NCBI GenBank assembly: GCA_020073385.1
Contig: JAIQFH010000026.1
Location: 1-64,000 of the forward strand
Source: Terriglobia bacterium
GTDB lineage: Bacteria; Acidobacteriota; Terriglobia; Terriglobales; Acidobacteriaceae
Reading direction: 5' to 3'
DNA: 64,000 nucleotides
Shown here: positions 1 to 64,000 of the stretch, piece by piece
Layout: each line of letters opens with the position of its first letter
How positions within the stretch are numbered: position 1 is the first letter of the stretch
The notes under the pieces: model-generated
The model's input: the letters and a program-made list of their open reading frames with translations, nothing else
What the model was told of the DNA's origin: nothing
The model's database searches: none
Program-made: the position numbers and the translations under genes

Positions 1-227
1 ACACAGAACAACTGAAGCCACAAGCAGCTTGAGCGTCGCACAAAACTCAGGTTGGTCTCCCAGGTTTCACGCCTCGGTGGTGACCCATCGGTTCTGCGAT
101 GCTCGGGTTCGAGGGAGAGTATCCATGCACTCATTAGGCACTTCGTGTGCTGCTGCATGCAGCACCGAGTCTCCGGGTCGATCCTATGCCCCCTCGCACA
201 ACCCAAAAAAGCCATAGGCCTCGAGCC
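1..227. other. Intergenic or IS-flank DNA, no gene seen
   Basis: I see no convincing coding region here. Short open frames exist on both strands but lack a ribosome binding site and resemble nothing I recognise. The stretch leads into the non-coding part of an IS110-family remnant and may itself be element-derived. It holds ATCCTATG at 181-188, the inverse of the CATAGGAT found at 231-238 and 478-485. Confidence 0.4.
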
Positions 228-240
228 TCACATAGGATGA

Positions 241-580
241 TGGTTGGCACTTAAGCCAACGGTTGGCTTGCGCAGCTTCGCAACGATGGTGTCGGGACCG
301 CGGCATGAGACCACTGAAGGCAGACCAGCCACTGCGATCCGTAACTCTGTCGTGCTCTGTGACGCTCCAAGCGTTAAAACCAAAATCCTCTCCACGAAGG
401 AGAAGGGGCCTGGAAGCATGCACCGATCGAGGTCTCAAGGAGAGAATGCGGAAGTGTTTTTGCTTGACATCCTCTCTCATAGGATGAGTGCAATGATCCC
501 ATAAACAATGTCGGCTCCCAGGCCCGAGTAGACTTTGGAGGCGCAAACCAACCAAAGGGCTCGGAGGAAAGGAGCCGAAC
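241..580 (+). ncRNA. Candidate IS110 non-coding end (possible bridge RNA)
   Basis: About 340 bases without a plausible gene lie directly before the plus-strand IS110 transposase start. In the IS110 group, the non-coding end before the transposase gene is known to encode a structured bridge RNA that pairs with target and donor DNA. What I see directly is a non-coding stretch with short hairpins, such as CTCAT-AGG-ATGAG at 476-488, and a 10-mer CATAGGATGA at 478-487 that also occurs at 231-240. A TTGACA box lies at 464-469 without a clear -10. Structure and expression are not shown by the sequence alone. Confidence 0.25.
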
Positions 581-838
581 ATGCTGATTATAGGTTGTGA
601 CTATCATCCGGGCCTCCAACAAATTGCATTTGTAGACAAGGAGACAGGTGAGTGCGGCGAACGGCGGCTAGCTCATCGCGAAGAAGCCGAGCAGTTTTAT
701 CGGGAGTTGAAGGCAGGAGGTTTGAGTGTGCGGGTGGGGATGGAATCCAGCGGACACGCACGCTGGTTTGAGCGTTTGCTGCGGGAGTTGGAGTTTGAGT
801 TGTGGATCGGGGACGCGGCCGAGATTCGCACCGGCCGC
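581..838 (+). pseudogene. IS110-family transposase, N-terminal fragment
   Basis: The first about 85 residues are a typical IS110 transposase N-terminus: an acidic residue in IIGCDYHP near residue 7 and a catalytic Glu in GMESSGHARWFERLL near residue 57. Just after GDAAEIRT, where IS110 proteins continue into their DxxD motif, the sequence crosses into antisense DNA of a second element. The frame then runs on to 973 as unrelated residues. The catalytic DxxD pair and the whole C-terminal domain are missing, so this is a dead fragment. The upstream AGGAAAGGAGCC (566-577) offers a Shine-Dalgarno sequence. Confidence 0.8.
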
Positions 839-1168
839 AGCATTCCCGTGCGCAACAAGTCGGCCAGTTTGCGCGCATCGATCTTGTCGCTCTTGTTGCC
901 TTCCTTTAATAAGGCATTGCGCCGCGGATCGCAGACCAGCACTTGTGCCGCCTGGGGTTTTAGCAGATCATAGAGCCCAGCCGGCCCAGGTCCCTTCTTC
1001 CCAGGTCACATGCAACTCGCCCCGCAGACCGTGGATAAACTGCAGAATGCTGCTGGCTTTGGTTTCCACGATCGACTCCATCACCAGCTTGCCACTGCCG
1101 TTCAGCACCGCGATCACGGTCGCTTCCTTGTGCACGTCCATGCCGATATACTTGATGTCGCGACTCAT
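829..1168 (-). pseudogene. IS110-family transposase, frameshifted N-terminal fragment
   Basis: From ATG at 1168 the frame gives an IS110 N-terminus (YIGMDVHKEATVIAVLN, then HVTWEEGTWAGW). It hits a stop at 968-970. Dropping one base in the CCC run at 976-978 restores LYDLLKPQAAQVLVCDPRRN, followed by SDKIDARKLADLLRTG, the DxxD part of the active site. The homology ends at LRPV near 829, at the seam with the plus-strand fragment. It is therefore both frameshifted and truncated. AAGGAGG lies just upstream of the start. This protein is clearly a different IS110 lineage from the plus-strand piece. Confidence 0.8.
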
Positions 1169-1290
1169 TTAGTTGCCTCCTTGGGGGAAAGATCATTCGC
1201 ATCCAACGGAGTCTTTCCCTCAAGGTACAGTGCCATTCTTTAGTAGTTCTTTCTAGCTTCCTTCTGCCCAACCACCGTCCTCGACTCGAT

Positions 1291-1695
1291 ATTCACAAGG
1301 CCGCTCTCTCATAATGCATCGACCGGTTTTCCAGGTATGAACACGCGGACTAAAGATTTCTCCTCAAGAAATAATCCACAGCCCCATGTGACATCTGACC
1401 TTGCCAGCAAAACGAAATCAGCAGATCATAGTCAAGGCATAGGCGGTAGGCGCCAAAGCGGAGACATGATGAGCTAAGTCTCTGGGGCTCAAGATTTTGC
1501 CCCTAAGCTGTTGAGCGCGAAGATTTTTCCGGACATTTCCCGCTAAGTTACGGCTTCCAATAGACGAGGGGGGAGGGGGATACCCCGGAATTCGAGGGAT
1601 TTCCCGAATTGAAACTCGTTCGAAACTCGTCTTCGGAATCGAATCTTCAAAATTTTCTTGCGGCTTTTTTCACAGCCTGATTTTTGACTGGAAGC
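1291..1695. other. Intergenic stretch before hemH
   Basis: About 400 bases between the IS remnant and the ferrochelatase gene. I see no gene, no tRNA and no clear terminator. The promoter of the downstream gene should lie here, but I cannot pick out a convincing -35/-10 pair. Confidence 0.4.
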
Positions 1696-2727
1696 ATGAA
1701 CTACGACGCAATTCTGGTTGTCTCGTTTGGCGGACCTGAGGGTCACGACGACGTCATTCCGTTCCTCGAGAACGTGCTCCGCGGACGCAACGTTCCGCGC
1801 GAGCGCATGCTCGCCGTTGCCGAGCATTACTACCATTTCGACGGCAAAAGCCCGATTAATCAGCAGACGCGGGAATTGATTGCTGCGCTCAAAGACGAAC
1901 TCGCGCAGCATGGACCGACGCTGCCCGTCTATTGGGGAAATCGCAATTGGCATCCGATGCTCGCTGACACCTTGAGGCAGATGAAGAGTGATGGCGTGAG
2001 GCGCGCGCTCGCGTTTGTGACTTCCGCATATAGTTCCTACTCCGGTTGTCGCCAATATCGCGAAGACATCGCCCGCGCCCAAGCGGAAATCGGCGAAGGC
2101 ACGCCGCAGATCGATAAACTCCGCGTCTTCTTCAACCATCCCGGATTTCTCGAAGCCACCGAAGACCGGCTCAAAGAAGCGCTGGTGCGGATTCCGTCCA
2201 ATGCTCGACAGAATGTGCAGATCGTCTACGTCGCGCACAGCATTCCCATGTCGATGGCCAACACCTCCGATTACGTGAAGCAACTGGAAGAAGTGCGGCG
2301 ACTCGCATCGCAAGCAATCGAGATCAGCAACGACGCTCTCGTTTATCAGAGCCGCAGCGGCGCTCCCGGACAACCGTGGCTCGAGCCCGACATCCTCGAC
2401 TATCTGCGCGAGGTGAAGGAAAAGAATCTCGCGAGCGCGGTCGTCGTCGCTCCCATCAGCTTCATCTCCGATCACATGGAAGTACTCTACGACCTCGACA
2501 TTGAAGCCAGGCACTTGTGCGACGAGCTCTCGTTGCCAATGGCGCTAGCAAAGACGGTTGGCGTGCATCCGAAGTTCATCGCGATGATTCGGGAGTTGAT
2601 CCTGGAGAGGACGGAAGGAGTCGAACGTCGAGCTTTGGGACCGTTAGGTCCGCGCCAAGACGTCTGCGCCGAAGACTGCTGCCCTGCGCCGCAGCGTCCC
2701 GTGCGGCCGCAAGCTGCCCAAAGTTAA
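1696..2727 (+). CDS. hemH: Ferrochelatase
   Basis: Inserts ferrous iron into protoporphyrin IX or, in the coproporphyrin-dependent route, coproporphyrin III, near the end of haem synthesis. The 343-residue length fits the family. The catalytic His lies in AHSIP (H181) and the metal-handling acidic residue in SDHMEVLYDLD (E262). The early YHFDGKSPINQQT motif is typical. I start at ATG 1696 rather than the in-frame TTG at 1684, because GGAAG sits closer to a usable distance, though the site is weak. The C-terminus ends in a Cys cluster (C324, C328, C329) that could in principle hold iron or an Fe-S cluster; this is inference. It converges with the next gene and their stop codons overlap. Confidence 0.92.
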   Translation: MNYDAILVVSFGGPEGHDDVIPFLENVLRGRNVPRERMLAVAEHYYHFDGKSPINQQTRELIAALKDELAQHGPTLPVYWGNRNWHPMLADTLRQMKSDGVRRALAFVTSAYSSYSGCRQYREDIARAQAEIGEGTPQIDKLRVFFNHPGFLEATEDRLKEALVRIPSNARQNVQIVYVAHSIPMSMANTSDYVKQLEEVRRLASQAIEISNDALVYQSRSGAPGQPWLEPDILDYLREVKEKNLASAVVVAPISFISDHMEVLYDLDIEARHLCDELSLPMALAKTVGVHPKFIAMIRELILERTEGVERRALGPLGPRQDVCAEDCCPAPQRPVRPQAAQS

Positions 2728-3395
2728 TTGGATGAGTGCGCCGTCGGCGTCTTCGGACGTTCGTAATCCGTTGCCTTCGGGCTTCCCGCCACCTGATGCA
2801 TCGTGTCGAGAATCGTGTTGATCACCGACTCGTTGCCGACCGCAGTGTTCATCATCATGTGATAGAGCGATCGCGTCGGCCAATCGGCGTTGAAGTAGTG
2901 CTTCACATACGCCATGCGTCCGCGATCTACGGTGTCGACCATTTCCTCGGCTTCTGCTTCCGAGTGCCCATCAGCTATCGTCCGGCGAATCTTCTCCGCC
3001 CGCGGCGCATAGAGAAATACGTGAAACGCGTCAGGATGTTCCCGCAGGAAAAAAGGCGCTCCGCGCCCGACGACCACCGCATTTCCTTCCCGCCCGATGC
3101 GATCCATGATGTCCTGCATCATCGCCATCATGCGATCGGTATCGAAAATCTGATTGCCCAGGTGAGTGCTGCGCTCGTAGCTTCCGCGCCAGAAAACCTT
3201 CGCCAGGCGATGCAGTGGACTGTCCATACGCTCGTCGCAGCGCTTCACCGCTGAAGGATCCACTTTCGCGATCCGCGCAATCTCTTCTGTCAGCAGATGA
3301 TCCCAGAGCTTCCAACCCAACCGCTCTGCTAAGTGGGTTGCAATCGAAGCTGCACCGCAACCGAATTCACGCTCGATGGTGACGAGGCGAAACAT
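2724..3395 (-). CDS. Cytidylate-kinase-like family protein
   Basis: A 223-residue protein of the cytidylate-kinase-like P-loop family. The start VTIEREFGCGAASIATHLAE matches the family's opening, where a glycine-rich loop takes the place of a strict Walker A (no GK[ST] is visible). AVVVGRGAPFFLRE is a second conserved segment, and the lid region carries EKIRRTIADGHSEAEAEE. The substrate is unknown; family members are usually called by similarity to CMP kinase, but the altered P-loop makes that activity uncertain. Its last codon overlaps the end of hemH on the other strand by 4 bases. Its start lies 328 bp past the stop of hemH, so the two are convergent and not an operon. Confidence 0.8.
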   Translation of the reverse strand: MFRLVTIEREFGCGAASIATHLAERLGWKLWDHLLTEEIARIAKVDPSAVKRCDERMDSPLHRLAKVFWRGSYERSTHLGNQIFDTDRMMAMMQDIMDRIGREGNAVVVGRGAPFFLREHPDAFHVFLYAPRAEKIRRTIADGHSEAEAEEMVDTVDRGRMAYVKHYFNADWPTRSLYHMMMNTAVGNESVINTILDTMHQVAGSPKATDYERPKTPTAHSSN

Positions 3396-3402
3396 AGGGG
3401 TT

Positions 3403-4989
3403 CTAGTGTACCGCCATTCCTCCGCCAGGTTTCGACTTCTTGATCAGGAACACCGCCGGAATCATACATAGAATGGACACACCCAGGAACCAAAAACAAT
3501 CAATATAAGACAGCATAACGGCCTGCCGCTGCACTGTACCCTGAATCAACGCGTAGGCCTGCTGTGAAGCCTCCGCGGCGCTAGCGCCATGCGCCTGCAT
3601 GGCTTTTGTCGCTCCCTGAAGCATCGCCTGCAAGGAAGGATTCGAAGCGCTCAGGTTGCCCGCGAGATCGGTTAAATGCTTTTGCGTCCGACGGTCAAGC
3701 ATTGTCGTGACCACAGAAATTCCCACACTGCCGCCGATGTTACGCGCGAGATTCATCAGCCCGGAAGCAGCGTTGTTCTTGTCCCGCGGCAGAAACGCAT
3801 AGGCAGCCGTATTAATCGGGACGAACAAGAAAGCCATGCCGACGGCTTGAAGCACGCGCGCTCCCGCGACGGTTCGGAAGTCGATATCGAGATCGAACTT
3901 CGTCATGTGAAACAACGAGTACGACAGGACGATGAGACCGAACATCAGAAGCCAACGCGGTGTGTACCGCGAGAGCAAGAATCCCACCAGCGGCAGCAGC
4001 AGGATGATCGCAAATCCACCGGGCATCAGAGCCAATCCCGCTTGCTGTGCCGTATATCCCAACAGCGTCTGCGAAAACAGCGGCAGCAGTAGCGTGCTGC
4101 CCAGCAAGGCGAATCCGAGCATGAACATCAGCAGATTCGAGATGCCGAAGGTGCGGTCACGGAACAGATGCAGATCGATAATCGGATCCTTCTGCTTCCA
4201 CTCCCAGAAGATGACGAAGATCAGAGACAATGCCGCGATCAGCGAGAGAATCACAATGAAGTTCGACTCAAACCAATCTTCACGCTGGCCCTTGTCGAGG
4301 ACTACCTGAAGTGTGCCGAGCCCAAGCGCGACGAATCCCAGTCCGATGTAATCGATGTGGGTTTCGCTCCGCTTGCGGCGCCTGAAGTAAGGTGGATCCT
4401 GAATCAGCCGGGAGGTCAGCAGGATAGACAGAATCCCGACGGGAATATTGATGAAGAAAATCCAGCGCCAGGTGAAATTGTCGGTGATCCATCCCCCGAG
4501 AGTGGGACCGATCGCCGGCGCGGTAACCACCGCCATGCCGTAAACGGCGAATGCCATGCCTCGCTTTGCCGGCGGAAAAGTGTCGGCGAGGATTGCTTGT
4601 TCGCTGGGCTGTAATCCTCCGCCGCCAATACCCTGAAGAACGCGGCAGATGATCAAGACAGCCAGATTCGGCGCGAGGCCGCACAAGAAGGAGCTGATGG
4701 TGAACAGGGCCACGCAACCCATGTAGAAGTTCTTGCGCCCGACGATCGAAGACAACCATCCGCTGAGCGGGAGAACGATGGCATTAGAGACAAGGTAAGA
4801 AGTGAGAACCCAGGTACTTTCATCTTGCCCGGCGGAAAGGCCACCCGCGATATGCGGCAGCGCAACGTTGGCAATGGAAGTGTCGAGCACTTCCATGAAC
4901 GTTGCCAGTGTTACCGCCAGAGCGATGATCCACGGGTTTACTGCGGGACGCCAGGAATCAGACTTGTCAAACGTCGCCGCAGCACTCAT
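3403..4989 (-). CDS. emrB: DHA2-family MFS drug efflux permease (EmrB-like)
   Basis: A 528-residue inner-membrane transporter with about 14 hydrophobic segments, the pattern of the DHA2 drug:proton antiporter family. STWVLTSYLVSNAIVLP and the following GWLSSIVGRK are the conserved first motifs; VVTAPAIGPTLGGWI is motif C of drug antiporters. It should export hydrophobic compounds through the adaptor and outer-membrane channel encoded just upstream in transcription order. The start codon ATG overlaps the stop of the adaptor gene (ATGA, 4986-4989), which points to translational coupling. The substrate cannot be told from sequence. Confidence 0.9.
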   Translation of the reverse strand: MSAAATFDKSDSWRPAVNPWIIALAVTLATFMEVLDTSIANVALPHIAGGLSAGQDESTWVLTSYLVSNAIVLPLSGWLSSIVGRKNFYMGCVALFTISSFLCGLAPNLAVLIICRVLQGIGGGGLQPSEQAILADTFPPAKRGMAFAVYGMAVVTAPAIGPTLGGWITDNFTWRWIFFINIPVGILSILLTSRLIQDPPYFRRRKRSETHIDYIGLGFVALGLGTLQVVLDKGQREDWFESNFIVILSLIAALSLIFVIFWEWKQKDPIIDLHLFRDRTFGISNLLMFMLGFALLGSTLLLPLFSQTLLGYTAQQAGLALMPGGFAIILLLPLVGFLLSRYTPRWLLMFGLIVLSYSLFHMTKFDLDIDFRTVAGARVLQAVGMAFLFVPINTAAYAFLPRDKNNAASGLMNLARNIGGSVGISVVTTMLDRRTQKHLTDLAGNLSASNPSLQAMLQGATKAMQAHGASAAEASQQAYALIQGTVQRQAVMLSYIDCFWFLGVSILCMIPAVFLIKKSKPGGGMAVH

Positions 4990-6272
4990 TCACGAATCCA
5001 CACCTTGGGAGTTACAGATAAGCCGGGACGCAGTTGCTGATTGCGATTGGATCCAGGGTCAAGAACGATCTTGACCGGAACGCGCTGCACCACCTTGACG
5101 TAGTTTCCGGTCGCGTTCTCCGGAGGCAACAGGCTGAAGCGCGCGCCACTGGCGCCGGCGATGCTATCCACTTTGCCGTTGTACTTGTTGCCATTCGCAT
5201 CGACCTCGATCGTGACCCGCTGACCCGGCTTCATATCGCGCAACTGCGTTTCTTTGAAATTAGCGGTGATCCAGATGTCGTCGAGATTGATGACCTTCAT
5301 CAATTCCTGGCCGGGAGCGACGTTCTGGCCGACTTCCACGGTACGGTTGCTGACCACGCCGCTGACCGGGGCGACGATCTTGGTGTATTGCAGGTTCAAT
5401 TCAGCCTGATCGAGATTCGCCTTCATGCGCTCGACTTGGGCCACGGCGGACTGAGCTTTCGCCTGCGAGACCTGCATTTGCTTCGGCGCCGTATTGGCAT
5501 AACGCCAATTGGCTTCCGCCTGCACCAGCCTGCCCTTTGCCTGCGTGACTTGTTGATCGGCGGCATCGGCAGTAGCGCGGGCAGCTTCGACACCAGCCGC
5601 GCCAGCCTGAGCCGCGGCCGTTGCCTGATCGTACTGTTGTTGCGAAATCTCCTGCTTGTCCACGAGTTGTTTGTAGCGCACAAGGTCGTTCTGCGCCTTG
5701 ACGTTGTTCGCCTCGGCTTGTTGCAGTTGCGCTTTGGCTGCCTGGAACTGCTGCTGGGCTGCCTGAATGCCGGCACGGGCGCTGGCTACATCGGCCTCGC
5801 TAGCGGAGATCTGGCTGTTGGTGTTGACGGATGTGATCGGGACCGTAACTCCCGCTGCGGTAGCTGCTGCCTGGGCATCGGCAAAATCCGCCTTCGCCCG
5901 CTCGTAGGCCACCTGGTAGTCGGTTGGATCGATCTCGACCAGCACTGTACCAGCCTGGACGGCTTGATTGTCCTGCACGTTGAGCTTGATCACGTGGCCG
6001 GAAATTCGAGCACTGACGGAGTTAATATGCCCGTCGACCTGCGCATCATCGGTAGATTCGTAACTGGTGAAGTAGCGGTAGACGAAGAATCCAACGACAA
6101 GGAGAACTACCAGTGCAATCAGAATCGCAATGCGAAAGCCGGGACTCTGAGTGCGCGATGGACGAGTATGAAAGTCCCGCTCGGTCGCCGGCAGGGGCTT
6201 ATTGCTGGACTCCGGTCTTTCGGCTACAGATGGATTCGCTGTAGGGGTGGCAGCCTGCGTCGATTGCTCCAT
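4986..6272 (-). CDS. emrA: EmrA-like membrane fusion protein
   Basis: A 428-residue periplasmic adaptor. A cytoplasmic N-terminus rich in Thr/Pro is followed by one membrane segment near residues 47-67, a biotinyl-lipoyl half motif (VDGHINSVSARISGHVIKL), and a long alpha-hairpin rich in Ala and Gln. A second lipoyl half follows (APVSGVVSNRTVEVGQNVAPG), then a beta-barrel. This is the normal HlyD/EmrA layout. It should link the MFS pump to the outer-membrane channel. It is the middle gene of a three-gene minus-strand operon, 5 bases after the channel gene and overlapping the pump gene by 4. Confidence 0.9.
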   Translation of the reverse strand: MEQSTQAATPTANPSVAERPESSNKPLPATERDFHTRPSRTQSPGFRIAILIALVVLLVVGFFVYRYFTSYESTDDAQVDGHINSVSARISGHVIKLNVQDNQAVQAGTVLVEIDPTDYQVAYERAKADFADAQAAATAAGVTVPITSVNTNSQISASEADVASARAGIQAAQQQFQAAKAQLQQAEANNVKAQNDLVRYKQLVDKQEISQQQYDQATAAAQAGAAGVEAARATADAADQQVTQAKGRLVQAEANWRYANTAPKQMQVSQAKAQSAVAQVERMKANLDQAELNLQYTKIVAPVSGVVSNRTVEVGQNVAPGQELMKVINLDDIWITANFKETQLRDMKPGQRVTIEVDANGNKYNGKVDSIAGASGARFSLLPPENATGNYVKVVQRVPVKIVLDPGSNRNQQLRPGLSVTPKVWIRE

Positions 6273-6277
6273 ACGCT

Positions 6278-7717
6278 TTATTGATTGCCTTTCAGATATC
6301 GCCTTACACCTTGCTCGGCATCGCCGATGGCGTAAGCCAATTCGACCTTCGCTAGATTATGAGCATAAAGACTTTGAATAAAGCTTTCGTGCGCGCCGGC
6401 AACTGCTTCCTGGGCCTGCACGACTTCCAGATTGTCGGCGACTCCGGCGGTGAAGCGATCCTGCGACTGAGCCAGGGCCTGTTCGGCGAGTTCGACTGAA
6501 CTGCGGGCGACTTCAACCTGCTCGGCCGCGGCATTGAGATCGAGCAAGGCCGAACGGACTTCGTAGTCGATCCGGCCGCGCAGATCGCCTAACTGCGAAC
6601 GAGCCTGCTTGAGTTGGGCATCAGCTACAAGGATATCGCCATGGACTTTATTGCCTGCGAAAACCGGAATATTGATGCCGCCCATGACCTGCCAGGTGCC
6701 GTTGGAATTCGCCGGGTTGACGCCGATATCACCGAAATTCGCATCCAGGTCAATTGAGGGATATCGTCCCGCGACCGCTGCTTTCCTGCTGTGTTCGGCG
6801 CTCTGCAACTGTGCCAAGGCGGCCTGATAGTCGGCACGTCCGTTATACGCACGCTGCAAATAGGTTTCGAGGGGAAGAGGAGTCAGCGCCTGGTATGGAG
6901 CCTTTTCGGTGAGAACGAATTGCTGTCCCAGCGGCAGTCCGATAATGCGGGCTACGCTCAAAGTGGATTTCGCCAGCTCATTGCGTGCCACGATGAGCTG
7001 CTGTTGCCGGGTCTGGAATTCAACCTGCGAACGCAGAGCGTCAATGGCCGGCGTCAGACCGGCTTTGTGCTGATCCGCGGCTTTCTGATAGAGAGCCTGA
7101 GCACTTGTGACCTGAGCTTCAGCGGTCTCAACGCGGGCCGCAGCCGCAATGGCTTGCAGGTATGAGTTCCCCACGGCAAGCACTACCAGTTCACGCGCAT
7201 CCTTGAAACTGAGTTGAGCAGCTTTGAGCGTTTGGGATGCGGCTCGTTCTTTTTCCAGGGATCGGTAATTGAAGATAGTTTGCGCGGCATTGGCTCGGAG
7301 ATCGAAGTAATTGAAGGGCCCAATAACTCGGGGGACCGGTGCGTGAAATACACTGGCCTTCAGCCCGAGCGCCGTGAGGCTCTGGGTCTGGGCATCCTCG
7401 GCGGCACGAACGGAGATGTTTGGCAATAATTCAGCCAACTGCTGCCAGCGCTGGCCGCGAGCGGCCTCGGACTGATCCCCGGCCAGCAGCAGGCCTAAGT
7501 TATTGCGTAAGCCCCGGTCGATGGCGTCCTTGAAATCAATCTGAAGGACTTCCGGTGTAGCCGTGCCCTCTGGGGCGCTCCCTTGAAATGGACTTTGAGA
7601 GCCAGGAAGAGAAACTGATGGTGTCCCGCCAGTTTGTGAGAACAGCGCAGACGAAACGGTAAAGAATGATATGAAACCAAGAACCACGGTGGGGAAGACT
7701 TTCAATGAGCGTCGCAT
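6278..7717 (-). CDS. TolC-family outer membrane efflux protein
   Basis: A 479-residue outer-membrane factor, first gene of the MFS efflux operon. I chose the ATG at 7717 because it opens directly onto a signal peptide (MRRSLKVFPTVVLGFISFF, cleavage expected soon after); the frame is open further upstream but that part has no recognisable domain. Two OEP-type repeats follow, with the helix pattern AARGQRWQQLAELLPNISVR in the first and AKVELAYAIGDAEQ near the end of the second. It should trimerise into a channel that receives substrate from the EmrA-like adaptor. Confidence 0.87.
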   Translation of the reverse strand: MRRSLKVFPTVVLGFISFFTVSSALFSQTGGTPSVSLPGSQSPFQGSAPEGTATPEVLQIDFKDAIDRGLRNNLGLLLAGDQSEAARGQRWQQLAELLPNISVRAAEDAQTQSLTALGLKASVFHAPVPRVIGPFNYFDLRANAAQTIFNYRSLEKERAASQTLKAAQLSFKDARELVVLAVGNSYLQAIAAAARVETAEAQVTSAQALYQKAADQHKAGLTPAIDALRSQVEFQTRQQQLIVARNELAKSTLSVARIIGLPLGQQFVLTEKAPYQALTPLPLETYLQRAYNGRADYQAALAQLQSAEHSRKAAVAGRYPSIDLDANFGDIGVNPANSNGTWQVMGGINIPVFAGNKVHGDILVADAQLKQARSQLGDLRGRIDYEVRSALLDLNAAAEQVEVARSSVELAEQALAQSQDRFTAGVADNLEVVQAQEAVAGAHESFIQSLYAHNLAKVELAYAIGDAEQGVRRYLKGNQ

Positions 7718-7800
7718 TCTTGATCGGGAACGTTCAGGCACCTCGACAGGGGCTGAATCTTCCTTTCCGTCTATAGCATAACTCGTTAGCTTTGATTCTT

Positions 7801-7821
7801 TTGCGCGCAATTGCGATGCAA
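7801..7821. promoter_or_regulatory. Tandem dyads in the efflux/tonB divergent region
   Basis: Two abutting palindromes, TTGCGCGCAA (7801-7810) and TTGCGATGCAA (7811-7821), sit between the efflux operon (starting leftward at 7717) and the TonB-like gene (starting rightward at 7944). Short paired dyads in a divergent promoter region are the usual look of a repressor operator. No regulator gene is adjacent, so the binding protein is unknown. The assignment is inference. Confidence 0.35.
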
Positions 7822-7943
7822 ACGAAATCAGGTCTGTGTTCTGGCCTCGACCGAAACCGGGCAACTTAGGTGCAATGCCTTCAGTACTCTGCCAGTAACC
7901 ACTCAGTCCCGATAACCTAGGTACGTAAGGGAGAGTCGGAGTC

Positions 7944-8279
7944 ATGCGCCGTGATGTCCTGTTTTTGGCCTTAATACTCGCGTTCTGGTCCAACCTGGCG
8001 CAAGCGCAAACCACGACCGTGTCCTCTAGTTCCGAGCGAAAGATCTCAGCCCGGGTGGTGCCGGTCTATCCGGAACTGGCGAAAAAGATGCATATCCACG
8101 GAGTTGTGCGCATGGAAGTTATCGTGCGGCCCAACGGGAGCGTTAAATCCAGTCGCGTGCTGGGCGGAAACCCGGTGCTCGTGGAGGCTGCGCAGGACGC
8201 GGTGAGCAAGTGGAAGTTTGAGCCCGGGCAGAGCGAGAGCACGGAAATCGTGCAACTCGGATTCGAAGGCGGCCGGTAA
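7944..8279 (+). CDS. Stand-alone TonB C-terminal domain protein
   Basis: A 111-residue exported protein. A signal peptide (about residues 1-21, ending ...LAQAQ) is followed directly by a TonB C-terminal domain: VVPVYPELAKKMHIHGVV, then VIVRPNGSVKSSRVLGGNPV and the DAVSKWKFEP closing motif. A full TonB has an N-terminal membrane anchor and a long proline-rich spacer; both are absent. It therefore probably is a soluble periplasmic domain and not an energy transducer driven by ExbBD. Proteins like this are frequent in Acidobacteriota and their role is unknown. GGGAGA at 7929-7934 is a fair ribosome site. Confidence 0.78.
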   Translation: MRRDVLFLALILAFWSNLAQAQTTTVSSSSERKISARVVPVYPELAKKMHIHGVVRMEVIVRPNGSVKSSRVLGGNPVLVEAAQDAVSKWKFEPGQSESTEIVQLGFEGGR

Positions 8280-8406
8280 GACTCGCCTTCTCAACCATGA
8301 TACAGGCCGTTGCCTCGTGACTTCGGTCATCTTGAACCGAGGTGACCAGCGGCTCATGCTAGGCACAGCAACACCAAATCCTTATAGAACGAGAGATCGG
8401 TATTGC

Positions 8407-9048
8407 ATGAGCGCTGCAACGGGAACTGACTGGACTCGCATACTGTCGGATCCAGATCTTGTACGGCAAGTTGGAAAGCTTCTGCAGGCTTATCGGGAAG
8501 CACCTGTCGAAAAACGGGAAGAAGCCTTATTGAACGCCATGCGCGAGATCAAGGCCGACGTTTCGAAATCTCGGCAGAAGACCAGCCAGCCCGTACAGGA
8601 AGCGCCTCGCCCGGTTCCTACGCCTAGTTCCTCCACCCCTCCGTTCGAGCCCGATCTTTTCAGCCCCAACTGGAGCAGCGATCGCCGGCGGCATCCCCGC
8701 ATCAAGTGCTTTGTCGCGGTGGAATTGCGCGTCGATGATTTACCCAACTCAATTTGGGGAAATCTTTCGAACACCAGTGCCGGAGGATGTCTGGTCGAAA
8801 CGGCCAGCCCGGTCAAGCCGGGCGCCAAGGTGGAGATCGGACTGTGGGTGCCGAATGGCAAGATCTGGGTTAAGGGCTTTGCCTTAACCGGGATCGTGAC
8901 CCGTAGTGCAGGCACAAACGGAGTGCGAGTCCGGTTTGAAGGCATGTCGTCCGGAGAACGCGACAGTTTACGGGAATTCCTCAAGTTCGTGCAGGAAATG
9001 ACGCGCGCCTCGCAGAGCGAAAGCAGCTACATCCAGCTCGTAAAGTAA
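8407..9048 (+). CDS. PilZ domain protein
   Basis: A 213-residue cytoplasmic protein. Residues 91-205 form a PilZ domain with the two c-di-GMP binding motifs: RRRHPR at 93-98 and NTSAGG at 122-127. It should therefore bind cyclic di-GMP. The N-terminal part holds a helical segment (about 20-50, with EAPVEKREEALLNAMRE) followed by a proline-rich linker; a very similar segment begins the zinc-ribbon protein at 28547. I start at ATG 8407, where the first helix begins, instead of an upstream in-frame codon that would run into the previous gene. What it controls is not shown; a type IV pilus operon lies about 22 kb away. Confidence 0.82.
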   Translation: MSAATGTDWTRILSDPDLVRQVGKLLQAYREAPVEKREEALLNAMREIKADVSKSRQKTSQPVQEAPRPVPTPSSSTPPFEPDLFSPNWSSDRRRHPRIKCFVAVELRVDDLPNSIWGNLSNTSAGGCLVETASPVKPGAKVEIGLWVPNGKIWVKGFALTGIVTRSAGTNGVRVRFEGMSSGERDSLREFLKFVQEMTRASQSESSYIQLVK

Positions 9049-9206
9049 GAGATCCCTCGATCGTCCCTCGGTTTTTCAACTGAGCGTCATCCATCCGTTC
9101 CAAGAAATTGATACACTTCTGCGTGTTGAACCCTTTCTCTGCATGGGATCTCTAATTGGGTAGCCAGTCGCTCGCGCCAACGAACAGACTGGAGGAACGG
9201 AGTCGC

Positions 9207-11288
9207 ATGGTTGCCACGGAACAGGTATTGGCGACAGGCCAGCAGCTAGACACGCTTTGCATTAATACAATCCGAACCCTCGCCATCGATGCAGTGCAGC
9301 AGGCGAATTCAGGGCACCCCGGCGCTCCCATGGCGCTGGCGCCGGTGGCTTATTGTTTGTGGCAGCAATTTCTGCGCTACGATCCGGCTGACCCCACATG
9401 GTTAAACCGAGATCGATTCGTGCTCTCCAACGGGCACGCTTCCATGTTGCTCTATGCCATGTTGCATCTGGCTGAAGTGCGGCAGGTGGATGATAAAGGA
9501 CACGTCACTAATGAGCTGTCGGTTCCGATGGAGGAGATCAAGCGCTTCCGTCAGTTGGGCAGCCGAACTCCCGGGCACCCCGAATCTCACATAACTTCCG
9601 GAGTCGAGACCACCACTGGGCCGCTTGGCCAGGGAGTGGGAAACAGCCTCGGCATGGCGATCGCGGGCAAGTGGCAGGCAGCGAATTTCAACCGTCCCGG
9701 TTTAGAGATTTTCGATTTCAACGTTTATGCGATGTGCTCGGACGGCGATCTGATGGAAGGGGTTGGCAGCGAGGCGGCTTCGCTGGCGGCGCATCTGAAG
9801 CTGTCGAACCTCTGCTGGATTTATGACAACAATCACATCACGCTGGACGGTCCGGCGAGTTGGTCATTCAGCGAGGACGTCGCGACTCGATTCATCGGAT
9901 ACGGCTGGAACGTCACGCGCGTGGGTGATGGCAACGACCTCGATATGCTGGCGCGCGCCTTCGAGGTTTTCCAGAAGACGACCGATCGACCGACGTTGAT
10001 CATCGTTGACACCCATATCGGCTACGGCTCTCCTCACAAGCAAGACACCAATGCTGCGCATGGAGAACCTCTGGGCGAGGAAGAAGTAAAACTGGTGAAG
10101 AGGTTTTATCACTGGCCGGAGGATGCGAAGTTTCTCGTGCCTGATGGAGTACGGGAGCACTTCCGCGAAGGCATTGGCATGCGTGGTGCCGAGTTGCATG
10201 GCAAGTGGTCAAAGACGTTTGCGGAGTACTCGCAGAAGTATCCGGAATTAGCGGAGCAGCTCAGTCTGATGCAGCACCACGAGTTGCCATCGGGATGGGA
10301 CAAGAATCTGCCTACATTTCCGGCGGATGCGAAGGGAATCGCAACGCGCGAAAGTTCCGGGAAGGTACTCAATGCTGTAGCCCAGAACATTCCCTGGATG
10401 ATCGGGGGATCGGCTGATCTGGCAACCTCGAACAAGACGACGCTGAAATTCCCAGGGACGGGGGATTTCGAGGCTGGAAGCTACGGCGGGCGCAATCTTC
10501 ACTTCGGAGTTCGCGAACACGCGATGGGCGCGAGCGTGAACGGGATGACGATTTCCGGCCTCCGGGCGTTCGGAGCGACATTCTTCAACTTCAGCGACTA
10601 CATGCGGGCGAGCATCCGGCTGGCAGCGCTGATGCAACTGCCGGCTCTTTTCATTTTCACGCATGACTCCATTGGAGTTGGCGAAGATGGGCCGACGCAT
10701 CAGCCGATCGAACAGCTGGCGTCCTTGCGGGCGATGCCGAATTTGATCGTTCTGCGTCCGGGCGACGCGAACGAAGTGACCGAGGCTTGGAGGATTATTG
10801 CGAAACAACAGCACTCTCCAGTGGCGCTGGTGCTGACGCGGCAGAACTTGCCTACGCTGGATCGGTCAAAATATGCGCCCGCTTCGGGAGTAGCGAAGGG
10901 TGCTTATATGCTCGCCGATGCTGAAGGTGGAAAGCCACAAGTCATTCTATTGGGAACGGGCAGCGAAGTGTCGCTGTGCATCGATGCGTACGAGAAACTC
11001 AAGGCAGATGGGATTAAGGCGCGCGTGGTCAGCATGCCATCGTGGGAGATCTTTGAGCGGCAGGACGCGGCTTACAAGGAGAGCGTGCTGCCATCCGATG
11101 TGACGGCGCGGGTTTCCGTCGAAATGGCCGCGACGTTCGGCTGGGAACGATACACGGGCAGCAAGGGGCGAAACATCGGCATGCGACGGTTCGGAGCTTC
11201 GGCGCCGTTAAAGGATCTGCTCAAGTACTTCGGTTTTACGGTCGACAAAGTGGTGGAAGAGGCGCGCGCCGCGATTGCCGACAAGTAG
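9207..11288 (+). CDS. tkt: Transketolase
   Basis: Moves two-carbon units between sugar phosphates in the non-oxidative pentose phosphate pathway, using thiamine diphosphate and Mg2+. At 693 residues it is full length. The N-terminal GHPGAP motif, the thiamine diphosphate motif starting at CSDGDLMEGVGSEAA and ending at YDNN, and the cofactor-activating Glu in FGVREHAMG are all present. GGAGG at 9191-9195 supports ATG 9207; the frame is open upstream but adds no domain. It is the first gene of a seven-gene plus-strand operon for glucose 6-phosphate metabolism. Confidence 0.95.
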   Translation: MVATEQVLATGQQLDTLCINTIRTLAIDAVQQANSGHPGAPMALAPVAYCLWQQFLRYDPADPTWLNRDRFVLSNGHASMLLYAMLHLAEVRQVDDKGHVTNELSVPMEEIKRFRQLGSRTPGHPESHITSGVETTTGPLGQGVGNSLGMAIAGKWQAANFNRPGLEIFDFNVYAMCSDGDLMEGVGSEAASLAAHLKLSNLCWIYDNNHITLDGPASWSFSEDVATRFIGYGWNVTRVGDGNDLDMLARAFEVFQKTTDRPTLIIVDTHIGYGSPHKQDTNAAHGEPLGEEEVKLVKRFYHWPEDAKFLVPDGVREHFREGIGMRGAELHGKWSKTFAEYSQKYPELAEQLSLMQHHELPSGWDKNLPTFPADAKGIATRESSGKVLNAVAQNIPWMIGGSADLATSNKTTLKFPGTGDFEAGSYGGRNLHFGVREHAMGASVNGMTISGLRAFGATFFNFSDYMRASIRLAALMQLPALFIFTHDSIGVGEDGPTHQPIEQLASLRAMPNLIVLRPGDANEVTEAWRIIAKQQHSPVALVLTRQNLPTLDRSKYAPASGVAKGAYMLADAEGGKPQVILLGTGSEVSLCIDAYEKLKADGIKARVVSMPSWEIFERQDAAYKESVLPSDVTARVSVEMAATFGWERYTGSKGRNIGMRRFGASAPLKDLLKYFGFTVDKVVEEARAAIADK

Positions 11289-11357
11289 TTAGTTCGTCAA
11301 GCATTCGGTTGCGTCGCTCGTCTGGGGATCGTCATCCAACAAGATATGGAGGCTGTC

Positions 11358-12515
11358 ATGCAACCCACTGGAGTTGTGGAAAGTTCAAAGGCCACAAAAA
11401 ATCTGCTAAAAGAGCTGCTCAAGTACGGGCAGTCCATGTGGCTTGATTACATTCGCCGGGATCTGTTCACCACCGGCAAGCTGAAAGCGATGATCGAGGA
11501 CGATGGCCTGCGGGGAATGACTTCGAATCCCGCCATCTTCGAGAAGGCCATCGCCGACAGTTCCTTGTATGACGATATCCTGCGCTCGCTGGCCTCTCAG
11601 AAAAACCTCTCGGCGACGGCGAAGTATGAGCAGATTGCGATTCGCGACATTCGCGATGCTGCGGACCAACTGCGCGGAGTGTACGAGGAAACGAATTTCC
11701 GCGACGGCTACGTCAGCCTGGAAGTGTCACCGTACCTGGCGCACAAGACACAGGAGACGATTGACGAAGCACGCCGGCTGTGGAAGACCGTGCAGCGCGA
11801 AAACGTCATGATCAAGATTCCGGGGACCGCCGAGGGGCTGCCAGCGATCCGGCAAGCGATCAGCGAAGGGATCAACATCAATGTGACGTTGCTGTTTGCT
11901 CAGGAAGTCTATGTAAAAGTCGCTGAGGCTTACGTCGCGGGAGTGGAAGAGTTAGCCGCGCGCGGTGGAAATCTGAAGAAAATGGCTGGGGTCGCAAGCT
12001 TCTTTATCAGCCGCATCGATACTCTGATTGATTCAATGCTGGACCAGAAGCTGAAAAGTACGTCGGACCCGAATCAGCAGGCGCTGCTAAAGAGCTTGCT
12101 GGGGAAGGTCGCAATTGCAAACGGAAAGCTGACGTACCAGCGCTATCAAAAAATCTTCAGCGGACCAAACTGGGAGAAACTCGCCGCCAAGGGTGCGCAG
12201 ACGCAGCGCGTGCTGTGGGCCAGTACGAGCACCAAGAATCCGAACTATCGGGACGTGATGTACGTGGAAGAACTGATTGGCCCAGACACCGTCGATACAA
12301 TACCACCGGCTACGATCGATGCATTTCGCGATCACGGGCGGGTTCGGCCGAGTCTCACCGAAGATATCCCGGGCGCGCAGAAGACCATGGACGACCTGGC
12401 CAAGGCCGGGATTTCCATGAAAGAAGTCACGGATAAGCTGACGGTCGATGGCGTGAAGTTGTTCTCGGACGCCTTCGACAAACTGCTGGCCGCTGTTGAG
12501 AAGAGCACCGCGTAA
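11358..12515 (+). CDS. tal: Transaldolase
   Basis: Moves a dihydroxyacetone unit between sugar phosphates, the partner reaction to transketolase. The 385-residue length matches the longer bacterial transaldolases found in actinobacteria, cyanobacteria and acidobacteria. MTSNPAIFEKAIADS and the Schiff-base Lys in VMIKIPGTAEG are clear. TGGAGG at 11347-11352 places the start at ATG 11358, not the ATG inside that site. Only 12 bases separate it from pgi. In many relatives transaldolase and glucose-6-phosphate isomerase are one fused protein; here there is a real stop and a new start. Confidence 0.93.
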   Translation: MQPTGVVESSKATKNLLKELLKYGQSMWLDYIRRDLFTTGKLKAMIEDDGLRGMTSNPAIFEKAIADSSLYDDILRSLASQKNLSATAKYEQIAIRDIRDAADQLRGVYEETNFRDGYVSLEVSPYLAHKTQETIDEARRLWKTVQRENVMIKIPGTAEGLPAIRQAISEGININVTLLFAQEVYVKVAEAYVAGVEELAARGGNLKKMAGVASFFISRIDTLIDSMLDQKLKSTSDPNQQALLKSLLGKVAIANGKLTYQRYQKIFSGPNWEKLAAKGAQTQRVLWASTSTKNPNYRDVMYVEELIGPDTVDTIPPATIDAFRDHGRVRPSLTEDIPGAQKTMDDLAKAGISMKEVTDKLTVDGVKLFSDAFDKLLAAVEKSTA

Positions 12516-12527
12516 AAAGGATAGATC

Positions 12528-14243
12528 GTGAGCCGACTGAAAACCTCCCTGCCCGAGACGCTGGCCGCCACCGTCAAGTCGACGATTGCCGACTGGCAGG
12601 CGGGCGGGAAAGTGAAGCGACTGTGGGATCGCGATGCGAGCCTATGGACCGGTGAAGACGAGTCGAAGTGGCTGGGATGGCTTGATATTGTCGACGAACA
12701 GGTAGCTCAGCACGACACTTTGCAGAAATTTGCAAAGGATGTACAAGCGCGCGGATTTCGGCACATCCTGCTTCTGGGGATGGGTGGCTCCAGCCTTTGT
12801 CCGGAAGTTCTGCGGATGACATTTGGGCGGATTCCGCACTTCCCGGAATTGCATGTGCTCGATTCGACTGACCCCGCGCAGGTGAAAGCTTTCGAACATC
12901 AGATCGACGTCACGAAAACACTCTTCATCGTTTCCAGCAAATCGGGGAGCACGCTCGAGCCGAATATCTTCAAACAGTACTTCTTTGAACGCGCCAAGCA
13001 GGTTGTCGGAGCGGACAAAGTTGGCAGTCACTTCGTGGCGATCACCGATCCGGGATCGAAGATGCAGCAGGTCGCCGAGGGCGATCACTTCCTTCACGTC
13101 TTCTTTGGGCGGCCGTCGATCGGTGGACGTTATTCGGCGCTATCGAACTTCGGCATGGTGCCCGCCGCAGCGATGGGACTGGACACCAAGAAGTTTCTCG
13201 AACGGGCTGCTGCGATGGAGCGAGCCTGTGGGACGAGTGTAAAGGTGGAGGAGAATCCCGGAGCCGTGCTGGGGATCATTCTCGGCTCGGCTGCAAATGC
13301 CCGGCGGGACAAAGTTACGATCATCACGTCTCCCAGCATTTCCGATCTGGGCGCATGGCTGGAACAGTTGATCGCGGAGTCCACAGGGAAAGTCGGCAAG
13401 GGAATTATTCCGGTCGATCGCGAGCATCTGGCTTCACCCGAGGTGTACGGCAACGATCGTGTCTTTGCTTACATTCGTTTGGAAAGCGAAGTTGATTCCG
13501 AGCAGGACGCGAAGGTTACGGCTCTAGAAAAAGCTGGGCATCCTGTGGTGCGAATCACGATGCCAGACACCTATGACCTTGGGGCGGAGTTCTTCCGCTG
13601 GGAGATCGCAACTGCCGTTGCCGGGGCGATCATCGGCATCAATACGTTCAACCAACCGGACGTAGAAGCCAGCAAAATCGCCACCCGGACGCTTACGTCG
13701 GAATATGAGAAAACGGGATCGCTGCCCCCGGAAAAGCCAATTCTCGAAGACGGCGGCGTGAGGTTATTTACGGACGAAAAGAACGCGTCGGCTCTGGCCG
13801 CAGCGGCAAGCGAGAAGTCTCTGGTCGGATATCTGAAGGCCCACTTCGGCCGAATTCATGCAGGTGACTATTTCGCAGTGCTTGGGTACATCCAGATGAA
13901 TGCCGAGCACGAGCAAAGTCTGCAAACGCTGCGCCATGCGGTTCGCGATGCGAAGCACGTCGCGACCTGTCTGGGCTTTGGGCCGCGATTCCTGCATTCG
14001 ACTGGGCAGGCTTACAAAGGCGGACCGAATTCGGGAGTGTTCCTGCAAATCACGTGTGACGACGCTGTCGAGTTGCCGGTTCCTGGCCAGAAGTACACGT
14101 TCGGCATCGTGAAGGCGGCGCAGGCCCGGGGGGACTTCCAGGTCCTGGCAGAGCGAGGAAGGCGCGCGCTTCGAGTGCATCTGGGAAAAGATCTCAAGAG
14201 CGGGCTTGCGACGCTGCAGTCCGCAGTGCGGAAAGCTCTCTAG
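12528..14243 (+). CDS. pgi: Glucose-6-phosphate isomerase
   Basis: Interconverts glucose 6-phosphate and fructose 6-phosphate. The 571 residues hold two SIS sugar-isomerase domains. [15 protein letters not shown] and [13 protein letters not shown] are the phosphate-binding segments. The start is GTG at 12528, preceded by AAAAGGATAG. The protein has the style of the isomerase half of transaldolase-isomerase fusions, and it follows tal at once. It links the pentose phosphate genes of this operon to glycolysis. Confidence 0.93.
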
Positions 14244-14262
14244 ATTTATGGAACCTTCGGCA

Positions 14263-14304
14263 GCGCGGGCGAGACGCCCGCGCGACAGCCGGCAAGATGC
14301 CGGC
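14263..14304. repeat. Twin hairpin repeat between pgi and gnd
   Basis: Two perfect hairpins in a row, each with an AGA loop: GCGCGGGCG-AGA-CGCCCGCGC (14263-14283) and GCCGGCA-AGA-TGCCGGC (14288-14304). There is no T-run, so this is not a normal intrinsic terminator. It resembles the REP-like elements scattered in acidobacterial genomes and lies inside the pentose phosphate operon, where it could affect mRNA stability. Confidence 0.75.
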
Positions 14305-14326
14305 GCTACCACTTAAGGAGCAAGAG

Positions 14327-15316
14327 ATGCAATTGGGAATGGTGGGACTCGGCCGTATGGGGGCGAACATGACCCGGCGGCTGATGCGCGGCGGGCATTC
14401 GCTGGTGGTTTCAGATCTCAGCCCCGACGCCGTGAAGCAACTCGGTAGCGAAGGCGCTACGGGTTCCGCATCGCTTGAAGACTTGGTCGCCAAGCTCAAG
14501 CCGCCGCGGGCGGTGTGGATCATGGTGCCGGCCGGTGGTCCGACTGAAGCGACCGTGCAAAAGCTCGCCCAGCACATGCAGGCTGGCGACGCAATCATTG
14601 ACGGCGGCAATTCCTATTTCAAGGATGATGTGCGCCGGGCGAAAGAACTCAAGGGCAAAGGCATCCATTACATCGACGTCGGGACCAGCGGCGGCGTGTG
14701 GGGCCTGGAACGCGGTTACTGCATGATGATTGGGGGGCCGGCAGAAGCGGTACAGAGACTCGATCCCATCTTCAAAACACTGGCGCCGGGTAAGGGTGAT
14801 ATTCCTCGTACTCCCGGACGCGAGAAACTCGGGGGCACCGCCGAAGATGGGTACATTCACTGCGGACCGTCGGGATCAGGACATTTTGTGAAGATGGTTC
14901 ACAACGGCATTGAGTATGGCCTCATGCAGGCTTATGCGGAAGGCTTCGACATCTTCAAGAATGCGAACAGCAAGGAGTTGCCGGAAGACATTCGTTTCGA
15001 TTTGAACTTGCCAGACATCGCGGAAGTGTGGCGGCGCGGCAGCGTGGTCAGTTCCTGGCTGCTTGATCTCACGGCAATGGCCCTGACCGAGAATCCGACG
15101 CTCGCCGAATACACAGGCTTCGTGCAGGATTCGGGCGAAGGCCGGTGGACAATTCAGGCGGCTGTCGACGAGGCCGTTCCCGCCGACGTGCTGACAGCGG
15201 CATTGTTTGTCCGCTTCCGCTCGCGCCAGGAACATACGTTCGCCGAGAAGATGTTGTCAGCGATGCGGCAGAAGTTTGGCGGGCACGTGGAAGCTGGCGG
15301 AAAAGGAAGTCACTAG
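14327..15316 (+). CDS. gnd: 6-phosphogluconate dehydrogenase, short type
   Basis: Oxidatively decarboxylates 6-phosphogluconate to ribulose 5-phosphate. At 329 residues it belongs to the short decarboxylating type; the classic enteric enzyme is near 470. [11 protein letters not shown] is the dinucleotide-binding loop, [10 protein letters not shown] and [16 protein letters not shown] are the substrate and catalytic segments. AAGGAG at 14315-14320 selects ATG 14327. Whether it uses NAD or NADP cannot be settled by eye. It lies between pgi and zwf in the operon. Confidence 0.92.
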
Positions 15317-15417
15317 TTCGTCGGTGATTGCTCGCCGGAATTGCGAACGACAACGACCAGCGACTGTCCGAATCTTAAAACGCAGAGAGCGCTGAGAACG
15401 ACAAAGGGACTTATTCA

Positions 15418-16965
15418 ATGCCTCAATTAGCAGAACAGCCCAAAACGGCGCCGCCACCACCACGCATCGGTAAGCAAAGCGATCCGTGCGTCATGGTGAT
15501 CTTCGGTGCGGCCGGGGATCTGACCGGGCGCATGTTAATTCCGGCGCTTTATAACCTGGCTCGCGCCGGGCTGCTGTCGCGGGAATTCGCGGTCCTGGGT
15601 GTGGCACGCGCCCAGTATTCTGACGAAGACTTCCGGAAGAAAGTCTACGACGACATAAAGACATATTGCGGCGATTGTGTAGATGACGAACTATGGGGAT
15701 GGTTCTCGCAGCGTTTTTACTATCTTCAGGGAAATTTCGATGACGACAATCTGTACTCGCGTCTCAAAGACGCTTTGACCAAGATCGATCAGACCCACTC
15801 CGCCCATCAGAACTTTTTCTACTACCTGGCGGTCGCTCCGAATTTCTTTGGACCGATCGTGCAGAGGCTCGCCGCCGCTGGCCTGATGGATCAGAGTAAC
15901 AACCACTGGCGCCGCGTGGTCATCGAGAAGCCCTTCGGACACGATCTGGAATCGGCCAAGGCGCTCAATCAGGAATTATTGAAAGTCGCCGACGAAACAC
16001 AGATTTATCGCATCGATCACTATCTCGGCAAAGAAACCGTGCAGAACATCATGGCGTTTCGCTTCGCCAACGGAATTTTCGAGCCGGTCTGGAACCGGCG
16101 CTACATCGATCACGTGCAGATCTCCGTGGCTGAGACGGTTGGTGTGGAAGGACGCGGCAGCTATTTTGATCACGCGGGTACGTTGCGCGACATGGTGCCC
16201 AATCACATCATGCAACTCATCAGCTTAACGGCGATGGAGCCTCCCATTTCCTTCGATGCCAATGCGGTGCGCGATGAGCAGGCCAAAATTCTTCACGCCA
16301 TCCAGCCGATGAGCGACGAAGAAGTTCTGAGCCGCACGATTCGCGGGCAGTACGGCGACGGCACTGAAGATGGCAAGCGGGTTCCGGCGTATCGTGCCGA
16401 GCCCGATGTCCCCCCAGACTCGCGGACGGAAACGTTCGTTGCCATGAAGTTGTTGATCGACAATTGGCGTTGGGCCGATGTTCCCTTCTACCTGCGCACC
16501 GGAAAGCGGATGCCGGTGCGCAACACGCATATCGTGATACAGTTTCGGCGAGCACCTTTTGTACTGTTCCGTGACACGCCGGTCGAACATCTGATGCCGA
16601 ATCAGCTGGTGCTGCACATTCAACCCGAGGAAGGCATCTCTCTGCAGTTCGCCGCCAAAGTTCCCGGCCCGGTGATGCGCCTCGGCACGGTGGACATGAA
16701 CTTCGAATATCAGGAATACTTTGGAAAGCAGCCAAGCACAGGATACGAACGGCTGCTGCACGACTGCATGATCGGCGATCAAACGCTGTTTCAACGCGCG
16801 GACATGGTGGAGGCGGGCTGGTCGGTGGTGAATCCGGTGCTCGATCTCTGGAAAGCGCTCCCGCCGCGCAATTTCCCCAACTACGCTTCCGGCACCTGGG
16901 GACCGAAGGAGGCCGACGAACTCATCGAACGCGGCGGCCGCCGCTGGAGGAACTTCGAAAAATGA
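15418..16965 (+). CDS. zwf: Glucose-6-phosphate 1-dehydrogenase
   Basis: First, committed step of the oxidative pentose phosphate pathway, giving 6-phosphogluconolactone and NADPH. The 515-residue length is normal. [19 protein letters not shown] is the dinucleotide-binding start and [12 protein letters not shown] holds the active-site His and Lys. The stop overlaps the start of glk by 4 bases (ATGA), so the two are likely translated together. Confidence 0.95.
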
Positions 16966-17948
16966 TTCTGGCCGGCGATATTGGTGGGACCAATGCCAGG
17001 CTGGCTTACTTCCAACCGCAGAATGGGCGCTTTCAGTTAGTCTCGGAACGCGTCTTTCCCAGTCGCGACCATCGGGGTCTTGGTGAGATCGTAACGCAGT
17101 TCCTGGACGAGTCGGGCACGCGACCGGAGGCGGCATGCTTTGGCATCGCAGGCCCGGTGCGCAATGGGCGGGTGGAAACGTCCAATCTTCCATGGGTGAT
17201 CGAGCAATCCGTACTTGCCAATCAGGTCCACCTTGCGGCAACGCTTCTGATCAATGATCTGGAAGCGATCGCGTGGGGGATGGGAGCCTTGGGGCCGGAA
17301 GATCTGGTCACTCTGAATCCGGGTGCAGGCTCGGTTGCGGGCAATCAGGCCGTAGTGGCACCGGGGACTGGGTTGGGAGAGGCAGGATTATTCTGGGATG
17401 GCAGCCGGCACCACGTTTTCGCCTGCGAAGGCGGACACACGGACTTTGCTCCCCAGGGGGATTTACAGATTGAATTGCTCCGCTTTCTGACGAAAAGAAT
17501 CGGACACGTGAGTTATGAGCGGATTCTCTCCGGCCCGGGTCTGGTGAACGTGTATGAGTTTCTGTGTGCCAGCGGGTGCGGAAAGGGTACGGCGGAACTT
17601 GCGGCTGCGATGACGTCTGGCGATCCCGCTGCTGCGATTTCGCGAGCTGCACTTGAGGGGAACGATCCGCTGGCAACGCAGGCACTTGACCTATGGATAT
17701 CTGTTTATGGTGCAGAGGCATCTAATCTCGCTCTGAAGATCATGTCGACCGGCGGCTTGTTCCTGGCGGGCGGCATTTCTCCGAAGATACTCCCCAGGCT
17801 CAAGGCGTCCATCTTTATCGAGGCCTTCCTCGACAAAGGAAGAATGCGCGCCCTGGTCGAGTCCATGCCGGTACACGTGGTCACCAATGAAAAAGTCGGA
17901 TTGTTAGGAGCGGCACGATGCGCGGCAGTTCGTGGTTTCCGAGGATGA
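16962..17948 (+). CDS. glk: Glucokinase
   Basis: Phosphorylates glucose with ATP. The 328-residue protein opens with [16 protein letters not shown], the phosphate-binding loop of the Glk family, and has [12 protein letters not shown] with the catalytic Asp and a [12 protein letters not shown] segment. It is the enteric-type glucokinase and lacks the Cys-rich zinc motif of ROK kinases. It overlaps zwf by 4 bases and pgl by up to 17. Its presence gives the operon its own entry step from free glucose. Confidence 0.92.
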
Positions 17949-18702
17949 TTTGAGTTCTTCCGCTGAGATTCGGGTTCTCACAACCCCGCAGGAATTGTTT
18001 GCCTCAGCCGCGGAAGAAGTTGTTCGTCTGGCCAATCAGGCGGTTGCCGAGCGCGGCCGGTTCACGATCGCACTAGCTGGTGGCTCAACGCCCAAGAGCC
18101 TCTACAATCTGCTGGCTACGAATGCACGCACGACCCTTCCCTGGGATCGAACGTACTTCTTCTGGGGCGATGAGAGGCACGTGCCTCCGGCCGATCCCGA
18201 CAGCAACTATCGCATGGCGGACGAAGCGATGCTGTCGAAAGTACCGGTGCCACCGGGGAATGTATTCCGAGTTCCGGCTGAGAATCCGGATGCCGCAGTT
18301 GCTGCGAAGGAGTACGAATCCACTCTGCGAAAGTTTTTCCAGCTGGAACCGGGGCAGCTTCCCAGGTTCGATCTGATTTTGCTCGGAATGGGACCCGACG
18401 GGCATACGGCATCGCTGTTTCCCGGCACTGCGGGCTTGCAGGAGAAATCCCGGTTGGTGATCGCGAACTGGGTGGAGAAGCTCAAGACTCACCGCCTGAC
18501 CTTCACACTTCCCGTGCTCAATGCTGCTCGATCCGTAGCTTTCCTGGTCAGCGGCACAGACAAAGCACCAGTGGTGCGGGCTGTGCTGGAAGAGACGGTG
18601 CCGGGCGAACAGCATCCTGCCAAATTGGTCCAGCCAACCGATGGCAAATTGATCTGGTTTCTGGATCGCGCTGCGGCTAGTGGGCTATCGCTGCAGAAGT
18701 GA
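17932..18702 (+). CDS. pgl: 6-phosphogluconolactonase
   Basis: Hydrolyses 6-phosphogluconolactone to 6-phosphogluconate, between zwf and gnd. It is a DevB/NagB-fold protein of about 256 residues. ALAGGSTPKSLYNLL, FFWGDERHVPP and LLGMGPDGHTASLFPG are the conserved segments. The start is uncertain: GTG 17932 lies inside glk with no ribosome site, while TTG 17950 follows GAGGA closely. Either leaves the domain whole. It is the last gene of the operon. Confidence 0.9.
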   Translation: MVSEDDLSSSAEIRVLTTPQELFASAAEEVVRLANQAVAERGRFTIALAGGSTPKSLYNLLATNARTTLPWDRTYFFWGDERHVPPADPDSNYRMADEAMLSKVPVPPGNVFRVPAENPDAAVAAKEYESTLRKFFQLEPGQLPRFDLILLGMGPDGHTASLFPGTAGLQEKSRLVIANWVEKLKTHRLTFTLPVLNAARSVAFLVSGTDKAPVVRAVLEETVPGEQHPAKLVQPTDGKLIWFLDRAAASGLSLQK

Positions 18703-18844
18703 ATGCCGCCAATCAAAACTGCTGAGACACGGAGGACACAGAAGCTATCGAGAAAAGGCTAACTTGGTGGCCTGTCCCGTCTAAAGGTACAGAATCGTAA
18801 GATGGTTCCCCTGCCTACTCAGCGTCCTCCGCGGTTTTGGTCGA

Positions 18845-19249
18845 CTATCCTCGCCAGTCGCAGATTTCCTTCAGGCCTTTGCCTCTGGCGTGCTCGAAGA
18901 GGCGGACTCGATGGCGGGAGTGCTCAAACTCATGGATGTCGGCCCAGACCTCGGCTTGCCATCCGGTGTCATGGGCGGCGGATTCCCCGCAGGTGGCGCA
19001 CCGAGTGTGAAGCGTAACCTGAGCGCTTTCCAGCATCTCAGAAACGGCTCCGGGCAGTTCGATGAAAATGCAGCGGACCTCCTCGATTTCCTCGTTCGCA
19101 CCCAGAATGTGCTCATAGCGCAGCAAGTAACCGAAACCGAGCTTCCGCGCCTCAACCTCCGCCTCGGCACGGGTATGGAAGGGGCCATACTCGGCTCGCA
19201 GCTGTTCGGTGGAGTCGCACGCCATCCAGAAGATTTCTTTGTAGGCCAT
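18845..19249 (-). CDS. Small conserved protein with putative metal site
   Basis: A 134-residue protein I do not recognise by function. It has no signal peptide or membrane segment. The second half holds TRCATCGES (C84, C87) and an unusual density of His (81, 93, 106, 110, 113, 120), which suggests a metal site, probably zinc. The N-terminal part (FHTRAEAEVEARKLGFGYLL) looks like a small alpha/beta fold. No close neighbour on its strand is an obvious partner; the mini-LuxR pair lies about 300 bases upstream on the same strand. The coding call rests on length, composition and a plausible protein. Confidence 0.65.
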   Translation of the reverse strand: MAYKEIFWMACDSTEQLRAEYGPFHTRAEAEVEARKLGFGYLLRYEHILGANEEIEEVRCIFIELPGAVSEMLESAQVTLHTRCATCGESAAHDTGWQAEVWADIHEFEHSRHRVRLFEHARGKGLKEICDWRG

Positions 19250-19557
19250 CGCTGGTTTCGCCCCGGGAGTCGCGAAAGCCGGCTCGCAGCTTGAGCCCGC
19301 CCTTGGAGATCACAACTCGTCTGAGCAATTCCAGTGCCGCACCGAGATACCGCAAACCGCTGGTATGAATAGAGTTACAGCTCTATTGTTGTTCTGGCGC
19401 AAATCACACCAGAAAAGTTTTGCAGAGTTTGGCTGGACGCGGCGCGTTGCGGAGCGATCCAGCGCGATTTTACCAACATGAGACACAGAGGAGCGGCTCA
19501 CTGCCAGGTTCATCTACGCGCTCTGTGCTCCGCGGTGATCCAAAACTGGTTCGTGCC
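19250..19557. other. Intergenic stretch between small protein and mini-LuxR pair
   Basis: About 300 bases without a convincing gene. Two weak hairpins are visible: ATAGAG-TTACAG-CTCTAT near 19369-19386 and TTCTGG...CCAGAA just after it. They could mark a terminator for the LuxR pair or the promoter of the small protein at 18845, both read leftward; no T-run is clear. Confidence 0.35.
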
Positions 19558-19818
19558 TCAGTCCGCTCCCACCGCCTGGGGATACGCGGCGGGCGCCCCG
19601 TCAGCTTCTGGCCAGTCCTTTCCACCATGGCTGGCGACGTACATGGCCAATTCCAGGCGACTCCACACGCCGAGCTTGTCAAAGGTGCTTCGTAAATGAT
19701 TCTTGATAACCTGTTCGCTGGTGCCGACTATGCGGCCGATCTCGCGGTTCGTAAGCCCTTCCCAGACCAGGATGGCGATTTGAATCTCTTTGGGGGTGAG
19801 GCGCTCGCGGGGGGTCAT
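19558..19818 (-). CDS. Mini-LuxR regulator, B type (pair 1)
   Basis: An 86-residue protein that is essentially only a LuxR/GerE-type helix-turn-helix: LTPKEIQIAILVWEGLTNRE, then EQVIKNHLRSTFDKLGVWSR. There is no receiver or ligand domain. I start at ATG 19818, which follows a GAAGAGG site and overlaps the stop of the A-type gene by 4 bases (ATGA). This indicates coupled translation and a likely 1:1 partner. The B-type signature is IKNHLR..FDKLGVW.R.ELA, shared with the protein at 29888. The C-terminal 20 residues are Ala/Pro-rich. Confidence 0.85.
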   Translation of the reverse strand: MTPRERLTPKEIQIAILVWEGLTNREIGRIVGTSEQVIKNHLRSTFDKLGVWSRLELAMYVASHGGKDWPEADGAPAAYPQAVGAD

Positions 19819-20039
19819 GATTGCGCCTCTTCCTTGCTGAACATGGCAATGGCAAGCTTCACGCGTTTCCGCCCTTCGCGGATGCCGGCACGCAGAAACA
19901 ATGTTCGCAAGTGCTGCTTCACAGTTCGTGGGCTGATGTTGAGCTGACCGGCAATTTCTTTGTTGCTGCAACCCTGGACCAGCAGGTTCAGCACTTGCTG
20001 GTCACGCGGGGTAACTTTCACAGATTCCAGATTGATCAT
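19815..20039 (-). CDS. Mini-LuxR regulator, A type (pair 1)
   Basis: A 74-residue stand-alone LuxR/GerE-type DNA-binding protein, close to GerE of Bacillus in size. TPRDQQVLNLLVQGCSNKEI and SPRTVKQHLRTLFLRAGI are the scaffold and recognition helices. AGGAGGG lies 9 bases before the ATG. It is first in a two-gene minus-strand unit with the B-type gene, and is divergent from an RND efflux operon across about 350 bases. The A-type signature is the tail R.KRVKLA..., shared with the protein at 30043. It may regulate itself or the efflux genes; that is inference. Confidence 0.87.
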   Translation of the reverse strand: MINLESVKVTPRDQQVLNLLVQGCSNKEIAGQLNISPRTVKQHLRTLFLRAGIREGRKRVKLAIAMFSKEEAQS

Positions 20040-20058
20040 GATGGCTTCCCTCCTGCCT

Positions 20059-20161
20059 GACTTAAGAACGAACTCGCCTTTCTTTAAGCAAGAGTTTCGC
20101 CATTTCTTCGACCTAAGAATACGCCAAGACCTAAGTACTTCGGTGCATGCCAGTTAGGCAT
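20059..20161. promoter_or_regulatory. Repeated GACCTAAG boxes upstream of the mini-LuxR pair
   Basis: GACCTAAG occurs at 20110-20117 and again at 20128-20135 (18 bases apart), with a near copy GACTTAAG at 20059-20066 and a dyad ATGCC-AGTTA-GGCAT at 20147-20161. All lie in the divergent region between the LuxR pair and the efflux operon starting at 20397. They are candidates for operator sites. I do not find the same boxes before the second LuxR pair. Confidence 0.3.
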
Positions 20162-20396
20162 CTGAATCGGACCTTTCATGTGGCTTTCAGGAAGCGCGTG
20201 ATAGGCTGTGCCAGTTTCAATTTGGTCCGGCCGTGTGGTGGGTGCGGATGTCTCAAACTCCCTGCTGGTTGAACGGACTCGGAAACACCGGGCACCCGGA
20301 GGATACGGCAGCTACGGTCGGGAGCCCTCGTCTGTCCTTTAGGTTCATAGACTTTCGAGCGTGCGAAGGCAGGGTTCGATCTTGAGGTGAACTGTA

Positions 20397-21800
20397 ATGG
20401 GTCAGAAAAACAACCGGGCGAAGCATGTGAGATGGCAATCCCATTTCGGGCAAGGTTCGCGGCTACTGATTTTCAGTTTGGTTCTGATCGCGGCTGCGGG
20501 CCAGAGTTTTGCACAGGTGGTCGCGGCGGACCAAACTCAGAGCGCCCCCCTGACGATCACTTTGCAGGACGCGCTGCAGCGGGCTCGGCAGAACGATCCA
20601 CAGTTCCGGTCGGTGATCACTGATCTCGGCGTGGCGCGCGAGGACCGAGTGCAAGCTCGTGCCGGATTGCTGCCGAACGTCAGCTACAACAACTCGTTCA
20701 TATACACCCAAGGAACAGGGCCTTTGCCGGTGAACTGCCAAAGCACTACCGCCGGATGTCCGACTTCACGATTTATCGCCAATAACGGCGTACACGAATA
20801 CATCAGCCAGGCGAATGCGCACGAGGCCCTGTCGCTCACGAACGTCGCCGATTACCGGCGGTCTTCTGCCCTGCTGGCGCAAGCTCGAGCCAAGGCAGAG
20901 GTGGCCACGAGAGGCCTTGTAGTGAGCGTCACTCAGGCCTACTACGGTCTGGTGGTAGCGCAGCGCAAGTACGCGAACACACAGCGCGCCGCGGCGGAAG
21001 CAGCGAGGTTCCTTGACATCAGCCAGAAACTGGAAGCTGGCGGCGAGGTCGCGCACGCAGATGCTCTAAAAGCACACATTCAATCGCAACAGCAACAGCG
21101 CGACCTGCAGGAAGCTCAAATTGCGATGGAGCGCAGCCGTCTGGATCTGGCCGTGCTGCTGTTCCCGGATTTTAATCAGAATTTCACGGTGGTCGACGAC
21201 CTGCAAACTCCGGAGCCTTTGCCTTCATTTGCTGAAGTGGAAGCTGCCGGCAAGAAGAGTAATCCCGATCTGCGCGCCGCACTGGCCGCTTACCAAGCAT
21301 CGCGCCATGAAGTCACGGCTGCGTGGGGCGGGCTGCTGCCGTCGCTCAGCCTAGATTACTTCTACGGAATCGATTCCAATCAATTTGCCATCCGGACCGA
21401 CGGCGTGCGCAACGTTGGGTACTCCACGGTGGCGACGTTACAGATTCCGATCTTCAGCTGGGGAAGCGACCGCAGCAAGCTGAAACAGGCCGAACTTCGG
21501 CGCGATCAGGCGCATGTCGAGCTGAATTTCGCGCAGAAACAGTTGTTGAGTCATCTGCGACAGTTTTACAGCGAGGCGGAAACTGCGCGCTCCGAGATGG
21601 AATCGCTCGCGAGTTCGGCGGAGATGGCGGCTGAAAGTATGCGGCTGACTACCATGCGGTACCAAGCGGGAGAGTCAACCGTACTGGAAGTGGTCGATGC
21701 CCAGAACACGTTGACCCAGGCTCGCAACGCGTATGACGATGGACAGTCGCGGTACAAGGTCGCGATCGCGAATCTGCAGACTTTGACGGGGAACTTCTAG
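20397..21800 (+). CDS. TolC-family outer membrane efflux protein
   Basis: A 467-residue outer-membrane factor and first gene of an RND efflux operon. A signal peptide follows a basic N-terminus (LLIFSLVLIAAAGQSFAQ). Two OEP repeats are present; the second ends with STVLEVVDAQNTLTQARNAY, a typical TolC-family segment. It should form the exit channel for the adaptor and pump that follow. Only 5 bases separate its stop from the adaptor start. Confidence 0.88.
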   Translation: MGQKNNRAKHVRWQSHFGQGSRLLIFSLVLIAAAGQSFAQVVAADQTQSAPLTITLQDALQRARQNDPQFRSVITDLGVAREDRVQARAGLLPNVSYNNSFIYTQGTGPLPVNCQSTTAGCPTSRFIANNGVHEYISQANAHEALSLTNVADYRRSSALLAQARAKAEVATRGLVVSVTQAYYGLVVAQRKYANTQRAAAEAARFLDISQKLEAGGEVAHADALKAHIQSQQQQRDLQEAQIAMERSRLDLAVLLFPDFNQNFTVVDDLQTPEPLPSFAEVEAAGKKSNPDLRAALAAYQASRHEVTAAWGGLLPSLSLDYFYGIDSNQFAIRTDGVRNVGYSTVATLQIPIFSWGSDRSKLKQAELRRDQAHVELNFAQKQLLSHLRQFYSEAETARSEMESLASSAEMAAESMRLTTMRYQAGESTVLEVVDAQNTLTQARNAYDDGQSRYKVAIANLQTLTGNF

Positions 21801-21805
21801 AACGA

Positions 21806-23152
21806 ATGAATGAGCCAACAGCATCGAGGAGGTGGATAGGCGGGGCCAACCGGCGGAAACGCGCCATCCCAATATCGCTTTCCGTCGCCGCATTTCTGTT
21901 CACTGGCGCATGCTCTTCCGACAAGCCGGCGGAACAGCCGGCAGTGACCGTGCAGGCCGCTCCCGTCGAGAAGACTGCGATTGAGCACGTCGTCGAAGCG
22001 CAGGCCATTCTCTTCCCGCTGCAGCAGGCCGCGATCGTTCCCAAGATCAGCGCGCCTGTGCAGAAATTTCTGGTGAAGCGCGGCAGTGCCGTCCGCGAAG
22101 GCCAACTTCTGGCCGTCCTGGAAAACCGCGACCTCTCCGCCGCCGCGCAAGATACCGAGGGCGCATACAAGCAAGCGGAGGCGACCTACGAAACGACCAC
22201 TGCCGCGAATTTGCCCGAAGAGATCCAGAAAGCGGAAGCAGATGCCCAGCAAGCCCAGCAAGCGCTGGATGCTCAGGAGAAGGTGTTCGAGAGCCGGCAG
22301 CAACTCTTCGAGCAGGGCGCCTTACCGCGGAAGGAACTTGATCAATCTCGCGTAGATATCACGCAGGCGCGAAACCAGTACGCCATTGCCAAGAAGCATC
22401 TCGACGCCTTGCTGGCGATCGGAAAGCAACAGGAACTAAAGGCGGCCGCTGGAAATCTGCAGTCCGCCAAGGGCAAGTACCTGGGAGCGCAGGCACAGCT
22501 CAGCTATTCAGAAATCCGCAGTCCCATCAGCGGCTTCATCACCGATCGTCCGCTCTATCCCGGTGAGATGGCTGCAGCCGGTGCTCCCCTGCTCACGGTC
22601 ATGGATATATCTTCCGTCATCGCGAAGGCGCACATTCCTCAGGACGAGGCCGCTGCTCTGAAGGTCGGCGACAAGGGAATAATGACCGTACCCGGAATGG
22701 ATCAGCCCGTTCAAGGCAAGGTCACCGTTGTGAGTCCCGCACTCGATCCGAACAGCACAACGATCGAAGTCTGGTTCGAAGCCAAAAACCCTAAGCATGA
22801 ACTGAAGCCGGGAACCAGCGTCCATATTTCTTTGACGGCGCAAACGGTAAAGGACGCTCTGGTTGTGCCCGCGACCTCAATTCTCACGGCTCCGGATGGA
22901 TCGACGACGGTAATGCGGGTGGGATCGGATGGGCTGGCGCATCAGCAAGCTGTGAAAGTCGGGATTCGCAACGGCGACGATGCGCAGATCATCGAGGGAA
23001 TCAAAGAAGGAGACAAAGTCGTCACCAACGGGGCGTACGGATTGCCGGACAAGACCAAGATCAAAATCGAAGCCCTTGAGCCTCCGGGCGGCGAGTCAAA
23101 GCCTTCGGTCAAGGGATCGAAAGCTCCCAGTGGGGGATCCGGTGAAAAATAA
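21806..23152 (+). CDS. RND efflux periplasmic adaptor (lipoprotein)
   Basis: A 448-residue membrane fusion protein. The N-terminus has a hydrophobic stretch followed by FLFTGACSSD, which reads as a lipobox, so it is probably anchored by lipid. Lipoyl halves flank a long coiled hairpin (AEADAQQAQQALDAQEKVFE), then RSPISGFITDRPLYPGEMA and a beta-barrel with a membrane-proximal domain near the end. It should bridge the RND pump and the outer-membrane channel of this operon. The basic, Gly/Ser/Pro-rich C-terminal tail has no recognised role. Confidence 0.88.
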   Translation: MNEPTASRRWIGGANRRKRAIPISLSVAAFLFTGACSSDKPAEQPAVTVQAAPVEKTAIEHVVEAQAILFPLQQAAIVPKISAPVQKFLVKRGSAVREGQLLAVLENRDLSAAAQDTEGAYKQAEATYETTTAANLPEEIQKAEADAQQAQQALDAQEKVFESRQQLFEQGALPRKELDQSRVDITQARNQYAIAKKHLDALLAIGKQQELKAAAGNLQSAKGKYLGAQAQLSYSEIRSPISGFITDRPLYPGEMAAAGAPLLTVMDISSVIAKAHIPQDEAAALKVGDKGIMTVPGMDQPVQGKVTVVSPALDPNSTTIEVWFEAKNPKHELKPGTSVHISLTAQTVKDALVVPATSILTAPDGSTTVMRVGSDGLAHQQAVKVGIRNGDDAQIIEGIKEGDKVVTNGAYGLPDKTKIKIEALEPPGGESKPSVKGSKAPSGGSGEK

Positions 23153-23170
23153 CCGCTGCGGAGCTTGGGC

Positions 23171-26100
23171 GTGAACTCGGAAGAAAACGGAAAAAAATCC
23201 CAGTACTGGGTCGCCCAGCATTCGCGTCCAGTTATCTTCCTCATCCTGACGCTGGGTCTGCTCGGAGCTTATCTCGCATTCACGATCCCGGTTTCCGTCT
23301 TTCCCTCCACGGATTTCCCGCGGGTGTTGGTCGCAGTCGACAACGGCGTCATGCCGATCGACCAGATGATGGTGACCATCACGCGTCCGCTGGAAGAAGC
23401 GGTCAACAGCGTGCCCGGCCTCCTCACGGTGCGGTCGACCACGAGCCGTGGATCAGCGGAAGTCGATCTCTACTTCCGCTGGGACGTCGACATGTTCCAG
23501 ACGCTGCAGTATGTAAATGCGGCGATCTCTCGCGTCCAGCCGGAACTTCCTGCCACGGCAAAGATCGAAGCGCACCGGCTGACCTTTGCAGCTTTTCCCA
23601 TCATTGGCTACAGCGTGACGTCTGACACGACGCCGCAGACCAGGCTCTGGGAAATGGCGACCTACGAGATGAAGCCGCGGCTGAATCGTCTGGAAGGCGT
23701 ATCCACCGTGATTGTTCAAGGCGGGCAGGAACCCGAGTTCCAGGTCTCGCCGGATCCGGCAAAACTTCTTAGCGCGAGCGTAACCGTGTCCGACATTCTG
23801 GATGCGGTGCGGAAGACGAATCTGGTCGATTCTCCGGGGCTGCTCGAACGAAATCATCAGCTCTACCTGGGGCTCGTGAATGGCCAGGTGCGTACGCCGC
23901 AGGAAATCGCCAATGCTGTCATCAAGAACACGGCGACCGGCATTCCCGTAAGGATCGGCGACGTGGCGACCGTGGCTCCCAGCGTGAAGCCTATTTACAC
24001 GGTGGTTACCGCAAACGGAAAGCCGGCTGTGCTGTTGAACATCAATCGGCAGCCAGATGGAAACACCGTGCAAGTGGCGCAGGAAGTGCACGATGAGATT
24101 GAGAGCATCAAGAAGACGCTGCCGCCAGGAATTCACATCGAGCCGTTCTACGATCAGTCGATCATCGTGGAAGGCTCGATCAAGAGCGTACGCGACGCAA
24201 TCCTGCTTGGGTTGATTCTCGCGTCGATCATCCTGGTGCTGTTTCTGCGGGATTGGGGAACATCACTGGTGGCCGGACTGGTCATCCCCGTGACAGTGTT
24301 GGTCACGTTCATCGCCCTGAAGTTGATGGGCGAGACATTCAACCTGATGACGCTGGGCGGCCTGGCTGCCGCGGTCGGCCTTGTGATCGATGATGCCATC
24401 GTGGTGGTGGAAAATATCGTGCTGCATCGCGATTTGGGACAATCCCGAATCGAGGCGATCCGCAGCGCGCTGAAAGAAATCACAATTCCACTAGTAGGAT
24501 CGACGATCACTCCCGTCGTCGTGTTCATTCCGCTGATTGTGATTACCGGCGTTTACGGAGTGTTCTTCCGCGCACTCGCAATCACCATGACTGTGTCGTT
24601 GCTGACCTCCCTCGGTCTCGCGGTCACGTGGACCCCGAACCTGAGCCAATATTTCATCAAAGGGAAGAACGAGAAAGGCAACGGAACATCGCCGGATGCG
24701 TCAGCAGCGGAAGGCCAGACTGCAGCGGATTCAGACGAGGCCGCCAAACTCCTCGCCGCCGAAGAGAAACATCTCAGTGGATTTTTCCTGCGCGTGGTGA
24801 ACTTCCATGAACGATGGCTGCGGCGTGGGCTGGAACGCCCGCTGCTTCTTTTCATTTCCAGCGTCGCGCTGATCGGGGTTTCCTTCGTCTGCTTCGAGCT
24901 TACCGACACCGAGTTGCTGCCGGAGATGGACGAAGGCGGATTTGTAATCGACTACATCATGCCTGCCGGCAGTTCACTGGCCGAAACCAATCGTGTCGTC
25001 GGTCACGTCGAGGCGATGCTTCGTGAAGTTCCGGAAGTGGAAAGCACATCGCGGCGAACCGGTTTGCAACTCGGGTTGGCGGCCGTGACCGAAGCCAACA
25101 CGGGCGATGTTCTTGTGAAACTCAAAGCCAAACGCGATCGCGACATCGAAGAGATCATCTCCGACGTGCGGACCGACATTAAGAAACAAGAGCCGGCGCT
25201 GGACGTCGAGTTCATCCAGGTGCTGCAGGACATGATCGGTGATCTGACGTCCGCGCCGGAGCCGATCCAGATCAAGTTGTTCTCGCAAGATCCCAAGCAA
25301 CTGGAAGAATGGGCGCCGAAGGTTGCAGATGCGATCGGAAAGATCAAGGGCGTCGTGGACATTCTCAACGGGATTGACAACACCATCAGCGGCCCTGCTG
25401 TGACCTTTCAGGTCGACCCGAGCGTGGCGGCGCGCGCCGGCTTCACCGCGGAGGAAGTTGCTCTCGATGCCTCGGCGATCCTCGAGGGGGAACCGGCGCC
25501 TACGCCGGTGGTGGTAAACGACCGGGCCTACACGCTGCGAGTTCGATTTCCTGCCGCCAACCGCGCTTCTCTAGAGGCCATGCGCGACACCTTGCTAGTC
25601 AGCGGCACAGGACATACAGCGACTCTGGGCGCGCTCGCCTCGATCGTGGAAACGCCCGGGCAGACCGAGATCCGCCGCGAGAACCTGCTACGGGACGTCG
25701 CCGTTACGGCGCGGCTGGAAGGCCGCGGCCTCGGTAGCGGGATGGCCGACGTGCGAAAAGCCGTGGCCGGAATGCATCTGCCCTCCAGCGTTCGCGTCGT
25801 TTACGGCGGGCAATATGCGGAACAGCAGCAAAACTTTCACGGTTTTGTGATCGTGCTGATTCTCGCGGTCCTGCTTCTCTTCATCGTTCTGCTGTTTGAA
25901 TTCGGAAGCTTCGGCGCACCCATCGCGATTCTCGCGTCGGCTTTGCTCTCAACGTCCGGTGTCTTCATCGCGCTGTTGATCACGCGCACGACCTTCAACA
26001 TCTCATCATTCATGGGAATGATCATGGTGATTGGAATCGTCGCCAAGAACGGTATTCTCCTGCTCGATGCCGATCAAAAGATGCGCGGCTTGGGCGAGTC

Positions 26101-26356
26101 CGCCGAACGAGCGATGCTGCTGGCGGCCCGGCGGCGCTTGCGGCCCATCGCGATGACCGCTCTGGCAACGGTTGCGGGCATGCTGCCGTTGGCGTTCGCC
26201 ATCGGCGCCGGCTCGCAGATGCTGCAGCCTCTCGCCATCGCGGTCATCGGCGGTGTTCTGATTTCGATGGTTTTGTCCCTGATCATCACGCCGGCAGTCT
26301 ACTTCTACATGGGCGGAAAGAAAGAGGGCCAGGAACCCTCCGCTGCCGCCGAGTAG
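23171..26356 (+). CDS. RND-family efflux pump (AcrB/MexB-like)
   Basis: A pump of about 1060 residues with 12 membrane segments in the usual 1 + 5 / 1 + 5 arrangement and two large periplasmic loops. VGLVIDDAIVVVENIV carries the proton-relay Asp pair. The start TISVFPSTDFPRVLVAVDNG is the family opening, close to HAE1 and heavy-metal pumps but without the metal-pump hallmark residues that I would expect. A hydrophilic insert around residues 495-540 is rich in acidic residues. GTG 23171 follows GGAG at a good distance; an in-frame TTG sits 6 bases earlier. The substrate is unknown. Confidence 0.9.
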   Translation: MNSEENGKKSQYWVAQHSRPVIFLILTLGLLGAYLAFTIPVSVFPSTDFPRVLVAVDNGVMPIDQMMVTITRPLEEAVNSVPGLLTVRSTTSRGSAEVDLYFRWDVDMFQTLQYVNAAISRVQPELPATAKIEAHRLTFAAFPIIGYSVTSDTTPQTRLWEMATYEMKPRLNRLEGVSTVIVQGGQEPEFQVSPDPAKLLSASVTVSDILDAVRKTNLVDSPGLLERNHQLYLGLVNGQVRTPQEIANAVIKNTATGIPVRIGDVATVAPSVKPIYTVVTANGKPAVLLNINRQPDGNTVQVAQEVHDEIESIKKTLPPGIHIEPFYDQSIIVEGSIKSVRDAILLGLILASIILVLFLRDWGTSLVAGLVIPVTVLVTFIALKLMGETFNLMTLGGLAAAVGLVIDDAIVVVENIVLHRDLGQSRIEAIRSALKEITIPLVGSTITPVVVFIPLIVITGVYGVFFRALAITMTVSLLTSLGLAVTWTPNLSQYFIKGKNEKGNGTSPDASAAEGQTAADSDEAAKLLAAEEKHLSGFFLRVVNFHERWLRRGLERPLLLFISSVALIGVSFVCFELTDTELLPEMDEGGFVIDYIMPAGSSLAETNRVVGHVEAMLREVPEVESTSRRTGLQLGLAAVTEANTGDVLVKLKAKRDRDIEEIISDVRTDIKKQEPALDVEFIQVLQDMIGDLTSAPEPIQIKLFSQDPKQLEEWAPKVADAIGKIKGVVDILNGIDNTISGPAVTFQVDPSVAARAGFTAEEVALDASAILEGEPAPTPVVVNDRAYTLRVRFPAANRASLEAMRDTLLVSGTGHTATLGALASIVETPGQTEIRRENLLRDVAVTARLEGRGLGSGMADVRKAVAGMHLPSSVRVVYGGQYAEQQQNFHGFVIVLILAVLLLFIVLLFEFGSFGAPIAILASALLSTSGVFIALLITRTTFNISSFMGMIMVIGIVAKNGILLLDADQKMRGLGESAERAMLLAARRRLRPIAMTALATVAGMLPLAFAIGAGSQMLQPLAIAVIGGVLISMVLSLIITPAVYFYMGGKKEGQEPSAAAE

Positions 26357-26651
26357 GAAAACCGCCGGGCATGTGCAGAATTCTGCAGAGTGGTATTACC
26401 AATTGGCGATTACCATGGCCTGGGATGTGAAGCCGGACGTGACGGGTGGCCTCTGGTAAGAATTCTCGCAACCAGGATGCCTGAGCGGTAAACTACTGAC
26501 AGATTACGGCCCTGCCCGAAGGGCGGCCAACGTACCCCGTTCTCCCCAACCGACTCCACACCCGTCTGTTGACTGGCTGACATCTGTCGGGGTTGGCGCT
26601 GGAGTTGCACTAGAATAGGCAATTCCAGGTTCGGATTGCGGATGGCAACAA

Positions 26652-28430
26652 GTGACAGCGCCGGTGGAATACCGAACTGTGTCTGAGGAGAAGCACAAAC
26701 CAGTTCATGACGAGCAGACGCTCGGAAAGCTGCTGGAAGCCGCCTACGTGCTCCAGGAGCACAACCGGGAGATGCTGCGACTGGAGTTGCGCCTCGGCCA
26801 GAAGCGGGATCAAGTAGTAGCTGAGGACCGCGCCTACTCACCTGAGGGTCCATCTCCGCAAGGAAAATCCCCTGAGACTTCGGCCCCGTCGGACAACACG
26901 TCGACATTGGCAAGAATCGTCGAGACCCAGCATCAAATCCAGTTTCGCCGATTGGAATTCGAGAGTGCGCTGAAACTGGTGGCCGACAGAGTCCGTGAGA
27001 TGACCAACGCTACCGGTGCGGCGATCAGCATTATTGAGCGCAAGAGCGTACGCTATCGCGCAGTCGCCGGTCGCAGCACCCCAAGCTCAGGATCGATCGT
27101 GCCTCTCGACAAGGCGATGTTCGCTCCGTGCCTAAGAACCGGAGAGGTTTTCCGCTGCAAAAATGCGAGCGCAGAGTCCCTACTGGACACGGATGAGTGC
27201 AAGCGCCGCGGCATTCAATCGCTCATTGCGGTGCCCGTGTTTCACGATGGTGGCGTCGCCGGAGGGCTGGAACTTTACTACTCGTCTCGCGATGCATTCA
27301 CCGAACAGAATGTTCACACCTGCCAATTGATGGCTGGCCTGGTGGCGGAAGCTCTGGTGCGAGAAGAGGAAGCGGCGTGGAAGAAATCACTGGCGAGTGA
27401 GCGTGCCGCGATGCTGGAGGCTCTTGAGAAACTGCAGCCGAATCTGGCGGCACTGGTCGAAAGACCTGGTGCGAAGAGCACTTCCTCCCCGGAAAAAGTG
27501 CCCACGGCTGTGCCTCATCACTCGTGTCGTAAGTGCGGGCATCAACTCGTGGCTGAAGAGCAGTTCTGCGGACAATGCGGCACGCCGCGCGCTGGCGACT
27601 ACGAAGCTCCCGATATGCAAAGTAAGGTGGCTTCCATGTGGCACATGCAGGAGTCGCAGAAGAAGGGGGTTAGCTCGGAGGCCGCGAAGAACAGCTGGGA
27701 AAAACCTGCCAGGAGACTCGATGCTTTCCAGCCGGAATCGTCGCTTGCGCGTTCTCTCGAGCAGCAAATTCCAGAACTCTTCACCTCTTCTGATTTAGAT
27801 CTCCCAGACGAGGGTGGCGAGCAAGTCGAAAATACGGCACCAGTCATGATGCAGGAGATCGCGAGCGACAAATACGAAGATCCTTCCGTCGAGGCAGATG
27901 AGTCTTCTACCGAATCGCTGGACGGCTCGCAAGCCCTGACAAAGCCCGTGCCAAAGCCTCCGGCAGACTGGAGTTCCGCCGCTTCCGCGCGCGCATTTCT
28001 GGAGCAGTTGGCCTCCAGCAAGCGAACGGGGCGTCTGCTGCACTTCTGGAATGCACATCGCGGAGACATCTATCTGGGAATTGCTGTCATCCTGGTCGCC
28101 TGCGTGGTCCGGTGGGGATTATGGTCGAATCATCCTGTCAAAGCTACAGCAACACCAGCAGCGGCGACCGCGACTCATCGCAAACCCGCTCCCGATCCGG
28201 GTTTATCGTTCTTTGATCGAGTGCTGATTCAGCTTGGCCTGGCCGAGGCGCCCGAACCTCCGCCAGACAAGGGGAATCCTGGAGTTCAGGTCTGGGTAGA
28301 TCTGCGCACCGCGCTCTACTACTGCCCGGGAACCGACCTGTATGGCAAAACTCCCCAAGGAAAATTCACCACGCAACGCGAAGCACAACTCGACCAATTC
28401 GAGCCTGCATATCGCAAAGCCTGCAATTGA
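26652..28430 (+). CDS. GAF and zinc-ribbon membrane protein
   Basis: A 592-residue protein of unknown function. Residues 21-60 look like a coiled coil. Residues about 100-235 form a GAF domain (VREMTNATGAAISIIER; IAVPVFHDGGVAGGLELYY). A zinc ribbon follows with C292, C295, C306 and C309. An acidic low-complexity region leads to a single membrane segment at 473-490. The short outer part ends with YYCPGTDLYGKTPQGKF (556-572) and a final Cys. The GAF and zinc ribbon should be cytoplasmic and the tail outside. Start is GTG 26652. A second zinc-ribbon membrane protein follows 116 bases later. It may sense a small ligand or redox state; this is inference. Confidence 0.75.
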   Translation: MTAPVEYRTVSEEKHKPVHDEQTLGKLLEAAYVLQEHNREMLRLELRLGQKRDQVVAEDRAYSPEGPSPQGKSPETSAPSDNTSTLARIVETQHQIQFRRLEFESALKLVADRVREMTNATGAAISIIERKSVRYRAVAGRSTPSSGSIVPLDKAMFAPCLRTGEVFRCKNASAESLLDTDECKRRGIQSLIAVPVFHDGGVAGGLELYYSSRDAFTEQNVHTCQLMAGLVAEALVREEEAAWKKSLASERAAMLEALEKLQPNLAALVERPGAKSTSSPEKVPTAVPHHSCRKCGHQLVAEEQFCGQCGTPRAGDYEAPDMQSKVASMWHMQESQKKGVSSEAAKNSWEKPARRLDAFQPESSLARSLEQQIPELFTSSDLDLPDEGGEQVENTAPVMMQEIASDKYEDPSVEADESSTESLDGSQALTKPVPKPPADWSSAASARAFLEQLASSKRTGRLLHFWNAHRGDIYLGIAVILVACVVRWGLWSNHPVKATATPAAATATHRKPAPDPGLSFFDRVLIQLGLAEAPEPPPDKGNPGVQVWVDLRTALYYCPGTDLYGKTPQGKFTTQREAQLDQFEPAYRKACN

Positions 28431-28546
28431 ACCACCTTCCCCTCTGATATCACGTCATTTAGAATTGACAACCTCTGGGGATGATAGTGCAATCATACCT
28501 ACAAAATTCTGGCTGTTCGTCGAGTAAAGCTTGAGGAGAATGCCGA

Positions 28547-29803
28547 TTGGCTAGTTCCGCCGAACGTTTTGAGGATGAGCGCGCCTTACCCCGTCCCGAG
28601 CTCAATCCCCTGCTAAATCCCCTTTTGGCGGACAACATGGGACGTTGGGCCGAAGTCTACTTCACCAGTGCTCCCGAGAAACGCGAAGAGGCGGTTCTCG
28701 AATTGCTGCGTGAACTGGAGGCACGGAACTCAGATCGTGAAGTCCACACGGCGCCAGCGCAAACTGTACATGCCGTCACGACGGACGCGCCCTCTACGGC
28801 ATTTGAGAGCGCAACGACGGTCACGCACCCTCGCGATCTGCGACGTTGCGATTCCTGCGGCCACCACAACCCTCCCGGGCACCAGTTCTGCGGCATGTGT
28901 GGAGGACAGTTGGGCGGAACCGCGTCCGAGGACCCCAGGATGGACAGGACGCGCCATCTTCAGAATGCTGAAAACGAGCACTCCGAGGCTTCCGGTTACG
29001 CAGAATCCTATTCCCAATATCGGGAGCCAATCGCGCAAGAATCTCTCCCACCTGCGGAAGATCCTCGCAGAGACCCGTACGATTTGTCTCCGTTTCAGAG
29101 TCTACTGGAAAGGGAAAACGCAGAGGCGTCGGACTACGACGAGTCATCTGGCAGCCGATACCGCTCTTACATCGGGGGAATCGTCGCAATTCTGATTCTC
29201 GCGCTGGGTTACGCGGCTTGGACGAGTTCACGTAGTGATCAGACTGCGCAGGGAGCGCCCGCTCCCCCACCGCCTGCTGCGACGGAGACTTCTCCCGCCC
29301 CTGCGGCGAGTCCGAACGCAGCGGCCTCTGCACCAGCGAACCCGTCGAAAGCCGCCGCACAGCAACTAACTCCAACTGCGAACCGGACTACCGGACCGAC
29401 TACGCCGGCACCGGCAGAATCATCGAAGCAAAACGAAACCGCCACCCGTGGAACATACACGCCCGCCGCAACTATCACGCCGGGCTCGCAGCCCGCAGCG
29501 GACAACGTCGAACACCAAGGCTTGCAAGGGAATGGAACTGACGAGTTCGCGATGGCTCAGCGCTTTTTGCAGGGATCCAGCGGACAGGCACGCGACAGCG
29601 CAGAAGCGGCGAAGTGGTTATGGAAATCGATCGCCAAACACAACGGCCCGGCGATGCTGGAGTTGGCGGATCTATACCTCAAGGGGGATGGAGTCTCCAA
29701 GAACTGCGACCAAGCCCGCGTGCTGCTGGACTCCGCAGCACGACGAGGCACGGCCGGAGCCGGAGAAAGACTCCGTAACCTCCAGGCGTTTGGCTGCCAA
29801 TGA
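28547..29803 (+). CDS. Zinc-ribbon membrane protein with Sel1-like tail
   Basis: A 418-residue protein. Residues 31-58 (RWAEVYFTSAPEKREEAVLE) resemble the N-terminal helix of the PilZ protein at 8407. A zinc ribbon has C101, C104, C115 and C118. One membrane segment lies at about 208-225, then a long Pro/Ala/Thr-rich spacer. The C-terminus (about 330-418) has Sel1/TPR-like helices (SAEAAKWLWKSIAKHNGPAM; LADLYLKGDGV). The tail should be periplasmic and bind a protein partner. The start TTG 28547 is supported by GAGGAG at 28533-28538. Function is unknown. It shares its plan with the preceding gene. Confidence 0.75.
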   Translation: MASSAERFEDERALPRPELNPLLNPLLADNMGRWAEVYFTSAPEKREEAVLELLRELEARNSDREVHTAPAQTVHAVTTDAPSTAFESATTVTHPRDLRRCDSCGHHNPPGHQFCGMCGGQLGGTASEDPRMDRTRHLQNAENEHSEASGYAESYSQYREPIAQESLPPAEDPRRDPYDLSPFQSLLERENAEASDYDESSGSRYRSYIGGIVAILILALGYAAWTSSRSDQTAQGAPAPPPPAATETSPAPAASPNAAASAPANPSKAAAQQLTPTANRTTGPTTPAPAESSKQNETATRGTYTPAATITPGSQPAADNVEHQGLQGNGTDEFAMAQRFLQGSSGQARDSAEAAKWLWKSIAKHNGPAMLELADLYLKGDGVSKNCDQARVLLDSAARRGTAGAGERLRNLQAFGCQ

Positions 29804-29887
29804 GTTGTTCCTGAACCTGCTCTACGACCCGTATGCCTGCCGAAAACTCCGCGGGGGATTCCGAAGGTTTGGCAGACGCACGGGGGA

Positions 29888-30124
29888 CTACTGCATTAGG
29901 ATTGCTGCAGGACTGCGCCTCGACTCGTACCAAAGCGCGAGCTCGACTCGGTTCCACAGCCCAAGCTTGTCATAAATCACCCGCAGGTAATTCTTCACGA
30001 CATGCTCGGTGGTTCCGATGGCTTCGGCAACTTCCTTGTTCTTCAGGCCCTCGGCAACGAGCTGGATGACCCGATGTTCACGTTCACTGGGGATACGGTT
30101 CCCGTAGCGTCCACTTGCAGACAT
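29888..30124 (-). CDS. Mini-LuxR regulator, B type (pair 2)
   Basis: A 78-residue stand-alone LuxR/GerE-type DNA-binding protein. SEREHRVIQLVAEGLKNKEV and EHVVKNYLRVIYDKLGLWNR align with the B-type protein at 19558. A strong GGAGG lies 5 bases before ATG 30124, although that start is inside the A-type gene. The two genes overlap by 82 bases in different frames. It converges with the zinc-ribbon membrane protein gene ending at 29803. Confidence 0.85.
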   Translation of the reverse strand: MSASGRYGNRIPSEREHRVIQLVAEGLKNKEVAEAIGTTEHVVKNYLRVIYDKLGLWNRVELALWYESRRSPAAILMQ

Positions 30125-30333
30125 GCTTGCCTCCGGTATAACAGGGTCGCGAGTTTGACTCGCTTAATACCACCGGTGATTCCGAAACGGAGAAACAACC
30201 GGTTGAAATGAGCTTTCACAGTGCGCCGCGCCATCTTGAGTTGGCTGGCTATTTCGGCGTTGTCGCACCCTTGCAATAGCAGTTCGACGATCTGCTGTTC
30301 GCGCGGACCGAGCCGAACAGTCTGCTCCTTCAT
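30043..30333 (-). CDS. Mini-LuxR regulator, A type (pair 2)
   Basis: A 96-residue LuxR/GerE-type DNA-binding protein. GPREQQIVELLLQGCDNAEI and ARRTVKAHFNRLFLRFGI match the A-type protein at 19815, including the trailing KRVKLA. GGGAGG lies 5 bases before ATG 30333, which is why I reject a longer upstream frame. A C-terminal tail of about 28 residues beyond the helix-turn-helix overlaps the next gene; it is Ser/Val-rich and may be incidental. It is the first gene of a coupled A-B pair, as at 19558-20039. Confidence 0.85.
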   Translation of the reverse strand: MKEQTVRLGPREQQIVELLLQGCDNAEIASQLKMARRTVKAHFNRLFLRFGITGGIKRVKLATLLYRRQACLQVDATGTVSPVNVNIGSSSSLPRA

Positions 30334-30845
30334 CTCATCCTCCCTCTCGTGAAATTGCCTCACCCGACTGGGCGCACGGCTTGACTGTTTCCAGATTGCG
30401 TAGCATCCACGTTGCCATTTTGAGATGGAGAGGGCATTTTTGACCCGGAAACTCATTTTCCACAGACACTTGCAGAGGGCACCAGCAAATTCGCATTTCG
30501 GGACGGAAATCAGGTTCAAGAGGAAAAAGAGGTCCTCTTTTGCTCAACCAGGCCAAACCGCGCATGAATATTGGGCTCGACGACGTCGGCAGGAGACTAC
30601 AAGATCGTTTCAGCAGTCGACCGCGTGTCCGGGTATCACTCCGTTCCGATCTCCCGGAACAAGCGGCTTGGCAAAAAAAAACGCAAGGCTTACATCCAGA
30701 TTATGTCTTCAGGTGAATACCTTAGACGAAACTTCCCGGATACAGGGGAACGTCGGCACAAATTACACGATTGGCCCTAGCGCGCCGGTACTATACGGCG
30801 GAATTTCCGATTTCCACAGCAATAAATGATGTTTTCGAAGCTTTT
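30334..30845. other. Intergenic stretch with a perfect dyad
   Basis: About 500 bases between the second mini-LuxR pair and pilR. No convincing gene: the open frames on plus (from 30425 and 30571) lack a family match and a good ribosome site. It contains a dyad AAAAGAGG-T-CCTCTTTT at 30525-30541, which could be an operator or a weak two-way terminator. The promoter of the LuxR pair, read leftward, should lie near 30340-30420. The stretch is visibly richer in A and T than the flanking genes. Confidence 0.4.
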
Positions 30846-32240
30846 CTAGAGTCCGTATTTCTTCATCAGGTGACGGAACGAGCGGTAGGAGATCCCAAGT
30901 ACGTCAGCGGCTTTCGTCTGCACGCCTGCACTCTGGTTTAGGGCACTCTGCAATAGTGAGCGCTCGATACCGGCGACATAGGTTTCCATTCCGACGCCGT
31001 CGGGCAGTCTGAGATCGCCGCCAATCTCGGGTAGGGAGCCTGCTCCGGCGGCAGCGGCGGCAGCCCGCGCTTTCGGGCGCTCAGCCGGGATCTCCACGTG
31101 GAGGTCGTCGGTAGTCTCGAGCGCAACTGCGCGCTCGACCGTATTCTCGAGTTGGCGCACGTTCCCCGGCCAATCGTAGCCGCACAACGAATCCACTGAA
31201 GCCGGATGCACCCGCAGAATGCTTCGCCCGGCTGCGCTCGCATATTTCTTCAGGAAATGATTGGCCAGGAGCGGGATGTCCTCGCGTCTCTCGCGAAGCG
31301 GAGGCACGCGGATCGGAATAACATTCAGGCGGTAATACAGGTCTTCGCGGAAGAGATTTTCGGCAACGGCCTTGTCGAGATCGCGGTTCGTGGCGGCGAT
31401 GACGCGCACGTCGATGGAAATTTCGCTGGTGCTGCCCACCGGGCGCACCGTACGCTCCTGCAATACGCGGAGCAGTTTGACCTGCATCGCCAGGGTCATC
31501 TCGCTGATTTCGTCAAGGAAGATCGTGCCGCCGTCTGCGACTTCAAAGAGGCCGCGCTTGTTCTGGTTCGCCCCGGTAAAGGCGCCTTTCAGATAACCGA
31601 AGAGTTCACTTTCAAGCAGCGTCTCAGGAAAAGCTCCGCAGTTGACCGAGACGAAAGCATCCGTGGCGCGCGGGGAACACACGTGAACGGCGCGCGCAAC
31701 CAGTTCTTTACCGGTGCCGCTTTCGCCGTGAATCAGGACAGTGCTGGCGGTGGAGGCGACCGTGCGGACGGTCTGTTTGAGTTTCTCCATGGCCGGGCTG
31801 GAACCGATGATGTTGTCGAGCGAGTTGCGCGTGGCGGCATCGCGGCGCAGAGCAAAGTTCTGCTTGCTCAGAGCTAACTTCTCGACCGCCCGGTTGATGG
31901 CGAGTTTGATCTCGTCTACCAGTCCCGGACTTTTGCGAATGTAGTCCGTGGCGCCTCCGGCCTTCACCGCCTGGACCGCTGCCTCGTAATCGTCCACTGC
32001 AGTGATGAGGATGACGGCCGAGTCGGGCGAGACTTTGTGCGCATGGCGCAACACTTCAATGCCGTCGATATTGGGCATCTTGATATCGGTAATGATGACG
32101 TCGTAGAGCGCGCCGTCGATCTTGTTCTTGGCGTTCTGCCCGGATTGGACTGTTTCGACGCGGTGTCCCTCGCGGCGCAGCGAGATATCGAGCATTTCGC
32201 AGATGGAGCGTTCGTCGTCGCAAACGAGAATGTTAGCCAC
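30846..32240 (-). CDS. pilR: Sigma-54-dependent response regulator (PilR-like)
   Basis: A 464-residue NtrC-family activator. The receiver has its phosphate acceptor at D52 (IITDIKMPNIDG). The AAA+ domain has Walker A GESGTGKE and a canonical GAFTGA loop (YLKGAFTGANQNKRG), so it should contact sigma-54. A Fis-type helix-turn-helix ends the protein (ADVLGISYRSFRHLMKKYG). I start at GTG 32240, preceded by GGAGGTG. It overlaps the kinase gene by 8 bases. Placement at the end of a pilus motor operon suggests control of pilin expression; no pilA lies in this window. Confidence 0.9.
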   Translation of the reverse strand: MANILVCDDERSICEMLDISLRREGHRVETVQSGQNAKNKIDGALYDVIITDIKMPNIDGIEVLRHAHKVSPDSAVILITAVDDYEAAVQAVKAGGATDYIRKSPGLVDEIKLAINRAVEKLALSKQNFALRRDAATRNSLDNIIGSSPAMEKLKQTVRTVASTASTVLIHGESGTGKELVARAVHVCSPRATDAFVSVNCGAFPETLLESELFGYLKGAFTGANQNKRGLFEVADGGTIFLDEISEMTLAMQVKLLRVLQERTVRPVGSTSEISIDVRVIAATNRDLDKAVAENLFREDLYYRLNVIPIRVPPLRERREDIPLLANHFLKKYASAAGRSILRVHPASVDSLCGYDWPGNVRQLENTVERAVALETTDDLHVEIPAERPKARAAAAAAGAGSLPEIGGDLRLPDGVGMETYVAGIERSLLQSALNQSAGVQTKAADVLGISYRSFRHLMKKYGL

Positions 32241-33942
32241 GCGCACCTCCTGCCGCCGCTGCGGCTGCGGGGAGAGATGCTGGCGGCGCAGCAGCTTGAT
32301 CCGTCGAGGCGGTACTTGCAGCAACGGAGACCGGCCGCTCGGCATCAAGACGGCGCAGGCGCAGCACAAATGTGGCGCCCTGGCCCGGCTTCGAGCGAGC
32401 CCAGACCTTGCCATCGTGCGCCTGCACGATTTGGTACACGAGGGCCAGCCCGAGGCCGGTGCCTCCTTCGAAGTTGGATTGGAAGGGCTCGAAGATCTTC
32501 TCGATCTGCTGCGGCGTCATGCCCGTGCCGGTGTCAATGAACGAGACTTGCCAGTCGTCCCCCAGGGACTCGACTGCCGCAGTCAGAGTTCCGCCGCCCT
32601 TCATGGCGCGCACCGCATTCTCACAGAGATTCCAGAAGACTTGCTTCAGCTTGTCGCCATCGGCGAGAACCCACGCCTCAGGAGCGGCGAAGCGGCGCTT
32701 GATTTCGATTCCGGTCTTCTCGGCCGCCATGCGATGATCCATCAACGTCAGGGTGTCTTCCACGAGGCGAATCAGGTCGGCACGGTCGAATTGAAATTTC
32801 TTGATTCGCGAATAGGCAAGGAAATCGGTGATGATGGCGTTCAGCCGCTGCGACTCGCGGGTCACAATATCGAGCAGGCGGCGGTGCTCTTCGTTCATCT
32901 CAGGAACGCCGGAGAGCATGCTGACTGAGCCCGCGATTGAGGTCAGCGGATTGCGGATTTCATGCGCGATCGCCGCAGCCAGCCTTCCGACGGCAGCCAA
33001 TCGGTCCTGCATGCGGACTTCACGCTCCAGGCGGCGAACCTCGGTCAGATCATCGAGGACATAGACGTATCCGAGATCACCTTTCTCCGGAACGGACAAT
33101 GCCGAGACGCGTACCCTCAACGTCTTGCGAAACTTGGTTGGAGGGTCAAAGCGAACTTCTCCGTGCAATTGCTGCGCCTCGACCGAAGGCAGCGGATCCA
33201 GAAATAGCTGGTGCACCGGGGTGCCGAGCAAATCGGCCACGGTGCGCTCAAGAAGCCGCTCGGCGGCGGCGTTCACCAGCGTCATACGCCCATCGAGCCC
33301 GGTAGTGATCAGGCCGCTGCTGATGGAGTGGATGACATTTTCATGCAGCGCCTGCAGGCTCTCGAGGGCGCCACTCGTGTCTTTGAGTTGCACGCCGACT
33401 TGGCGCAGCTTATGGGTGAGGAGACCAGCCAGATACGCGACCGCAAGAAACGCGAACAAATTGACGAATATGATCGACTGCAACGATTTCAGCCCGGGAT
33501 GGGTTGTGCAATAGGAAGGAACGACTCCGTAGTAATTCAGTTCCAGCACGGTGCCGTAAAGAATGAACGCCAGCGCGGCGACCAGTCCCGCCCAGACCCG
33601 AGTCAACAGTACGGTGGCGACAATGATCACCAGCGGATAAAGGAAGTTCAGTGAACTATCCCAGCCTCCCGTCTCGTGCACCACCAGCGTGACCAGAACC
33701 ACATCGGTCACGACCTGCAGTGCTGCCTGCAGCCGGTGTTCCTGCCAGAACGAGAGCAGCAGAATGTAGAAGAGAGAAAGGCTGTACCAGAATAGGATCG
33801 TGCTGATGAAGAGGCGCATCGGCACCGGCGAAGGACTGAACTGTGCCACCGCCAGTTCGATGGCCAGAAGCACGGTCAGAATAAAAATCCGGACCCGAAC
33901 CAGCCATCCCAGCCAATTGCGCTCGTCGAACGTCGATTGCAT
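32233..33942 (-). CDS. pilS: Membrane sensor histidine kinase (PilS-like)
   Basis: A 569-residue kinase with about six N-terminal membrane segments (residues 12-180), a PAS domain (about 200-300), a HisKA domain with the phospho-acceptor at H327 (AIAHEIRNPLTS) and an HATPase with GGTGLGLALVYQI. The layout matches PilS, which signals to PilR. It overlaps pilR by 8 bases, so the pair is coupled. The C-terminal 35 residues are Ala/Pro-rich with no known role. A 98-base spacer with a strong stem-loop separates it from pilC. Confidence 0.88.
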   Translation of the reverse strand: MQSTFDERNWLGWLVRVRIFILTVLLAIELAVAQFSPSPVPMRLFISTILFWYSLSLFYILLLSFWQEHRLQAALQVVTDVVLVTLVVHETGGWDSSLNFLYPLVIIVATVLLTRVWAGLVAALAFILYGTVLELNYYGVVPSYCTTHPGLKSLQSIIFVNLFAFLAVAYLAGLLTHKLRQVGVQLKDTSGALESLQALHENVIHSISSGLITTGLDGRMTLVNAAAERLLERTVADLLGTPVHQLFLDPLPSVEAQQLHGEVRFDPPTKFRKTLRVRVSALSVPEKGDLGYVYVLDDLTEVRRLEREVRMQDRLAAVGRLAAAIAHEIRNPLTSIAGSVSMLSGVPEMNEEHRRLLDIVTRESQRLNAIITDFLAYSRIKKFQFDRADLIRLVEDTLTLMDHRMAAEKTGIEIKRRFAAPEAWVLADGDKLKQVFWNLCENAVRAMKGGGTLTAAVESLGDDWQVSFIDTGTGMTPQQIEKIFEPFQSNFEGGTGLGLALVYQIVQAHDGKVWARSKPGQGATFVLRLRRLDAERPVSVAASTASTDQAAAPPASLPAAAAAAGGARG

Positions 33943-33952
33943 GAGGAACCAG

Positions 33953-34034
33953 GTTTCAAAGTTTCAGAGGTTTCAAGGTTTCAAAGTCTCTGCCGTGGCG
34001 TACCTGAGACTTTGAAACCTTGTCACTTTGAAAC
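33953..34034. repeat. GTTTCAAAG repeat array forming a 16-bp stem-loop
   Basis: The pilC-pilS spacer is made of short repeats: GTTTCAAAG at 33953-33961 and 33978-33986, near copies at 33961-33969 and 33970-33978, and inverted copies at 34010-34018 and 34026-34034. The arms AAGGTTTCAAAGTCTC (33975-33990) and its perfect complement (34006-34021) would give a 16-base-pair hairpin with a 15-base loop in the pil operon mRNA. There is no T-run after it. It could act as an attenuator or mRNA stability element between the motor and regulator genes. Confidence 0.75.
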
Positions 34035-34040
34035 GTGCTT

Positions 34041-35249
<1,209 letters not shown>

Positions 35250-35318
35250 GGTTTAGCTTCTCCTCACTCACGTACCTGCTTCGTGTAAGCTTTCGTGTCG
35301 TTCTCTTCTCCGTCCGCG

Positions 35319-36455
35319 CTAGTGCTTGGAGGGAGCGGCTCCTCGGGCCAGCGAGCTTCCTGCCGACGTAGGACGGCTCAAGAGGCTGGCTCCGCGGTTG
35401 ATCATTTCTTGCAACTCATCCACGTTGCTGGAACGCGCGACAGCGGTTTCCATGGAAATCTGCTTCTGGAAATAGGCCGTCGCCAGTGACTGATTGAACG
35501 TCTGCATCCCGAATTTTTCCTGTCCGGACTGCATAGATGAATAAATCTGATGAATCTTGTCCTCGCGGACCAGGTTGCGCACCGCGGCGTTGGGGACCAG
35601 AACTTCCATGATCATGGCGCGGCCCTTGCCGTCGATCTTGGGCACAAGGCTTTGGCACATGATGCCTTCCAGAACCAGCGAGAGCTGCGCTCGAATCTGC
35701 GGCTGCTGGTGCGCCGGGAAGACGTCGATGATACGGTTGATGGTCGACGTGGCCGAGTTCGTGTGCAGCGTGCCGAAGGTCAAGTGACCGGTTTCGGCGA
35801 TTCGCAGGGCCGACTCGATGGTCTCCAGGTCGCGCATTTCGCCGATCAGAACGACGTCGGGGTCTTCACGAAGCGCAGCGCGTAATGCGTCTGTAAAGCT
35901 CTTGGTGTCAGCATGCAGCTCGCGCTGGTTGACCACGCAATTCTTGTTCATGTGAACGAATTCGATCGGATCCTCAATCGTGAGGATGTGATCGTGCCGC
36001 TCGCTATTAATCTTGTCGATCATCGCAGCCAGGGTCGTCGACTTGCCCGATCCGGTAGGCCCCGTCACCAGCACCAACCCGCGCGGCTTGTCGCACATCT
36101 TGCTCACCACGGCAGGCAGGCCGAGCTGGTTGAATGACTTGATCTCAAAAGGAATCAAGCGGAACACGGCCGCAGTCGCGCCGCGCTGGTTGAAAACGTT
36201 GGCGCGGAAGCGGGCCAGTCCCTTCAAACCGAATGAGAAGTCCAGTTCGAGGCTCTCTTCAAAGCGGTGCTTCTGCGAATCGGTCATCACGCTGTAGGCC
36301 AGCTGCTTGGTCTCGGCGGGAGTCATCTGCGGCAGATCGAGCGGCACCAAGTGGCCATGCACGCGGATCTGCGGCGGCGAGTTGGTGGTGATATGCAAGT
36401 CGCTGCCGTTCATCTCCAGCATTCGTTTGAGCAGATCGCTTAACGACAAGCCCAT
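35319..36455 (-). CDS. pilT: Type IV pilus retraction ATPase
   Basis: A 378-residue hexameric ATPase that powers pilus retraction and twitching. Walker A is GPTGSGKST, the Walker B region is DPDVVLIGEMRD, the His box GHLTFGTLHTNSA is present, and AVRNLVREDKIHQIYSSMQS corresponds to the PilT-specific AIRNLIRE motif. A short tail (LARGAAPSKH) follows. It lies between pilB and pilC in the operon. Confidence 0.94.
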   Translation of the reverse strand: MGLSLSDLLKRMLEMNGSDLHITTNSPPQIRVHGHLVPLDLPQMTPAETKQLAYSVMTDSQKHRFEESLELDFSFGLKGLARFRANVFNQRGATAAVFRLIPFEIKSFNQLGLPAVVSKMCDKPRGLVLVTGPTGSGKSTTLAAMIDKINSERHDHILTIEDPIEFVHMNKNCVVNQRELHADTKSFTDALRAALREDPDVVLIGEMRDLETIESALRIAETGHLTFGTLHTNSATSTINRIIDVFPAHQQPQIRAQLSLVLEGIMCQSLVPKIDGKGRAMIMEVLVPNAAVRNLVREDKIHQIYSSMQSGQEKFGMQTFNQSLATAYFQKQISMETAVARSSNVDELQEMINRGASLLSRPTSAGSSLARGAAPSKH

Positions 36456-36489
36456 AAGAAAGTTCCTTCCCTTTCAGTTCCTATAAAGA

Positions 36490-38205
36490 TCAGTGAATCG
36501 TTTCGCGCGCGACTTCCTCGAGCGTCGTCATTCCCGCGGCAACCTTGATCAGACCGCTGCGGCGAAGCGTGAGCATGCCGCGCTCGATCGCCTTCTTTTT
36601 CAGTTCCACTGCCGAAGCGCCGACCAGAACCAGCTCCCGAATTTCGTCGTCAACTTCCATCACTTCATACAAGCCGCAGCGTCCCTTGTAGCCGGTGTTG
36701 TTGCAGACGCTGCAACCTTTGCCCTTCTGAATCTTCACCGTCTTCGATTCTTCCGGAGTGTATCCGGCATCGATCAGCGTCTGCGGCGGCACATCCATGA
36801 CCTCGGCGCAGTCTTTGCAGATACGGCGAACGAGTCGCTGCGCGCAGATCAGGTGCACCGACGTCGCCACCAGGAATGGTTCGATACCCATGTTCATCAG
36901 GCGGGTAATCGTTTCCGGAGCGCCGTTGGTGTGCAGCGTCGAGAGCACGAGGTGACCGGTGAGCGCTGCTTTAATGGCGATTTCAGCGGTTTCGAAGTCT
37001 CGAATTTCGCCGACCAGAATGATGTTCGGGTCCTGCCGCAGGAACGATCGCAGAGCAGCGGCGAAGTTCAATCCGATCTGCTCCTTCATCTGCACCTGGT
37101 TAACGCCCTGCAACTGGAATTCGACCGGATCTTCGGCCGTCATGATGTTGGTGTCAGGCCGGTTCAATGTCGAGATGGAGGAGTACAGAGTGTTGGTTTT
37201 GCCCGATCCTGTCGGCCCGGTAACCAGCACCATGCCGTAAGGCTTCAAAATCGCTTTCTCGAATTTCACCAGCGACTCGGGCTCGAAACCCAGCTTGGTC
37301 ATGTCGAGCCGCAGGTTCTCCTTGTCGAGCAGCCGGAGCACGATCTTTTCGCCCCACAACACGGGCAGCGTGCTGACACGGAAGTCGAGCTGCTTCTTGC
37401 GTCCGCCGATATTCATCTTCAGCATGATGCGGCCGTCTTGCGGCAAACGCTTTTCGCTGATGTCGAGCTTCGACATGATCTTCAGACGCGAAGTGATGGC
37501 GTCTTTGAGCTTCATCGGCGGAGACATGATCGACTGCAGAACACCGTCAATACGGAAGCGCACGCGGAATTCTTTCTCGTAAGGCTCGATGTGAATGTCG
37601 CTGGCGCCGCGCTTGACCGCGTCTCCCAAAATGACGTTCACCAGCTTGACGACAGGAGCTTCGTCAGCGGCCTTCTCCAGCTCCGACAGCCCCAGTTCCT
37701 GCTGTTCTCCCTGCAGTTCGACGTCTTCTTCGTTCAACTCCGACATCGACTGCATCACCGACTCAAGGTCCTCTTCCTTCGTCGCTCCGTAGGCCTTGTC
37801 AATCCCGGCGAGAATCGAGCTCTCCGAAGCCACGACCGGTTCGATGTTGAACCCGGTCATGAACTTGATATCGTCCATGGCGAAGACGTTCGTCGGATCG
37901 ACCATGGCGATGGTGAGCGATGCGCCAACGCGGCTTAGCGGGAGGATCTGGTAACGCTTGGCAGTCTCGAACGGAATCAGCTTGACGACGGCAGGATCAA
38001 TTTCAAAATACGAAAGATTGATGGCTGGGACGCCATACTGGCGGGAGAGGAAATTGGTGACGTCTTCATCGGTCAGAAAGCCGAGCTTCACCAGCGCAGA
38101 CCCCAGCCGGCAGCTCTGCTCCTTCTGAACCTTGTTCGCCTGTTCCAACTGCTCTGGTGTGATGATTTTCTCTTTGACGAGAAGATCACCCAGCCGTTGC
38201 GACAT
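36490..38205 (-). CDS. pilB: Type IV pilus assembly ATPase
   Basis: A 571-residue extension motor. The N-terminal MshEN region, which in related ATPases can bind c-di-GMP, precedes the ATPase with Walker A GPTGSGKTNT and Walker B DPNIILVGEIRD. The zinc-binding tetracysteine (CKDC, then CSVCNNTGYKGRCG) is present. The start MSQRLGDLLVKEKIITPEQL is typical. It is the first gene of the pil operon; its promoter should lie in the roughly 325-base region up to 38531, which contains a strong dyad. Confidence 0.94.
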   Translation of the reverse strand: MSQRLGDLLVKEKIITPEQLEQANKVQKEQSCRLGSALVKLGFLTDEDVTNFLSRQYGVPAINLSYFEIDPAVVKLIPFETAKRYQILPLSRVGASLTIAMVDPTNVFAMDDIKFMTGFNIEPVVASESSILAGIDKAYGATKEEDLESVMQSMSELNEEDVELQGEQQELGLSELEKAADEAPVVKLVNVILGDAVKRGASDIHIEPYEKEFRVRFRIDGVLQSIMSPPMKLKDAITSRLKIMSKLDISEKRLPQDGRIMLKMNIGGRKKQLDFRVSTLPVLWGEKIVLRLLDKENLRLDMTKLGFEPESLVKFEKAILKPYGMVLVTGPTGSGKTNTLYSSISTLNRPDTNIMTAEDPVEFQLQGVNQVQMKEQIGLNFAAALRSFLRQDPNIILVGEIRDFETAEIAIKAALTGHLVLSTLHTNGAPETITRLMNMGIEPFLVATSVHLICAQRLVRRICKDCAEVMDVPPQTLIDAGYTPEESKTVKIQKGKGCSVCNNTGYKGRCGLYEVMEVDDEIRELVLVGASAVELKKKAIERGMLTLRRSGLIKVAAGMTTLEEVARETIH

Positions 38206-38307
38206 ACGCAGATCTCCTGACCACGTAGATGGAACGATCGCCCAGCATTTATGCAGGACAACGGCGCAAACGGCTGCCCATCATTGGGAGAGAATGCAGC
38301 TCAATTC

Positions 38308-38330
38308 GCGTTGACATAAATTGTCAACGC
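38308..38330. promoter_or_regulatory. 9-bp perfect dyad upstream of pilB
   Basis: GCGTTGACA-TAAAT-TGTCAACGC forms a perfect dyad of 9-base arms about 100 bases upstream of pilB and about 200 upstream of the DNA glycosylase gene. TTGACA occurs in it on both strands, so a bound protein could overlap a -35 box in either direction. No matching -10 at 17 bases is convincing. Likely an operator for a dimeric regulator. Confidence 0.45.
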
Positions 38331-38531
38331 AAGCGGATTACCGCACCACTTACTTTGGTACTTGGCCTTAGCTGCGTCTCATGCGGTTCCCCCAGAAAAC
38401 GCGGAAATTGCGGTCTTTTCGACTTTTCCGGGCATCTGCCCCAGCCCAAGTACATGCACTTCAGTAAGTCTGACCGGCCTCACGTCGCTCCGCACAGGGC
38501 CTTCGGGCGCTCGGCTAAACTGGAGCTCTGG

Positions 38532-39317
38532 ATGAGTCGCTTACCGCAATCCAATCCTGCGGAAGAGATCCGCAACTATTACTCCGCGCTCTCTCGTGCT
38601 TGGGGAGCGCAGCACTGGTGGCCAGCGGAGACGCAGTTTGAGGTGATTGTCGGGGCCTACCTGACGCAGAACACGGCGTGGACGAACGTCGAGCGGGCCC
38701 TGGCTAATCTGCGTCGGGCGAATTTACTCAGCGTCGAAGGAATTCGGGCAGTGAGACTCCCTCGACTCCAGCGCTTGATCCGGCCATCGGGTTATTTCCG
38801 GCAGAAAGCCAAACGGCTGAAAATGTTCGTCGCATTCCTGGATGACCGGTATGAGGGCTCGCTGCCTGAAATGTTTTCACAGCCTACTGAGAAACTCCGT
38901 GAAGAGCTGCTCGGCTTAAATGGCATTGGCCCGGAGACCGCCGATTCGATTCTGCTTTATGCGGGAAACCACCCGGTCTTCGTCGTGGATGCTTATACCC
39001 GCCGCATTCTCGATCGCCATGGGATCGCACCTGCGAAGACTGACTACGAGCAGATCCGGCAGTTATTTCAGATATCTCTCGAACCCATTGCGACTGAGCA
39101 GGAACGCTGGCCTGCAGAGGTGCGGGAACCACTCGAGGCTGGTATTCGTGGCGCAGCGCACCCTCCCTCCGCCATGAGCACGGCACATCGCACCGCGTTA
39201 GTGCAGGTTTATAACGAGATGCACGGATTGATCGTCGGGGTCGGCAAGAACTATTGCCGCAAGTCAAAACCCTCTTGTGAAGACTGCCCGCTGCAGAGAT
39301 TCCTTCCTGCGAAATAG
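38532..39317 (+). CDS. Endonuclease III-like (MagIII-type) DNA glycosylase
   Basis: A 261-residue HhH-GPD protein. The helix-hairpin-helix reads LNGIGPETAD (129-138), where classic endonuclease III has a catalytic Lys in GVGRKTA; here the position is Glu. The catalytic Asp is kept in VVDAYTRR (D153). This fits a monofunctional base glycosylase of the MagIII type and not a lyase. The iron-sulphur loop is incomplete: C242, C249 and C252 are in register but the fourth Cys is Leu258. An insert around 190-215 is not in the short enzymes. TGGAG before ATG 38532 supports this start over an upstream frame. Confidence 0.83.
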   Translation: MSRLPQSNPAEEIRNYYSALSRAWGAQHWWPAETQFEVIVGAYLTQNTAWTNVERALANLRRANLLSVEGIRAVRLPRLQRLIRPSGYFRQKAKRLKMFVAFLDDRYEGSLPEMFSQPTEKLREELLGLNGIGPETADSILLYAGNHPVFVVDAYTRRILDRHGIAPAKTDYEQIRQLFQISLEPIATEQERWPAEVREPLEAGIRGAAHPPSAMSTAHRTALVQVYNEMHGLIVGVGKNYCRKSKPSCEDCPLQRFLPAK

Positions 39318-39360
39318 TCAAACGCAACAAACCATTGCCGCAAAAGCGTAAAGTGGTGAG

Positions 39361-40431
39361 ATGCATTTCCGGAGTTGCTTTCGGATTGCCGGTCCGCTCC
39401 TGGCCGTCGCGGCATTGGCATCCACACCTCAGACGCTGCGTGAAGCGGCGAACGCCTCCGGAATTCTCATCGGCACCGCGGTTCGTCCCTATCTACTTTC
39501 AGAACCCGCTTATTCCGCAACTCTGGCTCACGAATTCAACATGATCGAACCAGAGGACGCGCTGAAGTGGTGGACCGTTCGGCCGACCGCCGAGAGCTTT
39601 GATTTTAAGCAAGGCGATGAAATCGTACGTTTTGCCGAGGCGCATGGAATAAAAGTGCGCGGGCATTGCCTGGTCTGGGATCACAACAATCCGAAATGGC
39701 TGGCAGAGGGACACTTCAGCCCGGCCCAACTCTCAAAACTCCTTCAGGAGCACATCGCAACCGTGATGAAGCACTACGCAGGTCACGTGTTTGCCTGGGA
39801 TGTCGTGAACGAGGGGTTGGATGAGAAAGGCACGCCCAGGGACTCGCCATGGTACAACCGGCCAGGAATCGGGTTATCCGACCAGGGCACGGCTTACATC
39901 GAGCAGGCATTTCGCTGGGCCCACGAAGCGGATCCCAAGGCGCTGTTGTTTTACAACGAGGCAGAGGGCGACACCCTTAACCGCAAATCCGACGCGATCT
40001 ACGCGATGGTCAGGGATTTTAAGAATCGTGGCGTTCCGATTGACGGTGTAGGAATGCAGTTGCACCTTCCCCGTCTTGACTACGATACCGGCGCTGTCGC
40101 CGCCAACATTGAGCGTCTGACGAAGCTGGGCTTGCAAGTTCACATCACGGAACTTGACGTCGCTTTGCCCGTAGATTCACAAGGCGGGGCCAGAGCGGAA
40201 GATCTGCAGCGCCAGGCGGACGCTTACCAGCGCGTGGTTCGGGCGTGTCTTCAAAATTCCGACTGCACCGCGATTCAAACCTGGGGATTCACCGATAAGT
40301 ACTCGTGGATTGGTTCCCACTCTCATGGCGCGCAAGGCGCGGCCCTGCTTTTTGACCGCGCGTACAAGCCCAAGCCAGCTTACGACGCGATGCTCAAAGC
40401 GCTTGCAGCAGGACGCACATCGACCCACTGA
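39361..40431 (+). CDS. GH10 endo-1,4-beta-xylanase
   Basis: A 356-residue secreted glycoside hydrolase of family 10, with a signal-like N-terminus (residues 1-21) and one catalytic barrel. The acid/base Glu is in AWDVVNEGLD (E151) and the nucleophile in HITELDV (E264). KVRGHCLVWDHNNPKW and QTWGFTDKYSWIG are also diagnostic. It has no carbohydrate-binding module. It should cleave internal bonds in xylan. The gene stands alone between the glycosylase gene and a two-component pair. Confidence 0.92.
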   Translation: MHFRSCFRIAGPLLAVAALASTPQTLREAANASGILIGTAVRPYLLSEPAYSATLAHEFNMIEPEDALKWWTVRPTAESFDFKQGDEIVRFAEAHGIKVRGHCLVWDHNNPKWLAEGHFSPAQLSKLLQEHIATVMKHYAGHVFAWDVVNEGLDEKGTPRDSPWYNRPGIGLSDQGTAYIEQAFRWAHEADPKALLFYNEAEGDTLNRKSDAIYAMVRDFKNRGVPIDGVGMQLHLPRLDYDTGAVAANIERLTKLGLQVHITELDVALPVDSQGGARAEDLQRQADAYQRVVRACLQNSDCTAIQTWGFTDKYSWIGSHSHGAQGAALLFDRAYKPKPAYDAMLKALAAGRTSTH

Positions 40432-40471
40432 TGGCACCTGGGTAGCGCGCCCGAACCCGCTTTTCTGCCTC

Positions 40472-40477
40472 TATAAT
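40472..40477 (+). promoter_or_regulatory. Possible -10 box before the NtrY-like kinase
   Basis: TATAAT at 40472-40477 lies about 40 bases before the GTG start of the kinase gene. No good -35 box is found at the right distance, so this is a weak call. Confidence 0.3.
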
Positions 40478-40517
40478 GGCCGGATACAGACCTTGCTTAG
40501 GTCGTCTCTGACTCTGC

Positions 40518-42756
40518 GTGAGTACGCCCACTCCAACCCGCACGCCGAACCGAACCAGCCGGAAACAAGTCATCATTCTGCTGGCGGTTGCGGTCCTGCT
40601 GCTCTTCGTCGTCCTTGCGTCCCAGAGCGCGTTCAACAACACGATCCTGCAAGCAGGCACCAATCAGCAAGCCATCATCTTCTATGCGTTATCGCTGCTG
40701 ATCTCGTTGCTCTTTGTCGCTCTGACATTCGTGCTCGCGCGCAATCTGCTCAAGCTGTTCGCCGAGCGCCGCATGGGCGTCTTAGGCTCAAAGTTTCGCA
40801 CACGCATGGTCGCCGGAGCCCTGCTTCTGTCATTTGTCCCGGTCATGGTGATGTACTGGTTTGCCTATGGATTGATGAATCGCTCGATCGACAAGTGGTT
40901 CTCGACACCTGTCGAGGAGGTTCGGTCCGACACACGAGCCATCACCTCCATGGCGGCCAAATACGCCGAGCAAAATGCCCGCGTCGAAGCTGCCGCGATT
41001 GGTGCGTCTCCCGACGTTGTGCATGGTTTCTCGATCCACGGATCATCTGGAATCGTCAGCGAATTCCAGCGCCACGAAATGACGCTGCAGGGTGGATTCG
41101 GGTTGGCACTGCGCGATGGCAATGCTGAAGCCAGCTACAAGGCTCCGGCTGCCTGGGCGGTCATGAAGAACTCGTTGCCTCTCGCCGACGCACTGGCTGG
41201 ACGACCGGCACAATTCACATGGCACGACACGGACTACACGCTGGGAAGCGCAGCAGTTGCGGGCGGGGGCACGATTCTCGTCGCCATCCCTCTTCCGCCT
41301 GAGTTCTCGCAGGCTGTCCGGCAGGTGGAAGCCAGCCAGCAAAGATATTTCCAATGGAGCCGTGAGCGTCGTCGCGTGCGCCAAACTTACATCGGTCTGC
41401 TCCTCCTGATCACGATGATCGTCTTGTTCGTGACCTCGTGGCTGGCCCTGTTCCTCGCCAAGTTGGTCACGCGTCCGCTTGCGGCCTTGGCGGAGGCAAC
41501 CCAGGAAATTTCCCGCGGACGCCTCGACTACCGCGTCGATGTCCGCGCCACGGATGAGATCGGCGACCTGGTGCGTTCGTTCAACCGCATGGCGGAGGAA
41601 CTCGAAGCCAGCCGCCGCCAGTTGGAATCGTCCACCCGCGACCTGGGCGCGGCGAATACAGAACTCGACCAGCGCGGCCGGCAGATGGAAACGATTCTCG
41701 AAAGCATCCCGACCGGTGTTCTTTCGCTGGATGCAAGCCGGCGCGTGACCCACACCAATCAAGCTTTGTTGCGCATGTTCCATCCCGATGGAGCATACGA
41801 GGGCACACAGTTCCCACGTGGCGCAGCGTTGTCCGACGTATTTCCGGCAGAGGTACTCGAGGACTTCGAGCCTTTATTGCGGCGCGCCGACCGCATGGGC
41901 TTCACCACCAGTCAGATGGAAATGCCCTTGTCGCATGGATCGTTGAATGTGGCGGTCACGGTGGCTCCACTCCGACGTCAGGGTCAGGGCTCGGGCTACG
42001 TCGTGGTATTCGAAGATCTCTCCGACCTACTCAAAGCGCAGAAGCAGGCTGCCTGGCGCGAAGTCGCGCGGCGCGTGGCTCACGAGATCAAGAATCCGCT
42101 CACTCCGATAGCACTCTCTGCCGAACGCATTCAGAGGCATCTGGACCGGGTCCCACCAGCCGACCGCGGCTCAATGGGAGTGGTCCGCTCTTGCGCCGAA
42201 ACCATCGCCGGAGCCGTAGAGACCGTGCGACGCCTGGTGGACGAATTCTCAACGCTCGCACGATTCCCGGTGGCCAAGCCGCAGCCGGCTGACATTAACG
42301 AGATCATCGAAATTGCCCTCTCGATGTTCAATGGCCGGCTGGATGGAATTGTGCTGCACAAATCCCTGGCGGCCGATCTGCCGAAAGTGATGGCTGACAA
42401 TGAAGCGATCAAGCGCGCGGTCGCGAATCTCGTCGACAATGCGGCTGAGGCCACTGAGAGTGCTGTGGTGCGAGAAATCGAAATCTCCACCGCGCTGGTC
42501 GCAAGCCATGACGCGGTTGAAATCACGGTCGCCGATACCGGTCACGGCGTCACGCGCGAACTGAAGGAGAAGTTGTTCCTGCCGTACTTCTCGACGAAGA
42601 GGCGCGGTACCGGGCTCGGCCTTTCGATCGTGAGCCGGATCGTCGAAGATCACCACGGCTCGATTCGCGTGGAAGAAAATCATCCGGTCGGCACGCGCTT
42701 TATCGTAGAGCTTCCGGTTGTGCCAGAGTCGACGCCAGCGATCGCGATCGCCAAAC

Positions 42757-42764
<8 letters not shown>
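40518..42764 (+). CDS. NtrY-like membrane histidine kinase
   Basis: A 748-residue kinase. Membrane segments lie near 17-35, 52-74, 96-118 and 291-314, enclosing an outer sensor region of about 170 residues. A HAMP domain follows (310-365), then PAS (385-500), HisKA with H522 (ARRVAHEIKNPLTPIALS) and an HATPase with RGTGLGLSIVSRI. IKNPLTPIALSAERIQRHL is characteristic of NtrY. GTG 40518 is the likely start. It overlaps the regulator gene by 8 bases. The signal is unknown; in proteobacteria NtrY/NtrX is tied to nitrogen or redox control. Confidence 0.88.
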
Positions 42765-44112
<1,348 letters not shown>

Positions 44113-44114
44113 AG

Positions 44115-44621
44115 CTACCGCTTCACCATGTGAATCTCAGTCCCGTTCTTGCGGAACTTCACTTCATCCATCAGTTGGTTGATCAGGAAAATTCCGCGGC
44201 CGTGGTTCGAGTAGAGGTTCTCGCCCACGGTACAACTGGGAATCGCGCTCGGATCGAATCCCGGACCTGGATCCCGCACAATGATGAGAATGCCGCGCTG
44301 TTCGTCGCAGGCGACGAGGCATTCAATCACCTTGCTGGGGTCTTCCTTTGCGCCGTGGACCACTGCATTGGCCAGCGCCTCTTGCAGAGACAATTCGATC
44401 GCGTCTTCTTTGCCGTTCACGCACTTCATCTCGCGGACGGCCTCCATCACCTGCTCCACGACCTGGTCTACGGCCTTGCGATCGGCGGCGAGTGTAACGC
44501 GCACGCGCAGGTTCAACTTTTCTGGATCGAAATCATATTCCGGGAGCTGTTCCTCGGGAGATTCCCCAGTTGGCATTTTTATCGGCTCTTTCGTCCCTAC
44601 CGCCCCAGGCGTGCGTCTCAT
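44115..44621 (-). CDS. RsbW/SpoIIAB-like ATP-binding regulatory protein
   Basis: A 168-residue HATPase of the anti-sigma-factor kinase type. The N box is LQEALANAVVHGAKEDP, the G1 box RDPGPGFDP and the G2 box NHGRGIFLINQLMDEV. It should bind ATP and either phosphorylate an anti-anti-sigma factor or hold a sigma factor; no partner lies nearby. The N-terminal 30 residues are not part of the domain and ATG 44576 is an alternative start. It is convergent with the NtrX-like gene, with only 2 bases between their stop codons. Confidence 0.82.
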   Translation of the reverse strand: MRRTPGAVGTKEPIKMPTGESPEEQLPEYDFDPEKLNLRVRVTLAADRKAVDQVVEQVMEAVREMKCVNGKEDAIELSLQEALANAVVHGAKEDPSKVIECLVACDEQRGILIIVRDPGPGFDPSAIPSCTVGENLYSNHGRGIFLINQLMDEVKFRKNGTEIHMVKR

Positions 44622-44700
44622 TGATTCTAGCGGGAATCAGCCAGAGTCGGCAATAAGCGCGGAATGAGCTTCACGCCATAACACAGCATAATCGTTACTG

Positions 44701-45669
44701 TCAGGCGCGCGATTTCGGAGGTGCCTGTGAGTCTGCCGGCTGCTCAAACATCCGATGCTCCAGTTGTCGGCGCCAATCGAGTTCTTCCACGAAGCTGCGC
44801 GAGTCTCGCCAGCCTGGTTCCGCCTTTACATAGAGTTCCAGAAAGACTTTCGTACCCAGCATGCGCTCGATCTGTATCCGCGCAGACGTGCCGATCTTCT
44901 TCAGCATCCGACCGCCCTTACCCACCAGAATTCCCTTTTGTCCGTCGCGCTCGCAATAAATGGTTGCACCGATGCGCGTGAGCCGCTTCCCCTCTTCAAA
45001 GTTGTCGACGATCACCGTAGTCGCGTAAGGAATCTCCTCGCTGGTGTTCAGCAGCACCTGCTCGCGGATGATTTCCGCGGCCATGAACCGCGCCGGCTGA
45101 TCAGTGATCTCGTCCTCCGGAAAATACGCCGGACCGGCAGGAAGGGCCGCAAGGATCGTCTTCATCAGATCCTCAAGGCCCTTGCGCTTCAGCGCGGAAA
45201 TCGGAACCACCTCGGCGAAATCGTAGAGCTTGCGGTATTCCTCGATTAGCGGCAGCAGCTTTGATTTCTCGGGGATCAGATCGACCTTGTTCAGGATGAG
45301 AAATGCTCTTGCCTTCGACTGCTTCACCAGTTCGAGCGCGAACTGATCGCGCGGATCGAGCTTGTGCGCAACATCTACGATCACCAGCACGAGATCGCAG
45401 CCTTCGAGCGCTTCCCGCACTTCGACCATCATCTTGCGTCCCAAAGAGCTGTCGGGTTTGTGCACGCCGGGAGTGTCGATGAGAACAATCTGGCCCCCGT
45501 CTTTGCCTTTGCGCTTGGGAACGTGGACGACGCCCTGGATGCGGTTGCGCGTAGTCTGCGGCTTGGGTGAAATGATCGCGAGCTTCTCGCCCACAAGAGC
45601 GTTCAGCAAAGTGGACTTGCCGGCGTTAGGCCGGCCAAGAATGCAGACGAATCCGGAGCGGAATGGCAT
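44701..45669 (-). CDS. era: GTPase Era
   Basis: A 322-residue GTPase that binds 16S rRNA and acts in 30S assembly. G1 GRPNAGKST, the switch region PQTTRNRI, G3 DTPGV and G4 NKVD are all present, followed by a C-terminal KH RNA-binding domain (VGKGGRMLKKIGTSARIQIE). It follows the phoH-ybeY-corC genes in the same direction with a gap of 140 bases, an arrangement common in bacteria. Confidence 0.96.
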   Translation of the reverse strand: MPFRSGFVCILGRPNAGKSTLLNALVGEKLAIISPKPQTTRNRIQGVVHVPKRKGKDGGQIVLIDTPGVHKPDSSLGRKMMVEVREALEGCDLVLVIVDVAHKLDPRDQFALELVKQSKARAFLILNKVDLIPEKSKLLPLIEEYRKLYDFAEVVPISALKRKGLEDLMKTILAALPAGPAYFPEDEITDQPARFMAAEIIREQVLLNTSEEIPYATTVIVDNFEEGKRLTRIGATIYCERDGQKGILVGKGGRMLKKIGTSARIQIERMLGTKVFLELYVKAEPGWRDSRSFVEELDWRRQLEHRMFEQPADSQAPPKSRA

Positions 45670-45809
45670 AGAGCTATGAGCGATGAGCTTAGAGCAATGA
45701 GCTTACTAGATTCTTTGCGACTCGTTCATCGAAAAGAGCAGCTTTATCGCTCAGGAGCGGTGGCGCGTGAATCAATCGAACGTCAGGCTCAAAGCTGATT
45801 GCTCCCGGC

Positions 45810-47075
45810 TCATATCAACTTCAACTGCCGCGGCTGCACCGCCGTAACTCGTACGCGCTCGACCTTGCGATCGGTTGACTCCACCACCTCAAAGCGAAGG
45901 CCGTCTTCCTCTACAAACTCGCCTTTGCGTGGGATCCTTCCGGCAAGTTCGCTGACCAGGCCGGCAATCGTCGCCGAGTCCTTTCCTTCCGGCTTGGTGC
46001 CGAACAGTTCGTTAAGGCGGTCCACGTCCATGCCTCCCGAAACAATGAAGGCGCGGTCGCCGTCGCGCACAATCTCAGGCTTGTCGCGCTCGTCACGGAT
46101 CTCCCCGACGATCTCCTCCACCAGATCCTCGATCGTAACCAGCCCGGCAACGCCGCCGTATTCGTCGACAACGATGGCCATACGAATGTTCTGCTTCTGC
46201 ATCTCGCGCAGCAAATCGCTTCCCAGCTTGCTCTCCGGCACAAAGTAAACGTCACGGCGCATGATGCTGTCGAGCGTGCGCACGTGTGCCTCGCTGTCGG
46301 GAACTTGCAAAACATCCTGCGTGTAAACAATCCCTTTGATGTTGTGGATGCTGCCCTCATACACGGGAACTCGCGAGTAGTGCTTCGCCCGCAGCATCTC
46401 GATAAAACGCTCCACGGTAATGCTGGTCGGAACCGCAAACATCACCGGACGCGGCTTCATGGCCTCGCGGACCGTCTTGCCGCTGAATTCGACGACCGAC
46501 TGGATGAGGTCCCGATCCCCTTCCTGAATGATGCCCTCCTCCTGGCCGGCCTCGATCAGCGCGTCCACGGCTTCGGCTGCCGTTTCCGGTTCCTCGGCCG
46601 TGTTTTGACGGGTCAGAGTTGCCACCGACTGCAGAAATCCCAGAACGATCGTGACCGGCATAACCAGATAGATGAGTCCCTTCAAAACCAGCGTCCATCG
46701 CTTCAACCACTCGCCCTTGGTGCGAGAGAAGAATACGAAGGGCAGGAAGCGATTACACAGCATGATGATCAGCAAAAGCCCGAATGCCGCCTGCAGAACC
46801 TCGTAGATACTCCAGTCCGGGTCTCGAAAAACCAGATAGCCGATCAGAACCGCAATCGTCGCCGTGGTCAACTGCTCCAAGACAGCCATGGATAGCGCCG
46901 CGCGCGTGCGCGAGACTCCCAATCTTGGCTCAATCTTTTGCTCGAAGACGTCGATGTTGTCCTGAAAATCGCGCGACAGGAACTTCCCCGCTTCCTGATA
47001 CACACGGTCCACATAGGAGACCAGCGTAAGCAAGCCCACCAGGAGGATCAGCGCGAAGGCAACAGAAAAGATCAT
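45810..47075 (-). CDS. CorC/TlyC-family CBS-domain membrane protein
   Basis: A 421-residue protein with an N-terminal DUF21 membrane region (about residues 1-150, four hydrophobic stretches), a CBS pair (MKPRPVMFAVPTSITVERF; MRRDVYFVPESKLGSDLL) and a CorC_HlyC domain. Relatives are linked to Mg2+/Co2+ efflux. It overlaps ybeY by 4 bases (ATGA) and so is coupled to it. Confidence 0.9.
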   Translation of the reverse strand: MIFSVAFALILLVGLLTLVSYVDRVYQEAGKFLSRDFQDNIDVFEQKIEPRLGVSRTRAALSMAVLEQLTTATIAVLIGYLVFRDPDWSIYEVLQAAFGLLLIIMLCNRFLPFVFFSRTKGEWLKRWTLVLKGLIYLVMPVTIVLGFLQSVATLTRQNTAEEPETAAEAVDALIEAGQEEGIIQEGDRDLIQSVVEFSGKTVREAMKPRPVMFAVPTSITVERFIEMLRAKHYSRVPVYEGSIHNIKGIVYTQDVLQVPDSEAHVRTLDSIMRRDVYFVPESKLGSDLLREMQKQNIRMAIVVDEYGGVAGLVTIEDLVEEIVGEIRDERDKPEIVRDGDRAFIVSGGMDVDRLNELFGTKPEGKDSATIAGLVSELAGRIPRKGEFVEEDGLRFEVVESTDRKVERVRVTAVQPRQLKLI

Positions 47076-47581
47076 GCCTTCCTCCTCATGCTCCTCAAAG
47101 CCGATCGGCTGTAAGACCGCGCAGGCTCGTGCTGGCCTGGCTCGCCGCGTTCAGTCAGCGATGAGGGAAGACCGAGCGTACGGCGTAGGCTTGCTTCCTT
47201 GCGCGCCATCTTTCCATTATCGCGCTCGTGGTCGAAGCCCGCCAAATGCAGAATCCCGTGCAGGGTCAGGACCTTCACCTCAAGAGCTGCCGAGTGGCCA
47301 AGCCTGGCGCTGTTTTCGCGGGCGATGTCGGCAGAGATGGCGATCTCGCCTGCAAAGGTTCGTTTCTCAGTCCCGTTGAACAGCGCCTCGGAGGGAAAAG
47401 ACAGCACGTCGGTGGTCGTGTTCTTCTGTCGAAATCGAAAGTTCAAGGCACGCATTGCTGCGCTGCTGGTAAGCAGGATATTTACTCTTCCCGACAGCCC
47501 GACAGCTTGCCGTGCACGCAGCGTGAAACGCTCGAGCGACTTCGCGCTCAATCCCGCGACTTTCTTTTCCAGAATGATCAA
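47072..47581 (-). CDS. ybeY: Endoribonuclease YbeY
   Basis: A 169-residue metal-dependent RNase involved in rRNA maturation and quality control. The zinc motif H-x3-H-x5-H is in LHGILHLAGFDHE, and TDVLSFPSE is also typical. The start is TTG 47581, after GAGG. A C-terminal extension of about 30 residues, rich in Arg and Ser, lies outside the usual fold. It is between phoH and corC. Confidence 0.92.
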   Translation of the reverse strand: MIILEKKVAGLSAKSLERFTLRARQAVGLSGRVNILLTSSAAMRALNFRFRQKNTTTDVLSFPSEALFNGTEKRTFAGEIAISADIARENSARLGHSAALEVKVLTLHGILHLAGFDHERDNGKMARKEASLRRTLGLPSSLTERGEPGQHEPARSYSRSALRSMRRKA

Positions 47582-47658
47582 ACCGGCAACCTCTTCACCG
47601 TTGCCCTAAAGGAAAATAGGAGGGCCAATGCCGCTGCCCTCCCGCTACGCATTGTGCG

Positions 47659-48717
47659 CTACTGCCTTGTTTCAGACGACGAACTCTTCTCCGGCTCCGG
47701 AGGATTGGCCGCTCTGTCCGAGACATTCGGCTCGGCGGTCTTGGTTTCCCCAAGCAGCAGCATCTGTTCGGCGACTCGCGTCTTGTGCTCGTCGTAGGCG
47801 CGAACGATGCGCTGCACCAGGTGATGCCGGACTACGTCGCCTTCGTCGAAGTGCACGAAAGCCAGGCCGTTCACGTTCTTAAGCACGTCGATGGCTTCCA
47901 GCAATCCGCTGCGGCGTGCGTTAGGCAGATCGATTTGCGTTATATCGCCGGTGATCACGGCCTTCGAGTTGAATCCGAGCCGAGTCACGAACATCTTCAT
48001 CTGCTCCGAGGTCGTATTCTGCGCTTCGTCGAGAATAACGAACGAATCGTTCAGCGTGCGCCCACGCATGAAGGCAATGGGAGCGATCTCGATAACATTC
48101 TTCTCCAGATAGCGGTCGACCTTCTCCGGATCGAGCATGTCGTACAACGCGTCATACAACGGGCGGAGGTAAGGGTCGATCTTGTCCTGCAGCGTGCCGG
48201 GCAAGAATCCGAGACGCTCGCCCGCTTCCACCGCAGGCCGTGCCAGGATGATCCGGTTCACCCGCTTGGCCAATAGGGCCGAGATCGCCATGGCCACGGC
48301 AAGATAGGTCTTCCCCGTTCCCGCCGGGCCGATGCCAAACACCATGTCGTGCTTTTCGATGGCTTCGAGATAACGACGCTGGTTGCTGCTCTTGGGCTGA
48401 ACCGTCCGGCGTCCGAAGGATCGTTGCTTGCCGGCATCAGCCAGGCCACGCAGGGTCGAATTGGGATCGGACGTCAGCACGCGCAGCATGCTGTTCAGAT
48501 CGCCATTGTTGAACGTGTAGCCGGAGCGTTGCAGGCTCTCGTAATCGCTGAATACCTGTTCGACGCGAGCTACATCGCGTGCCGCGCCTTCGATTTCAAT
48601 CGAATTCGAGCGAAGATTGATGGTGACGTTCAGGCCGTCTTCCAGGAGCCGTACATTTTCGTCCCGGGTGCCGAACAGCGTCTCGATGTTGGGACTAACC
48701 CCGATGCTTTTCTTCAT
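47659..48717 (-). CDS. phoH: PhoH-like ATPase
   Basis: A 352-residue PhoH-family protein. A KH-like N-terminal part precedes the ATPase with Walker [11 protein letters not shown] and Walker [10 protein letters not shown]. The final 35 residues are Pro/Ser/Glu-rich. PhoH proteins next to ybeY are thought to act in RNA processing. First gene of the phoH-ybeY-corC-era block. Confidence 0.92.
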
Positions 48718-49240
48718 GCTTGTGCTTTACGTTGGTGATCCTCCACGGGCTGGGACGCAGGATCCCGGCTGAATTCGGAATCCGGCGAATACGGAACACA
48801 CCAATACCTGCTCATAGACAAAGCAAGGTTTTGCTTGGAGACGGGATCAATCGAACTGCGCATGCCCAGTGGGCAGGTCACTACCATTAAGTAAAAGCGT
48901 ACCCCGGGAATCCGAGTGAGTCAATGGGAACAAACCCTAGGCACTAGCCGAGGCGACATCGGTGCCGATGCGCGAACTGATCGATGCACCCATGCAGCGC
49001 AGTCTTGTGATTTTCAGTAGGAGCGTTCGATCCCGAGCGCAGCAGAACATCGGCGATGCTCCACCCGGAGGTCGCCTGTTCAGCTGCGAGCATACGGTGC
49101 GCACCAGGCTTACCTTCAGGCATCGTCCGCCTAAATCTTGAACCACCGAAGACCGAAGGTACGCGCAGAAGAGCGTATGATGCCTTCCTTCGTGTCCTTT
49201 GTGGTTCATGGACTTAGGATCTTTCGGTGCGCCCAACTGT
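48718..49240. other. Intergenic stretch with a common environmental-genome repeat
   Basis: About 520 bases between phoH and the rpsT promoter. No gene is supported. At about 49183-49207 the text CCTTCGTGTCCTTTGTGGTT occurs, part of a widespread bacterial repeat that reads NHKGHEG on minus and often yields false proteins. The phoH promoter, read leftward, should lie near 48730-48800. Confidence 0.5.
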
Positions 49241-49270
49241 TTGACCAGCCGAGGATTGCTCCCCTATAAT
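49241..49270 (+). promoter_or_regulatory. Sigma-70-type promoter of rpsT
   Basis: TTGACC (49241-49246) and TATAAT (49265-49270) are separated by 18 bases and lie about 58 bases before the start of rpsT. This is the clearest housekeeping promoter in the window. Confidence 0.75.
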
Positions 49271-49327
49271 AAGAAATTCGGACCCACCCGAATATCTCTC
49301 TGAAGACACGAAGGTAACGAACCACAA

Positions 49328-49591
49328 ATGGCAAATCATCTTTCGGCGCTGAAGCGCGCCCGCCAGACCGACCGCCGCACCACCCGCAATCGCGCCAACA
49401 CCTCCAGCCTGCGTACCCAGTTGCGCGACATGCGCGAAGCCATCGCCAAGGGCGACAAAGCAGCCGCCGAGCAGATTTACCGCAATACTGTATCTGCGCT
49501 CGACAAGGCCATCCAGAAGGGCACGCTGCACGAGAACACCGCGTCGCGCTACAAGTCCCGGCTGGGCAAGCATGTCACGGCGATGAAGTAG
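49328..49591 (+). CDS. rpsT: 30S ribosomal protein S20
   Basis: An 87-residue basic helical protein that binds 16S r[23 protein letters not shown] and [14 protein letters not shown] are the expected ends. AAGGT lies before the ATG. It is a single-gene unit with its own promoter (49241) and terminator (49628). Confidence 0.96.
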
Positions 49592-49627
49592 GCAGAGGCT
49601 CTCAAACGGCACCTATCAGCAAGGTCA

Positions 49628-49658
49628 GGCGGAAGCCTTTCACGGCTTCTGCCTTTTT
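49628..49658 (+). terminator. Intrinsic terminator of rpsT
   Basis: A 10-base stem GGCGGAAGCC / GGCTTCTGCC (one G-U pair) with loop TTTCAC is followed by TTTTT at 49654-49658. It lies 37 bases after the rpsT stop. Confidence 0.85.
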
Positions 49659-49966
49659 ACTTGGTACCGATCGAACTTCACGCTGATCAGAGGTTGTTCG
49701 TCACTAGTCTCGCCGGTTTGTGCCGTAGAACATGCGCCGGTAGCTTGGATCCTCGGCCGAAACTTCGGCACAACCACGCGGGAAGGCTTATAATTACTTT
49801 TAGGGGCGGATACGACCTTCTCCTCTTTCAGGTCTTCTGAACTAAGCCAGTCTATCTGAAGTTCCTACACACCTTAGGCCCTTAAGCGAGTGCTTCGAGC
49901 CCGACACGTGTGCGTCGGAAACGTTCGTCCCGGCGGACCCGGAACTCGCCAAGAAGGAGGGCATCC
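49659..49966. other. Intergenic stretch with a possible promoter
   Basis: About 300 bases without a gene. TATAAT at 49789-49794 may be the -10 box of the small membrane protein gene at 49967; a -35 box is not clear. Nothing else stands out. Confidence 0.35.
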
Positions 49967-50161
49967 ATGTACGCAACCGATATTACCTTCGGTCTGTTTA
50001 TCGTGCTCTTCACCATCCTGCTGCTCCGGTGGATCCGCAGGCCGAGACTGCAGCTCAGCGGGTTTCACTCACAAAGGATGTGTCCATCGTGCGGATTGAT
50101 CACATCCCGACTCAAATCTCGTTGCCAGGAGTGTGGCAAGACCTTTACAACGGCGGTGTAG
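49967..50161 (+). CDS. Small membrane zinc-ribbon protein
   Basis: A 64-residue protein. One membrane segment lies at residues 6-22 (TFGLFIVLFTILLLRW), followed by a zinc ribbon with C39, C42, C53 and C56. AAGGAGG at 49954-49960 fixes ATG 49967. Function is unknown. It has the same plan, membrane plus zinc ribbon, as the larger proteins at 26652 and 28547, but in reverse order. It is followed by two more very small genes. Confidence 0.75.
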   Translation: MYATDITFGLFIVLFTILLLRWIRRPRLQLSGFHSQRMCPSCGLITSRLKSRCQECGKTFTTAV

Positions 50162-50196
50162 TCGGTTTCACAGAAATGATCCCTTAAAGGACATAA

Positions 50197-50406
50197 ATGA
50201 AAAATATCAAGTTCGTTGTGAAAGTGAACCGAGGGGGCGCACGAGGCCCCGCGTATGTGCAGCGCATCGATCGCAGTCCCCTCCAGATGACAACCAACCG
50301 AAAGCTGGCCTTGCTGATGGGCAGATTCACTGCCGAAGACGCTATCAAATCTCTCGAGACCTCCCGCTGCAGCCCGGAACTGGTGTCCGTACAGGTTAGC
50401 GCCTAG
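50197..50406 (+). CDS. Small basic protein of unknown function
   Basis: A 69-residue basic protein (KNIKFVVKVNRGGARGPAY) with no membrane segment and one Cys. AAAGGA precedes the ATG at a good distance. I do not recognise it. It lies 35 bases after the small zinc-ribbon gene and 25 bases before the next, so the three may be co-transcribed. Confidence 0.6.
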   Translation: MKNIKFVVKVNRGGARGPAYVQRIDRSPLQMTTNRKLALLMGRFTAEDAIKSLETSRCSPELVSVQVSA

Positions 50407-50431
50407 CCTCTACGCTTAGGATGGTTAACAA

Positions 50432-50746
50432 ATGCTCGCCACGTGCGCGAATCTTTCGTGCTCGGCTTCGTTTCGTCATCTCGCCGACGGAAGACTGTTC
50501 CGCTTGGAAACAGAGGCACGTTTTGCGTCGCCGAAATCCAGGGAGACCGAATATTTCTGGCTTTGTGAGGCCTGCTCGGCCGGGACGACACTGCGTCTGA
50601 CCCTGGACGGACGAGTGGTGCCAACCGAGTTGTCAAGCCTGCTTTGCAACGGCCCCTACGTCGCGCTGAACGCCGTAGACCGGGAGCATGGGGCATTCCT
50701 GCGCAGTATCAGCTTCCTTCCCAGAAGCCATCCCAAGGGCACCTAA
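50432..50746 (+). CDS. Small Cys-pair protein of unknown function
   Basis: A 104-residue protein with C5, C10, C45 and C48 arranged as two Cys pairs (TCANLSC and WLCEACS), which suggests a zinc ribbon. No membrane segment or signal peptide. I do not recognise its function. It is last in the set of three small genes. Confidence 0.6.
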   Translation: MLATCANLSCSASFRHLADGRLFRLETEARFASPKSRETEYFWLCEACSAGTTLRLTLDGRVVPTELSSLLCNGPYVALNAVDREHGAFLRSISFLPRSHPKGT

Positions 50747-50950
50747 CCATCCTTCCCGAAACATCCCGTCATAGATTTTGGAAAATAGACTTCGGAGCAC
50801 AGCCGAGGCAGTATCCGGTCTCCCTGCACCGTCTTCCTTCGGGGAACTACACTCTTCCAGGGTGATGGACTCCACTCCACGGTCATTCAACGCATTCGAG
50901 GTACGATACAGACTCCGTGGGACTAGAATCGGGCGGGAGGTCAACAGGAC

Positions 50951-52324
50951 ATGGCACAGGACCGGGAGCAACCGAAGAACATCTCGCGGCGGAATTTCAT
51001 GGTGCGCACTGCAATGGGTGGCGCGGGGCTGGTCATTGCGAATGAAATTCTGAGCGAGAACCTTCAAGCCGTAACGCCAAAAACCGCGAATGCCACGATG
51101 ATTGGAGTTCCGTTTGAAGCGCACGACCGCGTCCGGCTCGGCATCATCGGGGTCGGTGGACGGGGAACAAGCTTATTGCGGGATTTGCTGGCGGTTGAGG
51201 GCGTGGAAGTAAAAGCCATCTGCGACTTGGTGCCCGAGAAGGTGGAACACGCGCAGAAGGCGGTGACGGATGCCGGCCAGCCTAAGCCCGCCGGTTTCAG
51301 CAAGGGTGACCATGATTTCAAGAATCTGAATCAGCTCGACCTCGACATCGTCTACATCGCGACTCCGTGGAACTGGCATGTGCCGATGGCGGTCGACACG
51401 ATGAAGAATGGCAAGCATGCCGCGGTGGAGGTTCCGGCCGCTACCACGTTGCAGGAATGCTGGGACCTGGTGAATACTTCCGAGGCTACGCGCAAGCACT
51501 GCGTGATTCTCGAGAACTGCTGCTACGGATCGTCAGAGATGATGGTGCTGCAGATGGTGCACGACGGATTCTTCGGTGAGATCACACATGGGGAGGCGGC
51601 GTACCTTCACGACCTGCGGCGCATCGTTACCGCCAATGAGGGAGAAGGCCTGTGGCGCCGGGTGCCACACATGCAGCGCAACGGCAACTTATATCCGACC
51701 CACGGACTGGGTCCTGTAGCACATTACATGGATATCCATCGCGGTGACCGCTTCGACTACATGGTCTCGGTGAGCTCGACCGAGGCGTCATTGAGTGCGT
51801 TCGTGAAGGCAAACTTCCCCGACGGAGATCCCAAGCGCGCCGAGAAGTACATCTGCGGCGATATGAACACCAGCATCATCAGGACGCTGAAAGGGCGGAC
51901 AATTCTTCTGCAGCATGACGTTGTGAATCCACGGCCTTACAGCCGCCTCAACATGATTCAGGGTACGAAGGGCCTGTTCGCTGACTATCCGCCGCGTGTT
52001 TTTGTGGATGGGCAAAAGGACGAGGATTGGCAGAAGATTGACGAGTTCAAGGAGAAATACGAGCATCCGCTCTGGAGGAGCAACGGAGAGATGGCGCGCA
52101 AGACAGGCGGCCACGGCGGCATGGACTACATCATGAATTTCCGGCTGATGGACTGCCTGAAGCGGGGTTTGCCGCCTGACAATGATGTCTACGATGCGGC
52201 GGCATGGAGCGCGCCGACTCCATTGAGCGAGACATCGGTTGCGCAAAACGGAGCGTCGCAGAAATTCCCGGATTTCACGCGTGACAAGTGGAACGCCAGA
52301 TCAGGCTCGGGGTTTACCGGTTAA
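50951..52324 (+). CDS. GH109-like secreted Gfo/Idh/MocA protein
   Basis: A 457-residue protein with a twin-arginine export signal (SRRNFMVRTAMGGAGLVI) and a Rossmann fold beginning GIIGVGGRGTSLLRDLL. EVPAATTLQECWDLV and ENCCYGSSEMMVLQMV closely fit family GH109, the NAD-dependent alpha-N-acetylgalactosaminidases. It would act outside the cytoplasm with a tightly bound NAD. Plain Gfo/Idh/MocA oxidoreductase activity is the alternative. The next gene is a NagX-like acyltransferase, which also points to amino sugars. Confidence 0.82.
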   Translation: MAQDREQPKNISRRNFMVRTAMGGAGLVIANEILSENLQAVTPKTANATMIGVPFEAHDRVRLGIIGVGGRGTSLLRDLLAVEGVEVKAICDLVPEKVEHAQKAVTDAGQPKPAGFSKGDHDFKNLNQLDLDIVYIATPWNWHVPMAVDTMKNGKHAAVEVPAATTLQECWDLVNTSEATRKHCVILENCCYGSSEMMVLQMVHDGFFGEITHGEAAYLHDLRRIVTANEGEGLWRRVPHMQRNGNLYPTHGLGPVAHYMDIHRGDRFDYMVSVSSTEASLSAFVKANFPDGDPKRAEKYICGDMNTSIIRTLKGRTILLQHDVVNPRPYSRLNMIQGTKGLFADYPPRVFVDGQKDEDWQKIDEFKEKYEHPLWRSNGEMARKTGGHGGMDYIMNFRLMDCLKRGLPPDNDVYDAAAWSAPTPLSETSVAQNGASQKFPDFTRDKWNARSGSGFTG

Positions 52325-52392
52325 GTCAAAATCCCCAGTTCTCGCAACCTTCGGGAGAACTGGGACACCCTGATTGCGGGAGGAGTGTCTTC

Positions 52393-53628
52393 ATGAGTGC
52401 GCAGGTCGAAAGTCCTCAGGAAGCAGTGGCGATGCAAGAGCCTGTCGCGAAAGCGGAGGGCACCAGCCGCTTGCTTTCGTTGGATGCTTTCCGCGGCGCA
52501 ATCATGTTGCTGATGCTCAATGAGGCCACTCGTCTGCCTCTGGTGGCGCGATCATTTCCGCATAGCGCCATCTGGGCCGCAATCGCGTTCAACACCGAGC
52601 ATGTGGACTGGCAGGGATGCTCCCTGCATGACCTGATCCAACCGGGGTTTTCCTTTCTGGTGGGCGCCGCCCTGCCGTTCTCGATCGCCAGCCGGCGATC
52701 GAAAGGACAGACCTTCTGGCAGTTGCTGGGTCACGCTGTTTGGCGAGCATTTTTGCTGATTGCTCTGGGTATCTTTTTGCGATCCATTCACCATTCGCAA
52801 ACCTATTTCACGTTTGAAGACACGCTGACCCAAATCGGACTAGGCTACGTATTCCTGTTCTTGTTGGGATTCACGCGGGTTCGTACGCAGGTCATCGTGA
52901 TGCTGCTGATCCTGATTTGTTTTTGGGGAGCGTTCGCGCTCTATCCGGCGCCTGGTCCAAACTTCGACTACGCGCGCGTCGGAGTTCCGCCAAACTGGGA
53001 GCACAATTACACCGGCTTTTTATCGCACTTCAACAAGAATTCGAATCTGTCCTGGGCGTTCGACGTTTGGTTTTTGAATCATTTCCCGCGCGAAGAGCCG
53101 TTTGTCTTCAATGAGGGAGGTTGGTCCACGCTGAGTTTTATTCCCACCTTGGCGACGATGATTCTTGGGCTCCTCACGGGAGAATGGCTCAAGAGTAAGA
53201 AATCGAAAGAAGAGAAGCTGCGCGGGCTGGTGATCGGGGGAATCGGTTTAGTGCTGCTTGGACTGATCTGTCAGTGGGCCGGAATTTGTCCAATCGTAAA
53301 ACGGGTCTGGACCTCGTCGTACACGCTGTATAGCGGAGGCCTGGTGGTGCTGATGCTCGCTGGTTTTTACGCACTGATCGAATGGAAAGGTTGGCGGCGC
53401 TGGGCGTTCCCGCTGATCGTGGTGGGCATGAATTCCATTGCCATCTACGTGATGAGTTGGACCATGCAGGACTTCCTCCGAGGAGCTTTGGAGATCCATC
53501 TGGGTAAGGCCATCTCCGCGCTGGTCTCGCCAACTTTTCTGCCCGTAGCATATGGTTTGGGAGTAATGCTGATCTTCTGGATCCTTCTGTTTTGGATGTA
53601 CCGTAGAAAGATTTTCCTGAGAATTTAA
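52393..53628 (+). CDS. NagX/HGSNAT-like membrane acyltransferase
   Basis: A 411-residue membrane protein with about 9-11 hydrophobic segments. The first conserved segment, RLLSLDAFRGAIMLLML, is typical of the DUF5009/HGSNAT-like family, which includes NagX and eukaryotic heparan-alpha-glucosaminide N-acetyltransferase. It may move acetyl groups across the membrane onto amino sugars; that is inference. GGGAGGAG before ATG 52393 supports this start. It follows the GH109-like gene by 68 bases and is probably co-transcribed. Confidence 0.78.
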   Translation: MSAQVESPQEAVAMQEPVAKAEGTSRLLSLDAFRGAIMLLMLNEATRLPLVARSFPHSAIWAAIAFNTEHVDWQGCSLHDLIQPGFSFLVGAALPFSIASRRSKGQTFWQLLGHAVWRAFLLIALGIFLRSIHHSQTYFTFEDTLTQIGLGYVFLFLLGFTRVRTQVIVMLLILICFWGAFALYPAPGPNFDYARVGVPPNWEHNYTGFLSHFNKNSNLSWAFDVWFLNHFPREEPFVFNEGGWSTLSFIPTLATMILGLLTGEWLKSKKSKEEKLRGLVIGGIGLVLLGLICQWAGICPIVKRVWTSSYTLYSGGLVVLMLAGFYALIEWKGWRRWAFPLIVVGMNSIAIYVMSWTMQDFLRGALEIHLGKAISALVSPTFLPVAYGLGVMLIFWILLFWMYRRKIFLRI

Positions 53629-53709
53629 TGTTTTGAGCAAATTCAGTTCTTTCGGAAGCATCCAAAGGAGCTTTGATAACATTTCGCGGAGCTGTTTTGG
53701 GAGGAACGC

Positions 53710-55014
53710 TTGGCTAAGACTCGGATCCCTGAACAAGAATCTGCTGTGCCAGAAAGCTCACGCCTGCGAGTGTTGGGCATTGTGCTCGCGGGAGGAAAAG
53801 GAACCCGGCTGTACCCTCTGACCCGTGAACGCGCCAAGCCTGCAGTGCCGTTTGGCGGGAAATACCGGATTATTGATTTCGTTCTCAGTAATTTCGTCAA
53901 CTCCGGAATCTTTTCGATTTATGTGCTGACGCAGTTCCGCAGTCAGTCGTTGCTGCAGCACTTGAGCGAAGGATGGCAGTTTGGCGGAATGCTGAAAAGC
54001 AATTTCATCACCAACGTGCCGGCGCAAATGCGTTCGGAGACGGAATCGTGGTACCAGGGAACCGCCGACGCCATTTTTCAGAACATCAACCTGGTCGAGC
54101 AGTCGGACCCCCATCTGGTGGCGATCTTTGGCGGCGACCACATCTATCGCATGAATATTGCCAGCATGATCGACTTCCACATGGCCAAGCAGGCGGAGGT
54201 CAGTGTCGCTGCGATCCCAGCTCCAAAGCACCATGCAGTCGAGTTCGGGGTAATCGAGGCCCATGCCGACGGACGCATCATGGGCTTCCACGAGAAGAAT
54301 CCCCATGCGCCGACCATGCCCGGTGATCCGTCCCGGGTCTACGCGTCCATGGGGAACTACCTCTTTTCGACGCGTACTCTCCTGGATCTGCTGATCGAAG
54401 ACGCAAAGGATACGAAGAGTCATCACGATTTCGGTCGTGACATTCTTCCTAAGCTCGCCGGGAATTCGCCCATCTACGCTTACAACTTCGAGACGAACCG
54501 CATCCCTGGCGAGGCGGGAGATTCGGTTCCCTACTGGCGCGACGTCGGCACCATCGACGCCTATTACGAAGCCAACATGGACTTGAATCACGTCAAGCCC
54601 GAACTCAACCTCTACAACCGCGAGTGGCCGGTGCGCAGTACGAGCTATCCCGATCCGCCGGCGAAGTTCGTATTCGATGAAGATGGCCGTCGCGGTGAGG
54701 CGCTCGACAGCATTGTGTCGGGAGGCTGCATTCTTTCCGGTGGCCTGGTTCGGAAGTCCGTTCTCAGCCGCGGAGTGCGCGTGCACACCGGCGCAGTGGT
54801 CGAGGGCTGCGTCATCATGGACAATTGCGACATCGGCCGGCACGCGAAGCTGCGCCGGGCGATTCTTGATAAGAACGTTCGCATTCCGGCGAACACCGAG
54901 ATCGGGTTCGATCTCGAAGCCGATCGCGCGCGCGGATGGCATGTGACCGACTCCGGAATCGTCGTCATTGGAAGAGAGCACAGTCCGGTACCGATGGCGT
55001 CCATGTTCGCCTGA
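53710..55014 (+). CDS. glgC: Glucose-1-phosphate adenylyltransferase
   Basis: Makes ADP-glucose for glycogen. The 434 residues open with [16 protein letters not shown], the nucleotide-binding loop, followed by [14 protein letters not shown]. The effector-linked [10 protein letters not shown] and a C-terminal beta-helix (repeats such as [17 protein letters not shown]) are present. Start is TTG 53710, after GGGAGGA. No other glycogen gene is in the window. Confidence 0.93.
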
Positions 55015-55219
55015 GCATCATCCTCTCTCCGATTGAACGGCAATGTTGCGCGGCAACGAAGGGCATCCTGCCGCGAACGCTGCGATAGAGCTGCTGGCCG
55101 CGGCGCGGATTCGCCGTCGTAGTGCGGCAGGAATGCAGAAAATGCTGGGACCCGAAGTCGGCCGAACAAAATTGTCGACGGCCTCGGCAAGGCTGGCACG
55201 GAGATATCGTCAGAATAGT

Positions 55220-55972
55220 CTAAAGACGAATCCCAAATTGTTCACTGAGAGTCGAACTCCACTCTTCTTCTGACGCAAGGCTTCGCTCTTCCCGCTCACC
55301 CTTGCTCGTCGTGATCAGTTTCATCTCCGACAATGTGATCCGGCCGTCGGGGGTAGCGCGCGAACAAATGCGTTTCTGCGTGAACGACGATTCGGGCGAA
55401 GTTTGATGGTAGCGGCACATCCCGGTGAACTCCTCGAGACGGCGCGGGCGGGAAGAAAACGAGAACTGCGGCTTCCAACTGCCATCCGGCAGACCCTTTT
55501 CCATTTGCAGACGCTCGCCTTGTTGCAGAAGCCGGTACAAACCCGTCGGATCCAGTTGCTCTCTCCCCGCCTCTAGGCGAAGCGGTTCCAGAAACGACTC
55601 GCCGAATCCAACGTCAGCCAGCCAGGGATCTTCGAGATCAACCCGCAGCGTCAGATGATCGAACTCCGGTCCCTCGTCGCCGTTCGCTCGTGCCACGCGA
55701 GCCGAGAGCAGTGTGACCTGGAACCCGAGAGCGCGCAACAATGTGGCGAAGGCGCCGTTCAACTCGTAACAGAATCCGCCTCGGCGAAGAACGACAATTT
55801 TGTTCAAGATTGCTTCTTCATTGATCGTGATCTTGCGCCCGAGTGAGATGTCGAGATTCTCAAAAGGGACTGCCCACAGATGTGCACGGTGGAGCGCGCA
55901 GAGAGTGTCAGCAGTCGGATCAGTCGGGCCTGAGTATCCGATCCGGGCGAGATATGAGGAAGTGTCAACCAT
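55220..55972 (-). CDS. nat: Arylamine N-acetyltransferase
   Basis: A 250-residue enzyme that transfers acetyl from acetyl-CoA to aromatic amines and hydrazines. The catalytic triad is visible: C68 in RRGGFCYELN, H106 in FDHLTLR and D120 in LADVGFGE. Length is slightly under the usual 270-280. It is 7 bases after the SRA-HNH gene and probably co-transcribed with it. Confidence 0.9.
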   Translation of the reverse strand: MVDTSSYLARIGYSGPTDPTADTLCALHRAHLWAVPFENLDISLGRKITINEEAILNKIVVLRRGGFCYELNGAFATLLRALGFQVTLLSARVARANGDEGPEFDHLTLRVDLEDPWLADVGFGESFLEPLRLEAGREQLDPTGLYRLLQQGERLQMEKGLPDGSWKPQFSFSSRPRRLEEFTGMCRYHQTSPESSFTQKRICSRATPDGRITLSEMKLITTSKGEREERSLASEEEWSSTLSEQFGIRL

Positions 55973-55979
55973 GAGACAC

Positions 55980-56675
55980 TCACTCTATCTTGTCGTGCTT
56001 CGCCAAATTATGCCTAGAGCACAATATCTGAATGTTCTTTGCATCCTTCGAAGACCCGCCTTGCGAATATGGGATGATGTGATCGAAATGAAGATTCTCT
56101 TTGCTGCCACACTTAACACAGCAGCCTTTATCTCGCTTCCAAACTTCCAACTTAACTGCGGACGGAATAACTCGATCGTGGTCGATCTGCTCACCTGAAC
56201 CGTGCACGTTCAGGATAGCTTTATCAACGATCTCAAGTTTGAACTTGAACACTTGTCGCCGGTCCGAGGTCTCTTGCCAAGCGTCCACCAATCGGAACAG
56301 TCCGTTGTACGTCCAGATACCGTCGCGAATCTTTTCGAAGACACGTACCAGTTCGGCGTCCGCCCTCCCCAATTTGTAAAGCCTAACCGCATCTAGAAAC
56401 AATCCGTTCTGTGTGAGTCTCCCGCTCGGGAGGAATTCAGGTTGGTCAACCTCTTTGGGTTCGGGCCCGCCCTGCGCCCGGGCGATGTCGTGGCCTTCGT
56501 AGATGATCACCCGTCCGGCCTCTTCGAACCTGTCTGCGTAAGGGGCGCCGCGTCTGAGGCTCATCAGGATTAAGCTATCGTTTCCCTTGAGGCGGAAGTT
56601 CATCCCGCGCTGCAAGTTCACGCCGAAATTAGCGCACATCTCCAGATAGGAAAGGACGTCACCCTGACTTAGCAT
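55980..56675 (-). CDS. SRA-HNH candidate modification-dependent nuclease
   Basis: A 231-residue protein with two domains. Residues about 20-148 read as a YDG/SRA domain: RVIIYEGHD, RLTQNGLFLDAV and IWTYNGLFRLVDAWQE match its conserved stations. Residues about 175-230 form an HNH nuclease: C186 and C189, FDHI with H199, then N214 and CSRHN with H222. SRA domains read 5-methyl- or 5-hydroxymethylcytosine, so the fusion is expected to cut modified DNA, as type IV systems do. Base composition looks lower in GC than the neighbours. No methylase lies nearby. It is between osmC and nat on the same strand. No strong ribosome site precedes ATG 56675. Confidence 0.82.
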   Translation of the reverse strand: MLSQGDVLSYLEMCANFGVNLQRGMNFRLKGNDSLILMSLRRGAPYADRFEEAGRVIIYEGHDIARAQGGPEPKEVDQPEFLPSGRLTQNGLFLDAVRLYKLGRADAELVRVFEKIRDGIWTYNGLFRLVDAWQETSDRRQVFKFKLEIVDKAILNVHGSGEQIDHDRVIPSAVKLEVWKRDKGCCVKCGSKENLHFDHIIPYSQGGSSKDAKNIQILCSRHNLAKHDKIE

Positions 56676-56781
56676 TGTGTGTCCATCAAAGTACGTTTTG
56701 CGCAGGAGTATATCGCAAGGTCATGAGCTTTGATTGGCCACCAACTTCTAACTGGCAGAGTGCTTGAATCCTGCCACTGGA

Positions 56782-57288
56782 TCAATTGGACGGGCCCCAG
56801 TCAGATTCAATTTTAGGCGGATGCAGTAACGTCTGCAGCACAACGCAATACTGCTCCGTCTTCTCCTGTAGTGCACGGAGCTGATCTTGAGTGGCCTCAG
56901 GGGCATCCACATCGACTTGGACGCGAATAGCTTGGAAGCCCACAGGCACCTCCTTGGAGAGACCTAATGTTCCTTGCAGATCCATATCACCGTTCACTGT
57001 GACTTCGATGTGGCGCGTTGGCACGCCCATGGCCTTTGCCACCAATTGACATGTGAGTTGAGCACAGGCCGCCAGCGCACCGATGAGAAGATCGCCGGAG
57101 CAAGCGGCTGTGCCCGTTCCACCGACTCCCTTGTGCGCCTCCGCCTGGTAGATCGCTCGACCGATATCGACCGAGCACGACAACGGCGTCGCCGTCTCGC
57201 TTCCCTTCGCGGTTAAAGTGATTCGGGAGCTTGCAGGTTCACGGCGATACTGCTCCTTCAACGGCTTCTGTAGTGATCTGATATCCAC
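56782..57288 (-). CDS. OsmC/Ohr-family protein
   Basis: A 168-residue OsmC-fold protein. Cys residues at C75 and C80 (LAACAQLTC) and C148 (EQYCVVLQTLL) could form the peroxidatic pair that reduces organic hydroperoxides. GGGAGGA lies just before GTG 57288; in-frame TTG 57306 and GTG 57300 are alternatives. It follows the GlxA-type regulator gene on the same strand. Confidence 0.82.
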   Translation of the reverse strand: MDIRSLQKPLKEQYRREPASSRITLTAKGSETATPLSCSVDIGRAIYQAEAHKGVGGTGTAACSGDLLIGALAACAQLTCQLVAKAMGVPTRHIEVTVNGDMDLQGTLGLSKEVPVGFQAIRVQVDVDAPEATQDQLRALQEKTEQYCVVLQTLLHPPKIESDWGPSN

Positions 57289-57337
57289 GATTCCTCCCAC
57301 CTTCAATTCAATCAGTTTGATCCCCGATGGAATACTT

Positions 57338-58312
57338 CTAGACTCCGAACCTCTCCCGATACACGCTGGGCGAAACGCCGGTGTGCCGCTGAAACAGTGA
57401 GCGGAAGAAAGCCACGTCCTGGTAGCCTACGGCGTCGCTGATCTCCTGCATGGTGCGATGGTTGCTCTCCAGCAAGCGTTTGGCGGCTGCAATACGCAAC
57501 TTCTGCAGATAGGCCAAGGGGCTGTCGCCAGTCGCCTGTTTGAAGCGGCGGACAAAGTTGCGCAGGCTCATCCCGGCGCGATGGGCCGGAGCTTCAAGCG
57601 GAAAAGGGCGATGAAAATTCTGATGCAGCCAATCCTGCGCGGTCGAAATGGCTTCATCGTTGTGCTCGGTTTTCAGCGGGACTACGGCGAACCCGGCCTG
57701 CCAGGCTCGGGGCATCTCGATGAGCAATGCTTTGGCGTTCTCCATCGCGATATCGTGCCCGCAGAATTTTTCTACCAGGTAGAGAGTTAGATCGAGCGCA
57801 GCGTGCACGCCTCCGCCGCAATATAGATCCCGGTCCTCGGTCACCATCAACTCTGGCATCCACTTCACCTTCGGATACTTCTCTCGAAATCGCTCGGCCA
57901 GCGCCCAATGCGTGGTGGCGCGCTTGCCATCCAGCATGCCAGTGGCTGCAACTAGGCCAACGCCCGAACACACGCTGGCGATGGCCGCGCCGCGCTTGTG
58001 CCATCGCTTCAGCCACGGCACGACTGGCGCGTTGCGCTCGACCACATCGTCAAGGCTGAGACCAGTGGTTGGAATAAAGATGAGATCGGTTCGCCGGATG
58101 TCGTGGATCGCACTCATTGGCTGTATGTGGATCGGACCGTCACACAGAACCGGCCGCCCGTTCGCCGAAGCTGTTCTTACTTGAAAGCGCGGTTTCTCCG
58201 CCTTTCCCGTGAGTTTGTTCCAGAGTGAACCGGCATGGCGAAAGACCTCCATCGGTCCAACCGCAGTGGAGGAAAAAGTTTGATCGAGAAGCAAAACCGT
58301 GACGTCAATCAT
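57338..58312 (-). CDS. GlxA-type AraC-family regulator
   Basis: A 324-residue regulator: residues about 1-195 are a DJ-1/PfpI-like domain with a nucleophile-elbow-like Cys (ASVCSGVGLVA), and about 230-320 are an AraC double helix-turn-helix (MSLRNFVRRFKQATGDSP; AVGYQDVAFFRSLFQRHTGV). It lies between two OsmC-family genes, one downstream on its strand and one divergent, so it probably controls both. The effector is unknown. Confidence 0.88.
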   Translation of the reverse strand: MIDVTVLLLDQTFSSTAVGPMEVFRHAGSLWNKLTGKAEKPRFQVRTASANGRPVLCDGPIHIQPMSAIHDIRRTDLIFIPTTGLSLDDVVERNAPVVPWLKRWHKRGAAIASVCSGVGLVAATGMLDGKRATTHWALAERFREKYPKVKWMPELMVTEDRDLYCGGGVHAALDLTLYLVEKFCGHDIAMENAKALLIEMPRAWQAGFAVVPLKTEHNDEAISTAQDWLHQNFHRPFPLEAPAHRAGMSLRNFVRRFKQATGDSPLAYLQKLRIAAAKRLLESNHRTMQEISDAVGYQDVAFFRSLFQRHTGVSPSVYRERFGV

Positions 58313-58456
58313 GACCCCTCACAAATATCGATGGCGTATTCGCCTATCTACAATGGCATATCTGCCATCTTGTTGCAAGGCGCTTTTGTAAGTACTTTTT
58401 AGTTGTCGAGCATGGATAGTTCGAGAAATCAGACTAGGAATGAGGAACAGAGGAAT

Positions 58457-59029
58457 ATGGCAACTGCACAGCAGCTTCCAACTCTCGTCAACGGCGTCAA
58501 TGTTGACAATCTTTTTACAACGATCGATGCAATCAAGGCTGCACCGGCCATCGCGAAGTTCAAGTTTCGCATTCAGAACAAATGGGAAGGCGCCGCTCAC
58601 AACCGTTCGGCCGTAAACGGGTTTTTTGGGGCCGGACAGGAATTCTCACGACAGAAGTCATTCGTTCTGCGCGCAGATGAGCCCGCAGTCCTACTTGGAG
58701 AAGACTCGGCGCCGAACCCGGTCGAGTATCTGCTACACGCCCTGGCAGCTTGTGTGACGACTGGAATGGTCTATCACGCAGCGGCCCGAGGCATTCAGAT
58801 CGAAGAAGTCGAGTCGTCGTTTGAAGGCGACATTGATCTGCACGGATTTCTTGGACTCGATCCGCAGGTCCGCAAGGGATACCAGGGAATCCGCGTCAAC
58901 TTCAAACTCAAAGCCAACGTGCCCGACGAGCAGTTGCAGGAGATCGTGAAATTGGGAACTGGACACTCGCCGGTCTTCGATTCGCTTACCAATGGCGTGC
59001 CGGTCTCGGTCACGGCGGAAAGACTCTAG
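58457..59029 (+). CDS. OsmC-family protein, single Cys
   Basis: A 190-residue OsmC-fold protein. HALAACVTTGMV holds C99, but where the second conserved Cys is expected (CPV...L) the sequence is HSPVFDSL, with Ser171. A peroxidase mechanism using two Cys is therefore not possible. GAGGAA before ATG 58457 supports the start. It is divergent from the GlxA-type regulator and followed by an exported protein. Confidence 0.83.
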   Translation: MATAQQLPTLVNGVNVDNLFTTIDAIKAAPAIAKFKFRIQNKWEGAAHNRSAVNGFFGAGQEFSRQKSFVLRADEPAVLLGEDSAPNPVEYLLHALAACVTTGMVYHAAARGIQIEEVESSFEGDIDLHGFLGLDPQVRKGYQGIRVNFKLKANVPDEQLQEIVKLGTGHSPVFDSLTNGVPVSVTAERL

Positions 59030-59085
59030 GACTTTTGCAAGGCCATCCCTGGGGACACTAACCAATTAACTCGAAGGAGAAACCT

Positions 59086-59646
59086 ATGACACAGATGAAA
59101 GCCGTTCGTACATGGGCCATCAGTTTTCTGAACCTGGCGTTGTTGTGGAGCGCAGCCACGGTCGTTCCACTCTTCGCGCAAGAAGCTTCCCATGCTGAGC
59201 ACGCCGTGCCGGCCAAACTGGTCCGGGATGTCCGGAAGGCGACGCGGCAATTCCTCGACGTAAACACCGCTGGTCCGGCAGGATACGGACCAGCATTTGG
59301 GTGCGTCACCGGTCCCGACCACGGAGCCATGGGCATTCACTACGTCAACGGCACGCTCGTTGGTGACGGCCAAATTAAGTTGGAAAATCCCGAGGCTCTG
59401 ATCTACGAGCCAGTCGGGAACGCGCGCCGGTTGGTCGGAGTTGAATACATTGTCGACGCCGCCACCTGGCTTGCCGCAAATAACAATGTCCCGCCCTCAC
59501 TCGATGGCCAGGATTTCCAGTTCGTCGGTGCGCCGAACCGGTTCGGCCTGGATCCGTTCTTTGAGCTGCACGTCTGGGCCTGGCGCGACAATCCGCTAGG
59601 CGCATTTGTGGATTGGAACAACGCGGTGACGTGCGAACTGCAGTGA
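59086..59646 (+). CDS. Exported protein of unknown function
   Basis: A 186-residue protein with a signal peptide (WAISFLNLALLWSAATVVPL, cleavage after FAQ likely). The mature part has aromatic and His-rich segments (TGPDHGAMGIHYVNG; FELHVWAWRDNPLGAF). I do not recognise the family's function. GAAGGAG lies before the ATG, and the gene follows the single-Cys osmC gene by 56 bases, so they are likely one unit. Confidence 0.75.
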   Translation: MTQMKAVRTWAISFLNLALLWSAATVVPLFAQEASHAEHAVPAKLVRDVRKATRQFLDVNTAGPAGYGPAFGCVTGPDHGAMGIHYVNGTLVGDGQIKLENPEALIYEPVGNARRLVGVEYIVDAATWLAANNNVPPSLDGQDFQFVGAPNRFGLDPFFELHVWAWRDNPLGAFVDWNNAVTCELQ

Positions 59647-59677
59647 GGCGAATGCCTTCGCAGGGATGCAATGCCGG

Positions 59678-59701
59678 CCCGTCCAGCCCTGCCTGGACGG
59701 G
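59678..59701. terminator. Hairpin between convergent genes
   Basis: CCCGTCCAG-CCCTGC-CTGGACGGG forms a 9-base stem between the exported-protein gene and the convergent GH3 gene. There is no T-run, so it may be a two-way pause or a repeat element and not a strong terminator. Confidence 0.45.
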
Positions 59702-59780
59702 GGCATAGCTTAAGCGATTTGCGCCCGGGAATCCGTCGAACCTCCGCTGCTTTAGCCGAGGCGAGTTCATCAAGACGGGC

Positions 59781-62432
59781 TTACTCCGGCAAGGTCGCCG
59801 CGGTATCCAGAGTGAACTGCGCCGCAATCCCTGCGGGCCTGGTGCGGCCGCCTGGCTGTCCGCCCCCGATCCAGGCCTGCACGTTCCCGGGCACGATGCG
59901 GCGTTGACCGGACTCATCCACGATGCTCAGATCACGATCCCGCAGAGTGAACTGCACCGTCTGTTTCTGACCGGGCTCCAGACGGATTCGCTTGAATGCC
60001 TTCAGAGCGCGCAGCGGTGCACCGGGTACGCCGGGATGAGTGAGATAAACCTGCACCACTTCGTCACCGGCTTTGCCGCCGGTGTTGCTCACGTCCACGG
60101 ACAATGTGACTTCAGTTGACGGACCGCTACCCTTGTCAGCGCGAGCGTTCGCATATTCGAACGTGGTGAAACTCAGACCGTAGCCAAACGGATAAAGCGG
60201 TTCACCATCGAAATAGAGGTAGGTACGTTTGCTCATCGAGTAGTCGTCGAATGCGGGAAGTTGAGCGACAGATTTGTAGAACGTCACAGGCAAGCGTCCC
60301 GCAGGACTGAAGTCGCCCGCAAGCAGCCCCGCGACGGCGGTTCCGCCCTCCTCGCCCGGGTACCACGCTTCAACGATGGCCGGCACATGCTCGTCTGCCC
60401 AATTGACAGAGAGGGCGCTGCCATTCATCAAAACGAGGACAACCGGTTTACCCGCAGCCTGGATACGCTCGAGCATTTGTTCCTGCGGAGCAGGTAGATC
60501 GAGTTTGGTTCGATCGCCGCCGGAGAAGCCTTCGGCCTGAACCTTCATCTCCTCGCCTTCGATGCGCGGAGAGAGTCCGGCCACCATGACCACCAGATCG
60601 GCTTTGCGCGCGGCTTCCACGGCATCTTGTCCGTTGTGGCTGGGAGGGCTCCAGATGAACTGCGCATTGCCGATGCTGCTGCGCTGGTAGAACTCAATCT
60701 TTACCGGATATTTGTGTTGGCTTTCCAGGGGAACTTTGGCCGTGATGGTTGTGGCGGGCTCGTGGTCCGTCCAGTCTTCAGCCACGAGTTTTCCATCGAT
60801 CCAGACACGATAGCCATCCTGCCCGGTGAATCCGATGGTGTACTCCCCGGACTCGGAGGGTACGAGAACTCCGCTCCAGCGCGCCGAGTACGCACCGGGA
60901 AATTCATGCGAGGGGTTGGTCACGTCGGCGACGCGGTCAACTGTGCGATCAAGTCGCTTCACTGCAGGCGAACCGTTGAGCGTCTCGTTGGTAAAATATT
61001 CCGCCGCCAGGCCGTGCTCCTTGCATGACCCCTCAGGACAAAGGGCCTCCGCCGGAACGGTGAGCATCACAGGGCCAACCAACCCGACCCCTTCGACGTA
61101 GGTCACTTTCGCGGTAGAGAACCGCTTGCGGATACCGTCGAGCACGGTCACCGGATGCGAAGGCGTTCCAGTGTAGTTGCCCACAAGGGCATCCAGATTG
61201 GTCGCGTTCGGACCGACGACCGCGATCGTCTTAGGTTCCTGCTTCAGCGGGAGAAGACCATTTTCATTCTTGAGCAGTACGATAGACTCCTGCGCCATCC
61301 GAAGCGCAAGCTGACGATGAGCGGGAGTGTCATTGTCGGCAGGTGAAATCTTCGAGTAGGGATCGCTGTCACGAGGATCGAACATGCCCAGCCGGAAACG
61401 GGTGGTGAACAAGCGGCGCAACGTCTGATCGATTACTGACTCGGGAAGAAGCCCGTGACGAACCGCCCCCAGAATGGCCTCGGGATGCGTGGTCATGTGG
61501 TTGCGGTAATCTCCGCAAATGTTATCCATTCCGGCCGTGAACGCGGCGGCGACGCCCTCTTCGGCATTCGGCTTGTAGTGGTGTCCCTCGAAGATGTCTG
61601 CTACGGCCCCGCAATCGGAAACGACGTATCCTTGAAAACCCCACTTCTGGCGGAGGTACTCGTCCAGAAGCATCTTGCTCGCGCATGCGGGAACGCCATC
61701 CACTGCGTTGTAGGCGCACATCACGGAGTCGGCCTTGCCCTCGGTCACCGTGGCGCGGAACGCCGGCAGATATGTGTCCTGCAAATCGTGAGGTGAAACT
61801 TCGATATTCACGAAGTGCCGAGTCGATTCCGGACCGCTGTGGACGGCGAAATGCTTGGGCGTCGCGACTACCTTGATATATTTCGGATCGTTGCCTTGAA
61901 GCCCTGTGACGAAGGCGATGCCGATTCTTGAAGTCAGGTAAGGATCTTCGCCATAGGTCTCCTGGCCCCGTCCCCAGCGCGGGTCGCGAAAGATGTTGAT
62001 GTTAGGAGACCACGCGGTCAGGCCACGGTACCAGTCGGCGGTGCCGTCGGGATGCAGGCTGGCATAGTACTTGGCCCGAAATTCCGTACTGATGACATCG
62101 GCGGCACCATGCATGAGAGACTCGTCAAAGGTGGCCGCCATTCCAATCGCCTGTGGAAACACGGTGGCGTATCCAGCGCGGGCCACGCCATGCAGGCCCT
62201 CGTTCCACCAGTTGTAGGCCGGAACGCCCAGGCGCGGAATCGCTGCGGACTTGTTTCCCAGCTGCGAAACCTTCTCCTCCAGCGTCATACGCGAAATCAA
62301 GTCGTCGATGCGGCGCTCCATCGGAAGCGAAGTGTCTTTGTAAGCGGCGTTCGCGGGTGGCTGTGCTTGCCCATGCGCTAATGAACTGAAGCCAATCACG
62401 AGAATGAGGAAAAAAGCGGTGCCGGTTTTCAT
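59781..62432 (-). CDS. GH3 glycosidase with PA14 domain
   Basis: An 883-residue secreted family-3 hydrolase with a signal peptide (TAFFLILVIGFSSLAHGQ). The N-terminal barrel has its nucleophile at D273 (GYVVSDCGAV). A PA14 domain (about 470-600; GFTGQDGYRVWIDGKLVAE) is inserted in the second domain, and an Fn3-like domain ends the protein. SDCGAV is seen in beta-xylosidases and related enzymes, so xylo-oligosaccharides are likely substrates, but beta-glucosidase activity cannot be excluded. It could work with the GH10 xylanase at 39361. Confidence 0.9.
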   Translation of the reverse strand: MKTGTAFFLILVIGFSSLAHGQAQPPANAAYKDTSLPMERRIDDLISRMTLEEKVSQLGNKSAAIPRLGVPAYNWWNEGLHGVARAGYATVFPQAIGMAATFDESLMHGAADVISTEFRAKYYASLHPDGTADWYRGLTAWSPNINIFRDPRWGRGQETYGEDPYLTSRIGIAFVTGLQGNDPKYIKVVATPKHFAVHSGPESTRHFVNIEVSPHDLQDTYLPAFRATVTEGKADSVMCAYNAVDGVPACASKMLLDEYLRQKWGFQGYVVSDCGAVADIFEGHHYKPNAEEGVAAAFTAGMDNICGDYRNHMTTHPEAILGAVRHGLLPESVIDQTLRRLFTTRFRLGMFDPRDSDPYSKISPADNDTPAHRQLALRMAQESIVLLKNENGLLPLKQEPKTIAVVGPNATNLDALVGNYTGTPSHPVTVLDGIRKRFSTAKVTYVEGVGLVGPVMLTVPAEALCPEGSCKEHGLAAEYFTNETLNGSPAVKRLDRTVDRVADVTNPSHEFPGAYSARWSGVLVPSESGEYTIGFTGQDGYRVWIDGKLVAEDWTDHEPATTITAKVPLESQHKYPVKIEFYQRSSIGNAQFIWSPPSHNGQDAVEAARKADLVVMVAGLSPRIEGEEMKVQAEGFSGGDRTKLDLPAPQEQMLERIQAAGKPVVLVLMNGSALSVNWADEHVPAIVEAWYPGEEGGTAVAGLLAGDFSPAGRLPVTFYKSVAQLPAFDDYSMSKRTYLYFDGEPLYPFGYGLSFTTFEYANARADKGSGPSTEVTLSVDVSNTGGKAGDEVVQVYLTHPGVPGAPLRALKAFKRIRLEPGQKQTVQFTLRDRDLSIVDESGQRRIVPGNVQAWIGGGQPGGRTRPAGIAAQFTLDTAATLPE

Positions 62433-62594
62433 GAAGTCCCCCGATAGTAATTGCCGAGAGCAGTTTGGCGATGAGTTAAGAGACTGCGGATTCGAGGAAA
62501 GACGAACGGAATTCAGGATGCGAGATCACCTCACGCGCAACAATATAGCAGTTTGTTCCGATTGGAGCCGCTAGAGCAGCTGCGAATGAACTGC

Positions 62595-63719
62595 TTAAAC
62601 AGGCAACTGTTCCTGCATCCAGCCCGGAGTTTCCAGTTTCGGGTCGCTGGTCAGATCGATCACCAACCGTTCCAGCACCATGCGTTTGCTCACGGGATTG
62701 GAGCGCAGAGCGAGATCGGCTTTCGCCACCAGGCGGATCGCACGCGTAAGTTCCCGGCGGTTCTTGTAGCGGCGCGCCTGTTTGATGATGTCGTCGGCGG
62801 CGAAGGGTGGAACCCGAAATCCCTGCCACAGCGCGGCCCACAGCATCCGCTGGTCGCGGACATTGCGTTCGAGAATCACCAGCATCTGGCGGAAGGTTTT
62901 CGCCAGCATGTAGATGTGTCCGATCGCGGCCTCTTCCCCTTCGCCGGAGAGCAGAATCGCATCAAGCACTTCAAGTGCGCGCACGCGGTCTTTGCCCGAG
63001 ATCGCATCGGTCAGTTCGTAGAGCGAACGCTGCTTGGCCGCGAGCACCATGGTCTCGACATCGCCCAGCGTGATGCGTTTCTTTTCGCCGACATAGAGGA
63101 TCAGCTTCTCCAGTTCGTTGGAGATCATCATCATGTCGCCGCCAAGCGCATCAACCAACTCGCGAGCGCCGTCAGCGTCGATCTTCACTCCGCGGCCGGT
63201 GCAGTAGTCCGTGATCCATCGCACCGCATCGCCTTCTTCCACGCGTGCCAGTTCTACAATGCCGCAGTACTGGCCCAGAGTGTCGCGGATGCGCTGGTAG
63301 CGTTCCTTGTCCTGCATCTCCATCTTGCGGACGTCGGCGGGAATGCTGATGTGGTCGGCGACGAAAACGAGGAGCGCGTCAGGATTAGGATTCTTGCAGT
63401 ACTCTTCGATCGCGGCCAGTTTCTCCTCGTTGGAGCCACGGCCAAAAAGATTCTTCACGCCGCGCACGAAGAACACTTGAAACGGAGCCATGAGCGAAGG
63501 CGTGCGCGCGCGGTCCAGAACCTCGGCCAAATCCGTTTCGGCAAGGTCGAATTCAAAAAAGCTGAAGTCCCGCAGATCGGCGGGAACCAGGTGTTCGAGA
63601 ATGGCATCACGAAAACGCTTGCGGAAAAAAGCCTCGTCGCCCACGAACACGTAAGCCGGACGCATCTTGCGCGATTGAAGCTCGCTCACAAAACGATCGG
63701 CTTGGGCGAAAGCGCGCAT
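62595..63719 (-). CDS. holA: DNA polymerase III subunit delta
   Basis: A 374-residue clamp-loader subunit. RPAYVFVGDEAFFRKRFRDA is the standard opening, with an AAA+-like fold lacking a working P-loop as in all HolA proteins, and the C-terminal collar region RRYKNRRELTRAIRLVAKAD. The length is slightly more than the usual 340. It opens the sliding clamp on DNA as part of the loader. Confidence 0.92.
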   Translation of the reverse strand: MRAFAQADRFVSELQSRKMRPAYVFVGDEAFFRKRFRDAILEHLVPADLRDFSFFEFDLAETDLAEVLDRARTPSLMAPFQVFFVRGVKNLFGRGSNEEKLAAIEEYCKNPNPDALLVFVADHISIPADVRKMEMQDKERYQRIRDTLGQYCGIVELARVEEGDAVRWITDYCTGRGVKIDADGARELVDALGGDMMMISNELEKLILYVGEKKRITLGDVETMVLAAKQRSLYELTDAISGKDRVRALEVLDAILLSGEGEEAAIGHIYMLAKTFRQMLVILERNVRDQRMLWAALWQGFRVPPFAADDIIKQARRYKNRRELTRAIRLVAKADLALRSNPVSKRMVLERLVIDLTSDPKLETPGWMQEQLPV

Positions 63720-63820
63720 TAGAATTCGTTTCCTGCCAGCATGGTCGACTTACGCACCGACTTCGACTTTAGCAAAGGGTAGCCTGTTCGCATAGTAGCG
63801 TGCTTGTACTCACCGTAGCT

Positions 63821-63858
63821 GTCGAGTTGCGCTCGACAGACAGCCGAGGGCGGCTGTC
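63821..63858. repeat. Twin hairpin repeat after the thioredoxin-like gene
   Basis: GTCGAG-TTGCG-CTCGAC (63821-63837) is followed by GACAGCCG-AGGG-CGGCTGTC (63839-63858). The second matches a hairpin often found between acidobacterial genes. It may double as the terminator of the thioredoxin-like gene read leftward, but no T-run is present. Confidence 0.65.
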
Positions 63859-63869
63859 CCCACAAAAAC

Positions 63870-64000
63870 CTACAGCTTGGATAAGAACTGCATGACTTCC
63901 GGTGATTCCCAGTTAATGGGCCCCACAACCTTCCGCCGCAGCACGCCCTGCCGGTCGATGATGTAGCTTTCCGGCCAACCGGACGTGCCGTACATCCCCG
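63870..64000 (-). CDS. TlpA/ResA-like thioredoxin, C-terminal part
   Basis: The gene runs off the right edge; only the last about 43 residues are visible. They read YGTSGWPESYIIDRQGVLRR, followed by a short tail ending in the stop codon at 63870-63872. This is the cis-Pro strand and final helix of a TlpA/ResA-type thioredoxin fold, a periplasmic thiol-disulphide protein often linked to cytochrome maturation. The CxxC motif would lie outside the window. Confidence 0.75.
   Translation of the reverse strand, partial: GMYGTSGWPESYIIDRQGVLRRKVVGPINWESPEVMQFLSKL

Follow-up and report, generated by a model that had tools for sequence, protein, structure and literature searches.

Paired genes for single-domain LuxR-type proteins in a Terriglobia bacterium, with apparently nested and fused versions in relatives

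The two gene pairs, their kinship and their surroundings

In the window, i.e. the whole stretch of 64,000 nucleotides that was analysed, two pairs of short genes lie 10 kb apart on the minus strand. In each pair, a gene of type A precedes a gene of type B. The features of both pairs and of their closest surroundings are as follows:

30043..30333, minus strand: A2, 96 aa (30333 to 30043), single-domain LuxR/GerE protein, short form
29888..30124, minus strand: B2, 78 aa (30124 to 29888), single-domain LuxR/GerE protein
30043..30124, minus strand: overlap of A2 and B2, 82 bases read in two frames
30403..30417, minus strand: predicted sigma-54-like -24/-12 element TGGCAACGTGGATGC, upstream of A2
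19815..20039, minus strand: A1, 74 aa (20039 to 19815), paralogue of A2
19558..19818, minus strand: B1, 86 aa, start codon overlapping the stop of A1 (ATGA, 4 bases)
20088..20102, minus strand: predicted sigma-54-like element TGGCGAAACTCTTGC, upstream of A1
26652..29803, plus strand: a GAF/zinc-ribbon gene and a Sel1/zinc-ribbon gene, convergent with A2-B2

An earlier note on this DNA had described A2-B2 as a second pair, with A before B and an overlap of 82 bases, about 10 kb away from the first. Coordinates, strand, order and overlap proved exact, and A1-B1 was located at the expected distance. The strong Shine-Dalgarno sites ascribed to both genes of the second pair correspond to matches of 5 bases for A2 and 5 for B2; A1 has 6 bases and B1 has 4, so that the word strong suits three of the four genes. 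The start of B1 was set at the ATG at position 19818 because the matches of relatives begin there, in preference to the TTG further upstream that was given in the list of open reading frames (137 aa).

Each of the four proteins is barely more than one GerE helix-turn-helix, and all of them pass the gathering cut-off of the Pfam GerE model (PF00196; 53.3, 46.2, 44.0 and 47.2 bits, cut-off 23.5). Neither a receiver nor a kinase domain was detected in these proteins of 74-96 aa (Pfam, E 1e-3). They thus lack the N-terminal receiver by which two-component response regulators of the NarL/FixJ type are recognised, and the N-terminal autoinducer-binding domain of quorum-sensing LuxR proteins is likewise absent from all four (Pfam). 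The expression "two-component regulator", used in the earlier note, therefore suits the pair in the sense of two putative subunits and does not suit it in the sense of a receiver/kinase system. Among the 31 GerE matches of the 8.23-Mb genome, A2-B2 and A1-B1 are the sole mini pairs.

As for kinship, tblastn identity was 52% between A1 and A2 and 42-43% between B1 and B2, compared with 28-33% between A1 and B1 and no match at E 1e-3 between A2 and B2. The claim that the like-named proteins of the two pairs resemble each other more than A resembles B is borne out by these values. The main tree (117 of 166 rows, 78 columns, many open forks) supported A1+A2 with 100/99, A2 with 98/89, A1 with 94/86, B2 with 100/100 and B1 with 79/90; the B clade (99/94) also included, beside B2, two domains of longer proteins from the same genome (L025 and L028). 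One broken-looking B1 (G009) was kept in this tree and dropped from the clade tests, the codon-position entropy and the open-frame background described below.

It had been proposed that a tree grouping A1 with B1 and A2 with B2 would indicate separate local duplications. In constrained-tree tests (54 rows), A1+B1 as one clade was rejected (p-AU 0.008), and B1+B2 as one clade was not (p-AU 0.445). Since A1 and A2 form a clade and the union of A1 with B1 is rejected, separate local duplications (A1 from B1 and A2 from B2) are out under the model used; nothing was found in their favour, and we regard their probability as negligible. Judged by their sequences, A and B are different lineages. The further claim that the pair was duplicated as a unit is upheld on the side of A by the same two results; on the side of B, a common clade is allowed by the trees and unproven. 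Duplication of the whole pair fits the trees and is their simplest reading.

Promoters of the sigma-54 type carry the -24/-12 consensus TGGCN8TGC, in which GG and GC elements stand at a fixed spacing. This pattern precedes A2 in 94 of 99 loci, or 25 of 27 when each genus was represented by one locus, and A1 in 12 of 19, being missing in the other seven. It was present in 19 of 419 control ORFs and in 1.6-1.9% of shuffles (base composition alone preserved). The bare pattern is common in the window (23 found, 14 expected), and the evidence is therefore its conservation and not its presence. The gene for RpoN is present in the genome, and the elements before A2 and A1, which match the sigma-54 promoter pattern, are called sigma-54-like here. 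Beyond them, the upstream alignments of the two pairs, inspected by eye for a shared operator, have little in common.

In 25 of 27 genera, one or more of the displayed loci have a match to the GAF/zinc-ribbon and/or the Sel1/zinc-ribbon gene downstream of B2 (the loci of g1 and g28 were displayed in part). Our best guess is that one of these convergent genes represents a functional link of A2-B2. In the window, A2 is adjoined by genes for a sigma-54 activator (NtrC-like) and a PilS-like kinase; in the five further g1 loci that were displayed, A2 was not seen with such neighbours. Downstream of B1, tblastn matches labelled "NtrC" were obtained in 8 of 18 genera. A conserved NtrC-type activator beside A1-B1 was considered on this basis and discarded, as the label was overturned by Pfam, and no activator is named for this pair. 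In the three relatives tested (g42, g48 and g49), Pfam recognised these neighbours as lone receivers:

L073:6826-7290, L070:1103-1564 and L083:4814-5401: lone receiver-domain genes downstream of B1

An OmpR-type regulator and a histidine kinase were recognised by Pfam near A1-B1 in g48 and g49; in g42 alone, a sigma-54 activator was recognised upstream of A1. The solitary receiver gene after B1 possibly represents a split response regulator. Together with the GAF neighbour and an RND pump operon beside A1-B1, it is a candidate for the signal or the targets of the pairs. A 134-aa protein encoded at 18845-19249 of the window (minus strand), without a Pfam match at E 1e-3, recurs downstream of A1-B1 in many relatives.

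Distribution of the pairs and their fused and viral versions

In a sample of 60 genomes of the family, A1-type genes were present in 20 and A2-type genes also in 20; by hand count, both types were found in 16 genomes, A1 alone in 4, A2 alone in 4 and neither in 36. The two pairs share a contig in 11 of the 16 genomes, 3-14 kb apart, and are on separate contigs in 5. B1 lies directly downstream in 19 of the 20 A1 loci (the copy in G009 looks degenerate); the 20th locus is cut by the end of its contig, and B1 opens another contig of the same genome. Within the window's genus, A1 and B1 were both found in 40 of 45 genomes.

A survey of 398 family genomes (79 genera), supplemented with fetched regions, yielded 107 B2-type loci; one broken B2-like match with a single stop (G286:C17) was left out of the fetched loci. 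In 101 of the 107 loci, representing 27 genera, B2 is immediately preceded by A2, with the order unchanged. The remaining six comprise one locus with A2 cut by the contig end and five solo B2-like genes. The latter (L168, L169, L170, L175 and L176) belong to G045 (one), G037 (two) and G051 (two), and all three genomes also hold a full pair. A class-wide survey (399 genomes, 135 genera, E <= 1e-12) returned matches in 15 genomes of the own family and in two of another family, where the proteins were long LuxR proteins. Up to 14 candidates were scored per genome in this survey and in that of B2, and absences there are therefore not absolute. A scan with one genome per species returned 200 relatives. 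The 80 that were listed are all acidobacterial, 79 of them bearing Terriglobia-type names or plain Acidobacteria and one Blastocatellia, and many have contigs of the window's genus and the title Candidatus Sulfotelmatobacter.

In 4 of the 45 genomes of the window's genus, A1-type and B1-type domains are fused in single intact ORFs, six in number and 157-182 aa long:

G161 and G082 (one each), G307 and G382 (two each): fused A-B genes, intact ORFs

A broken relative of such a fusion is present in G376, and a viral contig (L295) encodes an A-B fusion of 145 aa. The pattern TGGCN8TGC precedes one of the six bacterial fusions and none of the four viral genes checked. The predicted structure of one fusion consists of two four-helix domains of high confidence, each a complete helix-turn-helix (pLDDT 81.9), whereas the placement of A relative to B is poorly defined (pTM 0.49). 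A fold search of the PDB with this model gave no match at E <= 0.001, and the good matches were to single domains (DosR, LiaR, VraR, NarL and GerE). One fused A-B gene, at 9574-10065 (minus strand) of L297, lies about 1.6 kb from an RND-pump-like operon (by eye) at 2191-7965, a neighbourhood that echoes the pump operon beside A1-B1 of the window.

Among viral sequences of IMG/VR, ten loci (L286-L295) with A-type genes were found: three with A followed by B (L287, L289 and L290, the last two with the same A and B), the fusion mentioned above, and six without a recognised B. PHROGs matches identify a gene for a major head protein on L287 and one for a primase-like protein on L292. In named phage records, weak matches only were obtained, in six Vibrio phage records. 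The solo B2-like genes, as well as the viral A genes without a recognised B, indicate that one partner can exist alone.

GerE and NarL domains are able to homodimerise. A and B might thus be independent homodimeric regulators which share an operon and overlap merely for translational coupling, as the occurrence of either partner alone (five solo B2-like genes, six viral loci) would permit. Against this stand the A-to-B order kept in 101 of 107 loci and the A-B fusions in 4 of 45 genomes of the genus and in a viral contig, and we hold this explanation to be rather unlikely. The earlier claim that A and B work together gains from the same order and from the natural fusions, which point indirectly to an interaction of the two proteins. 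A and B are probably subunits of a heterodimeric transcription factor of the NarL/GerE type, devoid of its own sensory domain and controlled through its own synthesis.

B2 and the longer A2 of relatives

A2 of the window is of the short form, its frame containing four stops within B2. The same is true of the window's genus, where A2 is short in 42 of 42 loci and ends, in 29 of these, 82 bases past the start of the B2 match. In relatives, the A2 frame is open through all of B2 in 22 of the 101 loci, belonging to 18 of the 27 genera; it ends 7-136 bases past the B2 stop, which gives an A2 of about 157-190 aa. A nested gene, i.e. an inner gene wholly within an outer frame with both under selection, can be recognised in the sequences of relatives, and not in the window.

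An open frame of this kind could arise as an artefact of codon bias in B2, with A2 ending early or being unimportant past its domain. The corresponding frame is indeed open in 49 of 613 windows of 77 codons taken from other genes, as it is in 1 of 18 B1 genes. Moreover, the open loci are related to each other, and their counts are therefore not independent: in a weak tree of 54 of the 101 loci, 5 changes between open and closed frames are needed, of which well-supported branches force only 1. However, when 2000 synonymous recodings of B2 were drawn from the local codon usage, 2.9 open frames were expected among the 101 loci, compared with the 22 seen; outside the heavily sampled genera g1, g27 and g28 (30 loci), 0.64 were expected and 22 seen.

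The end of the long A2 argues in the same direction. A tail resembling LESWEHSILxL is clear in 20 of the 22 open loci, degenerate in 2 (G014 and G005) and absent from 79 of 79 closed loci. When searched as the pattern [EAV]xW[ED]xx[IVLM][LM]x[LV] behind the B2 stop, it was found in the A2 frame of 18 of the 22 open loci and, in any of three frames, in 0 of the 79 closed ones. E, W and the final L are invariant in 19 motif rows, to which four genera contribute two rows each, and the codon-position entropy over these rows is 0.80/0.43/1.33, as in coding sequence.

In a further test, fourfold identity between genera was measured at B2 sites past the first 82-base zone, and the A2 core from the same set of genomes served as the control. 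In the 18 open genera, identity in B2 exceeded that in the A2 core by 0.122 (jackknife SE 0.031; 125 of 153 pairs), as opposed to 0.008 in the 10 closed genera (SE 0.021; 22 of 45 pairs). Such extra conservation of B2 in open genera only, together with the tail, its codon pattern and the excess of open frames, makes an artefact of codon bias improbable.

In most open loci the motif stands just behind the B2 stop, and it might instead belong to B2 by way of a frameshift or form a separate small gene. We judge this to be very improbable: the motif keeps to the A2 frame and was seen in no locus with that frame closed, and in two genomes (G076 and G108) it is encoded within the 3' end of B2 itself. 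As for a small gene, no start codon common to the loci precedes the motif (by eye), and ATG and ACG alternate in the tails. Thus, the open frame, the tail and the additional fourfold conservation confined to open genera indicate that B2 is nested in a longer A2, and in these loci the same DNA very likely codes twice. The tail is not essential everywhere, since it is absent from 79 of the 101 loci.

The model of A2 drew on 19 of the 22 long rows. In the AlphaFold2 prediction for the long A2 from G049, a good helix-turn-helix is followed by a tail predicted to be disordered from residue 76, and a helix of low confidence (148-158) covers the tail motif. Outside the above counts, a Terriglobia-like nested A2-B2 was present on a 3.8-kb contig titled Blastocatellia AA13 (L277), through either misbinning or transfer.

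Proposed working of the pair and its relation to known systems

In both paralogous pairs, the ribosome site of B lies inside A, the order is fixed from A to B, and the frames overlap. We propose that sigma-54 RNA polymerase with an activator transcribes the pair, and that ribosomes which finish or cross A would start B at the site inside A, leading to balanced amounts of both proteins. By analogy with GerE and NarL, A would pair with B via its last helix, and the dimer would bind an asymmetric DNA site. The long A2 tail may serve as a disordered linker which displays a C-terminal docking peptide. As the pair is kept side by side in some soil acidobacteria, nested in many relatives and fused in a few, a single two-part switch is probable.

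Taken as a whole, the nested arrangement would represent a two-subunit factor of which one subunit has come to be encoded within a 3' extension of the other subunit's gene. The same DNA would be selected in 18 genera for both B and a disordered arm of A carrying the docking peptide, and synthesis of B would be tied to translation of A. The arm would have been cut by an early stop in the window's genus, the subunits fused in a few genomes, and versions of the pair carried by viruses. We favour this joint reading with moderate confidence.

Heterodimers of LuxR-type proteins that integrate signals have a precedent in BldM-WhiI of Streptomyces, and an excerpt of PMC4125116 terms both proteins orphan, atypical response regulators. 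In comparison with the system described there, A and B are devoid of a receiver domain and their genes overlap, and the fusions and the adjacency point indirectly to a putative heterodimer. RcsB with RcsA, BglJ or GadE likewise forms LuxR-type heterodimers which integrate signals. The DNA-binding domains of NarL, DosR and LiaR (PDB 1je8, 1zlj and 4wt0) are like A and B, domain by domain, in fold and sequence, but in those proteins the domain is the C-terminal portion of a phosphorylated response regulator. GerE of B. subtilis (PDB 1fse) and PedR (NF052366, a model of 74 positions) share with A and B a single GerE domain of about 74 aa and the lack of a sensor; however, each is a single protein, whereas two unlike proteins are encoded here in a fixed gene pair. 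Scores against the PedR equivalog model were 27.0-38.6 bits, far below its curated cut-off of 120.

As for the nesting, the phage lysis genes Rz and Rz1 lie one within the other in different frames, and their products act together. They encode lysis proteins of phages, whereas A2 and B2 share one DNA-binding fold and reside in bacterial chromosomes. To our knowledge, bacteria rarely have fully nested genes on the same strand in which both frames show signs of selection. According to an excerpt of PMC3887535, long same-strand overlaps can come about when the upstream gene is elongated at its 3' end, and selection is not needed to explain them. The geometry described there is the same, in that the frame of the first gene runs on into the second; in contrast, the elongated A2 spans the entire B2 gene in 18 genera, and both frames bear signs of selection. 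Single-domain LuxR proteins are already known as well (PMC3466318, in excerpt). No description of the A-B pair was found in searches of open-licence literature. The novelty is the combination, as single-domain LuxR proteins, LuxR heterodimers and long overlaps were each known before.

Annotation that forbids long overlaps is expected to trim or drop one gene of the pair. To the study of regulation, the pair offers a minimal two-protein regulator of the LuxR type without a sensor, of which the fusions are natural single-chain versions. The dual-coding signal recurs in 18 genera and comes with built-in controls, namely the closed relatives, the A2 core and B1; because of these, the cost and the purpose of overprinting become testable.
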